Positions 1-59,072 of a stretch of 59,072 nt of DNA are shown here, piece by piece. The stretch's first letter is position 1; each line of letters starts with the position of its first letter. Below the pieces are notes generated by a model. The model was not told the origin of the DNA and searched no databases. It saw only the letters and a program-made list of their open reading frames with translations. The DNA is taken from positions 1 to 59,072 of the forward strand of contig JAUZRN010000040.1 of NCBI GenBank assembly GCA_030950375.1, written 5' to 3'. This stretch comes from Rhodothermus sp. Its GTDB lineage: Bacteria > Bacteroidota > Rhodothermia > Rhodothermales > Rhodothermaceae. The position numbers and the translations under genes are program-made.

Positions 1-1
1 C

Positions 2-142
2 GAGCTGGTGCGTCGGACCAGTCCGTTGCCGGAGTTTGCCCCGCGGAGTCGTTTGAATGCGTTTGATACGCTCTGGGTGCAGGGCCGCTTTGAGGGCGAG
101 GCAATGGAGGGCAATCCGTGGAATGTGCCCTGCACCTGGTAA
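2..142 (+). CDS. C-terminal end of an unrecognised protein (cut by window start)
   Basis: An open frame enters from before the window and runs for 46 codons to a TAA at 140-142. The visible tail is rich in Arg, Phe and Trp and ends in Pro-Cys-Thr-Trp. No domain can be recognised from so short a piece, so no function is assigned. It converges on the TPR lipoprotein gene with only 22 bases between the stop codons. The other two plus-strand frames are interrupted by stops near the edge or show no comparable composition, which is why this frame was chosen. Confidence 0.5.
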   Translation, partial: ELVRRTSPLPEFAPRSRLNAFDTLWVQGRFEGEAMEGNPWNVPCTW

Positions 143-164
143 AACAGGTATCCCTCGCGCATGC

Positions 165-1001
165 TTACAGAGACAACCCTGCCAGCCGCTCGGACAGCGG
201 GTGGAGGAGTTGATCAGGCTCAAGGGCACGGATGGTGTCGGCCAGTGCCGTTTCGTCGAAGGCCAACAGGGGACACGTGATGGCTTCTTCCGACACCAGT
301 GCGCGTCCGGTGCGGGTGTTGCCCTCTTCGAGTTGCAGGCGGGCGGCATCGGTTTTCGGTCGGGCGAACGGCCGGGCTTTTTCCAGCAGCAGGCGGGCCG
401 TCTGCGAGTCCCCTGCCCGCCAGGCCAGATAGGCCTTCAGCACGTAGGCCGGTACGCTGCGGAAATTCATCGCCAGCACCTTGTCAAAAAGCGCTGCGGC
501 CTCTTCAAAACGCCCTTCCAGCAATGCCACCTCGCCCAGATGCAGCACCGGACCACTATCTTTGTTTAACGCAAGCGCCCGTTCGAACGAAGCGCGAGCA
601 GCCCGTAGATCGAACAGGGGGCTTTCCGGATAGCACATCTGCAGCCGACCGAGCTGCATGAACACGCGGCTGCTCTGGGGATGGGCTCTGGCCAGCCGTT
701 GCCAGACCTGATAGGCATCTTCCAGGCGCCCCATCTCCAGATAGGTGTTGCCCAGATAATAAAGGGCATTTTCATGCAGGCTATCAAGCGCCAGCGCCTG
801 CCGATATAGCTCAGCGGCTGCCTCCAGCTCGCCGCTCAGACGCCGCTGCGTCGCTTCACGATACAGCTTCCAGAACTGGACGACGCGATTTCGTTCGGCT
901 TCCGTTGCATTGACCGACTCCGGCGACGCCGTATGTGAAGTGCATCCCGTAATCAGGATCACCCCGAGCCATCCAAGTCCTTTGAGCAGGTTTGGCCACA
1001 T
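165..1001 (-). CDS. TPR-repeat lipoprotein
   Basis: A 278-residue protein with a lipoprotein signal peptide: a short hydrophobic stretch ending in the lipobox Ile-Thr-Gly-Cys, with Cys20 as the lipidation site. The rest is tetratricopeptide-like helical repeats, with alternating Ala/Leu/Tyr spacing and motifs such as ALYYLGNTYLEMGRLEDA. It probably acts as a scaffold or cargo-binding protein in the periplasm or at the outer membrane. The ATG at 1001 was preferred over an upstream in-frame start inside the neighbouring gene because it alone gives a clean signal peptide. It is the last gene of a three-gene minus-strand operon, starting 14 bases after the stop of the ASPIC/UnbV gene. Confidence 0.85.
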   Translation of the reverse strand: MWPNLLKGLGWLGVILITGCTSHTASPESVNATEAERNRVVQFWKLYREATQRRLSGELEAAAELYRQALALDSLHENALYYLGNTYLEMGRLEDAYQVWQRLARAHPQSSRVFMQLGRLQMCYPESPLFDLRAARASFERALALNKDSGPVLHLGEVALLEGRFEEAAALFDKVLAMNFRSVPAYVLKAYLAWRAGDSQTARLLLEKARPFARPKTDAARLQLEEGNTRTGRALVSEEAITCPLLAFDETALADTIRALEPDQLLHPLSERLAGLSL

Positions 1002-1015
1002 TGTTTCTGCGCGCT

Positions 1016-2797
1016 TCAGCTCGTTGAGTCTTCGACGATGCGCACGATCTGGCGGGCTGGCACATCGGTTAACACCTGACGGCGTCCGTTGCACGGCCAG
1101 ATAACTTCGATCGTGTCAACCCGAGCGGCCCTTCCCAGTCCGAAATGGGCTACGGGACTGTTCTGAGACAGGTAGGAACTCTGTGCGCCAATCTGTCGCA
1201 CCTGAACCCGGCCGCCGGCCACGACACGGACGCGTGCCCCGAATGCCATCCGATTACAGGAACGACTTTCAAGCGCTACCTCCAGCCAGCTATTCCGATT
1301 GCCGCCTTCGTTGCGGAGCAGCACCCCGTGGCCGCTGTGATTCACCACGAAAATGTCCACATCACCGTCGTTGTCGTAGTCCGCAAAAGCAGCGCCTCGC
1401 CCCACATAGAGCGCATCGAAGAAGCTACCACTGACGGCCGATACGTCGTAGAAGCCATCCTCGCCGCGATTCCAGAAAAGCAGGTCCTTTTGCGGCACAA
1501 GCAGGTGCGGTTGGTCGCGCTGCTGTAGCGTGCTTCCGTTGGTCACGAATAAGTCAAGCCGTCCATCATTGTCGTAGTCGAAAAACGCAGTCCCCCACCC
1601 TACATAGTCGAGCGAGATCTGTCCGAGTCCGAACTGGTCGGCCTCATCGCGAAAGCGCAAGTTTCCCTGTTCATGCAGGAGATTGGTATACAGGGCATTT
1701 TCCTGGGCTACCCAGTGCGTCAGAAACAGGTCCAGGTCGGTGTCGCCATCCCAGTCTCCCACGGCAATACCCATCGAGCTCCGATAGTCGGCCACCAGCG
1801 CCGGATAGCTCAGCTCTTCAAAGGTGCCATCGCCCCGATTGTGAAAGAAGGTGTTGGCGGATACATCATTAGCTACATAGAGATCCAGCCACCCGTCTTC
1901 GTCCAGATCCACCCAGGCAGCGCTGAGCCCTTTGCCATCAGGATCGGCCACACCGGCGCGGACAGCTATTTCGGTGAAAGTACCGTCTCCGTTGTTGCGA
2001 TACAACAGGTTGCGTTCAGGCTCGAAGGTGGAAGGATTGATCCCCGGAGGATTTTCGAGGTCAAAGTCCAACGCTGAGGGATCGTTGCGAACAGGCACGT
2101 AACGGACGTAGCCGGTAATATACAGGTCGAGGTCTCCGTCGTTATCATAGTCTCCCCAGGAGGCTCCTGTCCAGAACCCTGCCGGGCCGGCCAGCCCGGC
2201 GCTGCGGGTCACCTCGGTGAATGTTCCGTCCCCATTGTTGTGATAGAGCACGTTCTGGCCAAAGGCGGTTACCACCAGATCGGGCCATCCGTCATTGTCG
2301 TAGTCGCCCCAGGCCGCGCCCATGCCCCAGCCGCAGAAGCCCACACCGGCCGTCGTGGTAACCTCGGTAAACGTACCATCGCCGTTGTTGTGGAACAGAC
2401 GGTTGCAGGTACCGGCCTGACGTCCTTCTTCAGGCGTCATCGAAAGCGGTCCGATCGTGCTGACCACATAGAGATCGAGCCAGCCGTCTCGGTCGTAATC
2501 GCCCCACGCGGCGCCCGAACCCATATCCTCAGGAATCTGGCTTGTGCGCCGACCGGCAAAATGGCGAAAGCGAATGCCCGCGGCTTCCGTCACGTCCTCG
2601 AACATAACCCGAGGATAGTCCGGCGGTAACGTCCGCTCCAGCCGTGCGACCACTCCCTCGACCTGTTCACCCGGACGGTAGGGTACTTCGTCTGTATCCG
2701 TCACGCGCCATACCAGGACCCCGCCACCCAAGCTTCCAAGAAGGGCTACCCCCAGCGCCCATCCTATCTGGCGCTTTCTGCGCGACAGTCGTCCCAT
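1016..2797 (-). CDS. FG-GAP/VCBS repeat protein with ASPIC/UnbV domain (CRTAC1-like)
   Basis: A 593-residue exported protein with an N-terminal membrane anchor (about residues 12-30). At least seven FG-GAP/VCBS-type repeats follow, each with a calcium-loop-like motif such as GDYDNDGWPDL, which should fold as a beta-propeller. The last ~80 residues match the ASPIC/UnbV domain that ends the CRTAC1 family (motifs GARVRV, HFGLG, VIWPCNGR). The biochemical role of this family is not settled; binding to surfaces or ligands is the usual guess. The gene starts 5 bases after the stop of the multihaem cytochrome and is followed 14 bases later by the TPR lipoprotein, so the three products probably work together in the envelope. 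Confidence 0.9.
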   Translation of the reverse strand: MGRLSRRKRQIGWALGVALLGSLGGGVLVWRVTDTDEVPYRPGEQVEGVVARLERTLPPDYPRVMFEDVTEAAGIRFRHFAGRRTSQIPEDMGSGAAWGDYDRDGWLDLYVVSTIGPLSMTPEEGRQAGTCNRLFHNNGDGTFTEVTTTAGVGFCGWGMGAAWGDYDNDGWPDLVVTAFGQNVLYHNNGDGTFTEVTRSAGLAGPAGFWTGASWGDYDNDGDLDLYITGYVRYVPVRNDPSALDFDLENPPGINPSTFEPERNLLYRNNGDGTFTEIAVRAGVADPDGKGLSAAWVDLDEDGWLDLYVANDVSANTFFHNRGDGTFEELSYPALVADYRSSMGIAVGDWDGDTDLDLFLTHWVAQENALYTNLLHEQGNLRFRDEADQFGLGQISLDYVGWGTAFFDYDNDGRLDLFVTNGSTLQQRDQPHLLVPQKDLLFWNRGEDGFYDVSAVSGSFFDALYVGRGAAFADYDNDGDVDIFVVNHSGHGVLLRNEGGNRNSWLEVALESRSCNRMAFGARVRVVAGGRVQVRQIGAQSSYLSQNSPVAHFGLGRAARVDTIEVIWPCNGRRQVLTDVPARQIVRIVEDSTS

Positions 2798-2802
2798 GGC
2801 GT

Positions 2803-4797
2803 CTATGGCAGCACCTGAATCACGGTGGAATCAGCCGAAAGCTCCGTCACCGGAGCCGTAAGCGTTGTGTCGGGAAACAGGAAATTGAGCAGGAACTGGT
2901 TTACCTTCCGATAGCAGAGCCGTGCTTTCACATGCAGGCGGCGAGCATTGGGCGGCACGGTGAACACATAACGCGCCTGATCAGCATAGCCAGGAAAGAG
3001 GGCACGCTTATAGCGCACGCCCACCATCTCCCAGAGGTTATGCCGGTCGATCAGATTACCGTAGCGATCCACAGGCTCTGCCTTGAAGACGAACGCGCCT
3101 GGCTCGATGAAATAACGGTCGTCAAGCCGTCCGCTGACAAATACCTCCTGCCCCTGCTCGTTGGTCACCACAAACTCAACCCATGCCTGAATAATGTCCA
3201 ACGGACCGGTCGGAAAGTCGTGGCCGGCCTTGTTGTTCAACAGGGCCACTTCGACGGTGATCGTTTCGCCGGGACGAACACGCGTCGGTGCCAGTATCTG
3301 GATGGGGATGACCGGCCCATCACGCCACTTGTCGGCAATCTCTGGCACCTCGATTTCCCCCCGGAGCCACTTTTCGACGAGCCGTGCATGCTCCTGGCCG
3401 CCTGGGAGCTCCAGATGCGCTGGAATAAACTGATTGGCCCCCAGAAAACGATGGCTGCGATGCTTGCCGTCGTCTGGTGAACGGTTGTAGTCGAGCGCAT
3501 CGCCCCGGGCTGGATCAAACGAATCGACCAGGGGCATATGGCACTCCCGACACTCTATCGTCTTCAGGGGGTCACCCGGATGATTCCAACGACTCTTGCG
3601 CCAGTTGTCGTACTGGTTCTGCAGTTGCACCCATCCCACGTTATTGATTTCCTCATCAACGAACTGCTTATGGCAGGCGCCGCAGAACTCCGGGCTCTTG
3701 AACATGCGACGGCTCAGACTGTTGATGTGATGTTCTGGATAGGAGCGAATCAAGAAGTTGCTGATCAACACGCCAAACCCGCTCGTGTCGCGCTCAAAGA
3801 GATAGGGTTCCGGGGCATGGATCACATAATCTGCGTTGCCCCGCACGTCCACCTCCTGAATGGCATGACAGGTCACACACGAAATCCCTTCATGCAACCC
3901 AACCGGATTGGTAAGATCGTCGCGAAACAGATTCTTCGTGCCGCTGAAAAGCGAAATAGGATCGTGGCAGCCGCCACAGTAGCGTGTCGATTCAGCGCCG
4001 TTCTGCGTGCCCATTACGTGCTGTACCCGACGAAAGAGTGGATCGGCCGCCGAATAGCGGTGCGCGCTGGGCAGCCATTCCTCATAGATCTGCTCGTGGC
4101 ACCCCGAACGTCCACAGGAGGCCGAACCGCCCAGCACGTCGGCCGGGATTGCCCGGTTGTTCTCGGTGCGCGCCAGACTGGGCGCGAAGGGGCGATCGGG
4201 GCCATAAAGGTAGCTATAATCTGGCGGCAGTTCGACGTAGCGCGCTGGCGCTCGATACACGTACGCCAACGCTACCCCCACGAAAAACAGCCCCAACGTC
4301 CACAGCATCACTGCCGCCGAGAAGCGCTGCTGCGCCACCAGAACCGGCCGGATCGCTTCTCGCTTACGCGCTCGATGGTCGCGCACCATAATCCAGACTA
4401 CATGCGGCACGACCGTAGCGATCAACGCAAACGTAGCCCACAGATGTACCCGACGCCAGCCATAATGGATACGCGTCCCCCAGAGCGCCTGCCCCGTCAA
4501 CACCAGCCCCGATACGATCGCCACCAGCGTAGCCCCCATACCTACGTATCCCAGCACGACAAGATGATTCCAGGGCATACGCCGATACATCCACCAATGC
4601 CGCACCTGATACCAGAGATACGGCCCGGTGAAAAGCAGACCGCCTACCGTGTGTAGTAGTACAATAAACTGGCTGGGTACGCTGAAGGGCAGCAGATAAA
4701 TGGCGAGTCCGCTCAACGTCTCAAACAAAAGCAAACCACCTACACACCAGAGCAATCGGTGGCGCCATTCACGCAGGCGAGGATGATCAGGCTGCAT
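2803..4797 (-). CDS. Membrane-bound multihaem cytochrome c with cytochrome b561-like membrane domain
   Basis: A 664-residue protein. About residues 10-180 form four to five membrane helices with several histidines placed as possible haem b ligands, like a di-haem membrane cytochrome. The exported part carries four CXXCH haem c motifs (CGGCH near 274, CVTCH near 307, CGACH near 372, CRECH near 416). A preceding CGRSGCH (near 228) has four residues between the cysteines and may be a fifth, unusual haem site. The C-terminal ~180 residues look beta-rich and Ig-like. The likely role is electron transfer between the quinone pool and periplasmic acceptors; the partner is unknown. ATG 4797 was chosen over an upstream TTG. 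It is the first gene of the operon with the CRTAC1-like and TPR proteins. Confidence 0.85.
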   Translation of the reverse strand: MQPDHPRLREWRHRLLWCVGGLLLFETLSGLAIYLLPFSVPSQFIVLLHTVGGLLFTGPYLWYQVRHWWMYRRMPWNHLVVLGYVGMGATLVAIVSGLVLTGQALWGTRIHYGWRRVHLWATFALIATVVPHVVWIMVRDHRARKREAIRPVLVAQQRFSAAVMLWTLGLFFVGVALAYVYRAPARYVELPPDYSYLYGPDRPFAPSLARTENNRAIPADVLGGSASCGRSGCHEQIYEEWLPSAHRYSAADPLFRRVQHVMGTQNGAESTRYCGGCHDPISLFSGTKNLFRDDLTNPVGLHEGISCVTCHAIQEVDVRGNADYVIHAPEPYLFERDTSGFGVLISNFLIRSYPEHHINSLSRRMFKSPEFCGACHKQFVDEEINNVGWVQLQNQYDNWRKSRWNHPGDPLKTIECRECHMPLVDSFDPARGDALDYNRSPDDGKHRSHRFLGANQFIPAHLELPGGQEHARLVEKWLRGEIEVPEIADKWRDGPVIPIQILAPTRVRPGETITVEVALLNNKAGHDFPTGPLDIIQAWVEFVVTNEQGQEVFVSGRLDDRYFIEPGAFVFKAEPVDRYGNLIDRHNLWEMVGVRYKRALFPGYADQARYVFTVPPNARRLHVKARLCYRKVNQFLLNFLFPDTTLTAPVTELSADSTVIQVLP

Positions 4798-4989
4798 AGC
4801 TCGAATTCTGGTAAAGCAGTACAAAAATAAGATTCAGTTGTTTTTTGTCTTTATTAGAAAGTAAGCGAAGCAAGACGCTCCGTCAAGCGCCGCGTTCATC
4901 CCTGCAGGTGGCCTGTAATCCGACCGACGAGCTTTCGTACAGGGAAACGTCCGCTTGAAGATTTTCGGTACCCATGCTGACGAAGTGCC

Positions 4990-5766
4990 ATGAACCGTCT
5001 GCTCTGGTTGCTGATCGGGCTGGCACTGGTGGCCGTGCTTAACGATCTGCTGAATACCGGTGATCGCATTTTTTGGATCTACGGCGGTGAGATGAGCAAG
5101 ACGTTCGAAGGCCTGCCCAGAGGGTGACGCATTTGCCTCGTGCGTGAAGACCTGGATTTGCTGCTTCGCACCATTCCAGCGCTGGCAGCGGGCAGCGTCT
5201 CCTATGGACGCTGGAGCACGATCCTGGAAGGCGGCGACATGCGCACCTCGACCTATATGGAAGGTGTCGATCCTGCCCTCAAAGTGCTACACCCCACCTA
5301 TCCCGTTTGAGGCGGCTGTTTTCTGAACGTCCAGGACCTGCGTCGCAGGCGGCACCTCGTTTTCCTGGGCGACGAGCTGGCCCGACGGCTCTTTGGCACG
5401 CAGGATTCGTGGGCCTGACCGTCAAGATCGACGGCCTGCCCTTCACGATGCAGGCAAAGCTCCAGACCTCCATGAACAACGGCCCGGACGCCCTGTGTGC
5501 CTTCATTCCATCCACCACGTTCGAAACCATCGACGGCTTTCGCTACATCAATCATCTGCTGGTGCAACCTCGTAGCGTAGGTGAAGCTGAGCGGGCTAAG
5601 CCAGAAATCTATCGCGTACCGGGCCGCCGCTACCAGTTTGATCCAACCGATCGCGCTCACGGTAGGCGCCATCGGCCTGCTGACGCTGATCGGCCTGGCT
5701 GCCGGATTCTTTCCAGCCCGTCGGGCCGCCCGGGTCGATCCCGTCGAAGCCCTGCGCCATGAGTAA
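4990..5766 (+). pseudogene. Decayed MacB-like ABC transporter permease
   Basis: A continuous trail of MacB/FtsX-type permease sequence in pieces. From ATG 4990 one frame gives an N-terminal membrane helix and the start of the periplasmic domain, but it is cut by in-frame TGA codons at 5125-5127 and 5308-5310. The same frame reads on with LVFLGDELARRLFG, typical of the MacB periplasmic domain. A one-base loss near 5410 moves the reading into the next frame (VGLTVKIDG, then LQTSMNNGPDA). Near 5645-5660 the sequence jumps into a third frame and directly to the C-terminal helix and end (GFFPARRAARVDPVEALRHE). About 150-200 codons of the FtsX membrane core are therefore missing. No partner ATPase gene is adjacent. 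Confidence 0.85.
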
Positions 5767-5905
5767 CATGCCGCAACGGGCTCCTGTAAAAATTGCCTCC
5801 GATAGGTCTTTTCTTCCCTCCAGCATCTTTTTTTACCCTGCCTATTGCCTTTTTTAAAAATTAGGCACGTTCATTGATTATCTACAATTTTAAAACAATA
5901 CCCTA

Positions 5906-5934
5906 TTGACACCTAAGTTTATATGGACTATATT
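5906..5934 (+). promoter_or_regulatory. Promoter of glnA
   Basis: A textbook sigma-70-like pair in AT-rich DNA: TTGACA at 5906-5911, a 17-base spacer, and TATATT at 5929-5934. The predicted transcript start near 5941 leaves a leader of about 47 bases before the glnA ATG at 5988. It is the strongest promoter match in the window, which fits a highly expressed gene. Confidence 0.75.
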
Positions 5935-5987
5935 GCCGCAGGCTTATTAAACAAGGGTTATCTCTGATCACCAAACACAAAACATCC

Positions 5988-7439
5988 ATGGCACCACCGC
6001 TGATTGCCGAAATGCCGGTGGAAACCCGGAAGGAAGTCATCCGCAGGGTTTTTGAGCTGATTGAAAAGGAAAAGGCGCAGATGGTCGACATTCGCTTTGT
6101 CGACTTTCTGGGCCAGCAGCAACACTTTTCGATCCCGGCTGCCCAGTTCGAACCCGATCATTTCGATGAGGGTGTGGGCTTCGACGGTTCGTCGATCCGG
6201 GGTTGGAAGAGCATTCATGAGTCCGACATGCTGGTGATTCCGGATCCGACGACCGCCTTTGTCGATCCGTTTTTCCAGCACAAGACGGTCGTTCTCATTG
6301 GCGAGATCCACGAGCCGGGCACGCTGGAGCCCTTTCCGCGCTGCCCCCGGGGCATCGCCCGTCGCGCCGAGCAGTTCCTGAAGCAGTCGGGTATCGCCGA
6401 TGTGGCCTACTTCGGGCCGGAGGCCGAGTTCTTTGTATTCGACCACGCTTCGTTCGACGAAGGCCCCAACCAGGCGTTCTACAAGATCGACTCGGATGAA
6501 GGCGCCTGGAACCGGGGACGGCACGACAGCCTGGGGTACAAGCCCACGACCAAAGGGGGATACTTCCCCGTACCACCCACCGACTCGCTTCAGAACTTGC
6601 GTGCCGAAATGGTGCTGCATATGGAAGCCATCGGCATCCCGGTGGAATGTCAGCACCACGAGGTGGCCTCTGGGGGTCAATGCGAAATCGACTTTCGCTT
6701 TCAGCCCCTGTTGAAGTGTGCCGATCTGCTGCTGAACTACAAATACATCGTCAAAAATACCGCCTGGAAGTACGGTAAGACGGTCACCTTCATGCCCAAG
6801 CCGATCTTCGGAGACAACGGCTCGGGCATGCACACGCACATCTCGCTCTGGAAAGATGAGCAACCGCTCTTCTTTGGAGAGGGTTATGCCGGTTTGAGTC
6901 AGGAAGCCCTCTGGTTTATCGGGGGTATTTTGCACCACGCCCCGGCCATAATTGCCTTTACGAATCCGACAACCAACTCCTTCCGTCGCCTGGTACCCGG
7001 CTTCGAGGCCCCGGTGAACCTGGTCTATTCCGCGCGCAACCGGAGCGCCGCCATCCGCATCCCCGTCTACTCAAACAGCCCCAAGGCTAAGCGGATTGAA
7101 GCCCGCTTCCCGGATCCGTCCTGCAATCCCTATCTGGCCTTTTCAGCGTTGCTACTGGCCGGACTGGACGGTATTCGCAATCAGATCGATCCAGGTCCCC
7201 CTGTCGACAGGGACATCTATCACCTGTCGCCAGAGGAGCAGGCAGCCCTGCCTCAGGCACCCAAGTCGCTCGAAGAGGCCCTCGAAGCGCTCGAAAAGGA
7301 TCACGAATTTCTGCTTCAGGGCGGCGTCTTTACGGAAGAGGTCATTGAGGCCTGGATCCAGTACAAGTACGACAACGAGGTCCAGCAACTCCGGATGCGT
7401 CCGCATCCGTATGAGTTCTCGCTATACTTTGACGTGTAG
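5988..7439 (+). CDS. glnA: Glutamine synthetase, type I
   Basis: A 483-residue protein matching bacterial GlnA along its whole length. It makes glutamine from glutamate, ammonia and ATP in the cytoplasm. Seen in order: the N-terminal beta-grasp region with [10 protein letters not shown], the catalytic barrel with EAEFFVFD, the glycine-rich HTHISLW segment, and the ATP/glutamate-binding region with NSFRRLVPG and [10 protein letters not shown]. Tyr411 lies in IYHLSPEE, the position of the adenylylation site in type I-beta enzymes, so control by GlnE-type modification is possible; no glnE is in the window. The gene is monocistronic, with its own promoter upstream and a strong terminator 26 bases after the stop. 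Confidence 0.97.
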
Positions 7440-7465
7440 CACAAGACCAGCACTACGATAACGCG

Positions 7466-7501
7466 GAGGGCGGCGTCAGACGGCGCCGTCCTCTATTTTT
7501 T
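7466..7501 (+). terminator. Intrinsic terminator of glnA
   Basis: A 10-base-pair stem (GAGGGCGGCG at 7466-7475 with CGCCGTCCTC at 7484-7493, one G-U pair) and an 8-base loop, followed by TATTTTTTT. It lies just after glnA, and its T-run overlaps the stop codon region of the convergent lipoprotein gene. Confidence 0.85.
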
Positions 7502-8250
7502 TAGTCCGTGCACAGTACCGTAAATGAGGTCGTAATTATTGGTTTGTCAATGTCATAGGGTTGATCATCAGATACCGAACGCACGTGCAACATGGGCCAG
7601 AGCCGTTCTCCACAGGAAACGGTCTCCTCGGGAAAGAGCTTCACCTCCAACTGCCGATAAATGCCAGGTTCCAGGGGTTTACGGGCAATCACGCCGGGGA
7701 CTTTGGGGCGATTGCCTGCATCCCGATGAATGACCAGATCAGCAGGCTCCCCGACGCCCACTTCTTCAATAATTACGGTCTGATTGACGACCTCCTGATC
7801 TTCCACTACGATCCATCCGTCGGTTACGGCTCCGCCTTGAAAGAGGAAAAACCGGGCCTCTACCGGTTGTTGGTTCACCTGAAAAGGACGATCAACCTCA
7901 GGTTCAAACTGCCCGATGCGTCCAAGATCACGGTAAAGCATGGCCGAGCACCAGGCCACCTCATCGTCATCCAGGGGGAGCGTATAAGGCACTGGCAGAT
8001 TGGTCCGCCTGCCTTGTGCCACCGCCGCTACCCCGGCCAGCTGCGGCGCCCGGTCGATACGACGCACCACAACCCATCCCGCTGCCGGTGTTGTCACCCT
8101 TTTGATTTTTACCTGCTGGTTGACCAGCATCTGATTTCCAGCCACAATCTCAGGTACCAGTACCGGCTCCTGGGCGGCATCGCAACCGAGCAACACCCCT
8201 CCCAGCAGCCAGCCGATCCAGCTACCGCGCAATAGGTTCTTTCCTTTCAT
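7501..8250 (-). CDS. Lipoprotein with two DUF7282-like repeats
   Basis: A 249-residue predicted lipoprotein with lipobox Leu-Leu-Gly-Cys at Cys23. The mature part contains two related segments. Each begins with a short strand of the form VNQxVxI followed by a surface-loop motif (TTPAAGWVVVRR near 53, then GVGEPADLVIHRD near 165). This pattern recalls the DUF7282 family of exported proteins, but the family match is from memory and only tentative. It has three cysteines after the lipid anchor and no visible catalytic motif. Its ATG overlaps the stop of the BNR-repeat exoprotein gene by four bases (ATGA), so the two are translationally coupled and probably act at the same surface. Confidence 0.75.
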   Translation of the reverse strand: MKGKNLLRGSWIGWLLGGVLLGCDAAQEPVLVPEIVAGNQMLVNQQVKIKRVTTPAAGWVVVRRIDRAPQLAGVAAVAQGRRTNLPVPYTLPLDDDEVAWCSAMLYRDLGRIGQFEPEVDRPFQVNQQPVEARFFLFQGGAVTDGWIVVEDQEVVNQTVIIEEVGVGEPADLVIHRDAGNRPKVPGVIARKPLEPGIYRQLEVKLFPEETVSCGERLWPMLHVRSVSDDQPYDIDKPIITTSFTVLCTD

Positions 8251-11200
8251 GGCAACATGTCCTGGGTCTGGGGTTGCCGGTACTGTTCCATCCGTTGCAA
8301 CAACTCACGTAAACGACGCGCCAGCTGCGCTTTTCGTTCATAGTGAATGGGGGCAGGGGGATACAGCGAGCCCTGTCGTACACCCCGACCATTGAAGCCG
8401 CCGGCCAGACGGTATAGCGCCCTTCGGATCTGCTGAATGGAGCGGCCAAGCGCCTGCACACTATCTACCTGGGCACTATCTGGCCGGCGCTTGCGCAACT
8501 GTTGTCCCAGTTCACGCACTGTCTCCTCAGCGCTAAACGCCTGACGCTGCAGCTCCAGCACCTCCAGTAGAAAAGCCTCTCGAACGCGATAGGCTGCTTC
8601 CGGAATCGGCATTTCGGGATCGGGCTTGACCTGCACCATACGTTCCTGTACATAATCACCAGCCTTCAGGACCACACGATACATACCCGGCGCCACAAAA
8701 GGACCTACGGGCGTCACCGACCGTGGCAGCTGAGGCAGCGCATGTTCCGCGTATACCAGCCCTTCGCGTTGGGGTCGCTCTTCCCGATAAGGCGGAGGCT
8801 CATGCCGCAGGTCCCACACCACCCGCAGGAAACGCCCGGCTTCACCAGGGCCACGGAGGCAGCGCACCCTTCGCCCCGCGGCATTGTAGATCTCAATTTG
8901 CACGCTGTCGACCGGTCGACTCAGATAATAAGTGATCAGCGCACCCAGCGGACGATTTTCGCCGGCATAAGCGGCCTGGCTGCGATATGACGTCGACTTC
9001 CAGTAATGGAAGAAATGCGCAGGCCGAATGGCAAACAAATGCGCCGGTTTTTCCTGCAGTGCAGGCGACCATTCGGCCAGGAATCCTACATCATCGATGA
9101 TCCAGATTCCCCGGCCATGTGTGCCGATTACCAGATCCAACTCCCTCGGATGGATAAGCAGGTCACGATAGATCGTGGTAGGCAGGTTGTTGTTGAAACG
9201 ATACCAGTGCTGTCCGCCATCCAGGGAGTAAAAGAGCGCCCGCTCTGTTCCCAGGAAAAGCACGTTAGGATTCAGGGGGTGTTCGATCAGCACATGGACG
9301 GAACCTTCTGGTGGTAATCCATTGGTTAAAGCAACCCAGGTCTGTCCGAAGTCATCGGTGCGATACACATAAGGCGCAAAGTCGCCTTCCCGATGGCCAT
9401 CCAGGGTCACATAGGCACTACCTGGCCCCCGTCGAGACGCGACCACCCGGCTCACATATCGGCCATAGGGAAGACCGGGCAGATGGATGGCGGGAATATT
9501 CCGTCCGACTTCGGTCCAGGTACGGCCGCCGTCGCGTGACACCTGTACGTTGCCATCATCTGTACCTACCCACAGAATCTCTGGCGAAAGCGGCGACTCG
9601 GAAATGGTCGTTATCTCGCCAAACGAAGCGACACCGTCGTGTCGGGACAGCCGGATTTCCTTCCCGAGCACGCCCATCAGCTTCAGCGTGTCCCGGTCAA
9701 TCTGCCGCGTTAGATCCGGAGTTCGGCTCCAGGTCTCCCCACGATCATGAGAAATGAAGAGCCGGTTGCCGCCCAGGTAAACGGTGCGCGGATCGAAGCG
9801 TGAGAGTACTACCGGCGTAATCCAATCAAAACGATAGGCTGGTTCCCCCTCCGGCGGCACCGGCCGGATATACAACATGTCGCCCGTCAGAGCATCGACG
9901 CGATAGACCTCCCCGTTTTGCTCCGAGTTGTACAGGTAACGTGGCGAGGTGGGATCAGGCGCATGGTACATCCCATCACCAAAGCCTACCTGCGACCAGT
10001 CATCATTAATGATCCCGATCCATCGACGAGTTGCCGAGGGGCCCATCCAGGAATGATTATCCTGCGTACCGCCATAGACATAGTAGAACGGCTCGCGCCA
10101 GTCCACCCCGATTGCGTAAAACTGGGCAATTACGAAATTGTTGATCTTGCGATAGGTCTCTCCCATATCCCATGTCTCGTACAGCCCCCCATCACCGGCC
10201 AGGAAGAAATGAGCCGAGTTGTTGGGGTCAATCCAGAGGGCATGATAATCCGAGTGGACGCCCACGTCGTAAGTAGGCCGCGTTGGCATCTGTCGAAAGG
10301 TGCGCCCGCCGTCTTCGCTTTTGTAGAAGTTCACCGCCAGCAGATAGACCCGGTGCTCATTGTTAGGGTCTACATAGATGTGGCTGTAGTACATGGGGCG
10401 TGGGTTCAGGTCGTTGACCTTTTCCCAGGAGGCTCCGCCGTCGACGGAGCGATAGACGCCTCCCTCTTCAGCGTGCTCAATCACAGCGTACAAGACCTGC
10501 GGATTAGAACGCGCAATCGCCAGTCCGATGCGTCCTTTATCGCCTGCCGGAATACCCTGGGTCAGTTTCTGCCAGGTGTTACCACCGTCTGTAGATTTGT
10601 AAATCCCACTGCCCGGACCACCCCCGTTGAATCCCCAGACCTTACGCATTCGCTGATACATGGCCGCGTACAGTATCTGGGGATTCTGCGGGTCCATTAC
10701 CAGGTCGACGGCCCCGGTGTACGCGTCCACATAGAGCACCCGCTCCCAGGTACGCCCGCCGTCGGTAGAGCGATATACTCCCCGCGCTTCACTTTCTTTC
10801 CACAGGTTTCCCAGAGCCGCTACATACACTATGTCGGGATTTTCCGGATGGACTACGATGCGGGCAATATGACGCGTTGCCTCCAGGCCCAGGTGCTGCC
10901 AGGTCTTGCCTCCATCATCCGAGCGATATACCCCATTCCCCCATGAAGTACTCTGTCGGTTATTCTGCTCGCCTGTACCTGCATAAAGGACCTCCGGATT
11001 GGAAGGGGCGATGGCCAGATCACCGAAGGTACTGACGGGCTGGTCATCGAAGATCGGGGTCCAGGTTGTGCCGTTGTTGGTGGTCTTCCAGAGCCCCCCA
11101 GAGGCTGCGGCGATATAGATGACGGCAGGATTTTCGGGCAGGGCCTCGACGTCATGAATGCGTCCGCCAATACCAGCCGGACCAATATTCCGGGCGTGCA

Positions 11201-11288
11201 ATTGATGGAAAAGCGCTGGCTGCGCGCCTGTGTCTATCACCCATAGGCCCAGGATTAATCCTATGATGAAACCCCAATGGTTACGCAT
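8247..11288 (-). CDS. Large exported BNR/sortilin-type beta-propeller protein
   Basis: A 1013-residue protein with a signal peptide (about residues 1-22, ending GAQ). It has many Asp-box/BNR repeats of the form S-x-D-G-G-x-T-W spread over the first ~730 residues. This pattern is shared by sortilin/VPS10 propellers, exo-glucanase-like and photosystem assembly proteins. The last ~280 residues contain a beta-sandwich-like stretch (IEIYNAAGRRVR, similar to FlgD-type Ig folds) and a helical tail rich in Arg and Gln. A secreted or surface binding role is likely; catalytic residues of sialidases or GH74 enzymes cannot be assigned by eye. It lies downstream of susD and is coupled by an ATGA overlap to the following lipoprotein gene. 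Confidence 0.85.
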   Translation of the reverse strand: MRNHWGFIIGLILGLWVIDTGAQPALFHQLHARNIGPAGIGGRIHDVEALPENPAVIYIAAASGGLWKTTNNGTTWTPIFDDQPVSTFGDLAIAPSNPEVLYAGTGEQNNRQSTSWGNGVYRSDDGGKTWQHLGLEATRHIARIVVHPENPDIVYVAALGNLWKESEARGVYRSTDGGRTWERVLYVDAYTGAVDLVMDPQNPQILYAAMYQRMRKVWGFNGGGPGSGIYKSTDGGNTWQKLTQGIPAGDKGRIGLAIARSNPQVLYAVIEHAEEGGVYRSVDGGASWEKVNDLNPRPMYYSHIYVDPNNEHRVYLLAVNFYKSEDGGRTFRQMPTRPTYDVGVHSDYHALWIDPNNSAHFFLAGDGGLYETWDMGETYRKINNFVIAQFYAIGVDWREPFYYVYGGTQDNHSWMGPSATRRWIGIINDDWSQVGFGDGMYHAPDPTSPRYLYNSEQNGEVYRVDALTGDMLYIRPVPPEGEPAYRFDWITPVVLSRFDPRTVYLGGNRLFISHDRGETWSRTPDLTRQIDRDTLKLMGVLGKEIRLSRHDGVASFGEITTISESPLSPEILWVGTDDGNVQVSRDGGRTWTEVGRNIPAIHLPGLPYGRYVSRVVASRRGPGSAYVTLDGHREGDFAPYVYRTDDFGQTWVALTNGLPPEGSVHVLIEHPLNPNVLFLGTERALFYSLDGGQHWYRFNNNLPTTIYRDLLIHPRELDLVIGTHGRGIWIIDDVGFLAEWSPALQEKPAHLFAIRPAHFFHYWKSTSYRSQAAYAGENRPLGALITYYLSRPVDSVQIEIYNAAGRRVRCLRGPGEAGRFLRVVWDLRHEPPPYREERPQREGLVYAEHALPQLPRSVTPVGPFVAPGMYRVVLKAGDYVQERMVQVKPDPEMPIPEAAYRVREAFLLEVLELQRQAFSAEETVRELGQQLRKRRPDSAQVDSVQALGRSIQQIRRALYRLAGGFNGRGVRQGSLYPPAPIHYERKAQLARRLRELLQRMEQYRQPQTQDMLP

Positions 11289-11335
11289 CGCCTTTGTTGT
11301 CCTGATTGTGTTTAGACTTGTAGTTGTTGGTGATA

Positions 11336-11370
11336 AAAGGGGCCATAGCGTTTGCCACTATGGCCCCTTT
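11336..11370. terminator. Terminator-like hairpin between susD and the BNR gene
   Basis: A perfect 13-base-pair stem (11336-11348 with 11358-11370) and a 9-base loop. On the minus strand, downstream of susD, it is followed by TTTT then ATC, a short T-run, so it may be leaky and let some transcripts continue into the BNR gene. On the plus strand it is followed by a long T/C-rich run. Confidence 0.7.
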
Positions 11371-11408
11371 CTTCTTCTTTTTTCTTTTGCTAAGCCTGAA
11401 TTTTCTGA

Positions 11409-12725
11409 TTATCCACCGCTTCCAAAGGGTTGGCAGTTCTGCGTCTGATCAATGTTCGGGTTTGTCTGGCACTCGCTCTGACTGATCGGCAGGCAGGAAG
11501 CCCGTGGGTTCACACCGGGATACACGATGGTGCCTCCTTCCAGGAAGGGATGGTTCCAGCGATGGAGGTCCCAGAGGCGTCGTCCCTCTAACCACAGCGT
11601 CAGATGCCGCTCACGGTCCAGAATTGACCAGCCATCATTCTCATCCGCATTACGCAAATCACCAACCCCCGAGACGGTAGCTGGATCAATAGGATCCAGC
11701 CCATAGAAGCTCCGCACTTCATTGATCTTGGCCAGGGCCGTGGCAAGGTCACCGCCGCGCAGGGCTGCTTCTGCTTCGATGAGACGCATCTCAGTACCTT
11801 TCACAACAGGAATGTCTGCGCCCCGTTCTGCATATTTCTCCTGGCGCAGATGCGGCGTGCTCCCATCAGCACCCTGAGCATTCGGGCAATCTCCTTCCCG
11901 ACAATCCGTGAAGGGTGCGCGCGGATCTGGACCCCCTTGCTCCATAGCCACGCGATGCGCCAGCGTTTGATAGGCCGACATCTCATGACGCTGATGCGTC
12001 TCAAGGTAAATCACGTTATATTCGCGCGTTGAGTTGTCCGAGTAGATCGCATAGTAGACGAAATCGGTTGGAACACGCTGCGCATCGGCCACGGCCTTAC
12101 TCCAATCGCCCAATCCCATATAAGCCTGGGCCCGTCCCCCGTAGGCTGCCAGCAAAATGTCGTCGGTGCCTGCCTGCTGGGCCTGGTTGATCGCTTCGGT
12201 GAAGAACTGTACCGCCCGTTCAAAGGCAGCCTCTTTGGGCTGATCTGGCCCGCCATCGAAGGCGACCCGGCAGAAATTCTCACCAAGTACCCGGTTGGCC
12301 AATCCGGCAAACAAATAGGCACGCGCGACCCGCGGATCCCCATTGAAGGCCTCTCCCAGCACCTCCTGCATACGTCGCAGGCCATCTTCTGCGACAAAGC
12401 GGGCCCGCTGTATACCCTCCCAGTAGGCATCTGTATCCCGATAATCAATAATGCCATGACGCGCCCGCGTCGAAAGGAAATAGCTACCGCTGGCTTCCAT
12501 TTCGTCCGAAAGCCGTGCTACGATAAAAGCAATATCATCAAAGACCACAGAGAAGTCGGCCGACATGCCGACGACCACGGCATTCAGCGCCCGATCGGTG
12601 TTCAGGTCTTCGTCCAGAATGCGGCCCGGGTTCTTTACCTTGAAGAGCCCTTCTTCACATCCCAGCAACGTTCCTGCTCCCAGGCCGATCACCAGGACCA
12701 CCGACAGCCATCTATAACGGATCAT
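11409..12725 (-). CDS. SusD/RagB-family outer-membrane lipoprotein
   Basis: A 438-residue lipoprotein with lipobox Leu-Leu-Gly-Cys at Cys23. After the anchor comes the typical SusD start (VKNPGRILDEDLNTDRAL), helical TPR-like segments, and the C-terminal region with GRRLWDLHRW, a RagB/SusD hallmark. SusD proteins cap the SusC channel from outside and hand over ligand. The ligand cannot be told from sequence, and no glycoside hydrolase lies beside it, so peptides or other oligomers are as possible as glycans. A purine-rich Shine-Dalgarno precedes the ATG. It lies 17 bases after the susC-like gene. Confidence 0.93.
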   Translation of the reverse strand: MIRYRWLSVVLVIGLGAGTLLGCEEGLFKVKNPGRILDEDLNTDRALNAVVVGMSADFSVVFDDIAFIVARLSDEMEASGSYFLSTRARHGIIDYRDTDAYWEGIQRARFVAEDGLRRMQEVLGEAFNGDPRVARAYLFAGLANRVLGENFCRVAFDGGPDQPKEAAFERAVQFFTEAINQAQQAGTDDILLAAYGGRAQAYMGLGDWSKAVADAQRVPTDFVYYAIYSDNSTREYNVIYLETHQRHEMSAYQTLAHRVAMEQGGPDPRAPFTDCREGDCPNAQGADGSTPHLRQEKYAERGADIPVVKGTEMRLIEAEAALRGGDLATALAKINEVRSFYGLDPIDPATVSGVGDLRNADENDGWSILDRERHLTLWLEGRRLWDLHRWNHPFLEGGTIVYPGVNPRASCLPISQSECQTNPNIDQTQNCQPFGSGG

Positions 12726-12729
12726 CGTA

Positions 12730-12737
12730 CCTCCTCC
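12730..12737 (-). promoter_or_regulatory. Strong ribosome binding site of the susD-like gene
   Basis: GGAGGAGG on the minus strand, four bases before the ATG at 12725. It supports the chosen start and shows that at least some genes here use Shine-Dalgarno pairing, although many genes in Bacteroidota do not. Confidence 0.6.
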
Positions 12738-12742
12738 GTGCT

Positions 12743-15580
12743 TTAGAATTCTGCCCGCAAGGTGATGGTGAAGGAACGTGTAGGGGGTAGATTGTAATAT
12801 TCCTGACGGAAAGCCGCGAAGCTCCGGCTGCCATCCTCAAATGCTTCCGGATCGATGCCCGGATAGTCCGTGATCTTTAGCAGATTGCGTCCCTTGAACT
12901 CCAGCCGCATAGCACGCAGCCCCGTCGGCAGAAAGCGTCGGGGTAGCCGGTAGGAGACTGTCACGTGTCGCAGCTTGAAGAAATCCGCGGGCTTGGTCCA
13001 CATACCATAGGTGGTGAAGTTCGGGTCACACAACGCCCAGTCGTAGGTGCGCAAATCAGCAGTTTGCCCGCTTTCGATCTTCTGCTGCACCTCGTAGCAC
13101 GGGGGCCACACACGACGTCTCGTGTTCTGATAAGCCACGCCCGACGAAAGCACGTGTCCGCCCTGGCCCTCACCCAGCGCATCGATCGTCAGGTTGCGCC
13201 AGAGCGTAAGCGTCATCCCAATGCCAAAGATACGCGTCGGATACGAAGGCCCGATATAGCGTTCTTCCATGATGGGCTCCTCGCCGATCGCATCGCCATT
13301 GATCACCACATCGTGGAAATAGGCCGGTGCAGGATAGCCTACCCGATAGTACTGGCGCCAGCCGATATAGATACTTTCCAGGCCTCCCAGGTCCAGGACT
13401 TTGCTCAGGTTCGTGGAGTAGTGGCCACTGATCTCCCAGCGTACGTTGCGAGACTGAAGCAGGGCCACCTGGAGTCGCATTTCGACCCCCTTGTTTTCCA
13501 GTTCCCCCACATTGCGGAGCTGCGTGTTGATCCAACCCAGGGATGGAATCGGCTGTACTGGAATTAGCGCATCGTAGGTCCGCTGGAAGAAGTACGTGAA
13601 GTCGATCAATACCCGATTTTGCAGGAAGAGACTTTCAAAGCCCAGCTCAATTTCCCGACTCCGCTCGGGCCCCAGCTTGGGATCACCGATGTTGGCCGGA
13701 GTAACGGCTGGCTGCCCTTCGTCGCCCGAGACCGAATCCCAGGTCCGTACCGCATCGAAGGGCCCAGGCGCTCGGCCACTTTCGCCATAGGCCGCACGCA
13801 GCCGGAACGAGTCCCACCAGCGTCTTGGCCAGAAATCAAGCTGGGACGCCACAAAGGAAAGTTGCACTTTGGGATAGTAGGCCAGGCCAAAGTCCTCGCC
13901 GAACGTACTGAAGCCGTCTGCGCGCAGACCTGCCGTCACGTAGATCAGATCTCGCCAGCCAAAGCGCTGCTGGATAAAGAACCCCCCACTGGCCACGGTG
14001 ACGCGATCCTCATCCGCTTGCGTCTTGGCCCCGGAGCTGACCAGCTTATCTCCAGGCCCCGCAAAGTCCTCTCCGAAGCCCCAAACATTGATGAACGAAC
14101 GACTGAAGATCTGTCCACCCCAGGAGGTGCTGGAGGTGATATCGCTCGTGAGTTCTCGGTCATAGGAGCCCATGTATTCCAGCGTTAGCACCCGGGAGTT
14201 ATACTGCTCCGCTTCCCGATTGCCCAGCGGCCGGAAGAAAAAGCCCCAGGGGCGCTCTTCCTGATAGTCCTGCGAGACGAAGTCCAGCCCGGCTGTCAGA
14301 CGGTGGAGCATGGTTGGGGTCGGCGTCCAGTTCACCGTCACCCCCGTCAGGAAGTGATGGTTCGTCGTAAAGAGCTTCATCTCCAGCACCTTACTATCGT
14401 CATGGTCCGGCGTATAGTCCCGGGGCCCACGCATGACGTTCAGTAACAACCCTTCGGCATTGTTGCCATCCGGCACCCAACGCGTCCGGCGGAAGGTGTA
14501 GGCACTGTTAAAGCGGATGTTCAACTTTGGAGAGGGCGAAAAGCCAAAATTCCCTCGAATCGTGTACATCTGGCTACGCTGTGGATCGATCACCCCATTC
14601 TCAATATTGAGCCGACTTGAGAAGAAGTAAGTCAGCAGATTGGATCCGCCCTGCACACTGAGGCTGTAGTCCTGAATGTGTCCGTTGCGCAGCCAGTCGC
14701 CATCTTCCGGACATCCTGGAAATTCCGTGCAGTCGTTCATCCAGAGGCCTTTGGGATCTTCCTTGGGCCCAATATGTCCCAGATTGTGAAACCCCTGCGT
14801 GATGGAAAGACGCCAGACAGGCCGTCCCTGCGCTCCACGCTTCGTAAAGATCTGGATCACGCCACCTGCGGCCTCAGTCCCATAAAGCGTAGCGGCCGCT
14901 GCTCCCTTAACGATTTCTACCCGCTCAATATCTTCAGGATTGAGATCATTCAGAGGGGAAGCAGCCTGATTCATCTCCGGGTCGCCCGGATAATAGAGAT
15001 TGACGCGAACCCCATCGATGTAGATGATCGGATCATTACTGATCAACGAATTATTCCCGCGGAGGCGAATGGTCGCGCCAGCGCCAACCTGCCCGGAGTT
15101 TTCCATTACCGTAATCCCGGGAGCCTTCCCTTGGATCAGGTCTCCAAAATCCGAGATCGCTACCCGCTCCAGCTGGGTCGCTGTAATCTGTTCCAGCGTA
15201 TTCCCGATCTCCCGCCGCCGGGCCAATCCCCCCGTACCCGTCACCACTACCTCCTCCAACTCCAGCATCGCTGGCTCCAGCGCAAAATCCCGTACGACCA
15301 CCTCCCCAGCCTGCACCTCCACACGCACCTGTTCAATCTGATAACCCACAAACCGAGCCTCCAGCGTATAGACGCCCGGCGGAATATTCGGTATAACATA
15401 CCGGCCATCCACATCCGTCGCTGCCCCGGTATTCAGTTCCTGTAGTACAATGTTCACACCGGGCAGCACGTCTCCCGTCGTCGCATCCGTCACCGTTCCG
15501 CGAATCGTTCCCGTCTGGGCCCATACCAGCGCCGGCCATACCAGCCAGAACCCGATGCATTGCAGCAGCCGCTGAATCAT
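12743..15580 (-). CDS. SusC/RagA-family TonB-dependent receptor
   Basis: A 945-residue outer-membrane transporter. In order: a signal peptide (about 1-21), a carboxypeptidase regulatory-like Ig domain (about 22-105, GVNIVLQELNTGAATDVDG), a TonB-box-like segment (LEEVVVTG), the plug domain (about 120-225) with the SusC signature RIRGNNS-like RLRGNNSLISNDPIIYIDG, and the C-terminal beta-barrel ending in Glu-Phe. It imports ligand with energy from TonB-ExbBD; an ExbB/ExbD pair is encoded at 54-55 kb. It is the first gene of the susC-susD unit with its own promoter in the divergent gap. Confidence 0.95.
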   Translation of the reverse strand: MIQRLLQCIGFWLVWPALVWAQTGTIRGTVTDATTGDVLPGVNIVLQELNTGAATDVDGRYVIPNIPPGVYTLEARFVGYQIEQVRVEVQAGEVVVRDFALEPAMLELEEVVVTGTGGLARRREIGNTLEQITATQLERVAISDFGDLIQGKAPGITVMENSGQVGAGATIRLRGNNSLISNDPIIYIDGVRVNLYYPGDPEMNQAASPLNDLNPEDIERVEIVKGAAAATLYGTEAAGGVIQIFTKRGAQGRPVWRLSITQGFHNLGHIGPKEDPKGLWMNDCTEFPGCPEDGDWLRNGHIQDYSLSVQGGSNLLTYFFSSRLNIENGVIDPQRSQMYTIRGNFGFSPSPKLNIRFNSAYTFRRTRWVPDGNNAEGLLLNVMRGPRDYTPDHDDSKVLEMKLFTTNHHFLTGVTVNWTPTPTMLHRLTAGLDFVSQDYQEERPWGFFFRPLGNREAEQYNSRVLTLEYMGSYDRELTSDITSSTSWGGQIFSRSFINVWGFGEDFAGPGDKLVSSGAKTQADEDRVTVASGGFFIQQRFGWRDLIYVTAGLRADGFSTFGEDFGLAYYPKVQLSFVASQLDFWPRRWWDSFRLRAAYGESGRAPGPFDAVRTWDSVSGDEGQPAVTPANIGDPKLGPERSREIELGFESLFLQNRVLIDFTYFFQRTYDALIPVQPIPSLGWINTQLRNVGELENKGVEMRLQVALLQSRNVRWEISGHYSTNLSKVLDLGGLESIYIGWRQYYRVGYPAPAYFHDVVINGDAIGEEPIMEERYIGPSYPTRIFGIGMTLTLWRNLTIDALGEGQGGHVLSSGVAYQNTRRRVWPPCYEVQQKIESGQTADLRTYDWALCDPNFTTYGMWTKPADFFKLRHVTVSYRLPRRFLPTGLRAMRLEFKGRNLLKITDYPGIDPEAFEDGSRSFAAFRQEYYNLPPTRSFTITLRAEF

Positions 15581-15637
15581 GGCGCTCTACATGTTTATGT
15601 GTAATATTTCTACAAAAAGCGCTTTTTTGCTAAACAT

Positions 15638-15667
15638 AGTATATTGTCCTACTGTAAGGATTCGCAA
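15638..15667 (-). promoter_or_regulatory. Candidate promoter of the susC-like gene
   Basis: Read on the minus strand: TTGCGA (15662-15667), an 18-base spacer and TATACT (15638-15643). The expected start near 15631 gives a leader of about 50 bases. That leader contains the palindrome AAAAAGCGCTTTTT (15614-15628 region). Confidence 0.5.
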
Positions 15668-15740
15668 CGTTTTAACAATTTCTGTTTACTTTTTACAATT
15701 TCTTAAAAAATATCAAGCTGAACGCTTACCTGCAGTTACG

Positions 15741-16661
15741 ATGCACCGCGGATTCAGACATGGCCTTCTTTGCTGCTTCCTGCTCGTTGGATGTGAGCTT
15801 ACTCCCCCCGTAGCGCCCTCCGACCTCCCCGAGCTGCAACCAGGCAAAGGGGTCTTCTCGTACACCTATCCTTTTCTGCCCCAACCTCTACGTATATGGT
15901 ATTACCTGCCTGAAAATTTTCCCCCGAATGGTCGGGTCGTGATTGTGCTGCACGGCGTCAAACGCAATGCCCATATCTATCGCGACCAGTGGATCCCTCA
16001 CGCCCGTCGTTTCCACTTTCTGGTATTGGCTCCCCGTTTTCCGAAGCAACAATTCTCAAACCGTGGCTACCATCAGGGAAACATGCAGGACGAGAAGGGA
16101 AACTTTCAGCCCGAGCGTTACTGGACTTTCACAGTGATCGACTCTCTCTTTCAATCTGTCCGCCGTACCCTTCGTCTTACCACCAGACATTTCGTGCTTT
16201 ATGGTCACTCTGCAGGAGGTCAGTTTGTCCACCGGTACACACTTTTTCGCTCGTCTACCTCTGCCGATCTACTGATCGCAGCAAATACCGGGTGGTACAC
16301 AATGCCCCGATGGGACGTAGCCTACCCTTATGGATTGAAGGGAAGCCCGCTGGACCGCCCCGCAGAGCTGGCCCGCGCCTTCCAACGCCGCTTCATTGTG
16401 CTGCTGGGTGAAGAAGATACCGATCCCAACGACCCTTACCTGAACAACTCACCCGAAGCGCGAGCGCAGGGCCCTCATCGGCTGGCCCGTGGCCTCAACT
16501 TCTACAGAACGGCTCGCCAGATGGCTGACTCGTTAAAGCTGCCTTTCTGTTGGGGACTTCAAACGGTACCCGGCGTCGGTCACAGTAACCGGGCAATGTC
16601 AGCGCCAGCGGCAGCGATTATCGTCTTTCCTCCGGATACCCTGATAAACTGCGGGAACTGA
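15741..16661 (+). CDS. Alpha/beta-hydrolase lipoprotein (esterase/depolymerase-like)
   Basis: A 306-residue protein with lipobox Leu-Val-Gly-Cys at Cys18. It shows the alpha/beta-hydrolase landmarks: strand plus oxyanion segment VVIVLHGVKRNA (about 66-77), nucleophile elbow YGHSAGG with Ser157, a likely acid at Asp226 or Asp228 in EEDTDPND, and His281 in GVGHSNR. The fold resembles polyhydroxybutyrate-depolymerase and feruloyl-esterase-like enzymes; the substrate is unknown. ATG 15741 was chosen because the longer upstream frame starts inside the opposite gene and spoils the signal peptide. It is divergent from the susC-like gene, and its stop is four bases from the convergent TPP-enzyme gene. 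Confidence 0.8.
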   Translation: MHRGFRHGLLCCFLLVGCELTPPVAPSDLPELQPGKGVFSYTYPFLPQPLRIWYYLPENFPPNGRVVIVLHGVKRNAHIYRDQWIPHARRFHFLVLAPRFPKQQFSNRGYHQGNMQDEKGNFQPERYWTFTVIDSLFQSVRRTLRLTTRHFVLYGHSAGGQFVHRYTLFRSSTSADLLIAANTGWYTMPRWDVAYPYGLKGSPLDRPAELARAFQRRFIVLLGEEDTDPNDPYLNNSPEARAQGPHRLARGLNFYRTARQMADSLKLPFCWGLQTVPGVGHSNRAMSAPAAAIIVFPPDTLINCGN

Positions 16662-16665
16662 CCCG

Positions 16666-18411
16666 TTACCCCCGCAGCCGACGCCAGAGCGCACGCCCAA
16701 CAAAGCGTAGTCGATCGCCTGTCGGGAAACGTTCCAGGACCGTCTTCACCACCCCCTGCGTGAAGCGGGTACGACGGCTGTAGTCGATGGGCACATCCAT
16801 CACCACCACATCACCTTCCTGTGCCCACGCGCATGCTTCACGTAACGTGCGCTCGAGCGCCTCCCTGTCGCCCGACAACTGGATGTATCGAGCCCCCACG
16901 GCAAGCGCAATGCCCTCAAGGTGCACCTCGCCGATCACCGTACAGGTCTTTCTATTGTAGGGAATCTCCTGCCCCTGGGAAATCTGGCTCAGCTCGCCAT
17001 CATGAAAAACACAACAGACTACGCCGATCCCCATGCGTCGGGCTGTGAGCAGCTCCAACCCGGTCATCAGAAAGGCGCCGTCTCCCACAATCGCTACCAC
17101 TGGTCGATCAGGATATGCAAGCTTTGCCCCGACAGCTGCCGGCACGGCATATCCCATACAGTTGAAATCAGAGGGAAGGATGAGCGTACGTGGCCGCCGC
17201 ACTTCAAAGAGCTCGGCGGTCAGGTATGTGTGATTACCGTCGTCCACCGTCACGATGGCTTCATCAGGTAGCACAGCACGCAACGCATCGAAAAACCGGA
17301 TCGGATTGATACGCGCGCCGCTGTCGTGGCGATACCAGGTTTCCCGATAGGCCTGCTTGTCGGTCTGGATCTGGTGTGCAACGTGTTCCCGCCGGTCCCG
17401 CCGATCGACCCCCAGATCCCGCAACGCTTCCAGTAGTCGAGGTAGCACGACCCGACTGTCACCGGCAATCGCCACCCGAGCCGGATAGTTAACCCCCAGC
17501 ACCTCCGGATCCAGGTCGATGTGTACAAGCGCTTCGGGTACGGGTATGCCGAAGCTGCCAGTGGGAATCTCCGCAAAGCGCGTCCCGACAGCCAGCAGCG
17601 CATCACAGTCCTGAAAGGCATGGGTGGCTGCCGGCACTGCTGCCCGGGAAAACCCCATGCCGGCATGTAGCGGATGATTCCCTGGAAAAGCGCTCAGCCC
17701 CTGCAGTGTGGTAGCTACCGGGGCCCCCAACCGTTCGGCCAGTTCGACCAGGGACTCGGTTGCATCGACAGCGCCCCACCCTACAAAGATGCCGGGACGG
17801 TCGGCTGCAGCTAACAGACGCGCTGCCGCTTCGATCAAGGTATCGTCTGGAGCCTCCGGCGGCGACGGTGGTGTGAAGACCGGAAGCTCCGATACCTCGC
17901 CCCGAAAGAGCTGAATATTAACCGGCACCTCGACAAAAACCGGACCGGGCACTCCTGAGACGGCTGTGCGGTAGGCCTCGAAAAGTGCCGGAACGATCTC
18001 CTCGTGGCGAGTCACACGCCAGAAGCCTTTTGTGACGGCCCCGACCAGTTGCTCCTGATCAATCTCATGGAGCTGAAAGCGAAAGGGTACATCCGTACGG
18101 ACACCGCCCGAAACGACCAGGATCGGCACACCCGCCAGATAAGCCTCCCCCAGTCCGCCCATGGCCAACGCTGCACCGGCCGCTGGCACAATAGCCAGGG
18201 CCCCGATGCGGTCCGGTGCCACTCGGCTGATAGCATCGGCCATGAAGGCACCGCCTCCTTCATGCGTGACCAGCACAGGGCGTACGCGCTCGCTCTGTCC
18301 CAGCTCGTCGTACAACTCAGTTACATGCACACCGGGAATGCCAAACGTAAAAGGTACTGGCAATTGCTCCAGGGCATACCGAATCAGCCAGGCTCCACTT
18401 TTCTTTAGCAT
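16666..18411 (-). CDS. Thiamine-diphosphate-dependent enzyme, acetolactate-synthase-like
   Basis: A 581-residue three-domain ThDP enzyme. The N-terminal domain has GIPGVHVTEL and the catalytic glutamate in THEGGGAFMA (about residue 51). The middle domain is a Rossmann-like FAD/nucleotide-binding domain. The C-terminal domain contains the ThDP/magnesium motif starting GDGAFLMTG. This is the layout of acetolactate synthase large subunits, oxalyl-CoA decarboxylase and sulfopyruvate/phosphonopyruvate decarboxylases. No small regulatory subunit gene (ilvN) is adjacent, so biosynthetic acetolactate synthase is not favoured. It follows the FAD dehydrogenase gene by 18 bases on the same strand, which suggests a shared oxidation/decarboxylation route. 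Confidence 0.85.
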   Translation of the reverse strand: MLKKSGAWLIRYALEQLPVPFTFGIPGVHVTELYDELGQSERVRPVLVTHEGGGAFMADAISRVAPDRIGALAIVPAAGAALAMGGLGEAYLAGVPILVVSGGVRTDVPFRFQLHEIDQEQLVGAVTKGFWRVTRHEEIVPALFEAYRTAVSGVPGPVFVEVPVNIQLFRGEVSELPVFTPPSPPEAPDDTLIEAAARLLAAADRPGIFVGWGAVDATESLVELAERLGAPVATTLQGLSAFPGNHPLHAGMGFSRAAVPAATHAFQDCDALLAVGTRFAEIPTGSFGIPVPEALVHIDLDPEVLGVNYPARVAIAGDSRVVLPRLLEALRDLGVDRRDRREHVAHQIQTDKQAYRETWYRHDSGARINPIRFFDALRAVLPDEAIVTVDDGNHTYLTAELFEVRRPRTLILPSDFNCMGYAVPAAVGAKLAYPDRPVVAIVGDGAFLMTGLELLTARRMGIGVVCCVFHDGELSQISQGQEIPYNRKTCTVIGEVHLEGIALAVGARYIQLSGDREALERTLREACAWAQEGDVVVMDVPIDYSRRTRFTQGVVKTVLERFPTGDRLRFVGRALWRRLRG

Positions 18412-18429
18412 GACAATGCACGGGTCAGG

Positions 18430-20043
18430 TTACAGATAGCGGGCAGTGATGCGGGCCGTCAGGATACAGCTCCCCAGGAAAGTTCCCTCCAGCGACCCCT
18501 GTCCGTGGATGCCTCCACCGCCAAAGCCGGCCGCCTCGCCCACCGCATAAAGTCCGGGGATCGGCGTATCGTCGGGCCGCAGCACCTGCCCCTCCAGGTT
18601 CGTCTTCAAGCCGCCCAGGCTTTTACGGCTCAAGATAAAACAGCGAATCGCTATCAATGGGCGCGCACGCGGATCCAGGATCGGCTGGAAACGACATAGT
18701 CGAAGGCGATCGGCCCGATAAGTGCGAAAGTTCATCAGGCGCCGAAGCTGCTCATCGTTAAAAAAGGCGGGCCCACGGGCAATCATCGCATCGTAGGCTT
18801 GCAGGTCACGGAGCATGCCTTCGCCGTCAATCTGTAGCCCGAACAGGCTGCGTGCGTTCATGCCGTCGATGAGCGCTTCGGGCGTATCGGCCACGACGAA
18901 ATCATCCGGGCACTCATCAATCAATCGGCGCACCAGCCGATGATTACCGCGCACCAGCTCCCAGAGCATGCGCAGACGCTTTTTGTAGCGGAAGGCCTCC
19001 ATGTAGTCGCAGCCAGAAACGGCCAGCTCACGGACAGCAATTTTGTAGTTGAGCACGAGCCAGCTGTACTGTCCGGGCTGTCGAAGAATCTGTTCAACGA
19101 GCCATCGCGTGTCGGTGTAGCCCATCAGCGGCGGTGGCCCAATACGGCGGCCGTGCGCATTGCACCAGAGCGCTGAACGGGGTGGCACCAGGCTCAGCCC
19201 GTCGTCAGGGCGCCGCCGGGCTGGATGATGCACGCCGGCGGCATAGTGCCATTGTAGGTCCAGATGCGTCAGGTGTGCCCCGAGCGCAGCCGCCCGGTCG
19301 TGCAACAGGCCATCGGCATAGCGATGGGCCCCGTTGAGCAGTTTAGGTGGCGGCGCTCCCCAGGGACGATACCAGTTTGCCCGGAGCTTACGTAGATCCC
19401 CTCCGCAGATACCGCCCGAAGCCACCACCACAGCCCCTCCCCGTGCTTCAAATGCAGGGCCATCAGGTTCCACCCGACCCGAAACACCCACCACGCGACC
19501 ACCTTCCTGCACAAAGTCGGTAACGGCATGCCGGAAATGCAGCGACAGGCGGTGGCGGTTCGGATGTGCCTCCACCGCTGCAATAACGCGCGTGGCGATC
19601 TCGTAGCCCGTACCCCAGGCAATATGCCAGCGCGGAACCGAATTGAGCGGTGCGTACAGCCCCCGTTCCGGCCAGTTCACCAGCGGTAAGAAACGCACGC
19701 CTAAGCGATCCACAAACTCGAAAATCAGTGGGATCGATCGTTCGCAATAAAGCCGGGCCCACTGCTTCGGCCAGTGATCTTTGGGACCGAAGCGTGCGCA
19801 GCGTTGCCAGTCACTCCAGGCCAGTTCCGGACTGTCCTGAATGCGCAGCCGCCGCTGATGGGGTGTATCCACCAGAAAAATGCCCCCGAACGACTCGCGG
19901 GCCAGTCCGCCCAGTCGCTCCGGTTCATCACGGTCGAGCAGGACCACACGTCGGTTCTTTTCAAGCAGCTCCAACGCAGTCACCAATCCCGCCAGTCCCC
20001 CACCCACAATGACCACGTCGGCTTCGTAGCGCAACGGTTGCAT
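18430..20043 (-). CDS. FAD-dependent dehydrogenase (fumarate reductase/KstD-like flavoprotein)
   Basis: A 537-residue flavoprotein. The N-terminal dinucleotide-binding motif VVIVGGGLAGLVTA is followed by an acidic strand end. FAD contacts occur near GLARESFGG and AVVVASGGICGG, and the C-terminal FAD motif is GLYAVGEAAGFGGGG followed by GSLEGTFLG. It belongs to the FAD_binding_2 superfamily (succinate dehydrogenase flavoprotein, 3-ketosteroid dehydrogenase and relatives). The substrate is not known. ATG 20043 starts a few residues before the Rossmann motif; an upstream in-frame start would overlap the divergent nth gene. It is upstream of and co-oriented with the ThDP enzyme. Confidence 0.85.
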   Translation of the reverse strand: MQPLRYEADVVIVGGGLAGLVTALELLEKNRRVVLLDRDEPERLGGLARESFGGIFLVDTPHQRRLRIQDSPELAWSDWQRCARFGPKDHWPKQWARLYCERSIPLIFEFVDRLGVRFLPLVNWPERGLYAPLNSVPRWHIAWGTGYEIATRVIAAVEAHPNRHRLSLHFRHAVTDFVQEGGRVVGVSGRVEPDGPAFEARGGAVVVASGGICGGDLRKLRANWYRPWGAPPPKLLNGAHRYADGLLHDRAAALGAHLTHLDLQWHYAAGVHHPARRRPDDGLSLVPPRSALWCNAHGRRIGPPPLMGYTDTRWLVEQILRQPGQYSWLVLNYKIAVRELAVSGCDYMEAFRYKKRLRMLWELVRGNHRLVRRLIDECPDDFVVADTPEALIDGMNARSLFGLQIDGEGMLRDLQAYDAMIARGPAFFNDEQLRRLMNFRTYRADRLRLCRFQPILDPRARPLIAIRCFILSRKSLGGLKTNLEGQVLRPDDTPIPGLYAVGEAAGFGGGGIHGQGSLEGTFLGSCILTARITARYL

Positions 20044-20119
20044 CGGCACGCTTGCAGGTAAGCAGTGTTTGCCGGAATTTATCGCGGAGATGGTCTCTTT
20101 GCAACGAAACGTGCGCCCT

Positions 20120-20773
20120 ATGGTCGTTGAAGATGCTCGCCAGCGCATCGGCCCCATCCTGGAACGTCTTCGGGCAGCCTATCCGGAGGCCACCACGGAA
20201 CTGCGCTGGTCCAATCCGTTCGAACTGCTCATTGTGACCGTCCTCTCGGCCCAGACAACCGACAAGAAAGTCAATGAGATCGCGCCGGAACTTTTCCGGC
20301 GCTATCCGACGGCCGAGGTGCTGGCACAGGCCCACCCTGAAGCGCTTGAACCCTTGCTACGCCCCCTGGGCTATTACCGCCAGAAGGCCCGGACCATCGT
20401 CAACCTGGCGCGTCAGCTCGTCGAGCGCTACAGGGGCACAGTGCCCCGCAGCATGGAAGCCCTGACGTCGCTTCCGGGCGTGGGACGTAAGACAGCCGCC
20501 ATCGTGCTGGGCACGGCTTTCGGGATTCGCGAAGGTATCGCTGTCGATACACATGTCAGTCGTGTGGCACAGCGGCTGGGCCTGACCCGTCACAAAACGC
20601 CGGACAAGATCGAGCAGGATTTGATGGCGCTTGTGCCCCGGGCAGCATGGACGTGGTTCGGACACGCCATGGTGCTCCACGGCCGGTACGTATGTCTGGC
20701 CCGTCGGCCTCGATGCAGCCAGTGCATACTGGCCGACGTGTGCCCACGTCTTGGCGTAACCGTAGCTGCCTGA
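20120..20773 (+). CDS. nth: Endonuclease III (DNA glycosylase/AP lyase)
   Basis: A 217-residue base-excision repair enzyme that removes oxidised pyrimidines and nicks at the abasic site. The helix-hairpin-helix LPGVGRKTA carries the catalytic Lys124, and Asp143 sits in AVDTHVSR. The C-terminal 4Fe-4S loop has the exact spacing C-X6-C-X2-C-X5-C (CLARRPRCSQCILADVC). Length and start match E. coli Nth; ATG 20120 was preferred to in-frame starts at 20069 and 20090 for that reason. It is divergent from the FAD dehydrogenase gene, and its stop is six bases from the convergent YraN-like gene. Confidence 0.95.
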   Translation: MVVEDARQRIGPILERLRAAYPEATTELRWSNPFELLIVTVLSAQTTDKKVNEIAPELFRRYPTAEVLAQAHPEALEPLLRPLGYYRQKARTIVNLARQLVERYRGTVPRSMEALTSLPGVGRKTAAIVLGTAFGIREGIAVDTHVSRVAQRLGLTRHKTPDKIEQDLMALVPRAAWTWFGHAMVLHGRYVCLARRPRCSQCILADVCPRLGVTVAA

Positions 20774-20779
20774 GCAGTC

Positions 20780-21166
20780 TTAACTCGCCCAGAAAGCATC
20801 TTTGAAATGTCGAATCTCTGGCTCCTGGCCTTCCCGCAACACGACAGCAATCACATCAAAACGGCAACGTGCCCGCAGGAGATGATGTTCGTACAGATAC
20901 GCATGGGCCGCTCGAATCAGGTGACGCTGCTTTTCAGGGGTAACGGCCTCTTCTGGCTGGCCAAAGTCCAGTCCACGCCGCGTCTTCACCTCCACAAAAA
21001 CGATCTCCCCGCCATCTTCAGGACGGGGCGCCGGCTCAAAGCACACCAGGTCAATCTCTGCCCGCTCGAAACGGTACTGCCGCGCCAGAATGCGATAGCC
21101 CTGCCGCTCCAGATAGGCGGCCGCCAGCGCTTCTCCTCGGGTACCAATCGCACGCGTGTCCATCAT
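20780..21166 (-). CDS. YraN/UPF0102 family nuclease-fold protein
   Basis: A 128-residue protein of the UPF0102 family, which has a restriction-endonuclease-like fold. The core motif is visible: the GEALAAAYLERQGY helix, then EIDLV, then FVEVKTRRG, giving the D-x(n)-E-x-K metal site. The biological role of the family is not firmly known; links to DNA processing or repair are proposed. Two adjacent ATG codons (21166 and 21163) are possible starts; the longer frame would run into the divergent SAM hydrolase gene. Confidence 0.88.
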   Translation of the reverse strand: MMDTRAIGTRGEALAAAYLERQGYRILARQYRFERAEIDLVCFEPAPRPEDGGEIVFVEVKTRRGLDFGQPEEAVTPEKQRHLIRAAHAYLYEHHLLRARCRFDVIAVVLREGQEPEIRHFKDAFWAS

Positions 21167-21282
21167 GCGATGCTTTATGAGCACGAAGCATGAACGAAAA
21201 CAGGCGGGATCTCGTTTCGCCCGCACGCATTCGATGCATGCTATTCGTAGTTTAGGCAGCACCCTAACGACTCGGTAACGGC

Positions 21283-22110
21283 ATGGCCACCCGACCACAA
21301 CCATTGATCACCCTGACCACGGACTTCGGTACCCGGGATGCCTATGTGGCGGCCATGAAGGGCGTACTGCTCGGCCTGGCCCCACAGGCTCGCCTGGTAG
21401 ACATCACGCACGAAATTCGACCGCAGGACGTCATGGAGGCTGCTTTCGTGCTCCGCGAGGCCGTGCCGTATTTTCCACCTGGTACCATTCATCTGGTCGT
21501 TGTGGATCCAGGTGTGGGGACCGAACGACGCGCCGTGGCGCTCCGACACCATGACCACTGGTTTGTAGGACCGGACAACGGGCTTTTTACGCTCGTACTG
21601 GGCACCGAACAACCCGACGAACTCGTCGAGCTCAACCGCCCGGAGTGCTGGCGCACGCCCACACCGAGCCAGACATTCCACGGACGCGATATCTTTGCAC
21701 CCGTAGCTGGTCACCTTGCTGCCGGACGTACCCTGCAAGAGGTCGGAACACCACGAGCCCGGCTAACCACCCTCCGCTGGATGGAACCATCGGCCAACAA
21801 CGAAAGCATCCTCGGCTGGGTGGTCCATGTAGATCGCTTTGGCAACTGCATTACGAACATTTCACGAGAGCTGTTTGAGCGTTACCGTGCCGGACGCTCG
21901 TTCAAATGCTATGTAGGCAGCACCCCGTTTACTCAGGTACAACCTACCTATGGCGCAGTAGCCCCGGGTGAAGCGTTACTGCTGTTTGGCAGCAGCGACT
22001 TACTGGAAATCGCTGTCAATGGAGGCAACGCAGCCGAATTACTCGGCATTCACCAGGGCACACCCGTTCATATTATTTTTGAACAAAAAACGACCCGCAG
22101 GCCTTCATGA
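21283..22110 (+). CDS. S-adenosylmethionine hydrolase (SAM hydroxide adenosyltransferase, DUF62)
   Basis: A 275-residue protein of the family that includes fluorinase, chlorinase and the hydrolase that splits SAM to adenosine and methionine with water. The N-terminal motif is TLTTDFGTRDAYVAAMKG. The Asp-Arg-His set typical of the hydrolases is present: Asp75 in VVDPGVGTERR, Arg82 and His133 in FHGRDIFAP. Their spacing matches the hydrolase branch rather than the halogenases. The C-terminal domain has HVDRFGN. The sigma-like membrane protein begins four bases inside its end (ATGA), so the two genes are coupled. Confidence 0.9.
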   Translation: MATRPQPLITLTTDFGTRDAYVAAMKGVLLGLAPQARLVDITHEIRPQDVMEAAFVLREAVPYFPPGTIHLVVVDPGVGTERRAVALRHHDHWFVGPDNGLFTLVLGTEQPDELVELNRPECWRTPTPSQTFHGRDIFAPVAGHLAAGRTLQEVGTPRARLTTLRWMEPSANNESILGWVVHVDRFGNCITNISRELFERYRAGRSFKCYVGSTPFTQVQPTYGAVAPGEALLLFGSSDLLEIAVNGGNAAELLGIHQGTPVHIIFEQKTTRRPS

Positions 22111-23279
22111 ATGCCCCACAGGCTACTCCGCAATCGCTGCTCGCCCATCTGGACGAGCTCTATCGCCTGGCACAACTGTTAACATCTGACGTAGAGACAG
22201 CGACCCGGCTGATCCAAGACGTGTACCGCGAAGCCCTGGCCTCGCCTCCACCTGCCGATCAGCTTCGGACATGGCTCATCGCACGGCTCCTCCAGCATGT
22301 CCGAACTACCGAAACCACTAACCAGGCGATCCACGCAGCACGTCGAGAACTGGGCGAAAGCCTTCTGGGACGTGTGTTGCCAGCTGCTCTCACGCTGCTT
22401 CCGGCACGGGACCGACTCTGGTTGTACCTGTGCGATGTGCTGGAGCTGACGCCGGAGACAGCTGCCATGCTTCTTCAGGAAACGCCCGCAGGCTATACGC
22501 AGGCCCGCCGCGCCCTGCATACAGCACTACGGCGATATCTTACGCCCGGACAGTTTGCACTGCTGGAATTTGGTCTGTCCGACGCACCACTTCGCGCGCA
22601 CCTGCGGCAGGCCTTGGGCCGTCTGCTCCAGCCTCCTCCCGGCGCACTGCGTACTGAACTGTTAAACCTGACCAGCGGGAAGCCATCCTTTGCCGAGGTG
22701 GCCCTTCCATCGGCTACTCGCTCTTCCGCCACCCGCGTGCTTGTCGCTGTGCTGATCGTACTCCTGGCCGGCCTGGTCGGCTGGCTGGCCTGGAAGGGCA
22801 CGCATCCCACACCCTCATCACCCACGACCGCCTCCACTGACCTGATCCGCCGCTCCGTCGAACTAACCACATCCTTGACCATCGAACAGCCTTTCACCCG
22901 GCCGGCCGACGCCGAACGTTATCTGGCCCGCCAGGGCTGGCGCGTCGTCGTCCCTGACATTGCTGATGCCCGGCTCATCGGTCTGGCTCGAGCCCCGGTA
23001 CTGCCTGAATTAAACGTCCCCGTACTGCTCTTTGAAGACCAGACCAGCGGCCGCACCCTGGCCATCTATCTCTATACCTATGCCCTGCTGGATCGCTATC
23101 AGCAGCAGCTGGCGCTCAGCCCCGACGTACTCCGCCAGATCGAAGAAGAGCAACACTTCGACCTGCACGTGCTGGGCCGTCAGCAGGTACTTATCTGGCG
23201 CTATCGAGACGATATCTACGTGGCTGTCACCGAAGGCGATGCAACCAAGCTACGCGAACGAATCGCTTTCCCTTCCTGA
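22107..23279 (+). CDS. Membrane-anchored sigma-factor-like protein with exported domain
   Basis: A 390-residue protein. Residues about 13-65 resemble ECF sigma region 2 (LYRLAQLLTSDVETATRLIQ). Residues about 92-146 resemble region 4 (LLPARDRLWLYLCDVLELTP then a helix with ARRALHTALRRY). The recognition residues look degenerate. A linker leads to one clear membrane helix (about 209-229) and an exported domain of about 150 residues with no known match. This looks like a sigma factor turned into a membrane protein, perhaps an anti-sigma-like or signalling protein. The domain reading is by eye and should be taken as a hypothesis. It is coupled to the SAM hydrolase gene by an ATGA overlap. Confidence 0.7.
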   Translation: MNAPQATPQSLLAHLDELYRLAQLLTSDVETATRLIQDVYREALASPPPADQLRTWLIARLLQHVRTTETTNQAIHAARRELGESLLGRVLPAALTLLPARDRLWLYLCDVLELTPETAAMLLQETPAGYTQARRALHTALRRYLTPGQFALLEFGLSDAPLRAHLRQALGRLLQPPPGALRTELLNLTSGKPSFAEVALPSATRSSATRVLVAVLIVLLAGLVGWLAWKGTHPTPSSPTTASTDLIRRSVELTTSLTIEQPFTRPADAERYLARQGWRVVVPDIADARLIGLARAPVLPELNVPVLLFEDQTSGRTLAIYLYTYALLDRYQQQLALSPDVLRQIEEEQHFDLHVLGRQQVLIWRYRDDIYVAVTEGDATKLRERIAFPS

Positions 23280-23286
23280 GCTGGCT

Positions 23287-24621
23287 TCAACGTAATGGTA
23301 ACGTAATGCGAAACGTTGAGCCCTTTCCAGGTCGCGATTGTACCAGTGCAATTGCTCCTCCGTGATACTCCTCAATAATCCGTTTGGCCAGGCTGAGGCC
23401 CAGTCCCCATCCCCGTTTTTTGGTGCTGTACCCTGGCCGAAAGATATTCTTCCACTGACGCCGCTCGATCCCTCGCCCGTTATCTTGCACTTCAATCTGC
23501 ACCACGTTGCCCTGCACGCGCGCCCGCACGTCGATCCGGCCGTCTGGTCCCTCGATGGCGTCCAGTGCATTCTTGAGCAGGTTTTCGATCACCCATTCGA
23601 ACAGTTCGGCATTGAGCGGCAGGCGAATTTCTTCGGGAACCTGCACCGTCAACATCACCTGCTTGCCCAGACTGGGCATGCGGCGACGGATGTAGTCAGC
23701 CGTATTCTGGATAATTGGTGCCAGCGACTGCACTTCCAAGCGGGGCAGTGAACCGATCTCTGAAAAGCGCTGGGCCACCCGTTTCAGCCGTGCGATGTCT
23801 TTTTCGATCTCTTCAAGGGCTTCGCGCTGCTGATCGGGCCTCAGACTACGGGTACGTAACAGCTCGACCCAACCCATCAGGCTGGAAAGGGGCGTGCCGA
23901 GCTGGTGCGCCGCCTCCTTGGCCATCCCTATCCAGAGGCTTCGCTGCTCGCTACGTCGCACGTACGAAAAACCCAGGTATCCCACCAGAATGAATAGCCC
24001 CATAACAAAAAGCTGCACATAGGGAAACACCCGAAGCTGACGGATCAGCCGCGACTCGCCATAGTGAACGTACTGCACCAGCTCGGTATCGTCAAAGCGA
24101 ATCCGAATGGGAATGGGACGATGCACCTGATCCATCTGGGCCACCAGTTCACGCAAACGGGCAATGGCCTGTAGCGAATCGGAAGCCGACAGGCCGGCCA
24201 GCGAATCCGGTACAGGCACATTGCGCCAGAAGAGCGGGTGCAGGCCAGTCGAGTCGGTAATGATCGCGGGAATATCGAAGGCACCTTCGAGCACAATCTC
24301 GCTGGCAAGCGTTACGTCGGAAGTGGGCGGCATCGTACGCGCCCAGGCCAGTGCCGCCTGGTAGCGCACAGCATGCTCCTCATCGGTAGTCAGCTGCGCA
24401 AGCTGCTGCTCCAGCGCCTGAAATACGTCGATGTAAGGATTCACATGCTCGGTGGTAGCCAGTTGCTCCTGGGCGGCCGCCCATAGATTCACCAGAAACT
24501 CTTCCCGCTCCCGTAGCCGGTTGGCCAGCCAGTTGGTGTACGCAACCGAGGCGACAGCGATCGCCACGGCGGCGATCACCAGGCCCAGCTTCAGGTTCAC
24601 CGAAAGACGGTAAGCCTTCAT
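23287..24621 (-). CDS. Membrane sensor histidine kinase
   Basis: A 444-residue kinase with an N-terminal membrane helix (about 11-30), a helical exported sensor domain of about 165 residues, a second membrane helix (about 199-219), and a cytoplasmic kinase core. The H-box is KEAAHQLGTPLSSL with His239. The N-box ENLLKNALDAI, DNGRGI and GWGLGLSLAKRI complete the ATPase domain. No response regulator gene lies beside it, so it is an orphan in this window. ATG 24621 removes a non-conserved 25-residue extension. It converges on the sigma-like gene with a seven-base gap. Confidence 0.92.
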   Translation of the reverse strand: MKAYRLSVNLKLGLVIAAVAIAVASVAYTNWLANRLREREEFLVNLWAAAQEQLATTEHVNPYIDVFQALEQQLAQLTTDEEHAVRYQAALAWARTMPPTSDVTLASEIVLEGAFDIPAIITDSTGLHPLFWRNVPVPDSLAGLSASDSLQAIARLRELVAQMDQVHRPIPIRIRFDDTELVQYVHYGESRLIRQLRVFPYVQLFVMGLFILVGYLGFSYVRRSEQRSLWIGMAKEAAHQLGTPLSSLMGWVELLRTRSLRPDQQREALEEIEKDIARLKRVAQRFSEIGSLPRLEVQSLAPIIQNTADYIRRRMPSLGKQVMLTVQVPEEIRLPLNAELFEWVIENLLKNALDAIEGPDGRIDVRARVQGNVVQIEVQDNGRGIERRQWKNIFRPGYSTKKRGWGLGLSLAKRIIEEYHGGAIALVQSRPGKGSTFRITLPLR

Positions 24622-24762
24622 CACACAGGTCGTTCGGTTCGCAAAGAGACGCGCGCCTGTTCCAACCCCGAAATATGCTTCAAGCTCCGTACGCATCCAA
24701 CCGGACCGAGCCGCCGACTACGCGCAACATGCATACCGAAGCTGCCCGCTTCAGCAACCAAC

Positions 24763-24790
24763 AAAAAAAGCGCTCCGGCATGGAGCGCTT
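24763..24790 (-). terminator. Intrinsic terminator of the CBM48 protein gene
   Basis: On the minus strand a perfect 9-base-pair stem (AAGCGCTCC type, 5-base loop) is followed directly by seven T. It lies 22 bases after the stop of the CBM48 gene and separates it from the histidine kinase gene downstream. Confidence 0.85.
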
Positions 24791-24811
24791 CGATGGGAAC
24801 AGCCTGCTGGC

Positions 24812-25105
24812 CTATGCCACATGCAGCAGGCAGTTCTCACTGAAGAACGGACTGGGCGTATAGCCGTCGGCCTGCTCATCGTTTATCCATCGTTCGCCAT
24901 CGACCAGATAGCGAAATTGATAGGTACCGGGTTTGAGCACCACCGACTTGCTCCAGAAGCCTTTATTTCGGTACAGGCGCATGGGATGTGCCGAGGGATC
25001 CCAGTTGTTGAAATCGCCCACAACAGCCACGCTTTTGTGGGCAACATCAGCCGGCAACCTGAACGTAACGCTAATGCCCCGGCGCGTCTTCTTCTTTTCG
25101 ATCAT
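24812..25105 (-). CDS. Single-domain glycogen-binding (CBM48/isoamylase early set) protein
   Basis: A 97-residue protein that is essentially one E-set domain. It has the CBM48/AMPK-beta signature VAVVGDFNNWDPSAHPM, then GTYQFRYLVDGERWINDEQ and a terminal FSENCLLHV strand. Such domains bind alpha-glucans and normally sit next to a GH13 catalytic domain or in AMPK beta subunits; here it stands alone. It could dock another enzyme to glycogen. It has no signal peptide. It is monocistronic with its own strong terminator. Confidence 0.88.
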   Translation of the reverse strand: MIEKKKTRRGISVTFRLPADVAHKSVAVVGDFNNWDPSAHPMRLYRNKGFWSKSVVLKPGTYQFRYLVDGERWINDEQADGYTPSPFFSENCLLHVA

Positions 25106-25268
25106 AGAACCTTCTGGTTACAGATGGTGACAGGAATCGCTCTGGTTGTGCGTAAAAAAGGAAGTGGGCAAAAAGTTGCCGATTGGCCGTCCGGAAGCCC
25201 TGCACAGTTTCCCTCACAAGCGCTTTTCTAACCAAAAGCTAAAACAATCAGATCGGATAGCAGCGGTC

Positions 25269-26426
25269 TCAGACCGACGGTTGGTCTGCTACCTGAGACA
25301 GGCGAGTGCGGGCCTGTTCGAAGAAGGCATCATCGCCCAACAGTTGAAGCACCAGCCCCTGTTCAAGACGCGTCTGGGCCAGGTGATAGAGCACAGCCAG
25401 GGGTACCTGTTCCATCAACAGCACGACAAGACGCACGCCAGCGCGGTCCTGGCGTCGGGCATAGGCAGCCACACTGACCAGTCCAGGAAACAGACCGCTT
25501 TCGACGGCCAGGGTTTTGAGGCTGGTTTGCAAGGTATCGGGAAGTGCGCGCTCCAGATAACGACGCATGGTGCGTCCCCAGCTCGAAGTATCGGTTGCAA
25601 TGCGCTGGAGCAGCAGGGCGTACGCCTGCGCCGTGCCCCGTGGAAAGGTTGCCTGCGCACGCTCCCGTTGCGCCCAGAGGCTGAGCCCGGACCCCTGTCG
25701 GGCCAGCCGATGTGCCAGCACATTATGGAGGCTCGTATCCTGCACAACCTGCCGTGTCAGTGCGAAAGGTTCGGTATTACGTTTCGGCATTTCTGGCAGG
25801 GCATGCCAGCTCAAAAACAAGCCCAGCACTGGAAGAGGCGGCTCCAGGGCCGTAATTCCGAGCTGTTCTGTCAGCACGCTCAGCGACGAACCTCCCAGAC
25901 GCAACAGCAGGTAGTCATGGGCAGCAGGATCGTTGCCTTCCAGCAGTAATTGCACCAGCTGATCCGTTTGCAGCGTATCCTCTGCATCCGGCAGCAACGA
26001 CAGCGCATGCTGATGCACCTGGTCGCCCAGCGAGGGCAAGACATATCGATCCAGCATGCGACGGGACACCGGTTCAGTCGGATCCAGTTTGCCCTGTTCA
26101 ATCGCCTCGACATAGCCGGCCAGCAGAAGCAGCCGTGGCAGTCCAGCGACCGGTCGCATCACCGCTTCTTGAAAGTACAGGCCGGAATCTGGCGCGGCCA
26201 GCTCGAAGGCTACCAGCGAAGTTCGATCGGGGTGCTGCTCCAGATAGGCGAGGAGATCCCGCGGACTGCGAAGCGTTTCTGCCAGGGTCCGACCCTCTCG
26301 CATGGCCCGCAGGTTTTCCAGCATGATACCAAACGTATCCCGGTAGCGCAGCACGATAATCGCGACCGCCACTACCAGCAATCCGGTAGCGATCAACAGA
26401 TGACGCTTCAGATTCATTCCGGCCAT
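25269..26426 (-). CDS. Membrane-anchored beta-lactamase-fold protein lacking catalytic residues
   Basis: A 385-residue protein with an N-terminal membrane anchor and an exported domain that follows the class A beta-lactamase/serine hydrolase layout. The segment VAGLPRLLLLAGYVEAIEQG with the following LDPTEPV matches the SxxK helix region, but Ser is Gly (about 95) and Lys is Arg (about 98). The SDN loop position reads GND (about 164-166) in LLEGNDPAAHDYLLLRLGG. The KTG strand position reads ESG. It is therefore probably a non-catalytic member, perhaps a peptidoglycan-binding protein. The start is uncertain between ATG 26426 and 26417. It lies downstream of the symporter operon beyond its terminator. 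Confidence 0.7.
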   Translation of the reverse strand: MAGMNLKRHLLIATGLLVVAVAIIVLRYRDTFGIMLENLRAMREGRTLAETLRSPRDLLAYLEQHPDRTSLVAFELAAPDSGLYFQEAVMRPVAGLPRLLLLAGYVEAIEQGKLDPTEPVSRRMLDRYVLPSLGDQVHQHALSLLPDAEDTLQTDQLVQLLLEGNDPAAHDYLLLRLGGSSLSVLTEQLGITALEPPLPVLGLFLSWHALPEMPKRNTEPFALTRQVVQDTSLHNVLAHRLARQGSGLSLWAQRERAQATFPRGTAQAYALLLQRIATDTSSWGRTMRRYLERALPDTLQTSLKTLAVESGLFPGLVSVAAYARRQDRAGVRLVVLLMEQVPLAVLYHLAQTRLEQGLVLQLLGDDAFFEQARTRLSQVADQPSV

Positions 26427-26461
26427 GATTTCGGCTTTGCAATCCGGTCTTTTCTGGAAAA

Positions 26462-26502
26462 ATACAAAAAGGGGCGGCGGCACCCGAGGGCGCTGCCGCC
26501 CC
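26462..26502 (-). terminator. Intrinsic terminator of the porin-symporter operon
   Basis: On the minus strand a GC-rich hairpin (outer stem GGGGCGGC/GCCGCCCC, small internal mismatches, loop CTC) is followed by TTTTTGTATTTTT. It begins 11 bases after the symporter stop codon. Confidence 0.85.
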
Positions 26503-26513
26503 GCAGATCCCGA

Positions 26514-28190
26514 TCAGGCTGACTCCAGTTCCTCGGCCTGTAGCACACGCGGGTAGCGAATCTGCTCCACAAGCGTCTGCACCTTCTTTGGCGGAGGCGG
26601 AGTGCGGAGCGATACGAGGATCGTCACAATGAAGTTCAGAATCATGCCGATCGTGCCCACGCCCTGTGCATTGATGCCCAGGAAGCTGCTCAGGATCGGC
26701 TCTTCGAGCCCCAGTACGCGATCGGCTCGCATGAGCACAATCAGCGTAAACGTAAAAATCAGGCCGGTCAGCATGCCAGCGATAGCACCTTCCTTGGTGC
26801 ACCGCTTCCAGAACACGCCCAGCACGATGATCGGGAAGAAGCTGGAGCAGGCCAGGCCGAAGGCAAAAGCCACCACCTCAGCCACAAAGCCCGGTGGGAA
26901 GATGCCCAGCAGGCCGGCGATGACAACACCGATGAAGATCATCACTCGGGCCACGGTCAGCTTCACATGGTCAGGGGCGCTCGGATTAATGATCTGCCCG
27001 TAGATGTCGTGGGCCATGGCCGAGCCAATCACCAACAGCAATCCCGATGCTGTCGAAAGCGCGGCCGCCAGACCACCGGCCGCCACCAGCCCGACCACCC
27101 AGGCCGACAGGTTGGCAATCTCGGGGGTGGCCAGCACGATGATATCGCGGTCGATCGTGCTGAGCAGGGCGGCAGCCGTCATGCCTTCACTCCATTCGCT
27201 TGCACGAATCAGCCCCGTCTGTGCCCAGTTCTGGACCCAGCTCAGGTCAAGCATGCCCGTCGGCCCCAGCTCGCTGAAGGCATTCAGGATGTAGTAGCGG
27301 GCGAACATGGCCACGGCTGGTGCCGTCAGATACAGCAGACCAATGAAAAACAGCGCCCAGAAGGCTGACCACCGCGCATCCACCACGCGCCGTACGGTAT
27401 AGAATCGGACGATCACGTGGGGTAACCCTGCCGTACCCGTCATCAGTGCAAGGGTCACGAAGAAGACATTCAGGAGGTCCCAGCTACCCTTAAAGGGTTG
27501 GCTGTAGAAATTGCCTACCAGCTCATACTGAAGCTGATCCAGCTGGGGAAGCACTTTTCCTAAGGCCAGTTGTGGCAGGGGGATGCCCGTCAAGGTGTAC
27601 GCAATGGCAAAGGCAGGAATCAGGTAGGCGATAATCAGCACAGTATACTGGGCTACCTGGGTCCAGGTGATGCCCTTCATGCCCCCCAGCACGGCGTAGA
27701 GCGAGACGATGGCCATACCAATGATCACGCCCCAGACGATGTCCACCTGCAGGAAGCGACTGAAGACCACGCCTACGCCGCGCATCTGCCCGGCTACGTA
27801 GGTGAACGAGACGAACAGCGCGGCGATGGCTGCCACCACCCGCGCCGCATTGGAATAGTAGCGCTCCCCTACGAAGTCGGGCACCGTAAACTTGCCAAAC
27901 TTACGCAGGAAGGGCGCCAATAGCACAGCCAGCAACACATAGCCGCCGGTCCATCCCATCAGATAAACAGCGCCGTCGTAGCCCATGAAGGAAATCAACC
28001 CAGCCATTGAGATAAAGCTGGCCGCGCTCATCCAGTCGGCAGCTACAGCCGCGCCGTTGGCGATGCTTGGAATGCCCTGACCGGCCACGTAAAAACCGGC
28101 CGTATCCTTTACACGACTCCAGATGGCGATCCCAATGTAGATTGCGAACGTAATCGCCACCCAGAAGAAAGTCCAACCAATAATACTCAT
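26514..28190 (-). CDS. Sodium/solute symporter large subunit (VC_2705 type, acetate-permease-like)
   Basis: A 558-residue SSS-family transporter with about 13 membrane helices. The first helix pair contains DTAGFYVAGQGIPSIANG and DWMSAASFISMAG, and the sodium-site region contains LMTGTAGLPHVIVRFYTV, a strong SSS signature also seen in ActP. The combination with a DUF4212 small subunit just upstream identifies the two-subunit VC_2705 branch. The likely substrate is acetate or another small carboxylate, inferred from the nearby acs gene. It is the last gene of the porin, DUF4212, symporter operon and lies 35 bases after the small subunit. Confidence 0.93.
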   Translation of the reverse strand: MSIIGWTFFWVAITFAIYIGIAIWSRVKDTAGFYVAGQGIPSIANGAAVAADWMSAASFISMAGLISFMGYDGAVYLMGWTGGYVLLAVLLAPFLRKFGKFTVPDFVGERYYSNAARVVAAIAALFVSFTYVAGQMRGVGVVFSRFLQVDIVWGVIIGMAIVSLYAVLGGMKGITWTQVAQYTVLIIAYLIPAFAIAYTLTGIPLPQLALGKVLPQLDQLQYELVGNFYSQPFKGSWDLLNVFFVTLALMTGTAGLPHVIVRFYTVRRVVDARWSAFWALFFIGLLYLTAPAVAMFARYYILNAFSELGPTGMLDLSWVQNWAQTGLIRASEWSEGMTAAALLSTIDRDIIVLATPEIANLSAWVVGLVAAGGLAAALSTASGLLLVIGSAMAHDIYGQIINPSAPDHVKLTVARVMIFIGVVIAGLLGIFPPGFVAEVVAFAFGLACSSFFPIIVLGVFWKRCTKEGAIAGMLTGLIFTFTLIVLMRADRVLGLEEPILSSFLGINAQGVGTIGMILNFIVTILVSLRTPPPPKKVQTLVEQIRYPRVLQAEELESA

Positions 28191-28225
28191 AGCTCATGCC
28201 TCTGGATTGGTTCAACGGGAGCCTT

Positions 28226-28516
28226 TCAATGCGCCTGTGAAGGTGGCGTCGTCGTGCCCGCATCTTCTTCGACGCCTGCTGCTCGGTCCAGCTTGCCCAT
28301 CATCACAGCATAGGCCAGAATCAGCAGGATGAAGATCATGATGCTGCCCTGCTGGGCCATCCAGAATCCCATCGGGACGCCCGCTATCTTGAGCGTATTC
28401 AGGGGTTCGACGAGAAAGATGCTGAGTACATACCCGACGATAAACCAGATGACCAGCAGCAAGGCGGTACGCTTTCGTACCTCGCGCCAGTACGTTTTGC
28501 GATCCATTTGCTCCAT
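28226..28516 (-). CDS. DUF4212 symporter small subunit
   Basis: A 96-residue protein with two membrane helices (about 17-36 and 55-74) flanked by charged ends. It starts with the DUF4212 pattern RKTYWREVRKRTALLLVIWF and has FLVEPLNTLKIAGVPMGFWMAQQGS between the helices. DUF4212 proteins are small partners of the VC_2705 type sodium/solute symporters, and the large subunit follows directly. ATG 28516 and 28507 are both possible starts. Confidence 0.93.
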   Translation of the reverse strand: MEQMDRKTYWREVRKRTALLLVIWFIVGYVLSIFLVEPLNTLKIAGVPMGFWMAQQGSIMIFILLILAYAVMMGKLDRAAGVEEDAGTTTPPSQAH

Positions 28517-28537
28517 GGCTTCCTCTCCGGATGGTTG

Positions 28538-29767
28538 TTAGAAAAACAGAAACACGGTGAAATTGCCTCGGATGTTGGTAGCCGTTTCTGTATCCCCGAT
28601 CGGTTTGTAGCGATCGTCAAAACGGCTGGCATAGGCAGCCGAGGTCACTTCCAGCTCAAAAGCAAAGCGAACGGGTCCGTGATTCAGGTTCAGCCGGGGG
28701 GCCAGCCGCCAGAGTTGCTTGATGTTGGGGCCTCGAGCGGCCGTACTCATGACGGCGCCCTCCAGATCACTGCTGGCACCCTGATTGACCAGGTAGCCAA
28801 TGAAAAGTCCGGGAGCTACCCGGCCGGCGCCATCAATGTCTACCCAGCCCGAAAGCACCTGGAGCGGTTTAAAAGCGGCCGCGTAGTAGTCATTTTCTCG
28901 GCCAGCCGCCGGCGCGTAGACGTAGCCACCTGTCATCAGATGGTCGGTCAGATCGCCCCCGTAGGTTACCTTACCCCGCAGCGTCGCTCCTTTCCCAGCC
29001 AGCGTGAAGTATCCCTGCAGCGCCCAGGCAAAGAAACGATCCCCGGTTGCAACAGGCCGCAGCGACTTCAGGTAGGCTCCTGCTCCCACCACACTGCCGC
29101 CCTGACTGAAAAGCTGGAGATGCGTATGGAGGGCCGGCAGCGCTGCCATCTGTTGCTGTTTGATTCCGGAAACCCCGTTGAAGCTGATATCCTTAAAGGC
29201 ATCGCGCTGCCAGGCCAGCGCTCCGATGAACCGAACATGCTGTCCTTTCAGGGTAGCCCGAAGTTGTGGCTGGCGGGCAAACGGCTGAAATGGCGCACCG
29301 GTTGTAGTCGCGACGGTGCGCGGAAAGGCCGCCAGGGTAAATAGCGGGGACCATTCCTGGCCAAAGAGTAACTCGGCCTGTTCCCATGCCAGGCGCACGA
29401 AGCCCCGCCGCAGGCGGAAAGTACTCTCAAGCCCGTTGTTGGGCCCGAAGAAGTCCGCCTCAAAATACCCTGTCACCTGGGCTCCCAGCGCCTGCGGCAG
29501 ATCACCGATATTCAGGCGCAGCCGGGAAAAGAATACAAAGGCACCAAAGTTGTCCGTTTCCGTTGCCTCCGATTTAGGCAGCGGAAACAGCAGGAACTCC
29601 CCCTCCCGTGCGGCTACCACCTGTCTTGTATCATAAAGATACTCGACCTTGAGAAAGCCGCTGAGCTTAAACGATTGCGCCCACAGCGTCAGGGGTGTGG
29701 CCAGTAACAACAGCAGTAGGCCGAAACCACGGCCTCGACCTGGCGTACGATGCAGTGTGTGCCTCAT
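28538..29767 (-). CDS. Outer-membrane porin-like beta-barrel protein
   Basis: A 409-residue protein with a signal peptide (about 1-30, ending LWAQ) and amphipathic strands through the whole length. It ends in Phe-Leu-Phe-Phe, the aromatic C-terminus expected for barrel insertion. N-terminal strands such as FKLSGFLKVEYLYD and the interior FFGPNNGLESTFRLRRGFVRL resemble Bacteroidota porins. It is probably the diffusion channel for the same substrate as the symporter. It is the first gene of the operon, with the strongest Shine-Dalgarno seen here and a highly structured leader upstream. Confidence 0.85.
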   Translation of the reverse strand: MRHTLHRTPGRGRGFGLLLLLLATPLTLWAQSFKLSGFLKVEYLYDTRQVVAAREGEFLLFPLPKSEATETDNFGAFVFFSRLRLNIGDLPQALGAQVTGYFEADFFGPNNGLESTFRLRRGFVRLAWEQAELLFGQEWSPLFTLAAFPRTVATTTGAPFQPFARQPQLRATLKGQHVRFIGALAWQRDAFKDISFNGVSGIKQQQMAALPALHTHLQLFSQGGSVVGAGAYLKSLRPVATGDRFFAWALQGYFTLAGKGATLRGKVTYGGDLTDHLMTGGYVYAPAAGRENDYYAAAFKPLQVLSGWVDIDGAGRVAPGLFIGYLVNQGASSDLEGAVMSTAARGPNIKQLWRLAPRLNLNHGPVRFAFELEVTSAAYASRFDDRYKPIGDTETATNIRGNFTVFLFF

Positions 29768-29770
29768 GAG

Positions 29771-29778
29771 TCACCTCC
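29771..29778 (-). promoter_or_regulatory. Ribosome binding site of the porin gene
   Basis: GGAGGTGA on the minus strand, three bases before the ATG at 29767 (counting from its last base). It matches the anti-Shine-Dalgarno for eight bases, fixes the start, and lies immediately after the structured leader. Confidence 0.7.
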
Positions 29779-29815
29779 TTGGTTTGGTTCTCCCGGGGAG
29801 GGACTCTGTTAAAGA

Positions 29816-29880
29816 CACGGCGCTCCGCGGGTGGCCGCCCCCCTCCCCCATAGGGCGGCCACCGGGATGCGGAGTCCGTG
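29816..29880 (-). other. Long GC-rich hairpin in the porin leader
   Basis: Nested inverted repeats CACGG, CTCCGC and GGTGGCCGCCC pair with GGGCGGCCACC, GCGGAG and CCGTG. They make about 22 paired positions with short bulges around a 12-base C-rich loop. The element sits between acs and the porin ATG. It is not followed by a T-run on the minus strand, so it is not a plain terminator of acs. Confidence 0.65.
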
Positions 29881-29886
29881 GTCATC

Positions 29887-29946
29887 AAACGGCGCTCGGT
29901 TCGATGGTTGGTAGCCTGGCAACCGGGCGCCGTTTTGTATTTTTTT
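29887..29946 (+). terminator. Hairpin with T-run pointing toward acs
   Basis: A 14-pair stem (29887-29901 with 29921-29935, one mismatch) followed on the plus strand by TTTTGTATTTTTTTC, which reaches the acs stop codon. As a plus-strand terminator it has no upstream plus-strand gene. On the minus strand it is preceded by the A-run but followed by only three T, so its strength as an acs terminator is unclear. Confidence 0.6.
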
Positions 29947-31931
29947 CAGCGGTTGAGTCGGTTCTGCACCAGCTCTTCCACCACCGAAGGATCCGCCAGC
30001 GTGGACGTATCGCCCAGATCCCTGTACTCGTTGGCCGCAATCTTGCGCAGAATACGACGCATGATCTTCCCGGAGCGTGTCTTAGGAAGCGCCGGGGTAA
30101 ACTGCAGCAGGTCGATTGTGAAAATCGGCCCGAGCACACTCCGCACGTGTTGGATCAGCTCCTTGCGGAGCCCATCGCTGGGCTCGTAGCCTGCCTTTAG
30201 CGTCACAAAGGCATAGATACCCTGTCCTTTGATTTCGTGGGGATAGCCCACGACGGCCGCTTCAGCCACCGCTTCATGCAACACCAGAGCACTTTCGATC
30301 TCAGCCGTGCCCAGTCGATGGCCGGAAACGTTGATGACATCATCTACCCGTCCCACAATCCAGTAGTAGCCGTCTTCATCCCGACGCGCCCCATCACCCG
30401 TAAAGTACTTACCCGGAAAACGCGTGAAATAGGTCTCCACAAAGCGATCATGCGCCCTGTAAACTGTCCGCATCTGTCCGGGCCACGAGTCGAGAATGAC
30501 CAGCATCCCATCGGCCGAACCTTCCAGCACGTTTCCATCGTTGTCCACGATAGCGGGCCGCACGCCAAAGAACGGCAAGGTAGCCGAACCCGGCTTGAGC
30601 GGCGTGGCTCCCGGTAAGGGCGTGATCATGATCCCCCCGGTTTCCGTCTGCCACCAGGTGTCCACAATCGGACAGCGCTCTTCGCCGACCACCCGATAAT
30701 ACCAGAGCCAGGCCTCGGGATTGATCGGTTCACCCACCGTGCCTAGCAACCGAAGCGACTTTCGGCTTGTTTGCTTTACCCACGCATCTCCTTCGCGCAT
30801 GAGTGCCCGGATAGCCGTCGGCGAAGTGTACAGGATGTTCACCTGATACTTGTCGACCACCTGCCAGATGCGGGACGGATCCGGATAGGTCGGCGTTCCC
30901 TCAAAGAGCACTTCGGTCACCCCGTTGGCCAGCGGCCCATAGACGATATAACTGTGACCTGTTATCCAACCGATGTCCGCTGCACACCAGTAAACGTCTC
31001 CCTCGTGATAATCAAAGACGAACTGGTGCGTCAGCGAGGTATACACCAGATAGCCACCGGTTGTATGTACCACTCCTTTGGGCTTGCCGGTTGAGCCCGA
31101 AGTATAGAGGAAAAAGAGCGGATCTTCGGCATCCATCACCTCTGGCGGGCACTCGGACGCGACCGTCTGGATCTCTTCATGATACCAGCGATCGCGCCCC
31201 TCTACCCACGGAATGTCGCCACCTGTACGGCGTACCACCAGCACGGTCTTCACCTCAGGACAGCGCTCCAGCGCTTTGTCGGCATTGCGCTTAAGCGGCA
31301 CACGGCGTCCTGCACGAAGCCCTTCGTCGGCCGTGATCAGGTATGTCGCTTCGCCATCAAGGATACGGTCGGCCAGCGAATCGGGCGAAAAACCGGCAAA
31401 AACCACCGAGTGGATGGCCCCGATCCGCGCGCAGGCCAGCATGGCATAAATCGCTTCCGGGATCATGGGCAAATAGATGGTCACCCGATCGCCCTTCTTG
31501 ACCCCGTGCTTTTTAAGCACATTCGCCAACCGACAGACCTCTTCGTAGAGCTGACGATAGGTGATGGCCTTGCCCTTCTCGTTTGGATCGTCCGGCTCCC
31601 AGTAGAAGGCTACCTGATCTGCCCGTTTCTCCAGGTGCCGGTCAATGCAGTTATAGGCAGCATTCAGTTTGCCCCCCTCAAACCAGCGGATGTAGAGGTT
31701 CGAAGGATCGAACGAGGTGTTTTTGACGGTATGGAACGGTTCAAACCAGGTTATGCGCTGCGCCTGTTCGCGCCAAAAGCCCTCCGGATCTTTGATGGAG
31801 CGTTCGTACATTTCCCGATATTGCTCCATCGAACTGATGAAAGCCCGCTTGCGAAACGCTTCCGGCGGTTGAAAAACCAGGCCACGCCCCGAGTAGGCCG
31901 CGGTCGCATTGATCGATTCCTGAAGACCCAT
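29946..31931 (-). CDS. acs: Acetyl-CoA synthetase (AMP-forming)
   Basis: A 661-residue cytoplasmic enzyme that activates acetate with ATP and CoA. Landmarks in order: the N-terminal ACS segment with [17 protein letters not shown], the P-loop-like adenylation motif [33 protein letters not shown], the adenine motif [27 protein letters not shown], the hinge VSGHRLGT, and the C-terminal [11 protein letters not shown] with the catalytic lysine that is acetylated in Pat-regulated enzymes. Full length for the family. The promoter lies about 90 bases upstream, and the flanking genes (symporter operon on one side, signalling operon on the other) place it in an acetate island. Confidence 0.97.
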
Positions 31932-32022
31932 GGCTCCCTTCGGTTAATTATTCCTCTTAAAGAATAACTGATGGCTTGCGATGTTACCTCATCCCTTCCT
32001 TTCAGCAAGATAACCAACTTTA

Positions 32023-32051
32023 GTTATAAAAAAAATTCATGAGAGATGCAA
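32023..32051 (-). promoter_or_regulatory. Candidate promoter of acs
   Basis: Minus strand TTGCAT (32046-32051), a 17-base spacer and TATAAC (32023-32028), in AT-rich DNA. The leader would be about 85 bases and contains the inverted repeat TTATTC/GAATAA close to the ATG, a possible regulator site. Confidence 0.55.
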
Positions 32052-32089
32052 GAGGGCTTGAAATATTCTTTTACAGGAATAATTAAGAA

Positions 32090-33037
32090 TTACCTGACCG
32101 GTATCACCAGACGCAACCGGTGACCGTCAGCATCGCGCTGGACCCACAGATCGGCCTCATGCCAGGCCAGCACCTCTGCCAGCGCTAATGAAAAGTGCTG
32201 TCCTTTTAGCGGGAGCGTCTGTGCCAGCCACCGTTGCAATCGGCCCGGTGGCAAACGCTGCCCCTGCCATTGCACATCAACCCATACCAGACGCTTGCGT
32301 ACGGTGGCTGTAAGTCTGACGCCTTTTCCTTTACGGATAAACGGATGCAATTGGCGTCCTAAGCGCTCCCATAACTGTCTCCAGAGCTGACGGTCTGCGC
32401 GAACGATAGCGGTCGGCTGGTTTTGCTCCACCTGCACGTCCTGGATCTCCTGTGCGAGCGCCGCGGCCATAAGCTCAAGCAGCACTGCAACCGGTATGCG
32501 CTCCAGCGGCCAGTGAGCCTGCAGGTACCGGGTATAGGTCGCCACCGTCTGCTCCAACAACCGCGTCAGGGCTTCCGTCTGCTCCAGTATGATCTGTCGA
32601 AATTGTGTAGCCAGATCAGGCGCCATGTCAGGATAGGCGGTCATCGTTTCGATGGCTGCCCGAATGTTGGCTACCGGGTGTCGCAATCCCTCCAACAGTT
32701 GCTGTAATATCAGGGGCTGCCAGTCCCCTGTTCGTTCATAAGCGGGTTGCAGTTGCACTACAAAGCCCGCCGACGCCTCCAGGGGCCATGCCTGCACAGC
32801 CAGCAACTGGCCGGCATTGCCCCGCACATGACACATTTCGCCGGTGGGGGGCCAGGGCAGTCCGGGCAACAGCGCTTGCAGGCTATGCTCGGACTGATCT
32901 GGTTCCACCGGTAGTGCCAACCACTGCCGGGCTTTTTGATTGGCCCATATCGGCTTTCCTGCTGGATCACAGAGGATCAGTCCGACAGGCAACGCCTCCA
33001 GAGCCGCGGCCAGCCTGCTTATTTCCAGCGTCTTCAA
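32090..33037 (-). CDS. PAS + DHp protein with degenerate ATPase half (possible phosphotransfer protein)
   Basis: A 315-residue soluble protein. Residues about 10-95 form a PAS domain (ALPVGLILCDPAGKPIWANQKA). Residues about 108-175 are a histidine kinase dimerisation-like helix pair with His120 in LLEGLRHPVANIRAAIE. The rest aligns in length with a kinase ATPase domain, but the N-box asparagine, the DxGxG box and the GxGLG box are missing (the last reads LKGQHFSLALAEVL). This recalls the Spo0B/ChpT phosphotransferases, which keep the DHp helices and lose ATP binding. Its start overlaps the receiver gene stop by four bases, so the two are made together. The phosphotransfer role is inference. 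Confidence 0.75.
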   Translation of the reverse strand: MKTLEISRLAAALEALPVGLILCDPAGKPIWANQKARQWLALPVEPDQSEHSLQALLPGLPWPPTGEMCHVRGNAGQLLAVQAWPLEASAGFVVQLQPAYERTGDWQPLILQQLLEGLRHPVANIRAAIETMTAYPDMAPDLATQFRQIILEQTEALTRLLEQTVATYTRYLQAHWPLERIPVAVLLELMAAALAQEIQDVQVEQNQPTAIVRADRQLWRQLWERLGRQLHPFIRKGKGVRLTATVRKRLVWVDVQWQGQRLPPGRLQRWLAQTLPLKGQHFSLALAEVLAWHEADLWVQRDADGHRLRLVIPVR

Positions 33038-33432
33038 GGTTGTTCTGCGCGTCCAGATTGGTTCAACAAACTGCGAACGGTATCCATCACGTCACGAATG
33101 GCAAATGGCTTGATAATGTAGGCATCAGCACCCACAGCTTTTCCTTTTTCCAGGTCGGCTTCCCGGCCACGGGCTGTCACCAGGACTACCTTGACCGTGC
33201 GTCCTTTGGTACTGCTTTTAAGCTGTTGACACACCTCGAAACCACTGATGCCAGGGAGCATGACGTCGAGCAATACCAGGTCGGGCTGTACCTGCTGGCA
33301 GGCCGTCAGCGCCGCCTCACCATCTTCTACCACTGCGACCTGATAGCCTTCCTGCTCCATGAGAAAGCGCAACGAGAGGGCGATGCTGGGCTCGTCTTCC
33401 ACAATGAGGACATAGGGCTTCGGGCGCATCAT
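33034..33432 (-). CDS. Stand-alone CheY-like response regulator
   Basis: A 132-residue single receiver domain. The acidic pair lies in VEDEPS (Glu12/Asp13), the phosphoacceptor is Asp56 in LVLLDVMLPG, Thr86 is in LVTARG and Lys108 in YIIKPF. There is no DNA-binding or enzymatic output domain; the chain ends right after the fifth helix. It begins six bases after the stop of the CrbS-like kinase and overlaps the PAS-DHp gene, so it is the likely receiver for that kinase. Confidence 0.95.
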   Translation of the reverse strand: MMRPKPYVLIVEDEPSIALSLRFLMEQEGYQVAVVEDGEAALTACQQVQPDLVLLDVMLPGISGFEVCQQLKSSTKGRTVKVVLVTARGREADLEKGKAVGADAYIIKPFAIRDVMDTVRSLLNQSGRAEQP

Positions 33433-33438
33433 CGTCTG

Positions 33439-36198
33439 TCAGATATCCATTTTGGAAGTATCGCGCGTGTGTCTGGGGGCACTGTCAGACTCTGGCAAAC
33501 GCGGTAGGGCAAACGAAAACGTCGCGCCAGCACCGGGTTCGCTTTCGACCCAGATCCGGCCATGGTGATGCTGCACAATGCGCTGCGCAATGGCCAGCCC
33601 CAGTCCCGTGCCCGGTGGCCGCTTGCCGGTACTGGTATGCACCTGCCGGAATTTATCAAAAATGGTCGCTTGATCCTCCGGAGCAATACCCGGTCCGTTG
33701 TCTTCCACATCCACCCGTATCCGATCGGGTTCAAGCGTCAGTCGAATCCCGATACGACCGTCTTCCGGATGGCAAAATTTAACGGCATTCGACAGCAGGT
33801 TCAGCAGTACCTGTACTAGCTGATCTCGATCGCCCAGTACATAGCAGGGGGTTTCCGGAACGGAGACCGTCAATGCAATGTCGTTGAACTGCACATGTGG
33901 TTGAATGGCCTCGACGGCTTCTTCGATCACCTCCTGCATGCGCACGGGCTCCAGGTTCAATTCAACAGTGCCTGACTCCAGCTTCTGCAATGTCAGCACC
34001 TGGTTGATTAGCCGGGTCAGCCGCTCGGCTTCCTTGATGATGATGCCCAGAAATTCCTGTCGCTGCGTCTCGGGGAGCCCCGGATTGGCATGCATGATTT
34101 CGCTGAAAGCCCGAATCGACGTAAGCGGCGTACGCAATTCATGCGTGATCGTTGAAATGAACTCATCCTTGAGCCGGTCCAGTTCTTTCAGGCGCTCGTT
34201 GGCCGCCTGTAGCTCGCGCGTAGCCCGCTCCAGCTCGGCCGACTTGCGTTCCAGCTCATGGCTGTAGGCAATAACCTGCTGGGTTTCGTCCAGGATATCC
34301 ATGACCTCACGCAGGCTCAGGGGTTCTTCCTTGACCACCGAAGCAATCAGCACTCGGGCTGATGCCGAGCCAATGGCACCGGCCAGTAACCGCTCAGCAT
34401 GTTGCACGACTTGAGCGGTCGCCGTGACAGTATTGGCTCCCTGGGCCAGCACCGATCGCAGTGCTTCATCCGCCTGCTGCTTGCCCAGAAACCGCCGCAG
34501 TAACTGCTGCAGATCGGACACATAGGCGGTTCCGCGCCAGGTGGCCTCACCCGGCCGCTCTGAACGCCGAAACACATCCACAAAGGCCCGGGCCTGCAAC
34601 AGCTCTTCTACGCGCTGCTGCGTAAACAGGGACACGCCTACGTACAATCCGGCATTAAAGAGCAGGCTCCAGAACAGCGCATGCGAAACCGGATCGAATC
34701 CTTCCAGTCCGAATAACTGATAGGGGCGTAACCAGCGCAGTCCCCCAGGCCCTTCTTCAATAAAAGAAACCGGCAGCAACCCGGCATCGACCAGCGATGG
34801 AAGCGGTAGCGTATAGCCCCAGATCAGAAAACCGGCCAGCAGGCCACAGAGCGCGCCCGCCCGCGTTCCTCGCCGCCAGTACATGCCCCCCAGCAAAGCC
34901 GGCGCAAACTGGGCCACCGCAGCAAATGAAATCAACCCGATCGATACCAGCGCATAGGCGTGGGCAATGGCATGAAAGTAAAGGTAGCTCAGCACCAGCA
35001 CCAGCACGATTCCTCCACGGCGGATACCCAGCAGCAACCCTGTAAGTCGCCCGCGCTGTGCCAGCCGCAGCCACCGAATGCGCAACAGAATCGGCATGAT
35101 CAGGTCGTTGCTGATCATGGTGCTGAGTGCCACGGTGGCCACGATCACCATGCTGGTAGCCGCCGAGAATCCTCCGATAAAAGCCAGCAAGGCCAGAAGC
35201 TCCTGCCCGTGCGCCAGCGGTAGTGCCAGCACAAACGTATCGGCGTCGACCTGCCCCCCCGGAAAAGCCATGAGGCCGGCCAGTGCAATAGGAAGCACAA
35301 ACAGATTGATTAACCATAAATACAATGGAAATAACCAGATGGCCTTACGCAGGTGACGCTCATCCACATTTTCCACCACGGCGACCTGAAACTGACGGGG
35401 CAGAAACAGAATGGCCAGCATGGCCAGCAACGTCATCCAGAACCACTGACCATACGCACCCGGCCCTAAAGCCTCTTCCATGGTGAGCAACCGCCGGAAC
35501 TCCGGCCGGCTCAACGCTTGTCCGAACAGATCCGATGGCCCGTTGTACAGACCAAAGGTGACGAACAATCCAACCGCTATGAAGGCCGGCAACTTGACCA
35601 GCGATTCAAAAGCGATGGCAGCCACAAGCCCTTCATGACGCTCGGTGGCATCCAGATGCCGCGTTCCGAACAGGATGGAAAATAGCGCCAGCGCCAGGGT
35701 TACGTACAGGGCCGTATCGTCCAACAAATGCTCTGTCGCGCCCTGCAGCGGCTGTCCGCTCAGCACCTGGAAACTGATCGAGATGGCTTTGAGCTGCAGG
35801 GCAATATAAGGCACACCGCCTGTTACGGCGATGATGGTCACCAGGGCAGCCAGCCCACTGCTTTTGCCATAGCGCGAAGCGATAAAGTCCGCAATTGAGG
35901 TGATACGATAAACCTTGCTGATGCGAATCATTTTTCGCAGCACCATCCACCAGAGCACAGCTGCCAGGGTAGGTCCCAGGTAGATCGGTAGATAGCCCAC
36001 GCCACTGCTGGCTGCACGGCCTACGCTCCCGTAAAAGGTCCATGCCGTACAATAGACGGCCAGCGAAAGGGCGTAAATGTACGGGCTACTGATGACACTA
36101 CGTCCCCGCTCGGCCTGCCGATCGCCGTACATCGCAATGGCGAACAGCAGTCCGATATACAGCAGCGCCACGACGAAGATGAGCTCTCCCTGGAGCAT
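33439..36198 (-). CDS. Symporter-sensor histidine kinase fusion (CrbS/MxtR-like)
   Basis: A 919-residue hybrid. Residues about 1-500 are an SSS-family transporter domain with about 13 helices (start ELIFVVALLYIGLLFAIAMYGD; SIADFIASRYGKS). A STAC-like linker follows (about 540-640; LLRRFLGKQQADEAL, AERLLAGAIGSASARVLIASV), then a coiled coil, then the kinase core. His686 lies in TITHELRTPLTSI, with LLNLLSNAVKF, EDNGPGI and GTGLGLAIAQRI completing the ATPase domain. In Proteobacteria such CrbS/MxtR kinases sense acetate-related signals and control acs. The location beside acs supports the same role. It follows the small membrane protein gene by three bases. Confidence 0.92.
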   Translation of the reverse strand: MLQGELIFVVALLYIGLLFAIAMYGDRQAERGRSVISSPYIYALSLAVYCTAWTFYGSVGRAASSGVGYLPIYLGPTLAAVLWWMVLRKMIRISKVYRITSIADFIASRYGKSSGLAALVTIIAVTGGVPYIALQLKAISISFQVLSGQPLQGATEHLLDDTALYVTLALALFSILFGTRHLDATERHEGLVAAIAFESLVKLPAFIAVGLFVTFGLYNGPSDLFGQALSRPEFRRLLTMEEALGPGAYGQWFWMTLLAMLAILFLPRQFQVAVVENVDERHLRKAIWLFPLYLWLINLFVLPIALAGLMAFPGGQVDADTFVLALPLAHGQELLALLAFIGGFSAATSMVIVATVALSTMISNDLIMPILLRIRWLRLAQRGRLTGLLLGIRRGGIVLVLVLSYLYFHAIAHAYALVSIGLISFAAVAQFAPALLGGMYWRRGTRAGALCGLLAGFLIWGYTLPLPSLVDAGLLPVSFIEEGPGGLRWLRPYQLFGLEGFDPVSHALFWSLLFNAGLYVGVSLFTQQRVEELLQARAFVDVFRRSERPGEATWRGTAYVSDLQQLLRRFLGKQQADEALRSVLAQGANTVTATAQVVQHAERLLAGAIGSASARVLIASVVKEEPLSLREVMDILDETQQVIAYSHELERKSAELERATRELQAANERLKELDRLKDEFISTITHELRTPLTSIRAFSEIMHANPGLPETQRQEFLGIIIKEAERLTRLINQVLTLQKLESGTVELNLEPVRMQEVIEEAVEAIQPHVQFNDIALTVSVPETPCYVLGDRDQLVQVLLNLLSNAVKFCHPEDGRIGIRLTLEPDRIRVDVEDNGPGIAPEDQATIFDKFRQVHTSTGKRPPGTGLGLAIAQRIVQHHHGRIWVESEPGAGATFSFALPRLPESDSAPRHTRDTSKMDI

Positions 36199-36201
36199 GG
36201 C

Positions 36202-36408
36202 TCAGGAATTCTCTTCGGTGGGAGGAGAGCGACGCCCTTCCATCAACCAGATAAGCAGTCCGATCACCAGCACCCACACCCCGTACAGATACACGTACAG
36301 CACAGGCAGCCCCAGGATCAGGTATTCCCGGCTGAAGAGGGACAACAGGGGAAAATTCATCAGTAACAGGGCCATCGCAAAGAGGGCTGCCAGGCGTGCG
36401 CGCGTCAT
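36202..36408 (-). CDS. Small two-helix membrane protein linked to the symporter-kinase
   Basis: A 68-residue protein with two membrane helices (about 5-20 and 33-54) joined by a short loop containing SREYLILGLP, and a charged tail (EGRRSPPTEENS). The layout resembles the small proteins that accompany SSS transporters (for example DUF3311-type), but no family can be assigned with certainty. Its ATG overlaps the stop of the ArsR-type gene by four bases, and its stop is three bases before the symporter-kinase, so it may be a subunit of that sensor. Confidence 0.7.
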   Translation of the reverse strand: MTRARLAALFAMALLLMNFPLLSLFSREYLILGLPVLYVYLYGVWVLVIGLLIWLMEGRRSPPTEENS

Positions 36409-36755
36409 CGTTGCTTCAACGATCCATCTGTTCCGGTTTCTAAACTCCGACACAACAGCAAAAACAGGCCCGCCAGCGAAGGATCCGCCAGGCGATAGCG
36501 CACATGTACACCTTCGCGACGGCGTTCCACAAGTCCTTCACGGGCCAGCTGCCCCAGATGCTTGCTCACGTTAGGTTGTCGGATGCCCAGCGCATCGACC
36601 ATTTCCTGCACGCTCAGCTCGCCTCGGGTGCGCAACAGGTTCAGCAAACGCAGCCGCACCGGATCGCCCAGCACCCGTAGCCGACGCGCTGCCGATTCCA
36701 GCAAGGTCTCAGGTACCAGCGGAGCCGGTTCCACGGCACGAACCCGGGTTGTCAT
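36405..36755 (-). CDS. ArsR-family winged-helix regulator
   Basis: A 116-residue transcription factor. The winged HTH is clear: RLRVLGDPVRLRLLNLLRTRGELSVQEMVDALGIRQPNVSKHLGQL followed by the wing REGVHVRYRLAD. It lacks the ELCVCD metal-binding motif, so it probably responds to something other than metals, or to a protein partner. It is the first gene of the five-gene signalling operon, with Shine-Dalgarno GGAGG before the ATG. As the only DNA-binding protein of the operon, it is a candidate output or autoregulator. Confidence 0.9.
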   Translation of the reverse strand: MTTRVRAVEPAPLVPETLLESAARRLRVLGDPVRLRLLNLLRTRGELSVQEMVDALGIRQPNVSKHLGQLAREGLVERRREGVHVRYRLADPSLAGLFLLLCRSLETGTDGSLKQR

Positions 36756-36774
36756 TCCGACCTCCGACGATTTT

Positions 36775-36795
36775 GTTACTATCTTACAGCGTAAC
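36775..36795. promoter_or_regulatory. Possible operator between the ArsR-type gene and the exonuclease gene
   Basis: An interrupted inverted repeat GTTAC-N11-GTAAC centred in the 68-base divergent gap. It is a plausible binding site for the ArsR-type regulator, by position only. Confidence 0.3.
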
Positions 36796-36823
36796 GCGCC
36801 GAAAATCAAATGTTCAGGGCTTC

Positions 36824-38674
36824 ATGCCACTTTCTGGCCGCTTCTGGAAAACGTATGCCGTGTTGGCCTTGCTGGGGCTGTCGCTGCTGGCTATGCCTAA
36901 CCTGATCTGGTGGCTGAGTGCTTCCCCGTCGGAGCGCGCCTGGTTACTTGCCCGCTATCCGTTTCTACTGGTCCTGGTCGTGCTGGTGCTGGGCGGCATC
37001 TACGCCCTCTGGTACCACATCTACCAGATCCATATACGTCCAATAGAACAGCTTACCGACGCGCTCCACCAGGTGCTGGCCGGTCATCCGCTACCTCCCC
37101 TGCCCCGAGCTACCACCCAGGCACTACGCAAACTGCAAGAAGCCATTACAGCAGTGGTACCCCCTCAGCGTTTTCAGCATACTGCCGCGTCGGTCGGTCC
37201 CCTGCATCGCGAGCGCAACCTGTTGGCCACCCTGCTGGGTGAACTGCCCGAAGCCGTACTGGTATGCCGGACATCCGGCCAGATCCTTCTATATAACGAG
37301 GCAGCCCGCCGTCTGTTGGAGTCCCCGGATCATCCGGGCACCATCGGACTGGGACGCTCCATCTTTCACAGTCTGGACCGTGAGCTGATCGTTTTTGCCC
37401 TGGATGAACTGGCCTACCAGCTACGTCATCAGCAATCCCACCCGGAAGTCCACTTCGCCACCGTCCTGCCCTCAGGACGCTTGGTCCGTGTGCGCACCAC
37501 CCTGATTCGGGAAGAAAACGATCCTTTAGAAGGATTTATTTTGATCCTGACTCCCCTGGAACCGGCACCCCCTACCTTTGAAAACGTTCGGAGTGTCGAT
37601 CTACTTCAGGCATTGCGGGCGCGTCTGGCACAAGATGGAGTCTCGCTTCAACTTGAGAAAACGAGCGGCGCGCTCTGGGTTCAAGCACGTCTGCCGACCG
37701 TTTTCGAGATGCTCTACCGCCTGGCCTATCAGCTACACCGAGCAACGGCCTGTCTTCATCTGCAGGCCCGCACTGCCCGGGCAGACGGACGCGTACATCT
37801 GTGGCTTCAGCCATACGACAAACACCCGGCGGTTTCCGACCATCTGGCTTCGTACATACACGAAGCTTCTCTCCAGCGACTCCTTCGAGACCACCAGGCT
37901 AGCCTGCAGCTGGAGGCCGACACGCTGCATCTATCGTTCCCGGCCTCGTCTCCTCACACAGGGGCCGCCCGTGCGCTCCTATCCGGCCCATTTGTCCGCA
38001 AACGCCCGATTTATGCCGACCTCACCCTGCTTGAAACACTCGCAACGACCACACCACTCGACGACCGCCCACTGGACCACCTGATCTATACGGTTTTCGA
38101 CACCGAAACAACCGGCCTGCATCCCGAGCGGGGTGACGAGCTCATTGCGATCGGCGCCGTGCGCATTGTGGGTGGCCGCATCCGTCCCGAAGAAACCTTC
38201 GACCAGTTAATCAACCCGCACCGTCCCCTCTCACTCGATTCGGTGCGTGTACATGGCATCCAACCCATCCTGTTACAGGATAAGCCGAGTATTGAAGTCG
38301 TACTGCCCCGCTTTCACCGCTTTGTGGAGCATACGGTCCTGGTCGGACACAACGTGGCTTTCGATCTGCAGTTCATCCGTCAGAAAGAAAAAGCACTGGG
38401 CTTACGATTTGACCAGCCTGTGCTCGACACCATGCTCCTGGCGGCGGTTGTCGATCCGGAACGCTCGCACTATGGACTGGACGAGCTGGCGGCAGCCTTC
38501 GGGATTGAGCTCATCGGACGGCATTCCGCACTGGGAGATGCGCTCATTACGGCAGAACTGTTTCTGCGTCTATTGCCGCTACTAAAGCGGCGCGGGATTC
38601 ACACCTTGCGTCAGGCCCGCGAGGCTGCCCAGCAGACCCGTCTGGCTCACATGCATTATGGACGTATCTCTTGA
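36824..38674 (+). CDS. Membrane-tethered PAS/DnaQ-like 3'-5' exonuclease protein
   Basis: A 616-residue protein. Two membrane helices (about 9-29 and 44-66) are followed by a HAMP-like or linker stretch, a PAS domain (about 135-245; ELPEAVLVCRTSGQILLYNEAA), and a region of about 120 residues that resembles a histidine kinase ATPase domain without its key residues (WVQARLPTVFEMLYRLAYQLH). The C-terminal DEDDh exonuclease domain has Asp426/Glu428 in FDTETTGLHP, the GHNVAFDLQF motif, and HSALGDALITAEL. Proteins of this kind occur near DUF4212/SSS symporter loci in Proteobacteria, where their role is unclear. It is divergent from the ArsR-type operon, and its end overlaps the ParA-like gene by 19 bases. 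Confidence 0.88.
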   Translation: MPLSGRFWKTYAVLALLGLSLLAMPNLIWWLSASPSERAWLLARYPFLLVLVVLVLGGIYALWYHIYQIHIRPIEQLTDALHQVLAGHPLPPLPRATTQALRKLQEAITAVVPPQRFQHTAASVGPLHRERNLLATLLGELPEAVLVCRTSGQILLYNEAARRLLESPDHPGTIGLGRSIFHSLDRELIVFALDELAYQLRHQQSHPEVHFATVLPSGRLVRVRTTLIREENDPLEGFILILTPLEPAPPTFENVRSVDLLQALRARLAQDGVSLQLEKTSGALWVQARLPTVFEMLYRLAYQLHRATACLHLQARTARADGRVHLWLQPYDKHPAVSDHLASYIHEASLQRLLRDHQASLQLEADTLHLSFPASSPHTGAARALLSGPFVRKRPIYADLTLLETLATTTPLDDRPLDHLIYTVFDTETTGLHPERGDELIAIGAVRIVGGRIRPEETFDQLINPHRPLSLDSVRVHGIQPILLQDKPSIEVVLPRFHRFVEHTVLVGHNVAFDLQFIRQKEKALGLRFDQPVLDTMLLAAVVDPERSHYGLDELAAAFGIELIGRHSALGDALITAELFLRLLPLLKRRGIHTLRQAREAAQQTRLAHMHYGRIS

Positions 38675-39483
38675 AGCGAAGGTGCTGGCGCGCGCCAGGG
38701 CGTTTGTGCTACGCCTGTTTTCTGATCCTGGCGAATGCGTTGCATCAGTTCGTCCGTAGCATTAGCATAGTCCCGGGCTCCACGCGTATGGGGATCACGC
38801 GTAAACACGGTGGAGCCGTCCTCGAATGAACGCGCCAGTGCGGAACTGGTGCGAATAACAGTATCCAGCACCCGATCACCGTAGCGGCGACGCAAATAGC
38901 GCCGATAAAGTTGATGGGCACGCTTACGCGCATCGACCTGCGTGAAAAGAAACAGTGGCGGAAACAGGGTGGGATTCAACTTTGCGCGTACCAGCTGTAC
39001 CGTCTGGGCCGTCTGCTCAGCCCCAAGCACCGGCTGATATTCAGGAGTTACCGGCACCAGCACGTGCTGGCTGGCTACCAGCGCATTCAGGCTGTAGACG
39101 GTGATGGCCGCTGCGGTATCGAAAATGACCACGTCGTAGTCCAGCCTACTCTGCTCCAGCGCTTCTTTCGCCCAGAGTACGTCTGTAGGACGGTGAAGCT
39201 GACGCATCACGCGGGTCATGGCCGTTGACGAAGGTAACAGGTCGAATCCCCCTACCGACTGGTAGCGTACTTCCCGCAGGGAAACCGACGGGTTAAACAG
39301 CACCAGTACCGAGGCCTCTTCAGGGGGTTCGGGGACGCCCATGACCCGCGTCAGAAATCCCTGGGGATCCAGATCGATCACCAGGACCCGATGACCACTC
39401 AGGCCCAGCGCAGCCGCGATGTGAATCGCCGTCGTGGTTTTACCGGTACCTCCCTTGTGATTGCAGACGGTCAGAACGATCAT
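38656..39483 (-). CDS. ParA/Soj-family ATPase
   Basis: A 275-residue deviant Walker-type ATPase. The motif KGGTGKTTTAIH carries the signature lysine, followed by VLVIDLDPQG and VIFDTAAA. The C-terminal ~60 residues are a basic, helical tail. No parB gene is adjacent and no complete parS site was seen, so this is an orphan ParA that may position another cargo rather than the chromosome. ATG 39483 was chosen; the frame two codons earlier opens with TTG. It is divergent from lnt with only 32 bases between. Confidence 0.88.
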   Translation of the reverse strand: MIVLTVCNHKGGTGKTTTAIHIAAALGLSGHRVLVIDLDPQGFLTRVMGVPEPPEEASVLVLFNPSVSLREVRYQSVGGFDLLPSSTAMTRVMRQLHRPTDVLWAKEALEQSRLDYDVVIFDTAAAITVYSLNALVASQHVLVPVTPEYQPVLGAEQTAQTVQLVRAKLNPTLFPPLFLFTQVDARKRAHQLYRRYLRRRYGDRVLDTVIRTSSALARSFEDGSTVFTRDPHTRGARDYANATDELMQRIRQDQKTGVAQTPWRAPAPSLQEIRP

Positions 39484-39515
39484 GCGCAACCACTCCGCTA
39501 AACGTCGCTCAGGTT

Positions 39516-41021
39516 ATGCAAATTAGGCTGTCGGGGCGGTTCTGTCAAATACTGCGCCATCGCTGCTGGGGGCTGGCCGTCTTCAGTGGCCTCTTGCTGG
39601 GTTTGAGCTTTCCGCCCGCGCCGCTTCCGGGACTGGCGCTGGGAGCCCTGGTGCCCCTTTTTTTTGCCCTGGCGCATACAAGCACGCCGTTGCAGGCCCT
39701 GGGGACAGGGCTGACCACCACATTGATCTGGATCGGGATAACGCTGTACTGGACTCTGTACCATGCCATTGCTGCGGCAGCTTTTGCTTCGGCTGTCGGC
39801 CTTTTGTGCCTGGCCATGCTCATGGCACTTCCGGCAATCGTGGCAACGTCCGTGCACAGTCGTCGAGGGGCAACAGTTGCCCTGGTTGCTTTCGTGCTGA
39901 GCTGGATGGCTCTCGAAGCGTTTCTCACCTACGGTCCCCTACCGTTTCCCTGGCTACAGCTTGGCTATACATCCCTGCCTCTGGAGTACCTGCAGGGTTT
40001 CATTGCCACGCTGGGCGTGCCGGGTCTTTCGCTATGGATCCTGGGAAGCAATGCCCTGCTCTACGGTCTGCTACGCCGAACTCGCTGGCTGTCCATCCTC
40101 ACACTGGTCGGCTGGCTGCTCCTCCCACGGATTTTTGCTGCGCCAACGGAGTCCTCCCCTCCTCCGGCTGTGCCTGTACTGGTCGTGCAGCACGGCGTAC
40201 CTGCTGCCACATGGGACCGGATGCCTGGCCCGGTGCGTCTGGCCCATCTGCTGCACCTGACTGAATCGGCACTGGATACCGCCAGCATGCGTCCTCTGGT
40301 GGTGCTCTGGCCAGAAACAGCTCTACCGGATACCACCGCGCTGACACCGCTTCGTGCCTGGGTGACACGCACCTACCTGCCGCTATTGACCGGAGCCATT
40401 ATGCCTGCCGACAAGCCTCGTCCCACTCGCTTTGCCTATACGAACAGCGCCCTGCTACTGCAGCCCGGTCATTCTGTGGCCCGTTACGACAAGCAACGCC
40501 TGGTGCCATTTGCCGAGCAGGTACCCCTGGCTGAAACCTTCCCGGTGCTCCAGGTACTGGCCGTGCCGTCTGGCGGTGTATCCGGCTATCAGGCCGGCAA
40601 CGCACCCGCACGTTTCCAGATCGGCCCTCTTCGTGCAGGTGTGCTTATCTGCTTTGAGAGTTTTTTTGGGAACCTGGCTCGCCGCTCGACCGAAGAAGGG
40701 GCGAATCTGCTGGTGGTCCTGACACAGAACGGCTGGTGGGGACGGCGTCCTGTTTATTTGCAGCACATACAGGCGGCACGCCTGCGCGCTATGGAAACGG
40801 GCCGTGCTGTCGTGCAGGTAAGTGCCGACGGGATGACAGCCCTGGTGCTTCCTTCGGGACGCATTGTCTGGCAGTTGCCGCTGCAGCAGGTGGCCGCCGG
40901 CCTGACGATGGTTCCCCTGTATACACAGATTACCCCCTTTGTACGGAGTGGTGACCGTCTGACCCCTGCCGTTCTGTTCTGTCTGTTGCTATTACTGGGT
41001 TGGACTTTTCGAAAAAGATGA
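39516..41021 (+). CDS. lnt: Apolipoprotein N-acyltransferase
   Basis: A 501-residue inner-membrane enzyme that adds the third acyl chain to lipoproteins. The N-terminal half has about seven membrane helices. A nitrilase-like periplasmic domain follows, with the catalytic triad Glu267 (LWPETAL), Lys326 (YDKQRLVPF) and Cys379 (VLICFES). A final membrane helix lies near the end (AVLFCLLLLLGW). This fits the many lipoproteins encoded in the window. The ATG of maf overlaps its stop (ATGA). Confidence 0.95.
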   Translation: MQIRLSGRFCQILRHRCWGLAVFSGLLLGLSFPPAPLPGLALGALVPLFFALAHTSTPLQALGTGLTTTLIWIGITLYWTLYHAIAAAAFASAVGLLCLAMLMALPAIVATSVHSRRGATVALVAFVLSWMALEAFLTYGPLPFPWLQLGYTSLPLEYLQGFIATLGVPGLSLWILGSNALLYGLLRRTRWLSILTLVGWLLLPRIFAAPTESSPPPAVPVLVVQHGVPAATWDRMPGPVRLAHLLHLTESALDTASMRPLVVLWPETALPDTTALTPLRAWVTRTYLPLLTGAIMPADKPRPTRFAYTNSALLLQPGHSVARYDKQRLVPFAEQVPLAETFPVLQVLAVPSGGVSGYQAGNAPARFQIGPLRAGVLICFESFFGNLARRSTEEGANLLVVLTQNGWWGRRPVYLQHIQAARLRAMETGRAVVQVSADGMTALVLPSGRIVWQLPLQQVAAGLTMVPLYTQITPFVRSGDRLTPAVLFCLLLLLGWTFRKR

Positions 41022-41611
41022 AGCTACGCGTTCCGCTGATCCTGGCCTCGCGTTCTCCCCGACGCCGGAAGCTATTGCAACAGCTCGGGCTGGATTTTGA
41101 AGTGTACCCGAGCGACCTTGATGAAACGGCGACGAACCATCGAGTACCGGAGCAGTTGGTCGAACAGCTGGCCCTGGAGAAAGCACGCCTGATAGCTGCT
41201 CGCTTTCCCGAGGCCCTCACGCTGGGAGCCGACACCATTGTGGTGCTTGACGGCGAAGTGCTCAACAAACCTGCCGATGAAGCCGAAGCACGGGCTATGC
41301 TGCGCCGCCTAAGCGGCCGTACCCATACCGTCTATACCGGCGTAGCGCTCATACACCCGGCCAGTCAGCGTGAAATGGTCGACTACGAAGCTACCCGGGT
41401 AACGTTCGCACCGCTGACCGACGCCGAGATCAATGCGTACGTGGCTACCGGAGCTCCCCTCGACAAAGCCGGCGCCTATGGCATTCAGGACGACTACGGC
41501 GCCGTCTTTATCCGCCGTATTGAAGGCGACTACTACAACGTGGTAGGCCTGCCATTGCATCGACTCTACTGTATGCTCCGTAACTACTTTACCGACCTGC
41601 TCGAAGCCTGA
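41018..41611 (+). CDS. maf: Maf-family nucleotide pyrophosphatase
   Basis: A 197-residue protein that hydrolyses non-canonical or methylated nucleoside triphosphates. The motif PLILASRSPRRRKLLQQLG opens the protein, GADTIVVLDG carries the catalytic aspartate, and DKAGAYGIQD and YYNVVGLPL close the pocket. ATG 41018 overlaps the lnt stop by four bases and is preferred to an upstream TTG. The amidotransferase gene follows after three bases. Confidence 0.95.
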   Translation: MKLRVPLILASRSPRRRKLLQQLGLDFEVYPSDLDETATNHRVPEQLVEQLALEKARLIAARFPEALTLGADTIVVLDGEVLNKPADEAEARAMLRRLSGRTHTVYTGVALIHPASQREMVDYEATRVTFAPLTDAEINAYVATGAPLDKAGAYGIQDDYGAVFIRRIEGDYYNVVGLPLHRLYCMLRNYFTDLLEA

Positions 41612-41614
41612 CCC

Positions 41615-42340
41615 ATGCCTGCAACCGTCCGGGTACTCCTGATTCAGGCCCGTCGTCTCCCCGAGATCGAACGACAGGAGCAGCAATGCTTTCTGGAAGG
41701 TGGCCGCTTGCGACCGGAGCAGCTCCACTGCGTGAACGTTACGCGTGACAGGCTGCATACCACGCTGCTCAATAAGGTCGATGCTGTGTTGATCGGGGGC
41801 GCGAGCGAATTTTCGGCTGTCGAACGATACCCGTGGACCGATAAGCTTCAGGATTTTTTGCAGGAAGCAGCCGCACGTAACATGCCCATGTTTGGCTCTT
41901 GCTGGGGCCATCAGGTGCTGGCGGTTACGTTTGGCGGCCAGGTACAGTGCGACCCGGCCCATGCCGAATTCGGCACTGGCGAGGTATATCAGACCGAAGC
42001 CGGCCGTCAGGATCCTGTTTTTCAACAGTTGCCACCACGCTTTTCGGTCAACATGGGCCACCGTGACCGCGTGGTCGCGCTACCGCCTGGGGGCATCGAA
42101 CTGGCCCGTAATGACCAGCCGTTTCAGGCTTTCCGTTTGAAGGATCGTCCCATCTATGGCACGCAATTCCATAGCGAACTCAACGCCCGTCGCCTCCGCG
42201 AACGCCTTACCGCCTACCGCGACCTGTACCTCGACGTCCTGGGGGCCGAAGGCTTTCGTCAAGCGATGCAGGCCGCCCTTACCTCTGAAGCCCACGAGCT
42301 GATTTACCGTTTCCTGTGCACTTACACTGCCCACCAGTGA
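41615..42340 (+). CDS. Class I glutamine amidotransferase-like protein
   Basis: A 241-residue stand-alone GATase domain. The nucleophile elbow is FGSCWGHQ with Cys96, and the other triad residues are His186 and Glu188 in GTQFHSEL. It lacks a synthetase domain, so it either hydrolyses gamma-glutamyl compounds or supplies ammonia to an unlinked partner. Its place before aguB and aguA fits nitrogen or polyamine metabolism (PuuD-like gamma-glutamyl hydrolase action is possible), but this is inference. Confidence 0.9.
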   Translation: MPATVRVLLIQARRLPEIERQEQQCFLEGGRLRPEQLHCVNVTRDRLHTTLLNKVDAVLIGGASEFSAVERYPWTDKLQDFLQEAAARNMPMFGSCWGHQVLAVTFGGQVQCDPAHAEFGTGEVYQTEAGRQDPVFQQLPPRFSVNMGHRDRVVALPPGGIELARNDQPFQAFRLKDRPIYGTQFHSELNARRLRERLTAYRDLYLDVLGAEGFRQAMQAALTSEAHELIYRFLCTYTAHQ

Positions 42341-42410
42341 AATCTTTGCAATCCGAAACCCGCAGCACCATCGGGCATTGAGCAGTTCGCATAAAGCCTA
42401 CAGCTCGACC

Positions 42411-43310
42411 ATGGCGGAAATGCTAAAAGTTGGCCTTGTCCAGATGCGCTGTGGGGAGGACCCTGCTCATAACCTGGCGCGGGCTATCGAAGGCATCCGA
42501 GAGGCAGCCGCGCAGGGCGCCCGGCTTGTCTGCCTGCCGGAGTTATTTCGTACCCCTTACTTTTGCAAGCAGGAAAATCCGCGCCATTTCCACCTGGCCG
42601 AACCCGTACCGGGCCCGACTACCGAACGACTGGCAGCCCTGGCTGCCGAATTACAGGTCTCGATTCTGGCCAGCCTCTTCGAAAAGCGCACCGATGGCCT
42701 CTATCACAACACGCTGGCTGTGCTCGACCCGCAGCGGGGCTACCTGGGCAAATATCGTAAAATGCACATTCCACATGATCCCCTGTTTGAAGAAAAGTAC
42801 TACTTCGCACCCGGCGACCTGGGCTTTCGCGTATTCGACACAGCCGGCGTGCGCATCGGCACGCTGATCTGCTGGGACCAGTGGTTCCCTGAAGCAGCTC
42901 GGCTGACGGCACTGCAGGGTGCCCAGGTACTCTTTTATCCCACAGCCATTGGCTGGCTTCCCGAAGAGGAAGCAACCGAGCGAGCGGCCCAGTACGAAGC
43001 CTGGGAGCTGGTGCAACGCGCCCATGCCATCACAAATGGTTGCTACGTTGTCGCCGTCAACCGAACGGGCTTCGAAGCGGCCCCACCAGGCACGTCGTTT
43101 CAGGGCATCCACTTCTGGGGGCAGAGTTTTGTAGCCGCACCGGACGGTACTGTGCTGGCACGTGCCCCGGTTGACGAAGAGGCTGTACTGGTCGTCTCGC
43201 TGGACCTGTCGTTGATCGATCGCTTCCGCACCACCTGGCCGTTTTTCAGAGACCGACGTATTGATGCCTATGCCGAACTCACCCGCCGCTTCCTGGACGA
43301 CAACAACTGA
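42411..43310 (+). CDS. aguB: N-carbamoylputrescine amidase
   Basis: A 299-residue carbon-nitrogen hydrolase of the nitrilase superfamily with the triad Glu44 (LPELF), Lys117 (KYRKMHIP) and Cys154 (LICWDQWFPE). The CWDQW context and the EKYYFAPGD segment match N-carbamoylputrescine amidases. It converts N-carbamoylputrescine to putrescine, ammonia and CO2. aguA, which makes its substrate, overlaps its 3' end by about 40 bases. ATG 42411 is chosen over an upstream TTG. Confidence 0.93.
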   Translation: MAEMLKVGLVQMRCGEDPAHNLARAIEGIREAAAQGARLVCLPELFRTPYFCKQENPRHFHLAEPVPGPTTERLAALAAELQVSILASLFEKRTDGLYHNTLAVLDPQRGYLGKYRKMHIPHDPLFEEKYYFAPGDLGFRVFDTAGVRIGTLICWDQWFPEAARLTALQGAQVLFYPTAIGWLPEEEATERAAQYEAWELVQRAHAITNGCYVVAVNRTGFEAAPPGTSFQGIHFWGQSFVAAPDGTVLARAPVDEEAVLVVSLDLSLIDRFRTTWPFFRDRRIDAYAELTRRFLDDNN

Positions 43311-44343
43311 GCCGACCCCGGCCGCTCAGGGTTTTCGCATGCCACCGGAGTGGGCCCCCCACCAGGCTACCTGGCTTTCCTGGCCCCACAACCGGGAGAC
43401 GTGGCCTGACGAACTGGAACAGGTCGAACGCACAATGGCCGAAGTCGTGCGCCTGCTCAGCACCAGCGAAGCCGTGTATATCAATGTCAACGACGCTACG
43501 CATGAACAACACGTTCGGCGACTGCTTGACAGGGCGGGCGTAAACGGCCCGGTACGTTTTTTTCACATCCCCACCGATGATGCCTGGATTCGCGATCATG
43601 GTGCCCTCTTTGTCATACACCCCCGACGACACAGGCTGGCCGCTACTGTCTGGGGATTCAATAGCTGGGGCGAGAAGTATCCCCCCTGGGATCGGGATGC
43701 ACAGGTAGCCCGCCGTATGGCCGCAGCCCTGAGCATACCGGCCTTTAACGGGGGGATGATCCTTGAAGGAGGGGCTATCGACACGAACGGCGCCGGCACG
43801 CTACTGACCACCGAGCAATGCCTGCTCAACCCCAATCGTAATCCACATCTCAGTCGCACAGCCATTGAGCAGCGACTCCGGGATTTTCTGGGCATCCATC
43901 AGGTGCTCTGGTTGGGACGCGGCCTGGCAGGAGATGATACCGATGGACACATCGACAACCTGACCCGCTTCGTGGCCGAAGATGTGGTGGTAACCATGGT
44001 CGCGCAAGACCCACAGGATCCCAACTACGAAGTGCTTCAGGAAAATCTGGAGCGTCTGCGGGCATTTCGCCTGCCGGACGGCCGCCCGCTTCAGATCGTT
44101 GCACTTCCCATGCCCGCTCCCCTGATAATCGCGGGCGAACGTGTACCGGCCACCTATGCCAACTTTTATATCGCCAACCGGCTGGTCCTGATGCCAGCCT
44201 ACGGCAATGCCCGGGACGAAACGGCCCGCCAACTCCTGCAGCGTTGCTTTCCGAATCGACCCGTAGTACCTGTCGACTGTCGCGCCATTATTCGCGGCCT
44301 GGGCGCGCTGCACTGTCTGACGCAACAGGTGCCCGCTGTTTAG
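43270..44343 (+). CDS. aguA: Agmatine deiminase
   Basis: A 357-residue enzyme of the guanidino-modifying family that turns agmatine into N-carbamoylputrescine and ammonia. Motifs: GFRMPPEWAPHQATWLSWPHN at the start (core residues MPPEW and TWLSWP), DDAWIRDHGA, ILEGGAIDTNG, GDDTDGHIDN, and the catalytic Cys349 in GALHCLTQQ. Start candidates at 43264 and 43270 overlap aguB; a later ATG at 43339 would cut into the conserved first motif. Together with aguB it makes putrescine from agmatine. Confidence 0.92.
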   Translation: MPNSPAASWTTTTEPTPAAQGFRMPPEWAPHQATWLSWPHNRETWPDELEQVERTMAEVVRLLSTSEAVYINVNDATHEQHVRRLLDRAGVNGPVRFFHIPTDDAWIRDHGALFVIHPRRHRLAATVWGFNSWGEKYPPWDRDAQVARRMAAALSIPAFNGGMILEGGAIDTNGAGTLLTTEQCLLNPNRNPHLSRTAIEQRLRDFLGIHQVLWLGRGLAGDDTDGHIDNLTRFVAEDVVVTMVAQDPQDPNYEVLQENLERLRAFRLPDGRPLQIVALPMPAPLIIAGERVPATYANFYIANRLVLMPAYGNARDETARQLLQRCFPNRPVVPVDCRAIIRGLGALHCLTQQVPAV

Positions 44344-45237
44344 TCAGCCTCCACGGTCCAGCGGATGTAACGCGTGGGCCAGCTCCTGCAGCGTCGATTC
44401 TTCCAGCTCCAGGTAAGCCAGCACCGAGGCGCCTACTGCCTTCCATTCGGCCGCAGGCGGCTGCGCAGTACAGAGCCGCAGGACATGCTGGGCGGTCAGC
44501 AACAGGGCCAGTTTATCGACGGTGGGATCGGGCTCTGCACGTTGGTAGTAATCAAGCATATCATGATGGCGCAAAATGGCCTGGCATAAGTCGGCCGGCA
44601 GCTTCCAGGAGCGTGCCAGTAGAAAACCGGCCGCTGCATGGTCGGTGTGCAAACGCTCCTGTTCTACCGCAATAAACGGGCGCACCTCGGCCTCCCGCTC
44701 GGCCGCCTCGTAGATTTCTGGATAGGCCGGAAACTGCTGCAGTAGCAACGGGATGCCACAGTCACAAAAAAGCCCCAGCGCGTAGGCCTCTTCAGGAAGC
44801 ACGCGCGGACACCGGCGCGCAATCTGTACCATAACCTGCGCCATTGCCTCGGCCCGGCGCCAGAAACGATCCATAAATGCGCCATGCTTATTGCGAAACG
44901 CCTGATGCAACAGCAGCCCGGTAATCAATGCGGTGATATTCCGTACCCCCAGCATCCGCACGGCATGCTTAATGTCCAGCACCGGGCGCGCAAGGCCAAA
45001 AAGTGGCGAGTTGACCAGCTTGAGCGTACTGGCAGCCAGAGCCACATCTTCACTGATCAGCTCGGCAATACGGTCCAGGTCAGGATCTGGCTTTCCCTGC
45101 TCTTCAAGCACTTCCACCAGCAACGTTGGACGGGGCGGAATCAAAACGCCCCGCAACAATTTTTCGGTCTGTGCCACATCCAGAGCACGCTGGGCACCCA
45201 GCGACAACGTTGTCTCCGCAGCCATGCTGGTCTTCAC
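44344..45237 (-). CDS. HDOD-domain signalling protein
   Basis: A 297-residue protein made mostly of one HDOD domain (about 30-235). The typical helical pattern is visible (LISEDVALAASTLKLVNSPLFGL, HAVRMLGVRNITALI, HHDMLDYY). HDOD proteins relate to HD hydrolases but lack their full metal site and act in signalling. The GTG at 45237 overlaps the folB stop (GTGA) and gives coupled translation; ATG 45225 is a good alternative. Its stop abuts that of aguA with no gap. Confidence 0.85.
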   Translation of the reverse strand: MKTSMAAETTLSLGAQRALDVAQTEKLLRGVLIPPRPTLLVEVLEEQGKPDPDLDRIAELISEDVALAASTLKLVNSPLFGLARPVLDIKHAVRMLGVRNITALITGLLLHQAFRNKHGAFMDRFWRRAEAMAQVMVQIARRCPRVLPEEAYALGLFCDCGIPLLLQQFPAYPEIYEAAEREAEVRPFIAVEQERLHTDHAAAGFLLARSWKLPADLCQAILRHHDMLDYYQRAEPDPTVDKLALLLTAQHVLRLCTAQPPAAEWKAVGASVLAYLELEESTLQELAHALHPLDRGG

Positions 45238-45659
45238 GGTCTGACCCGGCGATAGCTGTAGGTCACTTCAGCCCGGTCGCAGGCTCCTCCCACCGGAGGA
45301 TTGGGCTTCCGCACCGTCACTTCAATGGCTTCAACGATCGGGAAAGCTTCCAGTACCTGGTGCGCAATTCGATAGGCCAACCGCTCAATCAGGTAAAACT
45401 TGTTGCCCGTGACCACCTTGCGTACCAGGCGATAAACGCCCTCATAATCCACCGTCTTTTCCAGGGCATCGGACTGCGCGGCTTCGTCGATGTTAAGCTC
45501 CATTGCCACATCCACTTCGTAGCGCCCACCGATACGGTGCTCCTCCTGGGTAAGACCATGGTGTGCGTAAAAAACGGCGTTGACCAGACGCACAATACCT
45601 CGCGACCGGCCTGGAGCTACAGGAATAGCAGACAAAGCTTGCGCAGATTCAGGCTGCAT
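45234..45659 (-). CDS. folB: Dihydroneopterin aldolase
   Basis: A 141-residue folate-pathway enzyme that cleaves dihydroneopterin to hydroxymethyl-dihydropterin and glycolaldehyde. Family motifs: FYAHHGLTQEEH, VDYEGVYRLV, FYLIERLAYRIA, and the active-site lysine segment VRKPNPPVGG. The first ~20 residues are extra compared with E. coli FolB. Its start lies inside the end of the PfkB kinase gene (11-base overlap), and its stop overlaps the HDOD gene. Confidence 0.93.
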   Translation of the reverse strand: MQPESAQALSAIPVAPGRSRGIVRLVNAVFYAHHGLTQEEHRIGGRYEVDVAMELNIDEAAQSDALEKTVDYEGVYRLVRKVVTGNKFYLIERLAYRIAHQVLEAFPIVEAIEVTVRKPNPPVGGACDRAEVTYSYRRVRP

Positions 45660-46608
45660 GGTCCGATCCGGACAAAGCTAAGAGGGTCTGTAGATCGACG
45701 TTCGGAAAGAATGTAAGGCGCCGGAAAGCTGCTACACGCCGCGCAATTTCTTCCGGCGTAAGCCCCAGCAGGCGCTCTGGCCCAAAGCGTTCGACGACAA
45801 AAGACGCCAGGGCACATCCATAAATAACCGCCTGTCGCAGCGCTGTTTCATCAAAACCCTGCTGCGTGGCCAGAAATCCGGCCAGCGCTCCGGCAAACGT
45901 ATCGCCTGCCCCTGTTGGATCAAACACGTCTTCCAACGGATAGGCCGGTGCGCTAAAAATCTCCTCTTCATAAAACAGCAGCGCACCATGCTCGCCTTTT
46001 TTGATGATCACAATACGCGGGCCCATTGCCTGAATCTTGCGCGCTGCCCGAATCAAATTGGGCTCGGCAGCCAGCTGACGCGCCTCGGCATCGTTCACCA
46101 CCAGACAATCGACGCGACGCAGTACGGCCCGTAGTGCTTCTGGCGTCTGTTCGATCCAGTAGTTCATGGTGTCGCAGATCACAAAGGCAGGGGCTTCCAC
46201 CTGGTCGAGCACGCGCTGCTGCAGCCGCGGATCAAGATTCCCCAGGCATACGATCTGGCTATCGCGATAGGTCCGCGGAAGCACCGGATCGAACGAAGCC
46301 AGTGCATTCAAATGCGTGTAAAGGGTATCCCGCTCGTTCAAGTCATAATGATAGCGGCCACCCCAGGCAAATGTATCTTCCTGTTCGTTGACCATCAGCC
46401 CTTCCAGGTCGATGCCAGCCCGCTCCAGCACTGCTCGGTAAGCGGCCGGGAAGTCGCGCCCTACCACTGCCACCAGGCGCACTTCAGGCCAGAAGTAGCG
46501 GGCAGCCAATGCCAGATAGGTGGCACTGCCGCCCAGCAACCGATGCGCCGCGCCAAAGGGCGTCTCAACCGAATCGAGGGCAACGGTTCCGATAACCAGA
46601 ATGCTCAC
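45649..46608 (-). CDS. PfkB-family carbohydrate/nucleoside kinase
   Basis: A 319-residue ribokinase-fold enzyme. The N-terminal GG motif is LLGGSATYLALAARYF, and the C-terminal PfkB signature is DPTGAGDTFAGAL with catalytic Asp236. The opening VIGTVALDSVETPFG matches a subgroup of ribokinase/adenosine-kinase-like proteins of unknown substrate. The start is taken as GTG 46608 because it gives MSILVIG, the usual start of this subgroup; GTG 46626 and TTG 46638 are other options. It overlaps folB by 11 bases. Confidence 0.88.
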   Translation of the reverse strand: MSILVIGTVALDSVETPFGAAHRLLGGSATYLALAARYFWPEVRLVAVVGRDFPAAYRAVLERAGIDLEGLMVNEQEDTFAWGGRYHYDLNERDTLYTHLNALASFDPVLPRTYRDSQIVCLGNLDPRLQQRVLDQVEAPAFVICDTMNYWIEQTPEALRAVLRRVDCLVVNDAEARQLAAEPNLIRAARKIQAMGPRIVIIKKGEHGALLFYEEEIFSAPAYPLEDVFDPTGAGDTFAGALAGFLATQQGFDETALRQAVIYGCALASFVVERFGPERLLGLTPEEIARRVAAFRRLTFFPNVDLQTLLALSGSDHAA

Positions 46609-46636
46609 CGTTCGTTGAATATGCACGCGTTTACAC

Positions 46637-46667
46637 AAAAAGCGAGGGCAACCTGCCTGTTGCCCTC
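46637..46667 (-). terminator. Intrinsic terminator of the DUF883-like operon
   Basis: On the minus strand a perfect 9-base-pair stem (GAGGGCAAC/GTTGCCCTC, 6-base loop) is followed by GC and five T. It lies only about 30 bases before the PfkB kinase start. Confidence 0.8.
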
Positions 46668-46727
46668 CGAGTCAAGATACAGCAATTGTGCCGAAATTGC
46701 GTACGTCGAACCAATTTTTTTAGCAAA

Positions 46728-47432
46728 TTAGCGAAGGCGACGCAGCCAGTCGTTTAGTTTTTTCAGCGTAGCCACCGCAACGGCCGTGGTTGCCGCCCCC
46801 AGCAGCGTTTCGGCTGCGTCCAGCCCACGGCGCGCACCGTGTTTCAGGCGCTTCGACGTATCACGCGCTGTTTCTTCAAGCGCAGTGGCCGTCTCCGCAG
46901 CCTGCTCAGCTAACATCTTGCTCAACGTTTCAGCCTGCGCCCGAATGCGCTCGCTCAATTCGGCGGCCTGCTCGGGCAGCTCCTTACGCAGCGTGCGCGC
47001 TCGTTCGGCCACCGTCTCTCCCAGCTCATCTACCTGTTCTACAAGCTGACGACTTAGCCGCTGCGCCTGTTTGTGTGCCTGTCGGGCCAGCCGCTCAGCC
47101 CGACGGCGTGCGCGCACGGTCAACGGTGGCGGAGCCGGATGAAGCCCTCTCATCCCCAGACGTCCGACCAGCACGCCAGCACCCAGCGCCAGCAACAATG
47201 CCAGCGCGGGATGCTCGACTACCCAGTTACGCGCACGTGCTGCCGCTGCCTGCGCATCCAGGCGGGCCAGTTGCTCCCGCAACCGCTGAAGCACTTCATT
47301 CAGCTCCTGCCGCGTCTTTTCATAAGCGTCCGCCAGCTCCTGCTGCCCCTTTTCCGCACGAACCGCTTCTTCGCTCTCAGATACCCTGGCTTCCGCTTGC
47401 GTTGTCCGGCTATGCTTTTTCTGTGCTGCCAC
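46728..47432 (-). CDS. Membrane-anchored helical protein (DUF883-like with long coiled tail)
   Basis: A 234-residue protein almost wholly helical. About 1-70 is a charged coiled coil, and 70-92 is a hydrophobic segment (HPALALLLALGAGVLVGRLG) like that of DUF883/ElaB/YqjD proteins. About 105-215 is an amphipathic apolipoprotein-like helix rich in Ala, Glu, Arg and Gln. It probably associates with the inner membrane. It starts with GTG 47432, fixed by GGAGG nine bases upstream. It is the second gene of a pair with the small 69-residue protein. Confidence 0.75.
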   Translation of the reverse strand: MAAQKKHSRTTQAEARVSESEEAVRAEKGQQELADAYEKTRQELNEVLQRLREQLARLDAQAAAARARNWVVEHPALALLLALGAGVLVGRLGMRGLHPAPPPLTVRARRRAERLARQAHKQAQRLSRQLVEQVDELGETVAERARTLRKELPEQAAELSERIRAQAETLSKMLAEQAAETATALEETARDTSKRLKHGARRGLDAAETLLGAATTAVAVATLKKLNDWLRRLR

Positions 47433-47441
47433 GGCTGTTTT

Positions 47442-47446
47442 CCTCC
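47442..47446 (-). promoter_or_regulatory. Ribosome binding site deciding the GTG start at 47432
   Basis: GGAGG on the minus strand, nine bases before GTG 47432, in the context AACTGGAGGA. The same context precedes the upstream gene at 47693. Confidence 0.5.
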
Positions 47447-47483
47447 AGTTTTCGATTTCACATAAAAATGACCCACTGGCGCT

Positions 47484-47693
47484 CTATCGACGCCACAGGA
47501 CTCCCAGAAACACTCCCACGGCAAAAGCGGCCACCATAGCCACTACCTGATGCTCACGTACCCACGCCTTCACTGCTTCTATACCGGACGTGGTCGGCCG
47601 CTCAAGCGTTTCCAGCGGCGTTGGCCCTTCCTGCGCAGGAGCTTCTGCGGCCTCTGCTCCGGACTCCCGGACCTGGTCAGCCGGTTCTACCAT
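47484..47693 (-). CDS. Small DUF883-like membrane protein
   Basis: A 69-residue protein with an acidic, Ala/Glu/Pro-rich start (about 1-35), a short basic helix (VKAWVREHQ) and a C-terminal membrane helix ending Val-Leu-Trp-Arg-Arg. This end is typical of DUF883/YqjD proteins, which anchor to the membrane at the C-terminus and in E. coli can bind ribosomes. GGAGG at 47700-47704 precedes the ATG. It is cotranscribed with the longer helical protein 51 bases downstream. Confidence 0.75.
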   Translation of the reverse strand: MVEPADQVRESGAEAAEAPAQEGPTPLETLERPTTSGIEAVKAWVREHQVVAMVAAFAVGVFLGVLWRR

Positions 47694-47787
47694 CGTCGTC
47701 CTCCAGTTTTTTGCGTTACATGGACTTTTTTATAGGGGCTGTGCTGTATTTTTCCACCATCAACACCAAACGTTCCATGACATCGCC

Positions 47788-47805
47788 GACAATTACAACA
47801 TTGTC
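47788..47805. repeat. Inverted repeat in the divergent gap before the TPR protein gene
   Basis: GACAAT-TACAAC-ATTGTC, a perfect 6-base inverted repeat with a 6-base spacer, located between the DUF883-like pair and the large TPR gene. It has the size of a dimeric regulator site; no regulator can be named. Confidence 0.35.
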
Positions 47806-47892
47806 AACAGTGGAGCGTTTGTCTTGAAGGGGTATACTTCAGGCAACGTCTTCTGCGTTTGCTAATCAGCCCTGCAAATAAGCTTGCGGACT

Positions 47893-50800
47893 ATGCCACG
47901 TATCATTGGATGGATCTGTTGGGCAAGCATCTTTCTGCTACAGCCGGCTATTCTTCGGGCCCAGCCTATGCTGCCGGGTCCCACGCTGGATTTTGCACGG
48001 GCCCTGACCTTGCACAACGATGGGTTCTATACCCTCTCGGCACAGGCTTTTGCGCAATTTCGGCACGCTTATCCGGACAATCCCCGGGTAGCCGAAGCGC
48101 TTTTCTATGAGGCTGAAGCACGTCTGGCTCTGGGACAGACCGACGACGCAGCAGCGTTATTGCGTCTGTTTGCTGCCCGTTATCCGACGCATCCGCTGGT
48201 TGCTGAGGCGCAGCTTGCCCTGGGCAAGTACCTTTTCGACATCGGTCGCTACGAGGAAGCGCGCCAGGCGTTCCGTCAGGCATTGCGTCCAGGCGTGCCG
48301 CCAGTGCAGGCAGCCCGTGCCCTGTTCTGGATGGCTGAATCGGCACATCGGATGGGGCGTCCGAATGAAGCTATCGGCTATTACCGCCGGCTTGCCGACA
48401 CGTACCCTAACACCCGTCTGGCTCCCCGGGCGCTGCTTGCTATGGCCTATACGCAGGTCGAAACGGGTGCCTATGATGAAGCAGCACACACTTTCGAGGT
48501 ACTGGCTGCCCGCTATTCCGCTGCCCCCGAAGCCCATCATCTGGGCCTGGCCCTCGCACAGGTTTACTATGAACTGGGCGACTATCGCCGCACCATCGAA
48601 GAGATCCAGCGCCGTCTTCCCGATCTGCAGGGTGCGGAACGTCAGCAAGCCTGGTTGCTCCTGGCCGAATCCTACAACCAGCTACGTGACAGCGAAAACG
48701 CCATTGTGTACTACCGGCGCCTGCTGGACAACCCGGATAGCCCGTACTACCGGCGGGCACTCTACGGTCTGGCCTGGAATTACTATTTCGAAGGCGTCTA
48801 CCAGTGGGCGGCCGACCACTTCCGACAGGTGCGCGAAGGTCATCAAGACACGCTGGCGATGAAGGCCACCTACTATGAGGCCGTATGTCGCCGTCTGGCC
48901 CGCGAACTCCAGCAATCCCTGACCCTCTTCAAAACCGTTGTGCTTGCGTGGCCCGACAGTCCGCTGGCACCACGCGCACAGTACGAATTGGCCTTGCTGC
49001 TCTATGAAATGCGCCAGTGGGAAGCGGCATATGAGGCGTTCGACTTCCTCATTCGTACCTATCCCGACAGCGCGTTGCTCGGCGATGCACTCCGTATGCG
49101 TGGCTACACGGCCATAGCGCTTGGGCGCTTTGATGAGGCCCTGACCAGCTTTGACCGTGCCATCGCCCTGCAGGCCGCTGCTCCCCGTCTGCGCACTGAA
49201 ATTGCCTTCCAGAAAGCCTGGTTGCAGTACCGCCAGCAAAACTACGCCGCAGCCAGCGAGGCTTTCCTGAACCTGTACCGCCAGGATCCACGGGGGGCCA
49301 AGGCGGGCGATGCCCTCTTCTGGGCCGCCGAAAGCTTCTATCAGCTGAACCAGCTGGATCGGGCTGAATCGCTCTTTCGCGACTACCTGCGCCGCTTTCC
49401 CGACGGAACCCACGTCGAAGCCGCCCACTACGCCCTGGGATGGATTTACTTCCGCCAGCAACGCTATGAAGCAGCCATCCAGGCCTTTCGACAATTTCTA
49501 CGGGCTTACCGCCGTTCTGAGGAGGCCGTCCCCTACCGCCTCGACGCGCTGCTTCGGCTGGCCGACAGCTATTACGCGCTCAAACGCTATCCTGAAGCCA
49601 TTCGCTATTATCGACAGGCCGCTACCGAAGGCGAAAGCGACTACGCCTACTACCAGATAGGCCAGGCTTATTATCATGCAGGCGACTATACCAGCGCGTT
49701 GCGTACCTTCAACCAGCTGCTTGAAAACTATCCAGAAAGTACCTGGCGCGAAGAAGCCCTCTACCAGATCGGCTACATTCACTTCCTGAATCAGGAGTAC
49801 GACCAGGCCCTCGCGGCCTACCAGCGTCTGCTCAAACTCGCTCCGAACGATCCGCTGGCCCCCAAAGCACAGTACAGCATGGGCGACGCGCTCTTTAATG
49901 CAGGACGCCTGGAAGCCGCCGTTAATGCCTACAAACGCGTGCTGGAGCGCTATCCGCAGAGTCCTTTCGTAGCCGATGCCGCTACGAGCATTCACTTTGC
50001 CCTTATCGCCGCGGGCGACGATGCACGTGCTCAGGCGCTGATCGATTCATTCGCCACGGCCTATCCGGATTCCCGGCTGGCAGACGAACTACGCTTTCGA
50101 CGGGCCGAAGCCCTCTACCGTAGCGGACGCTTACGCGAAGCCCAGCAAACCCTGGAAGCTTTTGTACAGGGCACCCATGCGCCCGATCTGATGGGCGAGG
50201 CACTGTACTACCTGGCGACCCTTTACTTCGAACAGGAACAATATGAAGCGGCCCAACAGGCCCTGCAGCAACTGCTGGCTACCTATCCCGAACATCCACG
50301 TGTTCCAGAAGCCCTGCTCCTCCTTGGAACAGTGCACCTGAAGCAGGCCCACTACGAAGCCGCATTGCAGCGCTATCGTCGCTTGCTGTCGCTGGCTCCC
50401 AATCGCTCCGAGCTGCTGGCCCGCGCGTTTTATGGCCAGAGTGTGGCCCTGCTGGAGCTGGGACGCCTGGCCGAAGCCCGTCAGGTGCTGACGCAAGCGT
50501 TGTCACGCTTTCCTGAAAACGCCCAACCGACTCTGCTGCAGCTCAGCCAGGCTCGTCTGGCCGAAGCCGAAGGACGTCCGGACGAAGCGGAACGCTTGTA
50601 CCGAACCGTAGTGAGTCAGGCGCAGGACGAAACGGGCGCCGAGGCCCTCTACCGACTGGGTGCCCTGCTGCTCCGCCAGGGTGATCCCCACCGTGCCATC
50701 GAAGAACTCAGTCGACTCCCTACCCTCTTTCCAGGCTATCCCGAATGGCTGGCACGCGGCTACCTGACCCAGGCCCGTGCTTTTCTCACACTGGGCCAAC

Positions 50801-50895
50801 GCGGCGAAGCAGCCCGCCTTTATGACCTGATCCTTACGGAATTTCCGAATACGTCGTTTGCTCGTATCGCTGCCCAGGAAAAAGCTGCCCTGTAA
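47893..50895 (+). CDS. Large exported TPR-repeat protein
   Basis: A 1000-residue protein with a signal peptide (about 1-24, ending LRAQ). More than twenty consecutive TPR units follow, with the usual Tyr-Pro turn between units (for example FRHAYPDNPRVAEALFYEAEARL) and repeated ALYxLA motifs. It should form a long superhelix in the periplasm. No enzymatic domain is seen. The beta-barrel gene starts three bases after its stop, so the two may form one envelope complex. ATG 47893 was chosen over TTG 47884 because it gives the better signal peptide. Confidence 0.85.
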   Translation: MPRIIGWICWASIFLLQPAILRAQPMLPGPTLDFARALTLHNDGFYTLSAQAFAQFRHAYPDNPRVAEALFYEAEARLALGQTDDAAALLRLFAARYPTHPLVAEAQLALGKYLFDIGRYEEARQAFRQALRPGVPPVQAARALFWMAESAHRMGRPNEAIGYYRRLADTYPNTRLAPRALLAMAYTQVETGAYDEAAHTFEVLAARYSAAPEAHHLGLALAQVYYELGDYRRTIEEIQRRLPDLQGAERQQAWLLLAESYNQLRDSENAIVYYRRLLDNPDSPYYRRALYGLAWNYYFEGVYQWAADHFRQVREGHQDTLAMKATYYEAVCRRLARELQQSLTLFKTVVLAWPDSPLAPRAQYELALLLYEMRQWEAAYEAFDFLIRTYPDSALLGDALRMRGYTAIALGRFDEALTSFDRAIALQAAAPRLRTEIAFQKAWLQYRQQNYAAASEAFLNLYRQDPRGAKAGDALFWAAESFYQLNQLDRAESLFRDYLRRFPDGTHVEAAHYALGWIYFRQQRYEAAIQAFRQFLRAYRRSEEAVPYRLDALLRLADSYYALKRYPEAIRYYRQAATEGESDYAYYQIGQAYYHAGDYTSALRTFNQLLENYPESTWREEALYQIGYIHFLNQEYDQALAAYQRLLKLAPNDPLAPKAQYSMGDALFNAGRLEAAVNAYKRVLERYPQSPFVADAATSIHFALIAAGDDARAQALIDSFATAYPDSRLADELRFRRAEALYRSGRLREAQQTLEAFVQGTHAPDLMGEALYYLATLYFEQEQYEAAQQALQQLLATYPEHPRVPEALLLLGTVHLKQAHYEAALQRYRRLLSLAPNRSELLARAFYGQSVALLELGRLAEARQVLTQALSRFPENAQPTLLQLSQARLAEAEGRPDEAERLYRTVVSQAQDETGAEALYRLGALLLRQGDPHRAIEELSRLPTLFPGYPEWLARGYLTQARAFLTLGQRGEAARLYDLILTEFPNTSFARIAAQEKAAL

Positions 50896-50898
50896 GCC

Positions 50899-52629
50899 AT
50901 GCACCGTTTGATTTTTACCATATTTCTCGGGTGGACGACCACAACCGCCATAGTTGCCCAGGTACCGGACACCTCCCAGGCCCTCCTACCCGACCTGGCC
51001 CCCCGCGAAGTGGAAATTCGAGGCACCCTGGAAATTGCATTTCCGTCGCTTCAGCGTCAGCCACTTGTTGGCTTCAATCCGCCCCCCCTGATTCCCCAGA
51101 TTCCACCGGACCGACAGCCCTACATCGAACCCTACCGACAAGCAGCCGCCTCGCCAGCTCCGGCGGCCCGCCAGCGGCCCCAACCGCCACCCATTGCGAC
51201 CATTGGCCGCGGCCATCCAGCTAACGGACTGTTCGAAAGCACGCTGGGACGCTACCTCACCCGTACGTTCAACGGCTTTCTGGAATATTCCCTGCACGAA
51301 AAGGTGACGCCTTATGCGGCCCTGATCTATACCGGTAGCAGCGGCTTTCAGCCATTTGCAGCGCGTCCAGAAGTGGCAACTCCCTACGATCTGCTTACGA
51401 CCCGAACCGGGGTGATCTATACTGGACGCCTTCAGGCCACGCTGGAAGTAGGCGGCGCCTTCCATAGCTACCGTCTGTACGGGCTGGTTCGCGAGCTTCT
51501 CTATAGCCCTCCCCGTCGCGAAAATCAGAACGGCTATGCGGTGTTTCATCTGGCTTCCGCCGTACAGGATGACCTGGAAGGCTATCTACAGCTGCGCCTG
51601 AGCAGTAGTCGTTACGCTACGACCTATCCGGCCGGCTTCTTCCGAAGAACCCGCGCGACCGAAGTAGCTACCCTGGAGCGTCGACTGGACCTGAACGGTG
51701 CCTTTAGCTATCCATTGGCTACCGGCACCTTGCATTTTGACCTGCAGGGCCATATCGCTGGCGTCAATCCGCAGGCATTTCTGGAGTCCGACGTACGCTC
51801 AATCGCCGTTGGCCTTGCCTGGCAGTTTGCTCCTGCGCCCACACTGCAGGTACAGATAGGCGGACGCCTGCTGGGCATGGAGGCCACGCCCACAGGAACC
51901 CGAGCACTCTACCTCTCGCCCCTTATCGAACTGACGCTGTTTCCGGCATCCGGCACCCGACTGTATATTCGCCAGCAGCCTTCCCTGCAGGCCTATCGCC
52001 TTGATGAATTACTCCAGGAAGTGCCTGTACTTGATGACCACCTCATACCTCAGCCTGCCCTGCGCAGTATCGATCTGGAAGCCGGCGGCGAATTCTTTCT
52101 TGGTGTATTTCGACTTCGGACGGCGGCTGGCTTTATCGAAGCCCCCCTGGAGCGGTATGCCTACCGGAGAAGGCGATCGTTTGCGCCAGTCGCTCCGGTT
52201 ACATGGCTGAGCTACGCCAGGCAGCGTCGCTTTTATATCGATGGGGAAACCTCCCTGACTTTACCCTCCGGCCTGCAGGCCTCCCTGGGACTGCGTTTCC
52301 AGTACGCAACCCTGGTGGAAACCCGTCAGCTCATCTCGTACGAACCGAACGTACAGGCGCACCTGCTTCTGAGTTACCGATTCGCCCGGCATCGGGGCTT
52401 TATCCAGGTACTTGGGCGATACGAAGGCGTTCGGTATGCTGCCCTGAACCATCAGTACCGGCTGTCGCCCTATCTGGATCTCGACCTGCTGGCCACTTAC
52501 CAGCTTACGCCGGCAATCGGCCTGGTTGTACGTCTGGAAAACCTGGCGCCTGCCCGTTACCGCACCCAATGGTTTGATTATCCCGAGCCTGCTGCCATCC
52601 TCAGTGCCGGCATGAGAATTCGCTGGTAG
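50899..52629 (+). CDS. Outer-membrane beta-barrel protein paired with the TPR protein
   Basis: A 576-residue protein with a signal peptide (about 1-20, IVAQ). A Pro-rich linker (about 60-105) is followed by ~450 residues of alternating amphipathic strands ending in Arg-Ile-Arg-Trp. The end resembles the barrel of TonB-dependent receptors (AIGLVVRLENLAPARYRTQWFDYPEP), but no plug domain or TonB box is present. It may be a porin or an assembly partner for the preceding TPR protein. No named family is assigned. Confidence 0.75.
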   Translation: MHRLIFTIFLGWTTTTAIVAQVPDTSQALLPDLAPREVEIRGTLEIAFPSLQRQPLVGFNPPPLIPQIPPDRQPYIEPYRQAAASPAPAARQRPQPPPIATIGRGHPANGLFESTLGRYLTRTFNGFLEYSLHEKVTPYAALIYTGSSGFQPFAARPEVATPYDLLTTRTGVIYTGRLQATLEVGGAFHSYRLYGLVRELLYSPPRRENQNGYAVFHLASAVQDDLEGYLQLRLSSSRYATTYPAGFFRRTRATEVATLERRLDLNGAFSYPLATGTLHFDLQGHIAGVNPQAFLESDVRSIAVGLAWQFAPAPTLQVQIGGRLLGMEATPTGTRALYLSPLIELTLFPASGTRLYIRQQPSLQAYRLDELLQEVPVLDDHLIPQPALRSIDLEAGGEFFLGVFRLRTAAGFIEAPLERYAYRRRRSFAPVAPVTWLSYARQRRFYIDGETSLTLPSGLQASLGLRFQYATLVETRQLISYEPNVQAHLLLSYRFARHRGFIQVLGRYEGVRYAALNHQYRLSPYLDLDLLATYQLTPAIGLVVRLENLAPARYRTQWFDYPEPAAILSAGMRIRW

Positions 52630-52690
52630 GCTTGGATTCTATGCCGCTTTGGTTGTAGTTTTAAGCGACTGAAGGTCAACCTATAAGCCC

Positions 52691-52897
52691 ATGGAGACCC
52701 CCACCCCTGAACAGGTAGCAGAAGCGCTTGCTGAGCTGGTGCAGGATGCCCTGATGCGAGGAGAGTCGGTACAGATTCCCGGACTGGGAACGTTTTACGT
52801 AAACCATCGCGGCAGCACAACCGAACGTCTGCCCGATGGCCGCGTAGTACTGCACCCGCCGTGTGATCTGCCTGCCTTTACCCCGGAAGCTTCCTGA
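52691..52897 (+). CDS. Short HU-like protein
   Basis: A 68-residue protein that keeps the core of an HU/IHF-like fold: two N-terminal helices (EQVAEALAELVQDALMRG), then the beta motif VQIPGLGTFYVNHRG and a strand ending CDLPAFTPEA. HU proteins have about 90 residues with a DNA-clamping arm; here the arm is short. It may bind DNA weakly or have a structural role. It lies 23 bases before the HU/SPOR gene and shares its domain type. Confidence 0.75.
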   Translation: METPTPEQVAEALAELVQDALMRGESVQIPGLGTFYVNHRGSTTERLPDGRVVLHPPCDLPAFTPEAS

Positions 52898-52920
52898 CCT
52901 GCCATTAACTGTGCGAACAT

Positions 52921-53958
52921 ATGCCCGAAGCCCTGATCAATCGGTTGGCTGAACGTCTTGGCTGCTCTCCGGAAGCTGCAGCAACCGCCCTGCGTCAGTT
53001 CGTCGAACAGCTTCATCAACAACTGGAACAGGCAGGGCAGGCCACTGTGGCCGGGCTGGGTCGTTTCATTCGGACGGAACAGGGTTTGCAATTTGAACCT
53101 GACACTTCACTGGCTCAGGCTGTCAACCACCGCTTTGCCGGTCTGGAGCCGGTTACTGTGGAACCCCCCGCTGCCCAGCCCTATCGAAAGACAGAAGTTG
53201 TGCCCCCTGAAGAAGAGCCGACCGAAAAGGCTTCGCCGTTCTACGAGGTAACAGGTGAACAAGAAGCGGAGCCAGCTTCCCCTGAGGCAACCGCCCAGGA
53301 AACCGAGCCAGCGGCCGAAGAACACCAGACAGAACCTGCCTCTGAACCAGCGCCGATCGACACCCCCCAACCAGCTCCGCAACCAGACGAGCCGCCACTG
53401 CGCCCTCCACGTCCACCGCGCATCCGCGTCGAGGAGCACCGACGCCGGGGATTGCCTGTATGGATTCCGGCTGCGCTCTTGATTGTCGTGTTTGGTGTGG
53501 TCGCTGTCTGGCTCCTGTTCTTTTCGCAGCCCTCACCCCGAGAAGCTGTTCCCCCTGCTCCGGTACGCGCCGAGACAGAACAGTCTCCCGCACCGGAAAC
53601 AACCGCGACCGCTACTGCTACTCCAGCCGTAACCGACACAGTCAGCGCAGCTACTGAGACGCCGCCTGCCGAAACGTCGGCTCCGGCGGCTCCTCCGACC
53701 AGCAATTATGCCCTGATCGTCGGCTCGGTAACCAGCCAACGTGCTGCTGAGCAACTTGCCGCACGCTTTCGCCGTACGCTGTCCGAGCACGGACTACCGG
53801 TAACCATCGTTACGGTAACCAACAATGGAACTACCCGGTACCGGGTAGCCGTTGGGCGATATCGTTCGACAGAGGAGGCCCTGACCGCCAAACGCCAGCT
53901 TGGCGAAGTGTTGCCTCCGGATGCCTGGGTACTACGGCTGCCTTCAACGACGCAATGA
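52921..53958 (+). CDS. HU-like/SPOR-domain membrane protein
   Basis: A 345-residue protein. Residues about 1-75 form an HU-CCDC81-like domain (GQATVAGLGRFIRTEQG). A long Pro/Glu/Ala-rich region reaches residue 180, one membrane helix spans about 182-202 (IPAALLIVVFGVVAVWLLFF), a second low-complexity linker follows, and the C-terminal SPOR domain (about 263-342; YALIVGSVTSQRAAEQLAARFRR, YRVAVGRYRS) should bind peptidoglycan with denuded glycans. This arrangement is common in Bacteroidota. The exbB start overlaps its stop by four bases. Confidence 0.9.
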   Translation: MPEALINRLAERLGCSPEAAATALRQFVEQLHQQLEQAGQATVAGLGRFIRTEQGLQFEPDTSLAQAVNHRFAGLEPVTVEPPAAQPYRKTEVVPPEEEPTEKASPFYEVTGEQEAEPASPEATAQETEPAAEEHQTEPASEPAPIDTPQPAPQPDEPPLRPPRPPRIRVEEHRRRGLPVWIPAALLIVVFGVVAVWLLFFSQPSPREAVPPAPVRAETEQSPAPETTATATATPAVTDTVSAATETPPAETSAPAAPPTSNYALIVGSVTSQRAAEQLAARFRRTLSEHGLPVTIVTVTNNGTTRYRVAVGRYRSTEEALTAKRQLGEVLPPDAWVLRLPSTTQ

Positions 53959-54686
53959 CCCTGACAATTATGGTGCTGTTACAAGCCGTCTCGCTACCAG
54001 CCGATACGCTTCAACCGATTACTTCCCCCGCTGCCACCATGTCGCTACTCGACATTCTGGTACAGGGCGGGTGGATCATGATCCCCATCGGACTCCTGTC
54101 GCTGCTTACCATTTACTTGATCGTAGAGCGGCTCATCACCGTACAACGCGCCAAGATTGATCCCCGCCAGATCATGGAGCGTGTGCGCGACTATGTAGAA
54201 GCCGGCGACATTCGAGGTGCGCTGGCCTATTGCGAGGCCCAGGACAAACCCATTACGCGTATTCTGCGCCGCGGGCTGGAACGCCTGGGCCGTCCTATCT
54301 CAGAAATCCGCGATGCTGTAGAAGCAGCCGGCAAGTATGAAGCTTTCGAGCTGGAAAAGCGCATGGATATGCTGGCCAGCATTGCGGGCATTGCTCCTTT
54401 GTTGGGCTTTCTCGGCACGGTCACCGGTATGATTGAAGCCTTTCAGCAGATTCAGAATCTGCAGGGCAACGTAAACCCCAGCGTGCTGGCCGGCGGTATC
54501 TGGGAAGCCCTGCTCACAACCGCGTTTGGTCTGGTAGTGGGCATTCTGGCCCTGTTCGGCCACAACTTTCTGCTGACACGTATCAACCGGCTTGTGAACG
54601 ACATGGAACGCTCCGCGACCGACTTCATCGACCTGCTCCAGGAGCCCGTGCCGCGCCCGCGCCGTCAGCCGGAAACGCTACTCTAA
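53955..54686 (+). CDS. exbB: ExbB/TolQ/MotA-family proton channel subunit
   Basis: A 243-residue inner-membrane protein with three helices: about 38-58 (WIMIPIGLLSLLTIYLIV), about 140-160 (SIAGIAPLLGFLGTVTGMI) and about 185-207 (LLTTAFGLVVGILALF). The second and third form the pore typical of the family. A 28-residue extension before the MSLLDILVQGGW start is probably a leader, as seen in Bacteroidota. It works with ExbD to energise TonB or Tol. The ATGA overlap with the SPOR gene shows coupling. Confidence 0.93.
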   Translation: MTLTIMVLLQAVSLPADTLQPITSPAATMSLLDILVQGGWIMIPIGLLSLLTIYLIVERLITVQRAKIDPRQIMERVRDYVEAGDIRGALAYCEAQDKPITRILRRGLERLGRPISEIRDAVEAAGKYEAFELEKRMDMLASIAGIAPLLGFLGTVTGMIEAFQQIQNLQGNVNPSVLAGGIWEALLTTAFGLVVGILALFGHNFLLTRINRLVNDMERSATDFIDLLQEPVPRPRRQPETLL

Positions 54687-54702
54687 AGAATCCCTGCAAG
54701 CC

Positions 54703-55116
54703 ATGCCGCTGGACTTTTCCACTGCACGCAAGCCGTTGACCACTTTTGCCCTGGCCGGACTGGCGGATATTGTGCTGTTGCTGCTCATTTTCTTTCTGTT
54801 GACCTCCAGCTTCATTCCCCAGTTCGGCATCCGGGTCAACCTGCCTCGCGTCGAAGCCGGCGCGCCCACGCAGGCGCAATATGTGACCGTTATCATTACC
54901 GAAGACGGCCGCTTCTACGTCGAGCAGCAACAGGTGGCTCGCGAAGACCTTCTCAGCACACTACGGGCAGTGAAAGGAGACCGTGCTACCCTGGTACTTC
55001 GTGCTGATCGTAAAGCAACCGTCGAACAATTTGCCTATGTAGCCAGCACGGCCAAAGCACTGGGCATGACCATTCTCATGGCTACTGAACGCCCCGACGT
55101 AAGCCCCCGTCGTTGA
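54703..55116 (+). CDS. exbD: ExbD/TolR-family protein
   Basis: A 137-residue protein with one N-terminal membrane helix containing the proton-path aspartate (Asp22 in GLADIVLLLLIFFLLTSSF), followed by a small periplasmic domain (VTVIITEDGRFYVEQQQV; LVLRADRKATVEQFAYV). It is shorter in its cytoplasmic start than ExbD of E. coli but otherwise complete. It follows exbB by 16 bases. The ExbBD complex can power the SusC-like receptor encoded at 12.7-15.6 kb. Confidence 0.93.
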   Translation: MPLDFSTARKPLTTFALAGLADIVLLLLIFFLLTSSFIPQFGIRVNLPRVEAGAPTQAQYVTVIITEDGRFYVEQQQVAREDLLSTLRAVKGDRATLVLRADRKATVEQFAYVASTAKALGMTILMATERPDVSPRR

Positions 55117-55119
55117 AGC

Positions 55120-56661
55120 TCAGCGCAAAAACCACGATTCGCGATCCAGGGAGCGATACTGAATGGCTTCGGACAGGTGCTCGGGGCGGATCTGTTCACT
55201 TCCGGCCAGGTCAGCGATCGTGCGTGCCACTTTCAGAATACGGTCGTAGGCCCGTGCACTCAATCCCAGACGGTGGATGGCCATTTTCATGAGCTGCTGC
55301 CCTTCGTTATCCAGTTTGCAATAACGGCGCACCAGACGCGCCGGCATCTGCGCATTACAATAAACCCCCGGCACCTCCCGAAATCGCTCCGCCTGCCGCT
55401 CTCGCGCTGCCACTACACGCGCCCGAATGGCCGCCGAGGGCTCTCCCTCCTGTTTCCGACTCAACTCCTCAAAGGGCACCGGCGTCACCTCAATATGCAA
55501 ATCAATACGATCCAGCAGCGGACCGCTGATCTTCGACAGGTAGCGCTGCACCTGAGGCGGTGTGCATACACACGTGCGTCGTGGATCGTTCAGGTGCCCA
55601 CACGGACAGGGATTCATGCTGGCCACTAACATGAACCGCGCAGGATATTCAATGGAAAAACGTGCCCGACTGATCGTAATACGGCCTGCCTCAAGCGGTT
55701 GCCGGAGCACTTCAAGCACCTGACGCTTGAACTCCGGCAACTCGTCCAGAAACAGAACCCCGTTGTGGGCCAGCGAAATCTCACCGGGCATAGGATGTGC
55801 TCCTCCCCCACAGAGCCCGGCATCCGAGATCGTATGATGCGGCGCCCGAAACGGCCGCCGGGCAATCAGCCCCACACCATCTAACTGACCACCCACCGAA
55901 TGAATCTTGGTGGTCTCCAGGGCCTCTTCAGGAGACAGCGGTGGCAAAATGGTCGGCAGTCGTTTGGCCAACATCGTCTTGCCGGCACCGGGCGGCCCTA
56001 CCATCAGCACGTTGTGCCCGCCCGCCGCCGCTACCTCCAGCGCACGCTTGACGTTCTCCTGGCCCCGTACGTCCGCAAAATCCACATCGTACGTCTGCGC
56101 CTCGGCAAACAACGCCTTGAGATCCCGCTGAAATGGCGTTCTCGTAACCGCCCCCGTCAGCAAATCCACGGCCTCCTGCAATGAAGCGACGGGATACACC
56201 TCCAAGCCCTCAACCAACGCTGCTTCCTCAGCGTTGGCCTGTGGTACGATCACGCCGCGACGCCCATCGCGTCGTGCCTGAATGGCAATGGGCAGGATCC
56301 CCCGTACAGGACGCACCTTGCCATCCAGTGCCAGCTCCCCAACGATTACAAATGGAGCCAACGCCTCCGAACTTGGACGTCCCTCGCTGGCCGCCAGTAA
56401 CCCCAGTGCCATGGGCAGGTCGAAGGCGGCCCCCTCTTTGCGCAGATCAGCCGGCGCCAGGTTTACCGTAATGGCCCCCCGCGGCAGCGGCAGACCGCTG
56501 TTGCGTAACGCCGCCCAGATACGATCTCGGCTTTCTCGCACTGCCCCATCGGGCAATCCAACCACCGTGTACCGCGGTAATCCTGACTCGATATGCGTTT
56601 CGATTTCCACGGGAATGGCCTCAATCCCCAGCGTTGTGCTGCTCCAGACCCGGCTTAACAT
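55120..56661 (-). CDS. YifB/ComM-family AAA+ ATPase (Mg-chelatase-like)
   Basis: A 513-residue protein. The N-terminal ChlI-like fold (about 1-170; [20 protein letters not shown]) is followed by an AAA+ core with Walker A GPPGAGKT (222-229), Walker [12 protein letters not shown], and the C-terminal helical lid. A cysteine cluster ([16 protein letters not shown]) lies between. In Proteobacteria ComM is a branch-migration helicase for transformation, so a role in DNA uptake or recombination is likely. ATG 56661 is preferred to an upstream start. It converges on exbD with three bases between. Confidence 0.93.
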
Positions 56662-56738
56662 GGCAGCGAATACGTGGCGCTTGTTCTTTTTCTGTAAGAC
56701 ACCACGAGCTGTTGTCTGCAACGCTCATTTTTCTGAAT

Positions 56739-56758
56739 AAACTTTTGCCGAAAAGTTT
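56739..56758. repeat. Perfect inverted repeat between yifB-like gene and nadK
   Basis: AAACTTTT-GCCG-AAAAGTTT in the 168-base divergent gap. It overlaps a short direct repeat (TTGCCGAAA twice). It could be a regulator site for either gene. Confidence 0.4.
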
Positions 56759-56765
56759 GCCGAAA

Positions 56766-56794
56766 TTGTAGCGATCTGTTGGCTTACCTGTACT
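56766..56794 (+). promoter_or_regulatory. Possible promoter of nadK
   Basis: TTGTAG (56766-56771), a 17-base spacer and TGTACT (56789-56794). The start would fall near 56801, very close to the GGAGG at 56799-56803, so the assignment is uncertain. Confidence 0.3.
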
Positions 56795-56829
56795 TTTCGG
56801 AGGAGCGCAAATGAAGCGGATTACCGGCA

Positions 56830-57702
56830 ATGATTTACGGTATCACAGGCAATACGCAGAAGGAGCAACTCTGGAGACCTGTTGCCCAATTGCTTCGGTG
56901 GCTGGAAGCGCAGGGCCTCGAAGCCCGTCTGCATCCAGCAGTAGCCAGGGGTCTGGTCGCGCGTGGCCTGCTCCCTGAAACCGAAGTAGCCTCCTTGAAG
57001 GCCCAGGACCTGGCCGCTGAAGTAGATATCCTGCTCTCATTTGGTGGGGACGGCACCTTGCTCCAGAGTGCCCACCTGGCAGGTCGCCGAGGCACGCCTG
57101 TACTGGGCATCAATATCGGCCGCATGGGCTTTCTGGCGGACGTGGAAGTAGAGCAGGTACGGGAAGCCATCCGGATGATCGAGGCCGGGAACTATCATCT
57201 GGAAGCCCGTATGGTCCTCGAGGCCGAGCTGGAGGATGGACCGCTTCCGGAGCTTCCCTGGGCCCTGAACGAATTCGTGATCGACCGCAGTGGTCTGGCC
57301 GGGTTGATCACGATCGATGTCACCGTTGACGGGGTCATCCTGAACCGTTACTGGGCTGACGGCCTTATCTTCTCGACGCCGACCGGCTCCACCGCTTATT
57401 CGTTGTCGGCCGGCGGGCCCATTGTATCCCCGGCCTGCGAGGTGGTCATCCTGACTCCGATTGCCCCCCATACCCTGACGCTACGTCCCATCGTGCTTCC
57501 TGCTTCGGTAGAGATCGAGGCGCGCGTTTATACCGGAGGTCAGCCCTACGTGCTGGCCGCCGACGGCCACAGTCAGCTTATCCACCGTGAAGGCCAGCGT
57601 ATCACCATCCGAAAAGCGGCACATACCGTAAATCTCGTCAAACTACCCGGCCAGCATTACTTCCAGACACTACGCACCAAGCTGATGTGGGGCGCTCGTT
57701 AG
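56830..57702 (+). CDS. nadK: NAD kinase
   Basis: A 290-residue enzyme that phosphorylates NAD to NADP with ATP or polyphosphate. The signature GGDGTLLQ (72-79), GINIGRMGFLADV, LNEFVIDR, the tyrosine/threonine segment TPTGSTAYSLSAGGPIV and the C-terminal DGHSQ are all present. Its ATG has only a weak Shine-Dalgarno. A strong GGAGG (56799-56803) instead precedes an out-of-frame ATG at 56811 that opens a 55-codon frame overlapping the gene. Its stop overlaps that of the LacI-type gene by four bases. Confidence 0.95.
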   Translation: MIYGITGNTQKEQLWRPVAQLLRWLEAQGLEARLHPAVARGLVARGLLPETEVASLKAQDLAAEVDILLSFGGDGTLLQSAHLAGRRGTPVLGINIGRMGFLADVEVEQVREAIRMIEAGNYHLEARMVLEAELEDGPLPELPWALNEFVIDRSGLAGLITIDVTVDGVILNRYWADGLIFSTPTGSTAYSLSAGGPIVSPACEVVILTPIAPHTLTLRPIVLPASVEIEARVYTGGQPYVLAADGHSQLIHREGQRITIRKAAHTVNLVKLPGQHYFQTLRTKLMWGAR

Positions 57703-58757
57703 CCGGCGGTCGGACGCTCAGTCGCCATGCGCACGGCAAACCGGCGCAGGTAATCCTCCGGCGTGATTAGCTCGGTTTTAAGCACCACCTGTCGGGGCTC
57801 CAATTTGTCTTCACTTTCAATGGCTTCAATAAGTAGTTCGACCGCCCGCCGCCCGATTTCTCGCGCCGGCTGGCGGATGCAGATATGGGGATAGACGTAA
57901 AATTCGTTCAATCCGCCTTCGCTGAAAGAAATCAACTGAATGCGGTCCAGCAAAGCCGGATCACGTTCCCACATGGCTGCCCGGATGCCCAGCGCTACCG
58001 GAAACGTAACGGCAAAAATCACTTCAGGCAGTTCCTTCCGCTGCAACAGGCGCTTGAACGCATAATAGCCATGCCATTCATCAAACCCCCCTTCGACGAT
58101 CCATTCAGGCCGAACCGGAATGCCGGCCTCACGCAATGCCGCCTCATAACCAGCGCGACGCTCGCGACCAATCAGTACCGTCGAGGGACCTGCCACGTGA
58201 GCAATCTTTCGATATCCTTTACGGATCATATAGGCAATGGCCTGATACGCACCTTCCCGATCATCCACAACCACACGACTGAACCCCCTTCCCTCAATAG
58301 CACGGTCAAAAAACACAAGCGGCACCCCCATCTGTTGCACCCGTTCATACACCTCACCCTGAAACGCTTGCTGTGAGACCGACACCAGGAGCCCGTCAAC
58401 CCGCATAGCCAACAGCCGCTCAATATGCTGACGCTCCCAATCGGCCCGCTCCTGCGAGACAGCCAGCACAATGCCATATCCACGGTGCATGGCGGTCTCC
58501 TGAATGGCCTCGACCACCGTCGCCATAAATGCGTACGTAATCTTTGGTACGACGACACCCAGCAGGTACGAGCGGCGCGACGAAAGCGATCGAGCCAGCA
58601 GGTCAGGTAAATACCCCATCTCGGCGGCGGTCTTCTTAACGAGCTCGCGCGTTTCTCTGGAGATGTCCGGATGATCCCGCAGTGCTTTCGAAACGCTCAC
58701 CTTACTCAGGTTCAGTCGCTCGGCTATGTCGGCCAGTCGAACCCGTTTTGTTGACAT
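57699..58757 (-). CDS. LacI-family transcriptional regulator
   Basis: A 352-residue repressor-type protein. The N-terminal HTH reads RLADIAERLNLSKVSVSKAL, followed by the hinge helix region LLARSLSSRRSYLLGVVVP, and then the two-lobed periplasmic-binding-like domain (VDGLLVSVSQ; VVVDDREGAYQAIAYMI; GRERRAGYEAAL). A sugar or nucleoside effector is likely, but no sugar genes are in view to suggest its target; they may lie beyond the window or include its own promoter. ATG 58757 is chosen; ATG 58772 is an in-frame alternative. Confidence 0.92.
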   Translation of the reverse strand: MSTKRVRLADIAERLNLSKVSVSKALRDHPDISRETRELVKKTAAEMGYLPDLLARSLSSRRSYLLGVVVPKITYAFMATVVEAIQETAMHRGYGIVLAVSQERADWERQHIERLLAMRVDGLLVSVSQQAFQGEVYERVQQMGVPLVFFDRAIEGRGFSRVVVDDREGAYQAIAYMIRKGYRKIAHVAGPSTVLIGRERRAGYEAALREAGIPVRPEWIVEGGFDEWHGYYAFKRLLQRKELPEVIFAVTFPVALGIRAAMWERDPALLDRIQLISFSEGGLNEFYVYPHICIRQPAREIGRRAVELLIEAIESEDKLEPRQVVLKTELITPEDYLRRFAVRMATERPTAG

Positions 58758-58952
58758 AGACAGGCATGCCATTGGTTCTGCTTTACCATTATATGAAATT
58801 TACCACTACAGTTGCGGCAGATGCTAATGGAATCTGTGCCCCTGCTGCGCTCATAGCGCCGGCCTTCCCCATACCACCTGATCGAAATGCACTACATGAG
58901 GAGGCAACGGCTTTCAAACCTTCGTGAAACCCACAGGCCAACGCAACGTTTG

Positions 58953-58982
58953 TTGCCTCTGGCAGCCCAGTCGGTGTATATT
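58953..58982 (+). promoter_or_regulatory. Promoter of tRNA-Phe
   Basis: TTGCCT (58953-58958), an 18-base spacer and TATATT (58977-58982), ending 14 bases before the mature tRNA. The -10 region read as TATATTTG also matches the Bacteroidota consensus TAnnTTTG. Confidence 0.65.
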
Positions 58983-58996
58983 TGAGTCCGCTGGCT

Positions 58997-59069
58997 GGTC
59001 AGGTAGCTCAGTTGGTAGAGCACGGGACTGAAAATCCCGGTGTCGGCGGTTCGATTCCGCCCCTGACCA
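58997..59069 (+). tRNA. tRNA-Phe (anticodon GAA)
   Basis: A 73-base cloverleaf. The acceptor GGTCAGG pairs with CCTGACC. A D-arm with GCTC/GAGC, an anticodon stem CGGGA/TCCCG with loop CTGAAAA (GAA anticodon), and a T-arm GGCGG/CCGCC with loop TTCGATT complete it. The CCA end is not encoded; the next bases are CTT. All stems are fully paired. Confidence 0.96.
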
Positions 59070-59072
59070 CTT

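Follow-up and report, generated by a model that had tools for sequence, protein, structure and literature searches.

Organization of the Acetate-Linked Gene Cluster

The window analysed here, that is, the whole stretch of 59,072 nucleotides, is a contig of a 3.03 Mb Rhodothermus sp. genome that is 99.6% complete. It harbors five minus-strand ORFs, located exactly where a preliminary description had placed them, and their coordinates confirmed both the proposed gene order and the proposed gaps (-4, 3, 6, and -4 bp). The operon and the genes that surround it are the following:

36824..38674, plus strand: divergently oriented TM-PAS-(DHp lost)-CA-like-DEDDh exonuclease
36781..36809, minus strand: candidate promoter of the five-gene operon, TTGATT-17-TAAGAT (called by eye; conserved in the four Rhodothermus genomes compared)
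36405..36755, minus strand: ArsR/SmtB-type winged-helix regulator (ATG start, GGAGG upstream; HTH_5 4.4e-12, NF033788 8.8e-25)
36202..36408, minus strand: small membrane protein with two helices, resembling CbrX in size, topology, and translational coupling, found upstream of SLC5-STAC kinases across phyla
33439..36198, minus strand: SLC5-STAC-DHp-CA histidine kinase with no C-terminal receiver (SSF, HisKA, and HATPase_c; intact catalytic motifs)
33034..33432, minus strand: single-domain receiver (Response_reg 5.9e-29; 132 aa; no output domain)
32090..33037, minus strand: PAS-DHp-CA pseudo-histidine kinase (PAS_8 and a weak HisKA; Glu116 replaces the acceptor His; no N-box Asn, G1, or G2)
29946..31931, minus strand: acs, acetate-CoA ligase (TIGR02188)
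28538..29767, minus strand: predicted outer-membrane porin-like protein, kept in the acetate clusters of relatives
28226..28516, minus strand: DUF4212 small symporter subunit
26514..28190, minus strand: sodium:solute symporter, partner of DUF4212 and candidate acetate importer

The link between this module and acs, which had been proposed earlier, was found in the window itself: acs is the next gene, beginning 158 bp after the end of the pseudokinase gene, with a candidate promoter of its own in between. A consensus promoter scan of both intergenic regions retrieved neither a promoter nor a terminator; the operon and acs promoters given here are by-eye calls combined with conservation.

The comparison of gene order in relatives, suggested as a check in the preliminary description, revealed that the five-gene order is identical in four further Rhodothermus genomes (L001, G003, G008, and G050), where the operon is followed by acs, the porin-like gene, DUF4212, and the sodium:solute symporter. 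Relatives lacking the linkage to acs, which would have spoken against the proposal, were found only locally, in three genomes of the same taxonomic order. In three such genomes (L062, L063, and L064), the kinase-receiver-pseudokinase module lies 3' of a ptsI-like gene, whose PEP-utilising enzyme domains were checked in L062 only, and not near acs.

Two other features of these neighborhoods can be mentioned. Another histidine kinase is encoded at positions 23287-24696 of the window, downstream of the acetate cluster. Moreover, a putative cNMP-CBS-DUF294 nucleotidyltransferase lies beside the symporter in several relatives (L005:5203-7011, L167:11261-13072, and L070:4161-6140), and none was noticed among the genes listed for the window.

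The Sensor Kinase and the Small Membrane Protein

The kinase is 919 aa long and ends after the HATPase_c domain; according to the alignment, its H, N, G1, and G2 boxes are intact. It is 95% identical to that of a Rhodothermus MAG, the nearest named relative. The Pfam scan did not retrieve any STAC match; kinase residues 9-615 could be aligned with the solved structure of the SLC5-STAC part of CbrA (10ed; 4.8e-73). Together with the SSF, HisKA, and HATPase_c matches, this alignment bears out the fusion read from the sequence at the outset, and the protein has the arrangement of the SLC5-STAC kinase family, with an SLC5 transporter domain followed by STAC and then by the kinase.

The preliminary description had also called the kinase CrbS-like. 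This holds for its SLC5-STAC architecture and for its link to acs; the C-terminal REC and a CrbR ortholog are lacking. The characterised CrbS is a hybrid kinase (PMC5715377) whose fused REC is dispensable for acs expression (PMC5436829). An unlinked CrbR ortholog was looked for in the 99.6% complete genome and none was found: its four NarL/LuxR-type regulators do not exceed 33% identity to CrbRs, which share 44-98% identity among themselves.

The small protein did not give any useful match in Pfam, NCBIfam, or PDB, the only hit being a weak phrog of unknown function, and it was assigned by size, topology, and position. In Pseudomonas, CbrX is complexed with the SLC5 domain (PMC13022988), and we infer that the small protein is the counterpart of CbrX. 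A related arrangement was seen by eye in an Azoarcus MAG (L006:9727-12918), where an SLC5-STAC protein with a small upstream protein has an EAL-like (c-di-GMP) C-terminus and no kinase.

The Single-Domain Receiver

The receiver lacks an output domain, as had been noticed: its 132 residues match Response_reg only, and its active site is intact, with the conserved acidic pair, the phospho-acceptor Asp, the Ser/Thr, and the Lys. A single-domain receiver adjoins the SLC5-STAC kinase in 29 out of 30 loci of the phylum Bacteroidota, and acs is the next recognised gene in 17 of these 30. In most Bacteroidota, acs lies directly 3' of the receiver, with neither ArsR nor pseudokinase; this implies that the receiver must have another target in those organisms. 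The same receiver type occurs in Chloroflexota, a Kiloniellaceae MAG, a betaproteobacterial MAG, and Desulfobacterales. It adjoins the kinase in the Chloroflexota and betaproteobacterial loci as well; in the Desulfobacterales genome the receiver-fusion pair and a kinase piece are on different contigs.

A tree was constructed with 18 stand-alone receivers, the RECs of the window's genome, the CrbS-fused RECs, and the CrbR RECs. All 18 stand-alone receivers fall into one clade (100/97), apart from both the CrbS-fused and the CrbR RECs. Two possible origins were rejected on this basis, i.e., a detached CrbS receiver, since fused and stand-alone RECs belong to separate clades, and a truncated CrbR. 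Because the single-domain receiver represents a separate, phylum-spanning clade, the kinase-receiver half of the operon is, according to these sequence comparisons, an old parallel branch extending over several phyla and not a rewired CrbS. The idea of a rewired acetate switch, put forward in the preliminary description, was thus not borne out, as the output-less receiver is widespread, forms its own clade, and the characterised CrbS is itself a hybrid.

The Pseudokinase and the Exonuclease

The last gene of the operon had been described as coding for a PAS-DHp protein able to receive the phosphoryl group. The PAS domain and the DHp fold were recovered; the phospho-acceptor His was not, Glu116 occupying its place. 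The alignment of 16 relatives of this protein with four true kinases revealed that the acceptor His is replaced in all 16, by Glu in most of them and by Asn or Arg in the rest, and that the N-box Asn, G1, and G2 are absent throughout. His120, which may be the residue previously taken for the acceptor, aligns with the Thr of HELRTP, and other Rhodothermus species have an Arg there. Phosphotransfer to this protein is therefore contradicted by the sequence, because the acceptor His is absent. Thus, the protein lacks the acceptor His on DHp helix 1 that characterises histidine phosphotransfer proteins of the Spo0B/ChpT type, and it has the features of a DivL-type pseudo-histidine kinase, namely, a kinase fold in which the acceptor His is replaced.

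The AlphaFold2 model of the pseudokinase (pLDDT 80.4) comprises a PAS domain, a DHp hairpin, and a CA-like domain, and its best Foldseek matches are histidine kinases, including DivL. The most conserved part of the protein is DHp helix 1 (residues 116-138), where 13 out of 23 positions are invariant, compared with about 19% for PAS and CA. In kinase-receiver complexes, the face of DHp helix 1 is the surface on which the receiver docks.

Furthermore, in Chloroflexota, family f13 of the same class, Balneolia, Desulfobacterales, and the betaproteobacterial MAG, a single protein of about 700 residues joins TM, PAS, pseudokinase, and DEDDh exonuclease, and its gene mostly comes directly after that of the receiver. 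Compared with the Chloroflexota fusion (L005), the exonuclease of the window aligns to positions 63-256 and 495-716, being devoid of the DHp stretch, and the pseudokinase of the window aligns to 240-476. The two Rhodothermus genes, taken together, correspond to one fused protein elsewhere, which suggests that pseudokinase and divergent exonuclease work together. The receiver lies directly upstream of the pseudokinase or of its exonuclease fusion in Rhodothermus, three genomes of the same order, family f13, Balneolia, Chloroflexota, Desulfobacterales, and the betaproteobacterial MAG. Three genomes of the same order (family f2) possess the pseudokinase and lack the DEDDh exonuclease; thus, the exonuclease is not an obligatory partner.

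The ArsR-Type Regulator and the acs Upstream Region

The region between the operon and acs contains three further elements:

32064..32081, minus strand: upstream palindrome TATTCCTGTAAAAGAATA, candidate ArsR operator 1
32023..32051, minus strand: candidate acs promoter TTGCAT-17-TATAAC (called by eye; block conserved in five Rhodothermus genomes)
31949..31966, minus strand: downstream palindrome TATTCTTTAAGAGGAATA, candidate ArsR operator 2 (115 bp away from operator 1)

The two TATTC-N8-GAATA palindromes flank the candidate acs promoter, one upstream and one downstream. They are the only two perfect copies in the 3.03 Mb, where about 0.9 would be expected from base composition. The pair is kept in five Rhodothermus genomes at a distance of 115-116 bp (about 11 helical turns), and much of the intervening sequence has changed. 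Their core equals the SqrR site, ATTC-N8-GAAT (PMC9774250); by eye, the conserved palindrome is unlike the ACTU sequences of PMC5715377. Within this order, two further ArsR genes are also preceded by motifs of the TATTC-N8-GAATA type, and one of the two genes is beside a sulfur-transport gene.

The operon ArsR is confined to the Rhodothermus copies of the operon; the ArsRs of these copies constitute a moderately supported group (93/85) that is distinct from two groups of paralogs. In another member of the genus (G151), acs is present (92%), and the kinase, the ArsR ortholog, and the motif are all absent; the three f2 genomes possess kinase, receiver, and pseudokinase, and they lack both the operon ArsR and the motif at acs. 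This pattern implies that the motif tracks ArsR and not the kinase arm, in a co-occurrence that covers one genus, the entire module having been lost together in one of its members (G151). The operon ArsR, the DNA-binding arm suggested in the preliminary description, hence gains independent support from the two conserved candidate operators: it probably binds both acs sites, and its family and the layout of the sites lead us to infer that it represses acs.

As in the SqrR/BigR type, the protein is an ArsR/SmtB winged helix and a putative ATTC-N8-GAAT operator is located near the target promoter. The two conserved sensing cysteines of SqrR/BigR are lacking, the operon ArsRs having one Cys only, and no inducer site could be recognised. 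A metal-sensing ArsR was rejected by inspection, the metal-site cysteines of ArsR being absent, and so was autoregulation through this palindrome, since no motif lies upstream of arsR.

Upstream of acs in three genomes of the same order (G034, G013, and G127; loci L124, L125, and L126), other conserved palindrome-like sequences were observed, of the ATTAC/ATTGC..GTAAT type and TTACCAAATGGTAATATAAGGAG, so that acs may answer to another regulator there. One paralog, which shares about 50% identity with the operon ArsR (G000:C12:23723-24007, L138), has a CxxxC pattern absent from the operon copy and lies near YeeE/YedE-like and metallo-hydrolase genes; by eye, it is probably a sulfur-responsive regulator.

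Possible Scenarios for the Output of the Module

In our main reading, to which we assign a probability of about 0.5, the locus would encode an acetate-linked sensor module with two arms, one leading from the kinase through the receiver and its docking on the pseudokinase to a partner, and the other consisting of ArsR at two acs operators. Sequence and genome comparison support its parts, the replacement of the acceptor His, the clade formed by the receivers, the fusion, and the candidate operators with their ArsR co-occurrence. In the first and ancient arm, the SLC5-STAC kinase, with the CbrX-like hairpin subunit, would sense a transported carboxylate or its flux and would phosphorylate its dedicated receiver, as the intact motifs and the adjacency of the genes suggest. 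The phosphorylated receiver would then dock on the DHp face of the pseudokinase with no phosphotransfer. Caulobacter DivL reads DivK~P (PMC4211667), and by analogy a readout of the DivL-DivK kind is the likeliest here. The pseudokinase might in turn act on a partner, for which the likeliest candidate is the PAS-DEDDh exonuclease, which is fused to it elsewhere and is its divergent neighbor in Rhodothermus; an output through the exonuclease or another partner is weakly indicated. In the second arm, a genus-level addition, ArsR would bind the two TATTC-N8-GAATA sites about 11 helical turns apart and control acs, most likely repressing it by looping or roadblock. A link between the two arms is possible.

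Carried one step further, the first arm might be a two-component system with a nuclease output, in which acetate sensing by SLC5-STAC, relayed by the receiver docking on the pseudokinase, would switch the DEDDh exonuclease and so control acetate genes at the post-transcriptional or nucleotide level; Rhodothermus would have split the pseudokinase from the exonuclease and added a transcriptional ArsR arm. We advance this version only tentatively.

The preliminary description had envisaged two routes out of the receiver. The one through the DHp protein amounts to a Spo0F/Spo0B-like phosphorelay from the kinase to the receiver, the DHp protein, and an unlinked regulator. A stand-alone receiver next to a DHp protein with a degenerate ATPase domain does resemble the Spo0F and Spo0B anatomy, and the modeled protein folds as a kinase core; however, with no acceptor His in any of the 16 members and the sole nearby His at a position that is Arg in other Rhodothermus species, such a relay is highly improbable. 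The other route is a single linear switch, where the sensing of acetate would make the pseudokinase or the receiver bind ArsR and take it off the acs operators. All the genes form one operon in five Rhodothermus genomes, the whole set, operators included, is jointly missing in G151, and an ArsR with no recognisable metal site would need another input. We nevertheless consider this switch doubtful, since kinase and receiver work without ArsR in all other lineages, the literature searched gave no ArsR controlled by a receiver or a pseudokinase, and the sequences carry no sign of an interface.

Alternatively, the receiver might mainly act on the kinase, serve as a sink for phosphate, or target the symporter or the enzyme encoded by acs, with the pseudokinase only tuning the kinase by heterodimerisation. 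This would agree with the position of acs directly 3' of the receiver in most Bacteroidota and with the dispensable fused REC of CrbS, whose deletion can raise acs expression (PMC5436829); it is unlikely, as it leaves unexplained the near-constant adjacency of the receiver and the pseudokinase-exonuclease in other lineages. Finally, the real partner of the kinase and regulator of acs could be a DNA-binding response regulator that is encoded elsewhere in the genome and is no ortholog of CrbR. The genome contains 37 REC matches, several with output domains, and the locus numbers of crbS, crbR, and acs of P. fluorescens are widely separated (PMC5715377). We regard this as quite unlikely, given the absence of a CrbR ortholog from the genome and conserved candidate operators that match an ArsR-type site and not ACTU.

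Comparison with Known Systems

The two-arm module depicted above bears on several questions. The known acetate switch, CrbS/R, has been described for Proteobacteria, and the Rhodothermus operon belongs to an older-looking branch spanning several phyla, whose receiver has no DNA-binding domain and frequently lies beside a dead kinase that is often fused to an exonuclease. No earlier description of this SLC5-STAC kinase-receiver branch was found in the open-licence literature, which is weak evidence of absence; the design, old and widespread, seems to be unstudied, the SLC5-STAC sensor systems themselves being known. The operon thus offers a concrete test of how an output-less receiver can act in metabolism; moreover, the two phased ArsR-type candidate operators at acs yield a prediction, open to direct testing, on a regulator in which no metal site can be recognised, and the neighborhood suggests a role for the DnaQ-like nuclease genes found in acetate clusters.

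With CrbS/CrbR (MxtR/ErdR) of Gammaproteobacteria, the module shares the SLC5-STAC-DHp-CA kinase and the tie to acs and to the DUF4212/SSS symporter. CrbS, however, is a hybrid with its own REC, and the LuxR-type CrbR acts at ACTU, whereas in Rhodothermus the REC is a separate protein from a different clade, a CrbR ortholog is missing, and the candidate operators are of the ArsR type. In CbrX-CbrA/CbrB of Pseudomonas, an SLC5-STAC kinase with no fused REC is likewise preceded by a small two-helix protein that is translationally coupled to it; that system uses CbrB, a sigma54 activator, and has histidine as its substrate, whereas in Rhodothermus a single-domain receiver and acetate-linked genes are found.

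Concerning the transcriptional arm, the ArsR/SmtB repressors SqrR, BigR, and YgaV are homologous in the winged helix and recognise an ATTC-N8-GAAT operator; these repressors use cysteines to sense reactive sulfur, and the genes under their control are sulfide genes, whereas the Rhodothermus ArsR has one cysteine and its candidate sites are at acs. As for the receiver, Spo0F-Spo0B likewise places a stand-alone receiver beside a DHp-CA protein with a dead ATPase, but the Rhodothermus DHp protein has no acceptor His. In DivK-DivL of Caulobacter, a single-domain receiver is coupled with a PAS-containing pseudo-histidine kinase that also lacks the acceptor His. DivL keeps its ATP boxes and controls CckA, whereas in the Rhodothermus protein these boxes are gone, its relatives carry a DEDDh exonuclease, and the docking of the receiver is a prediction.
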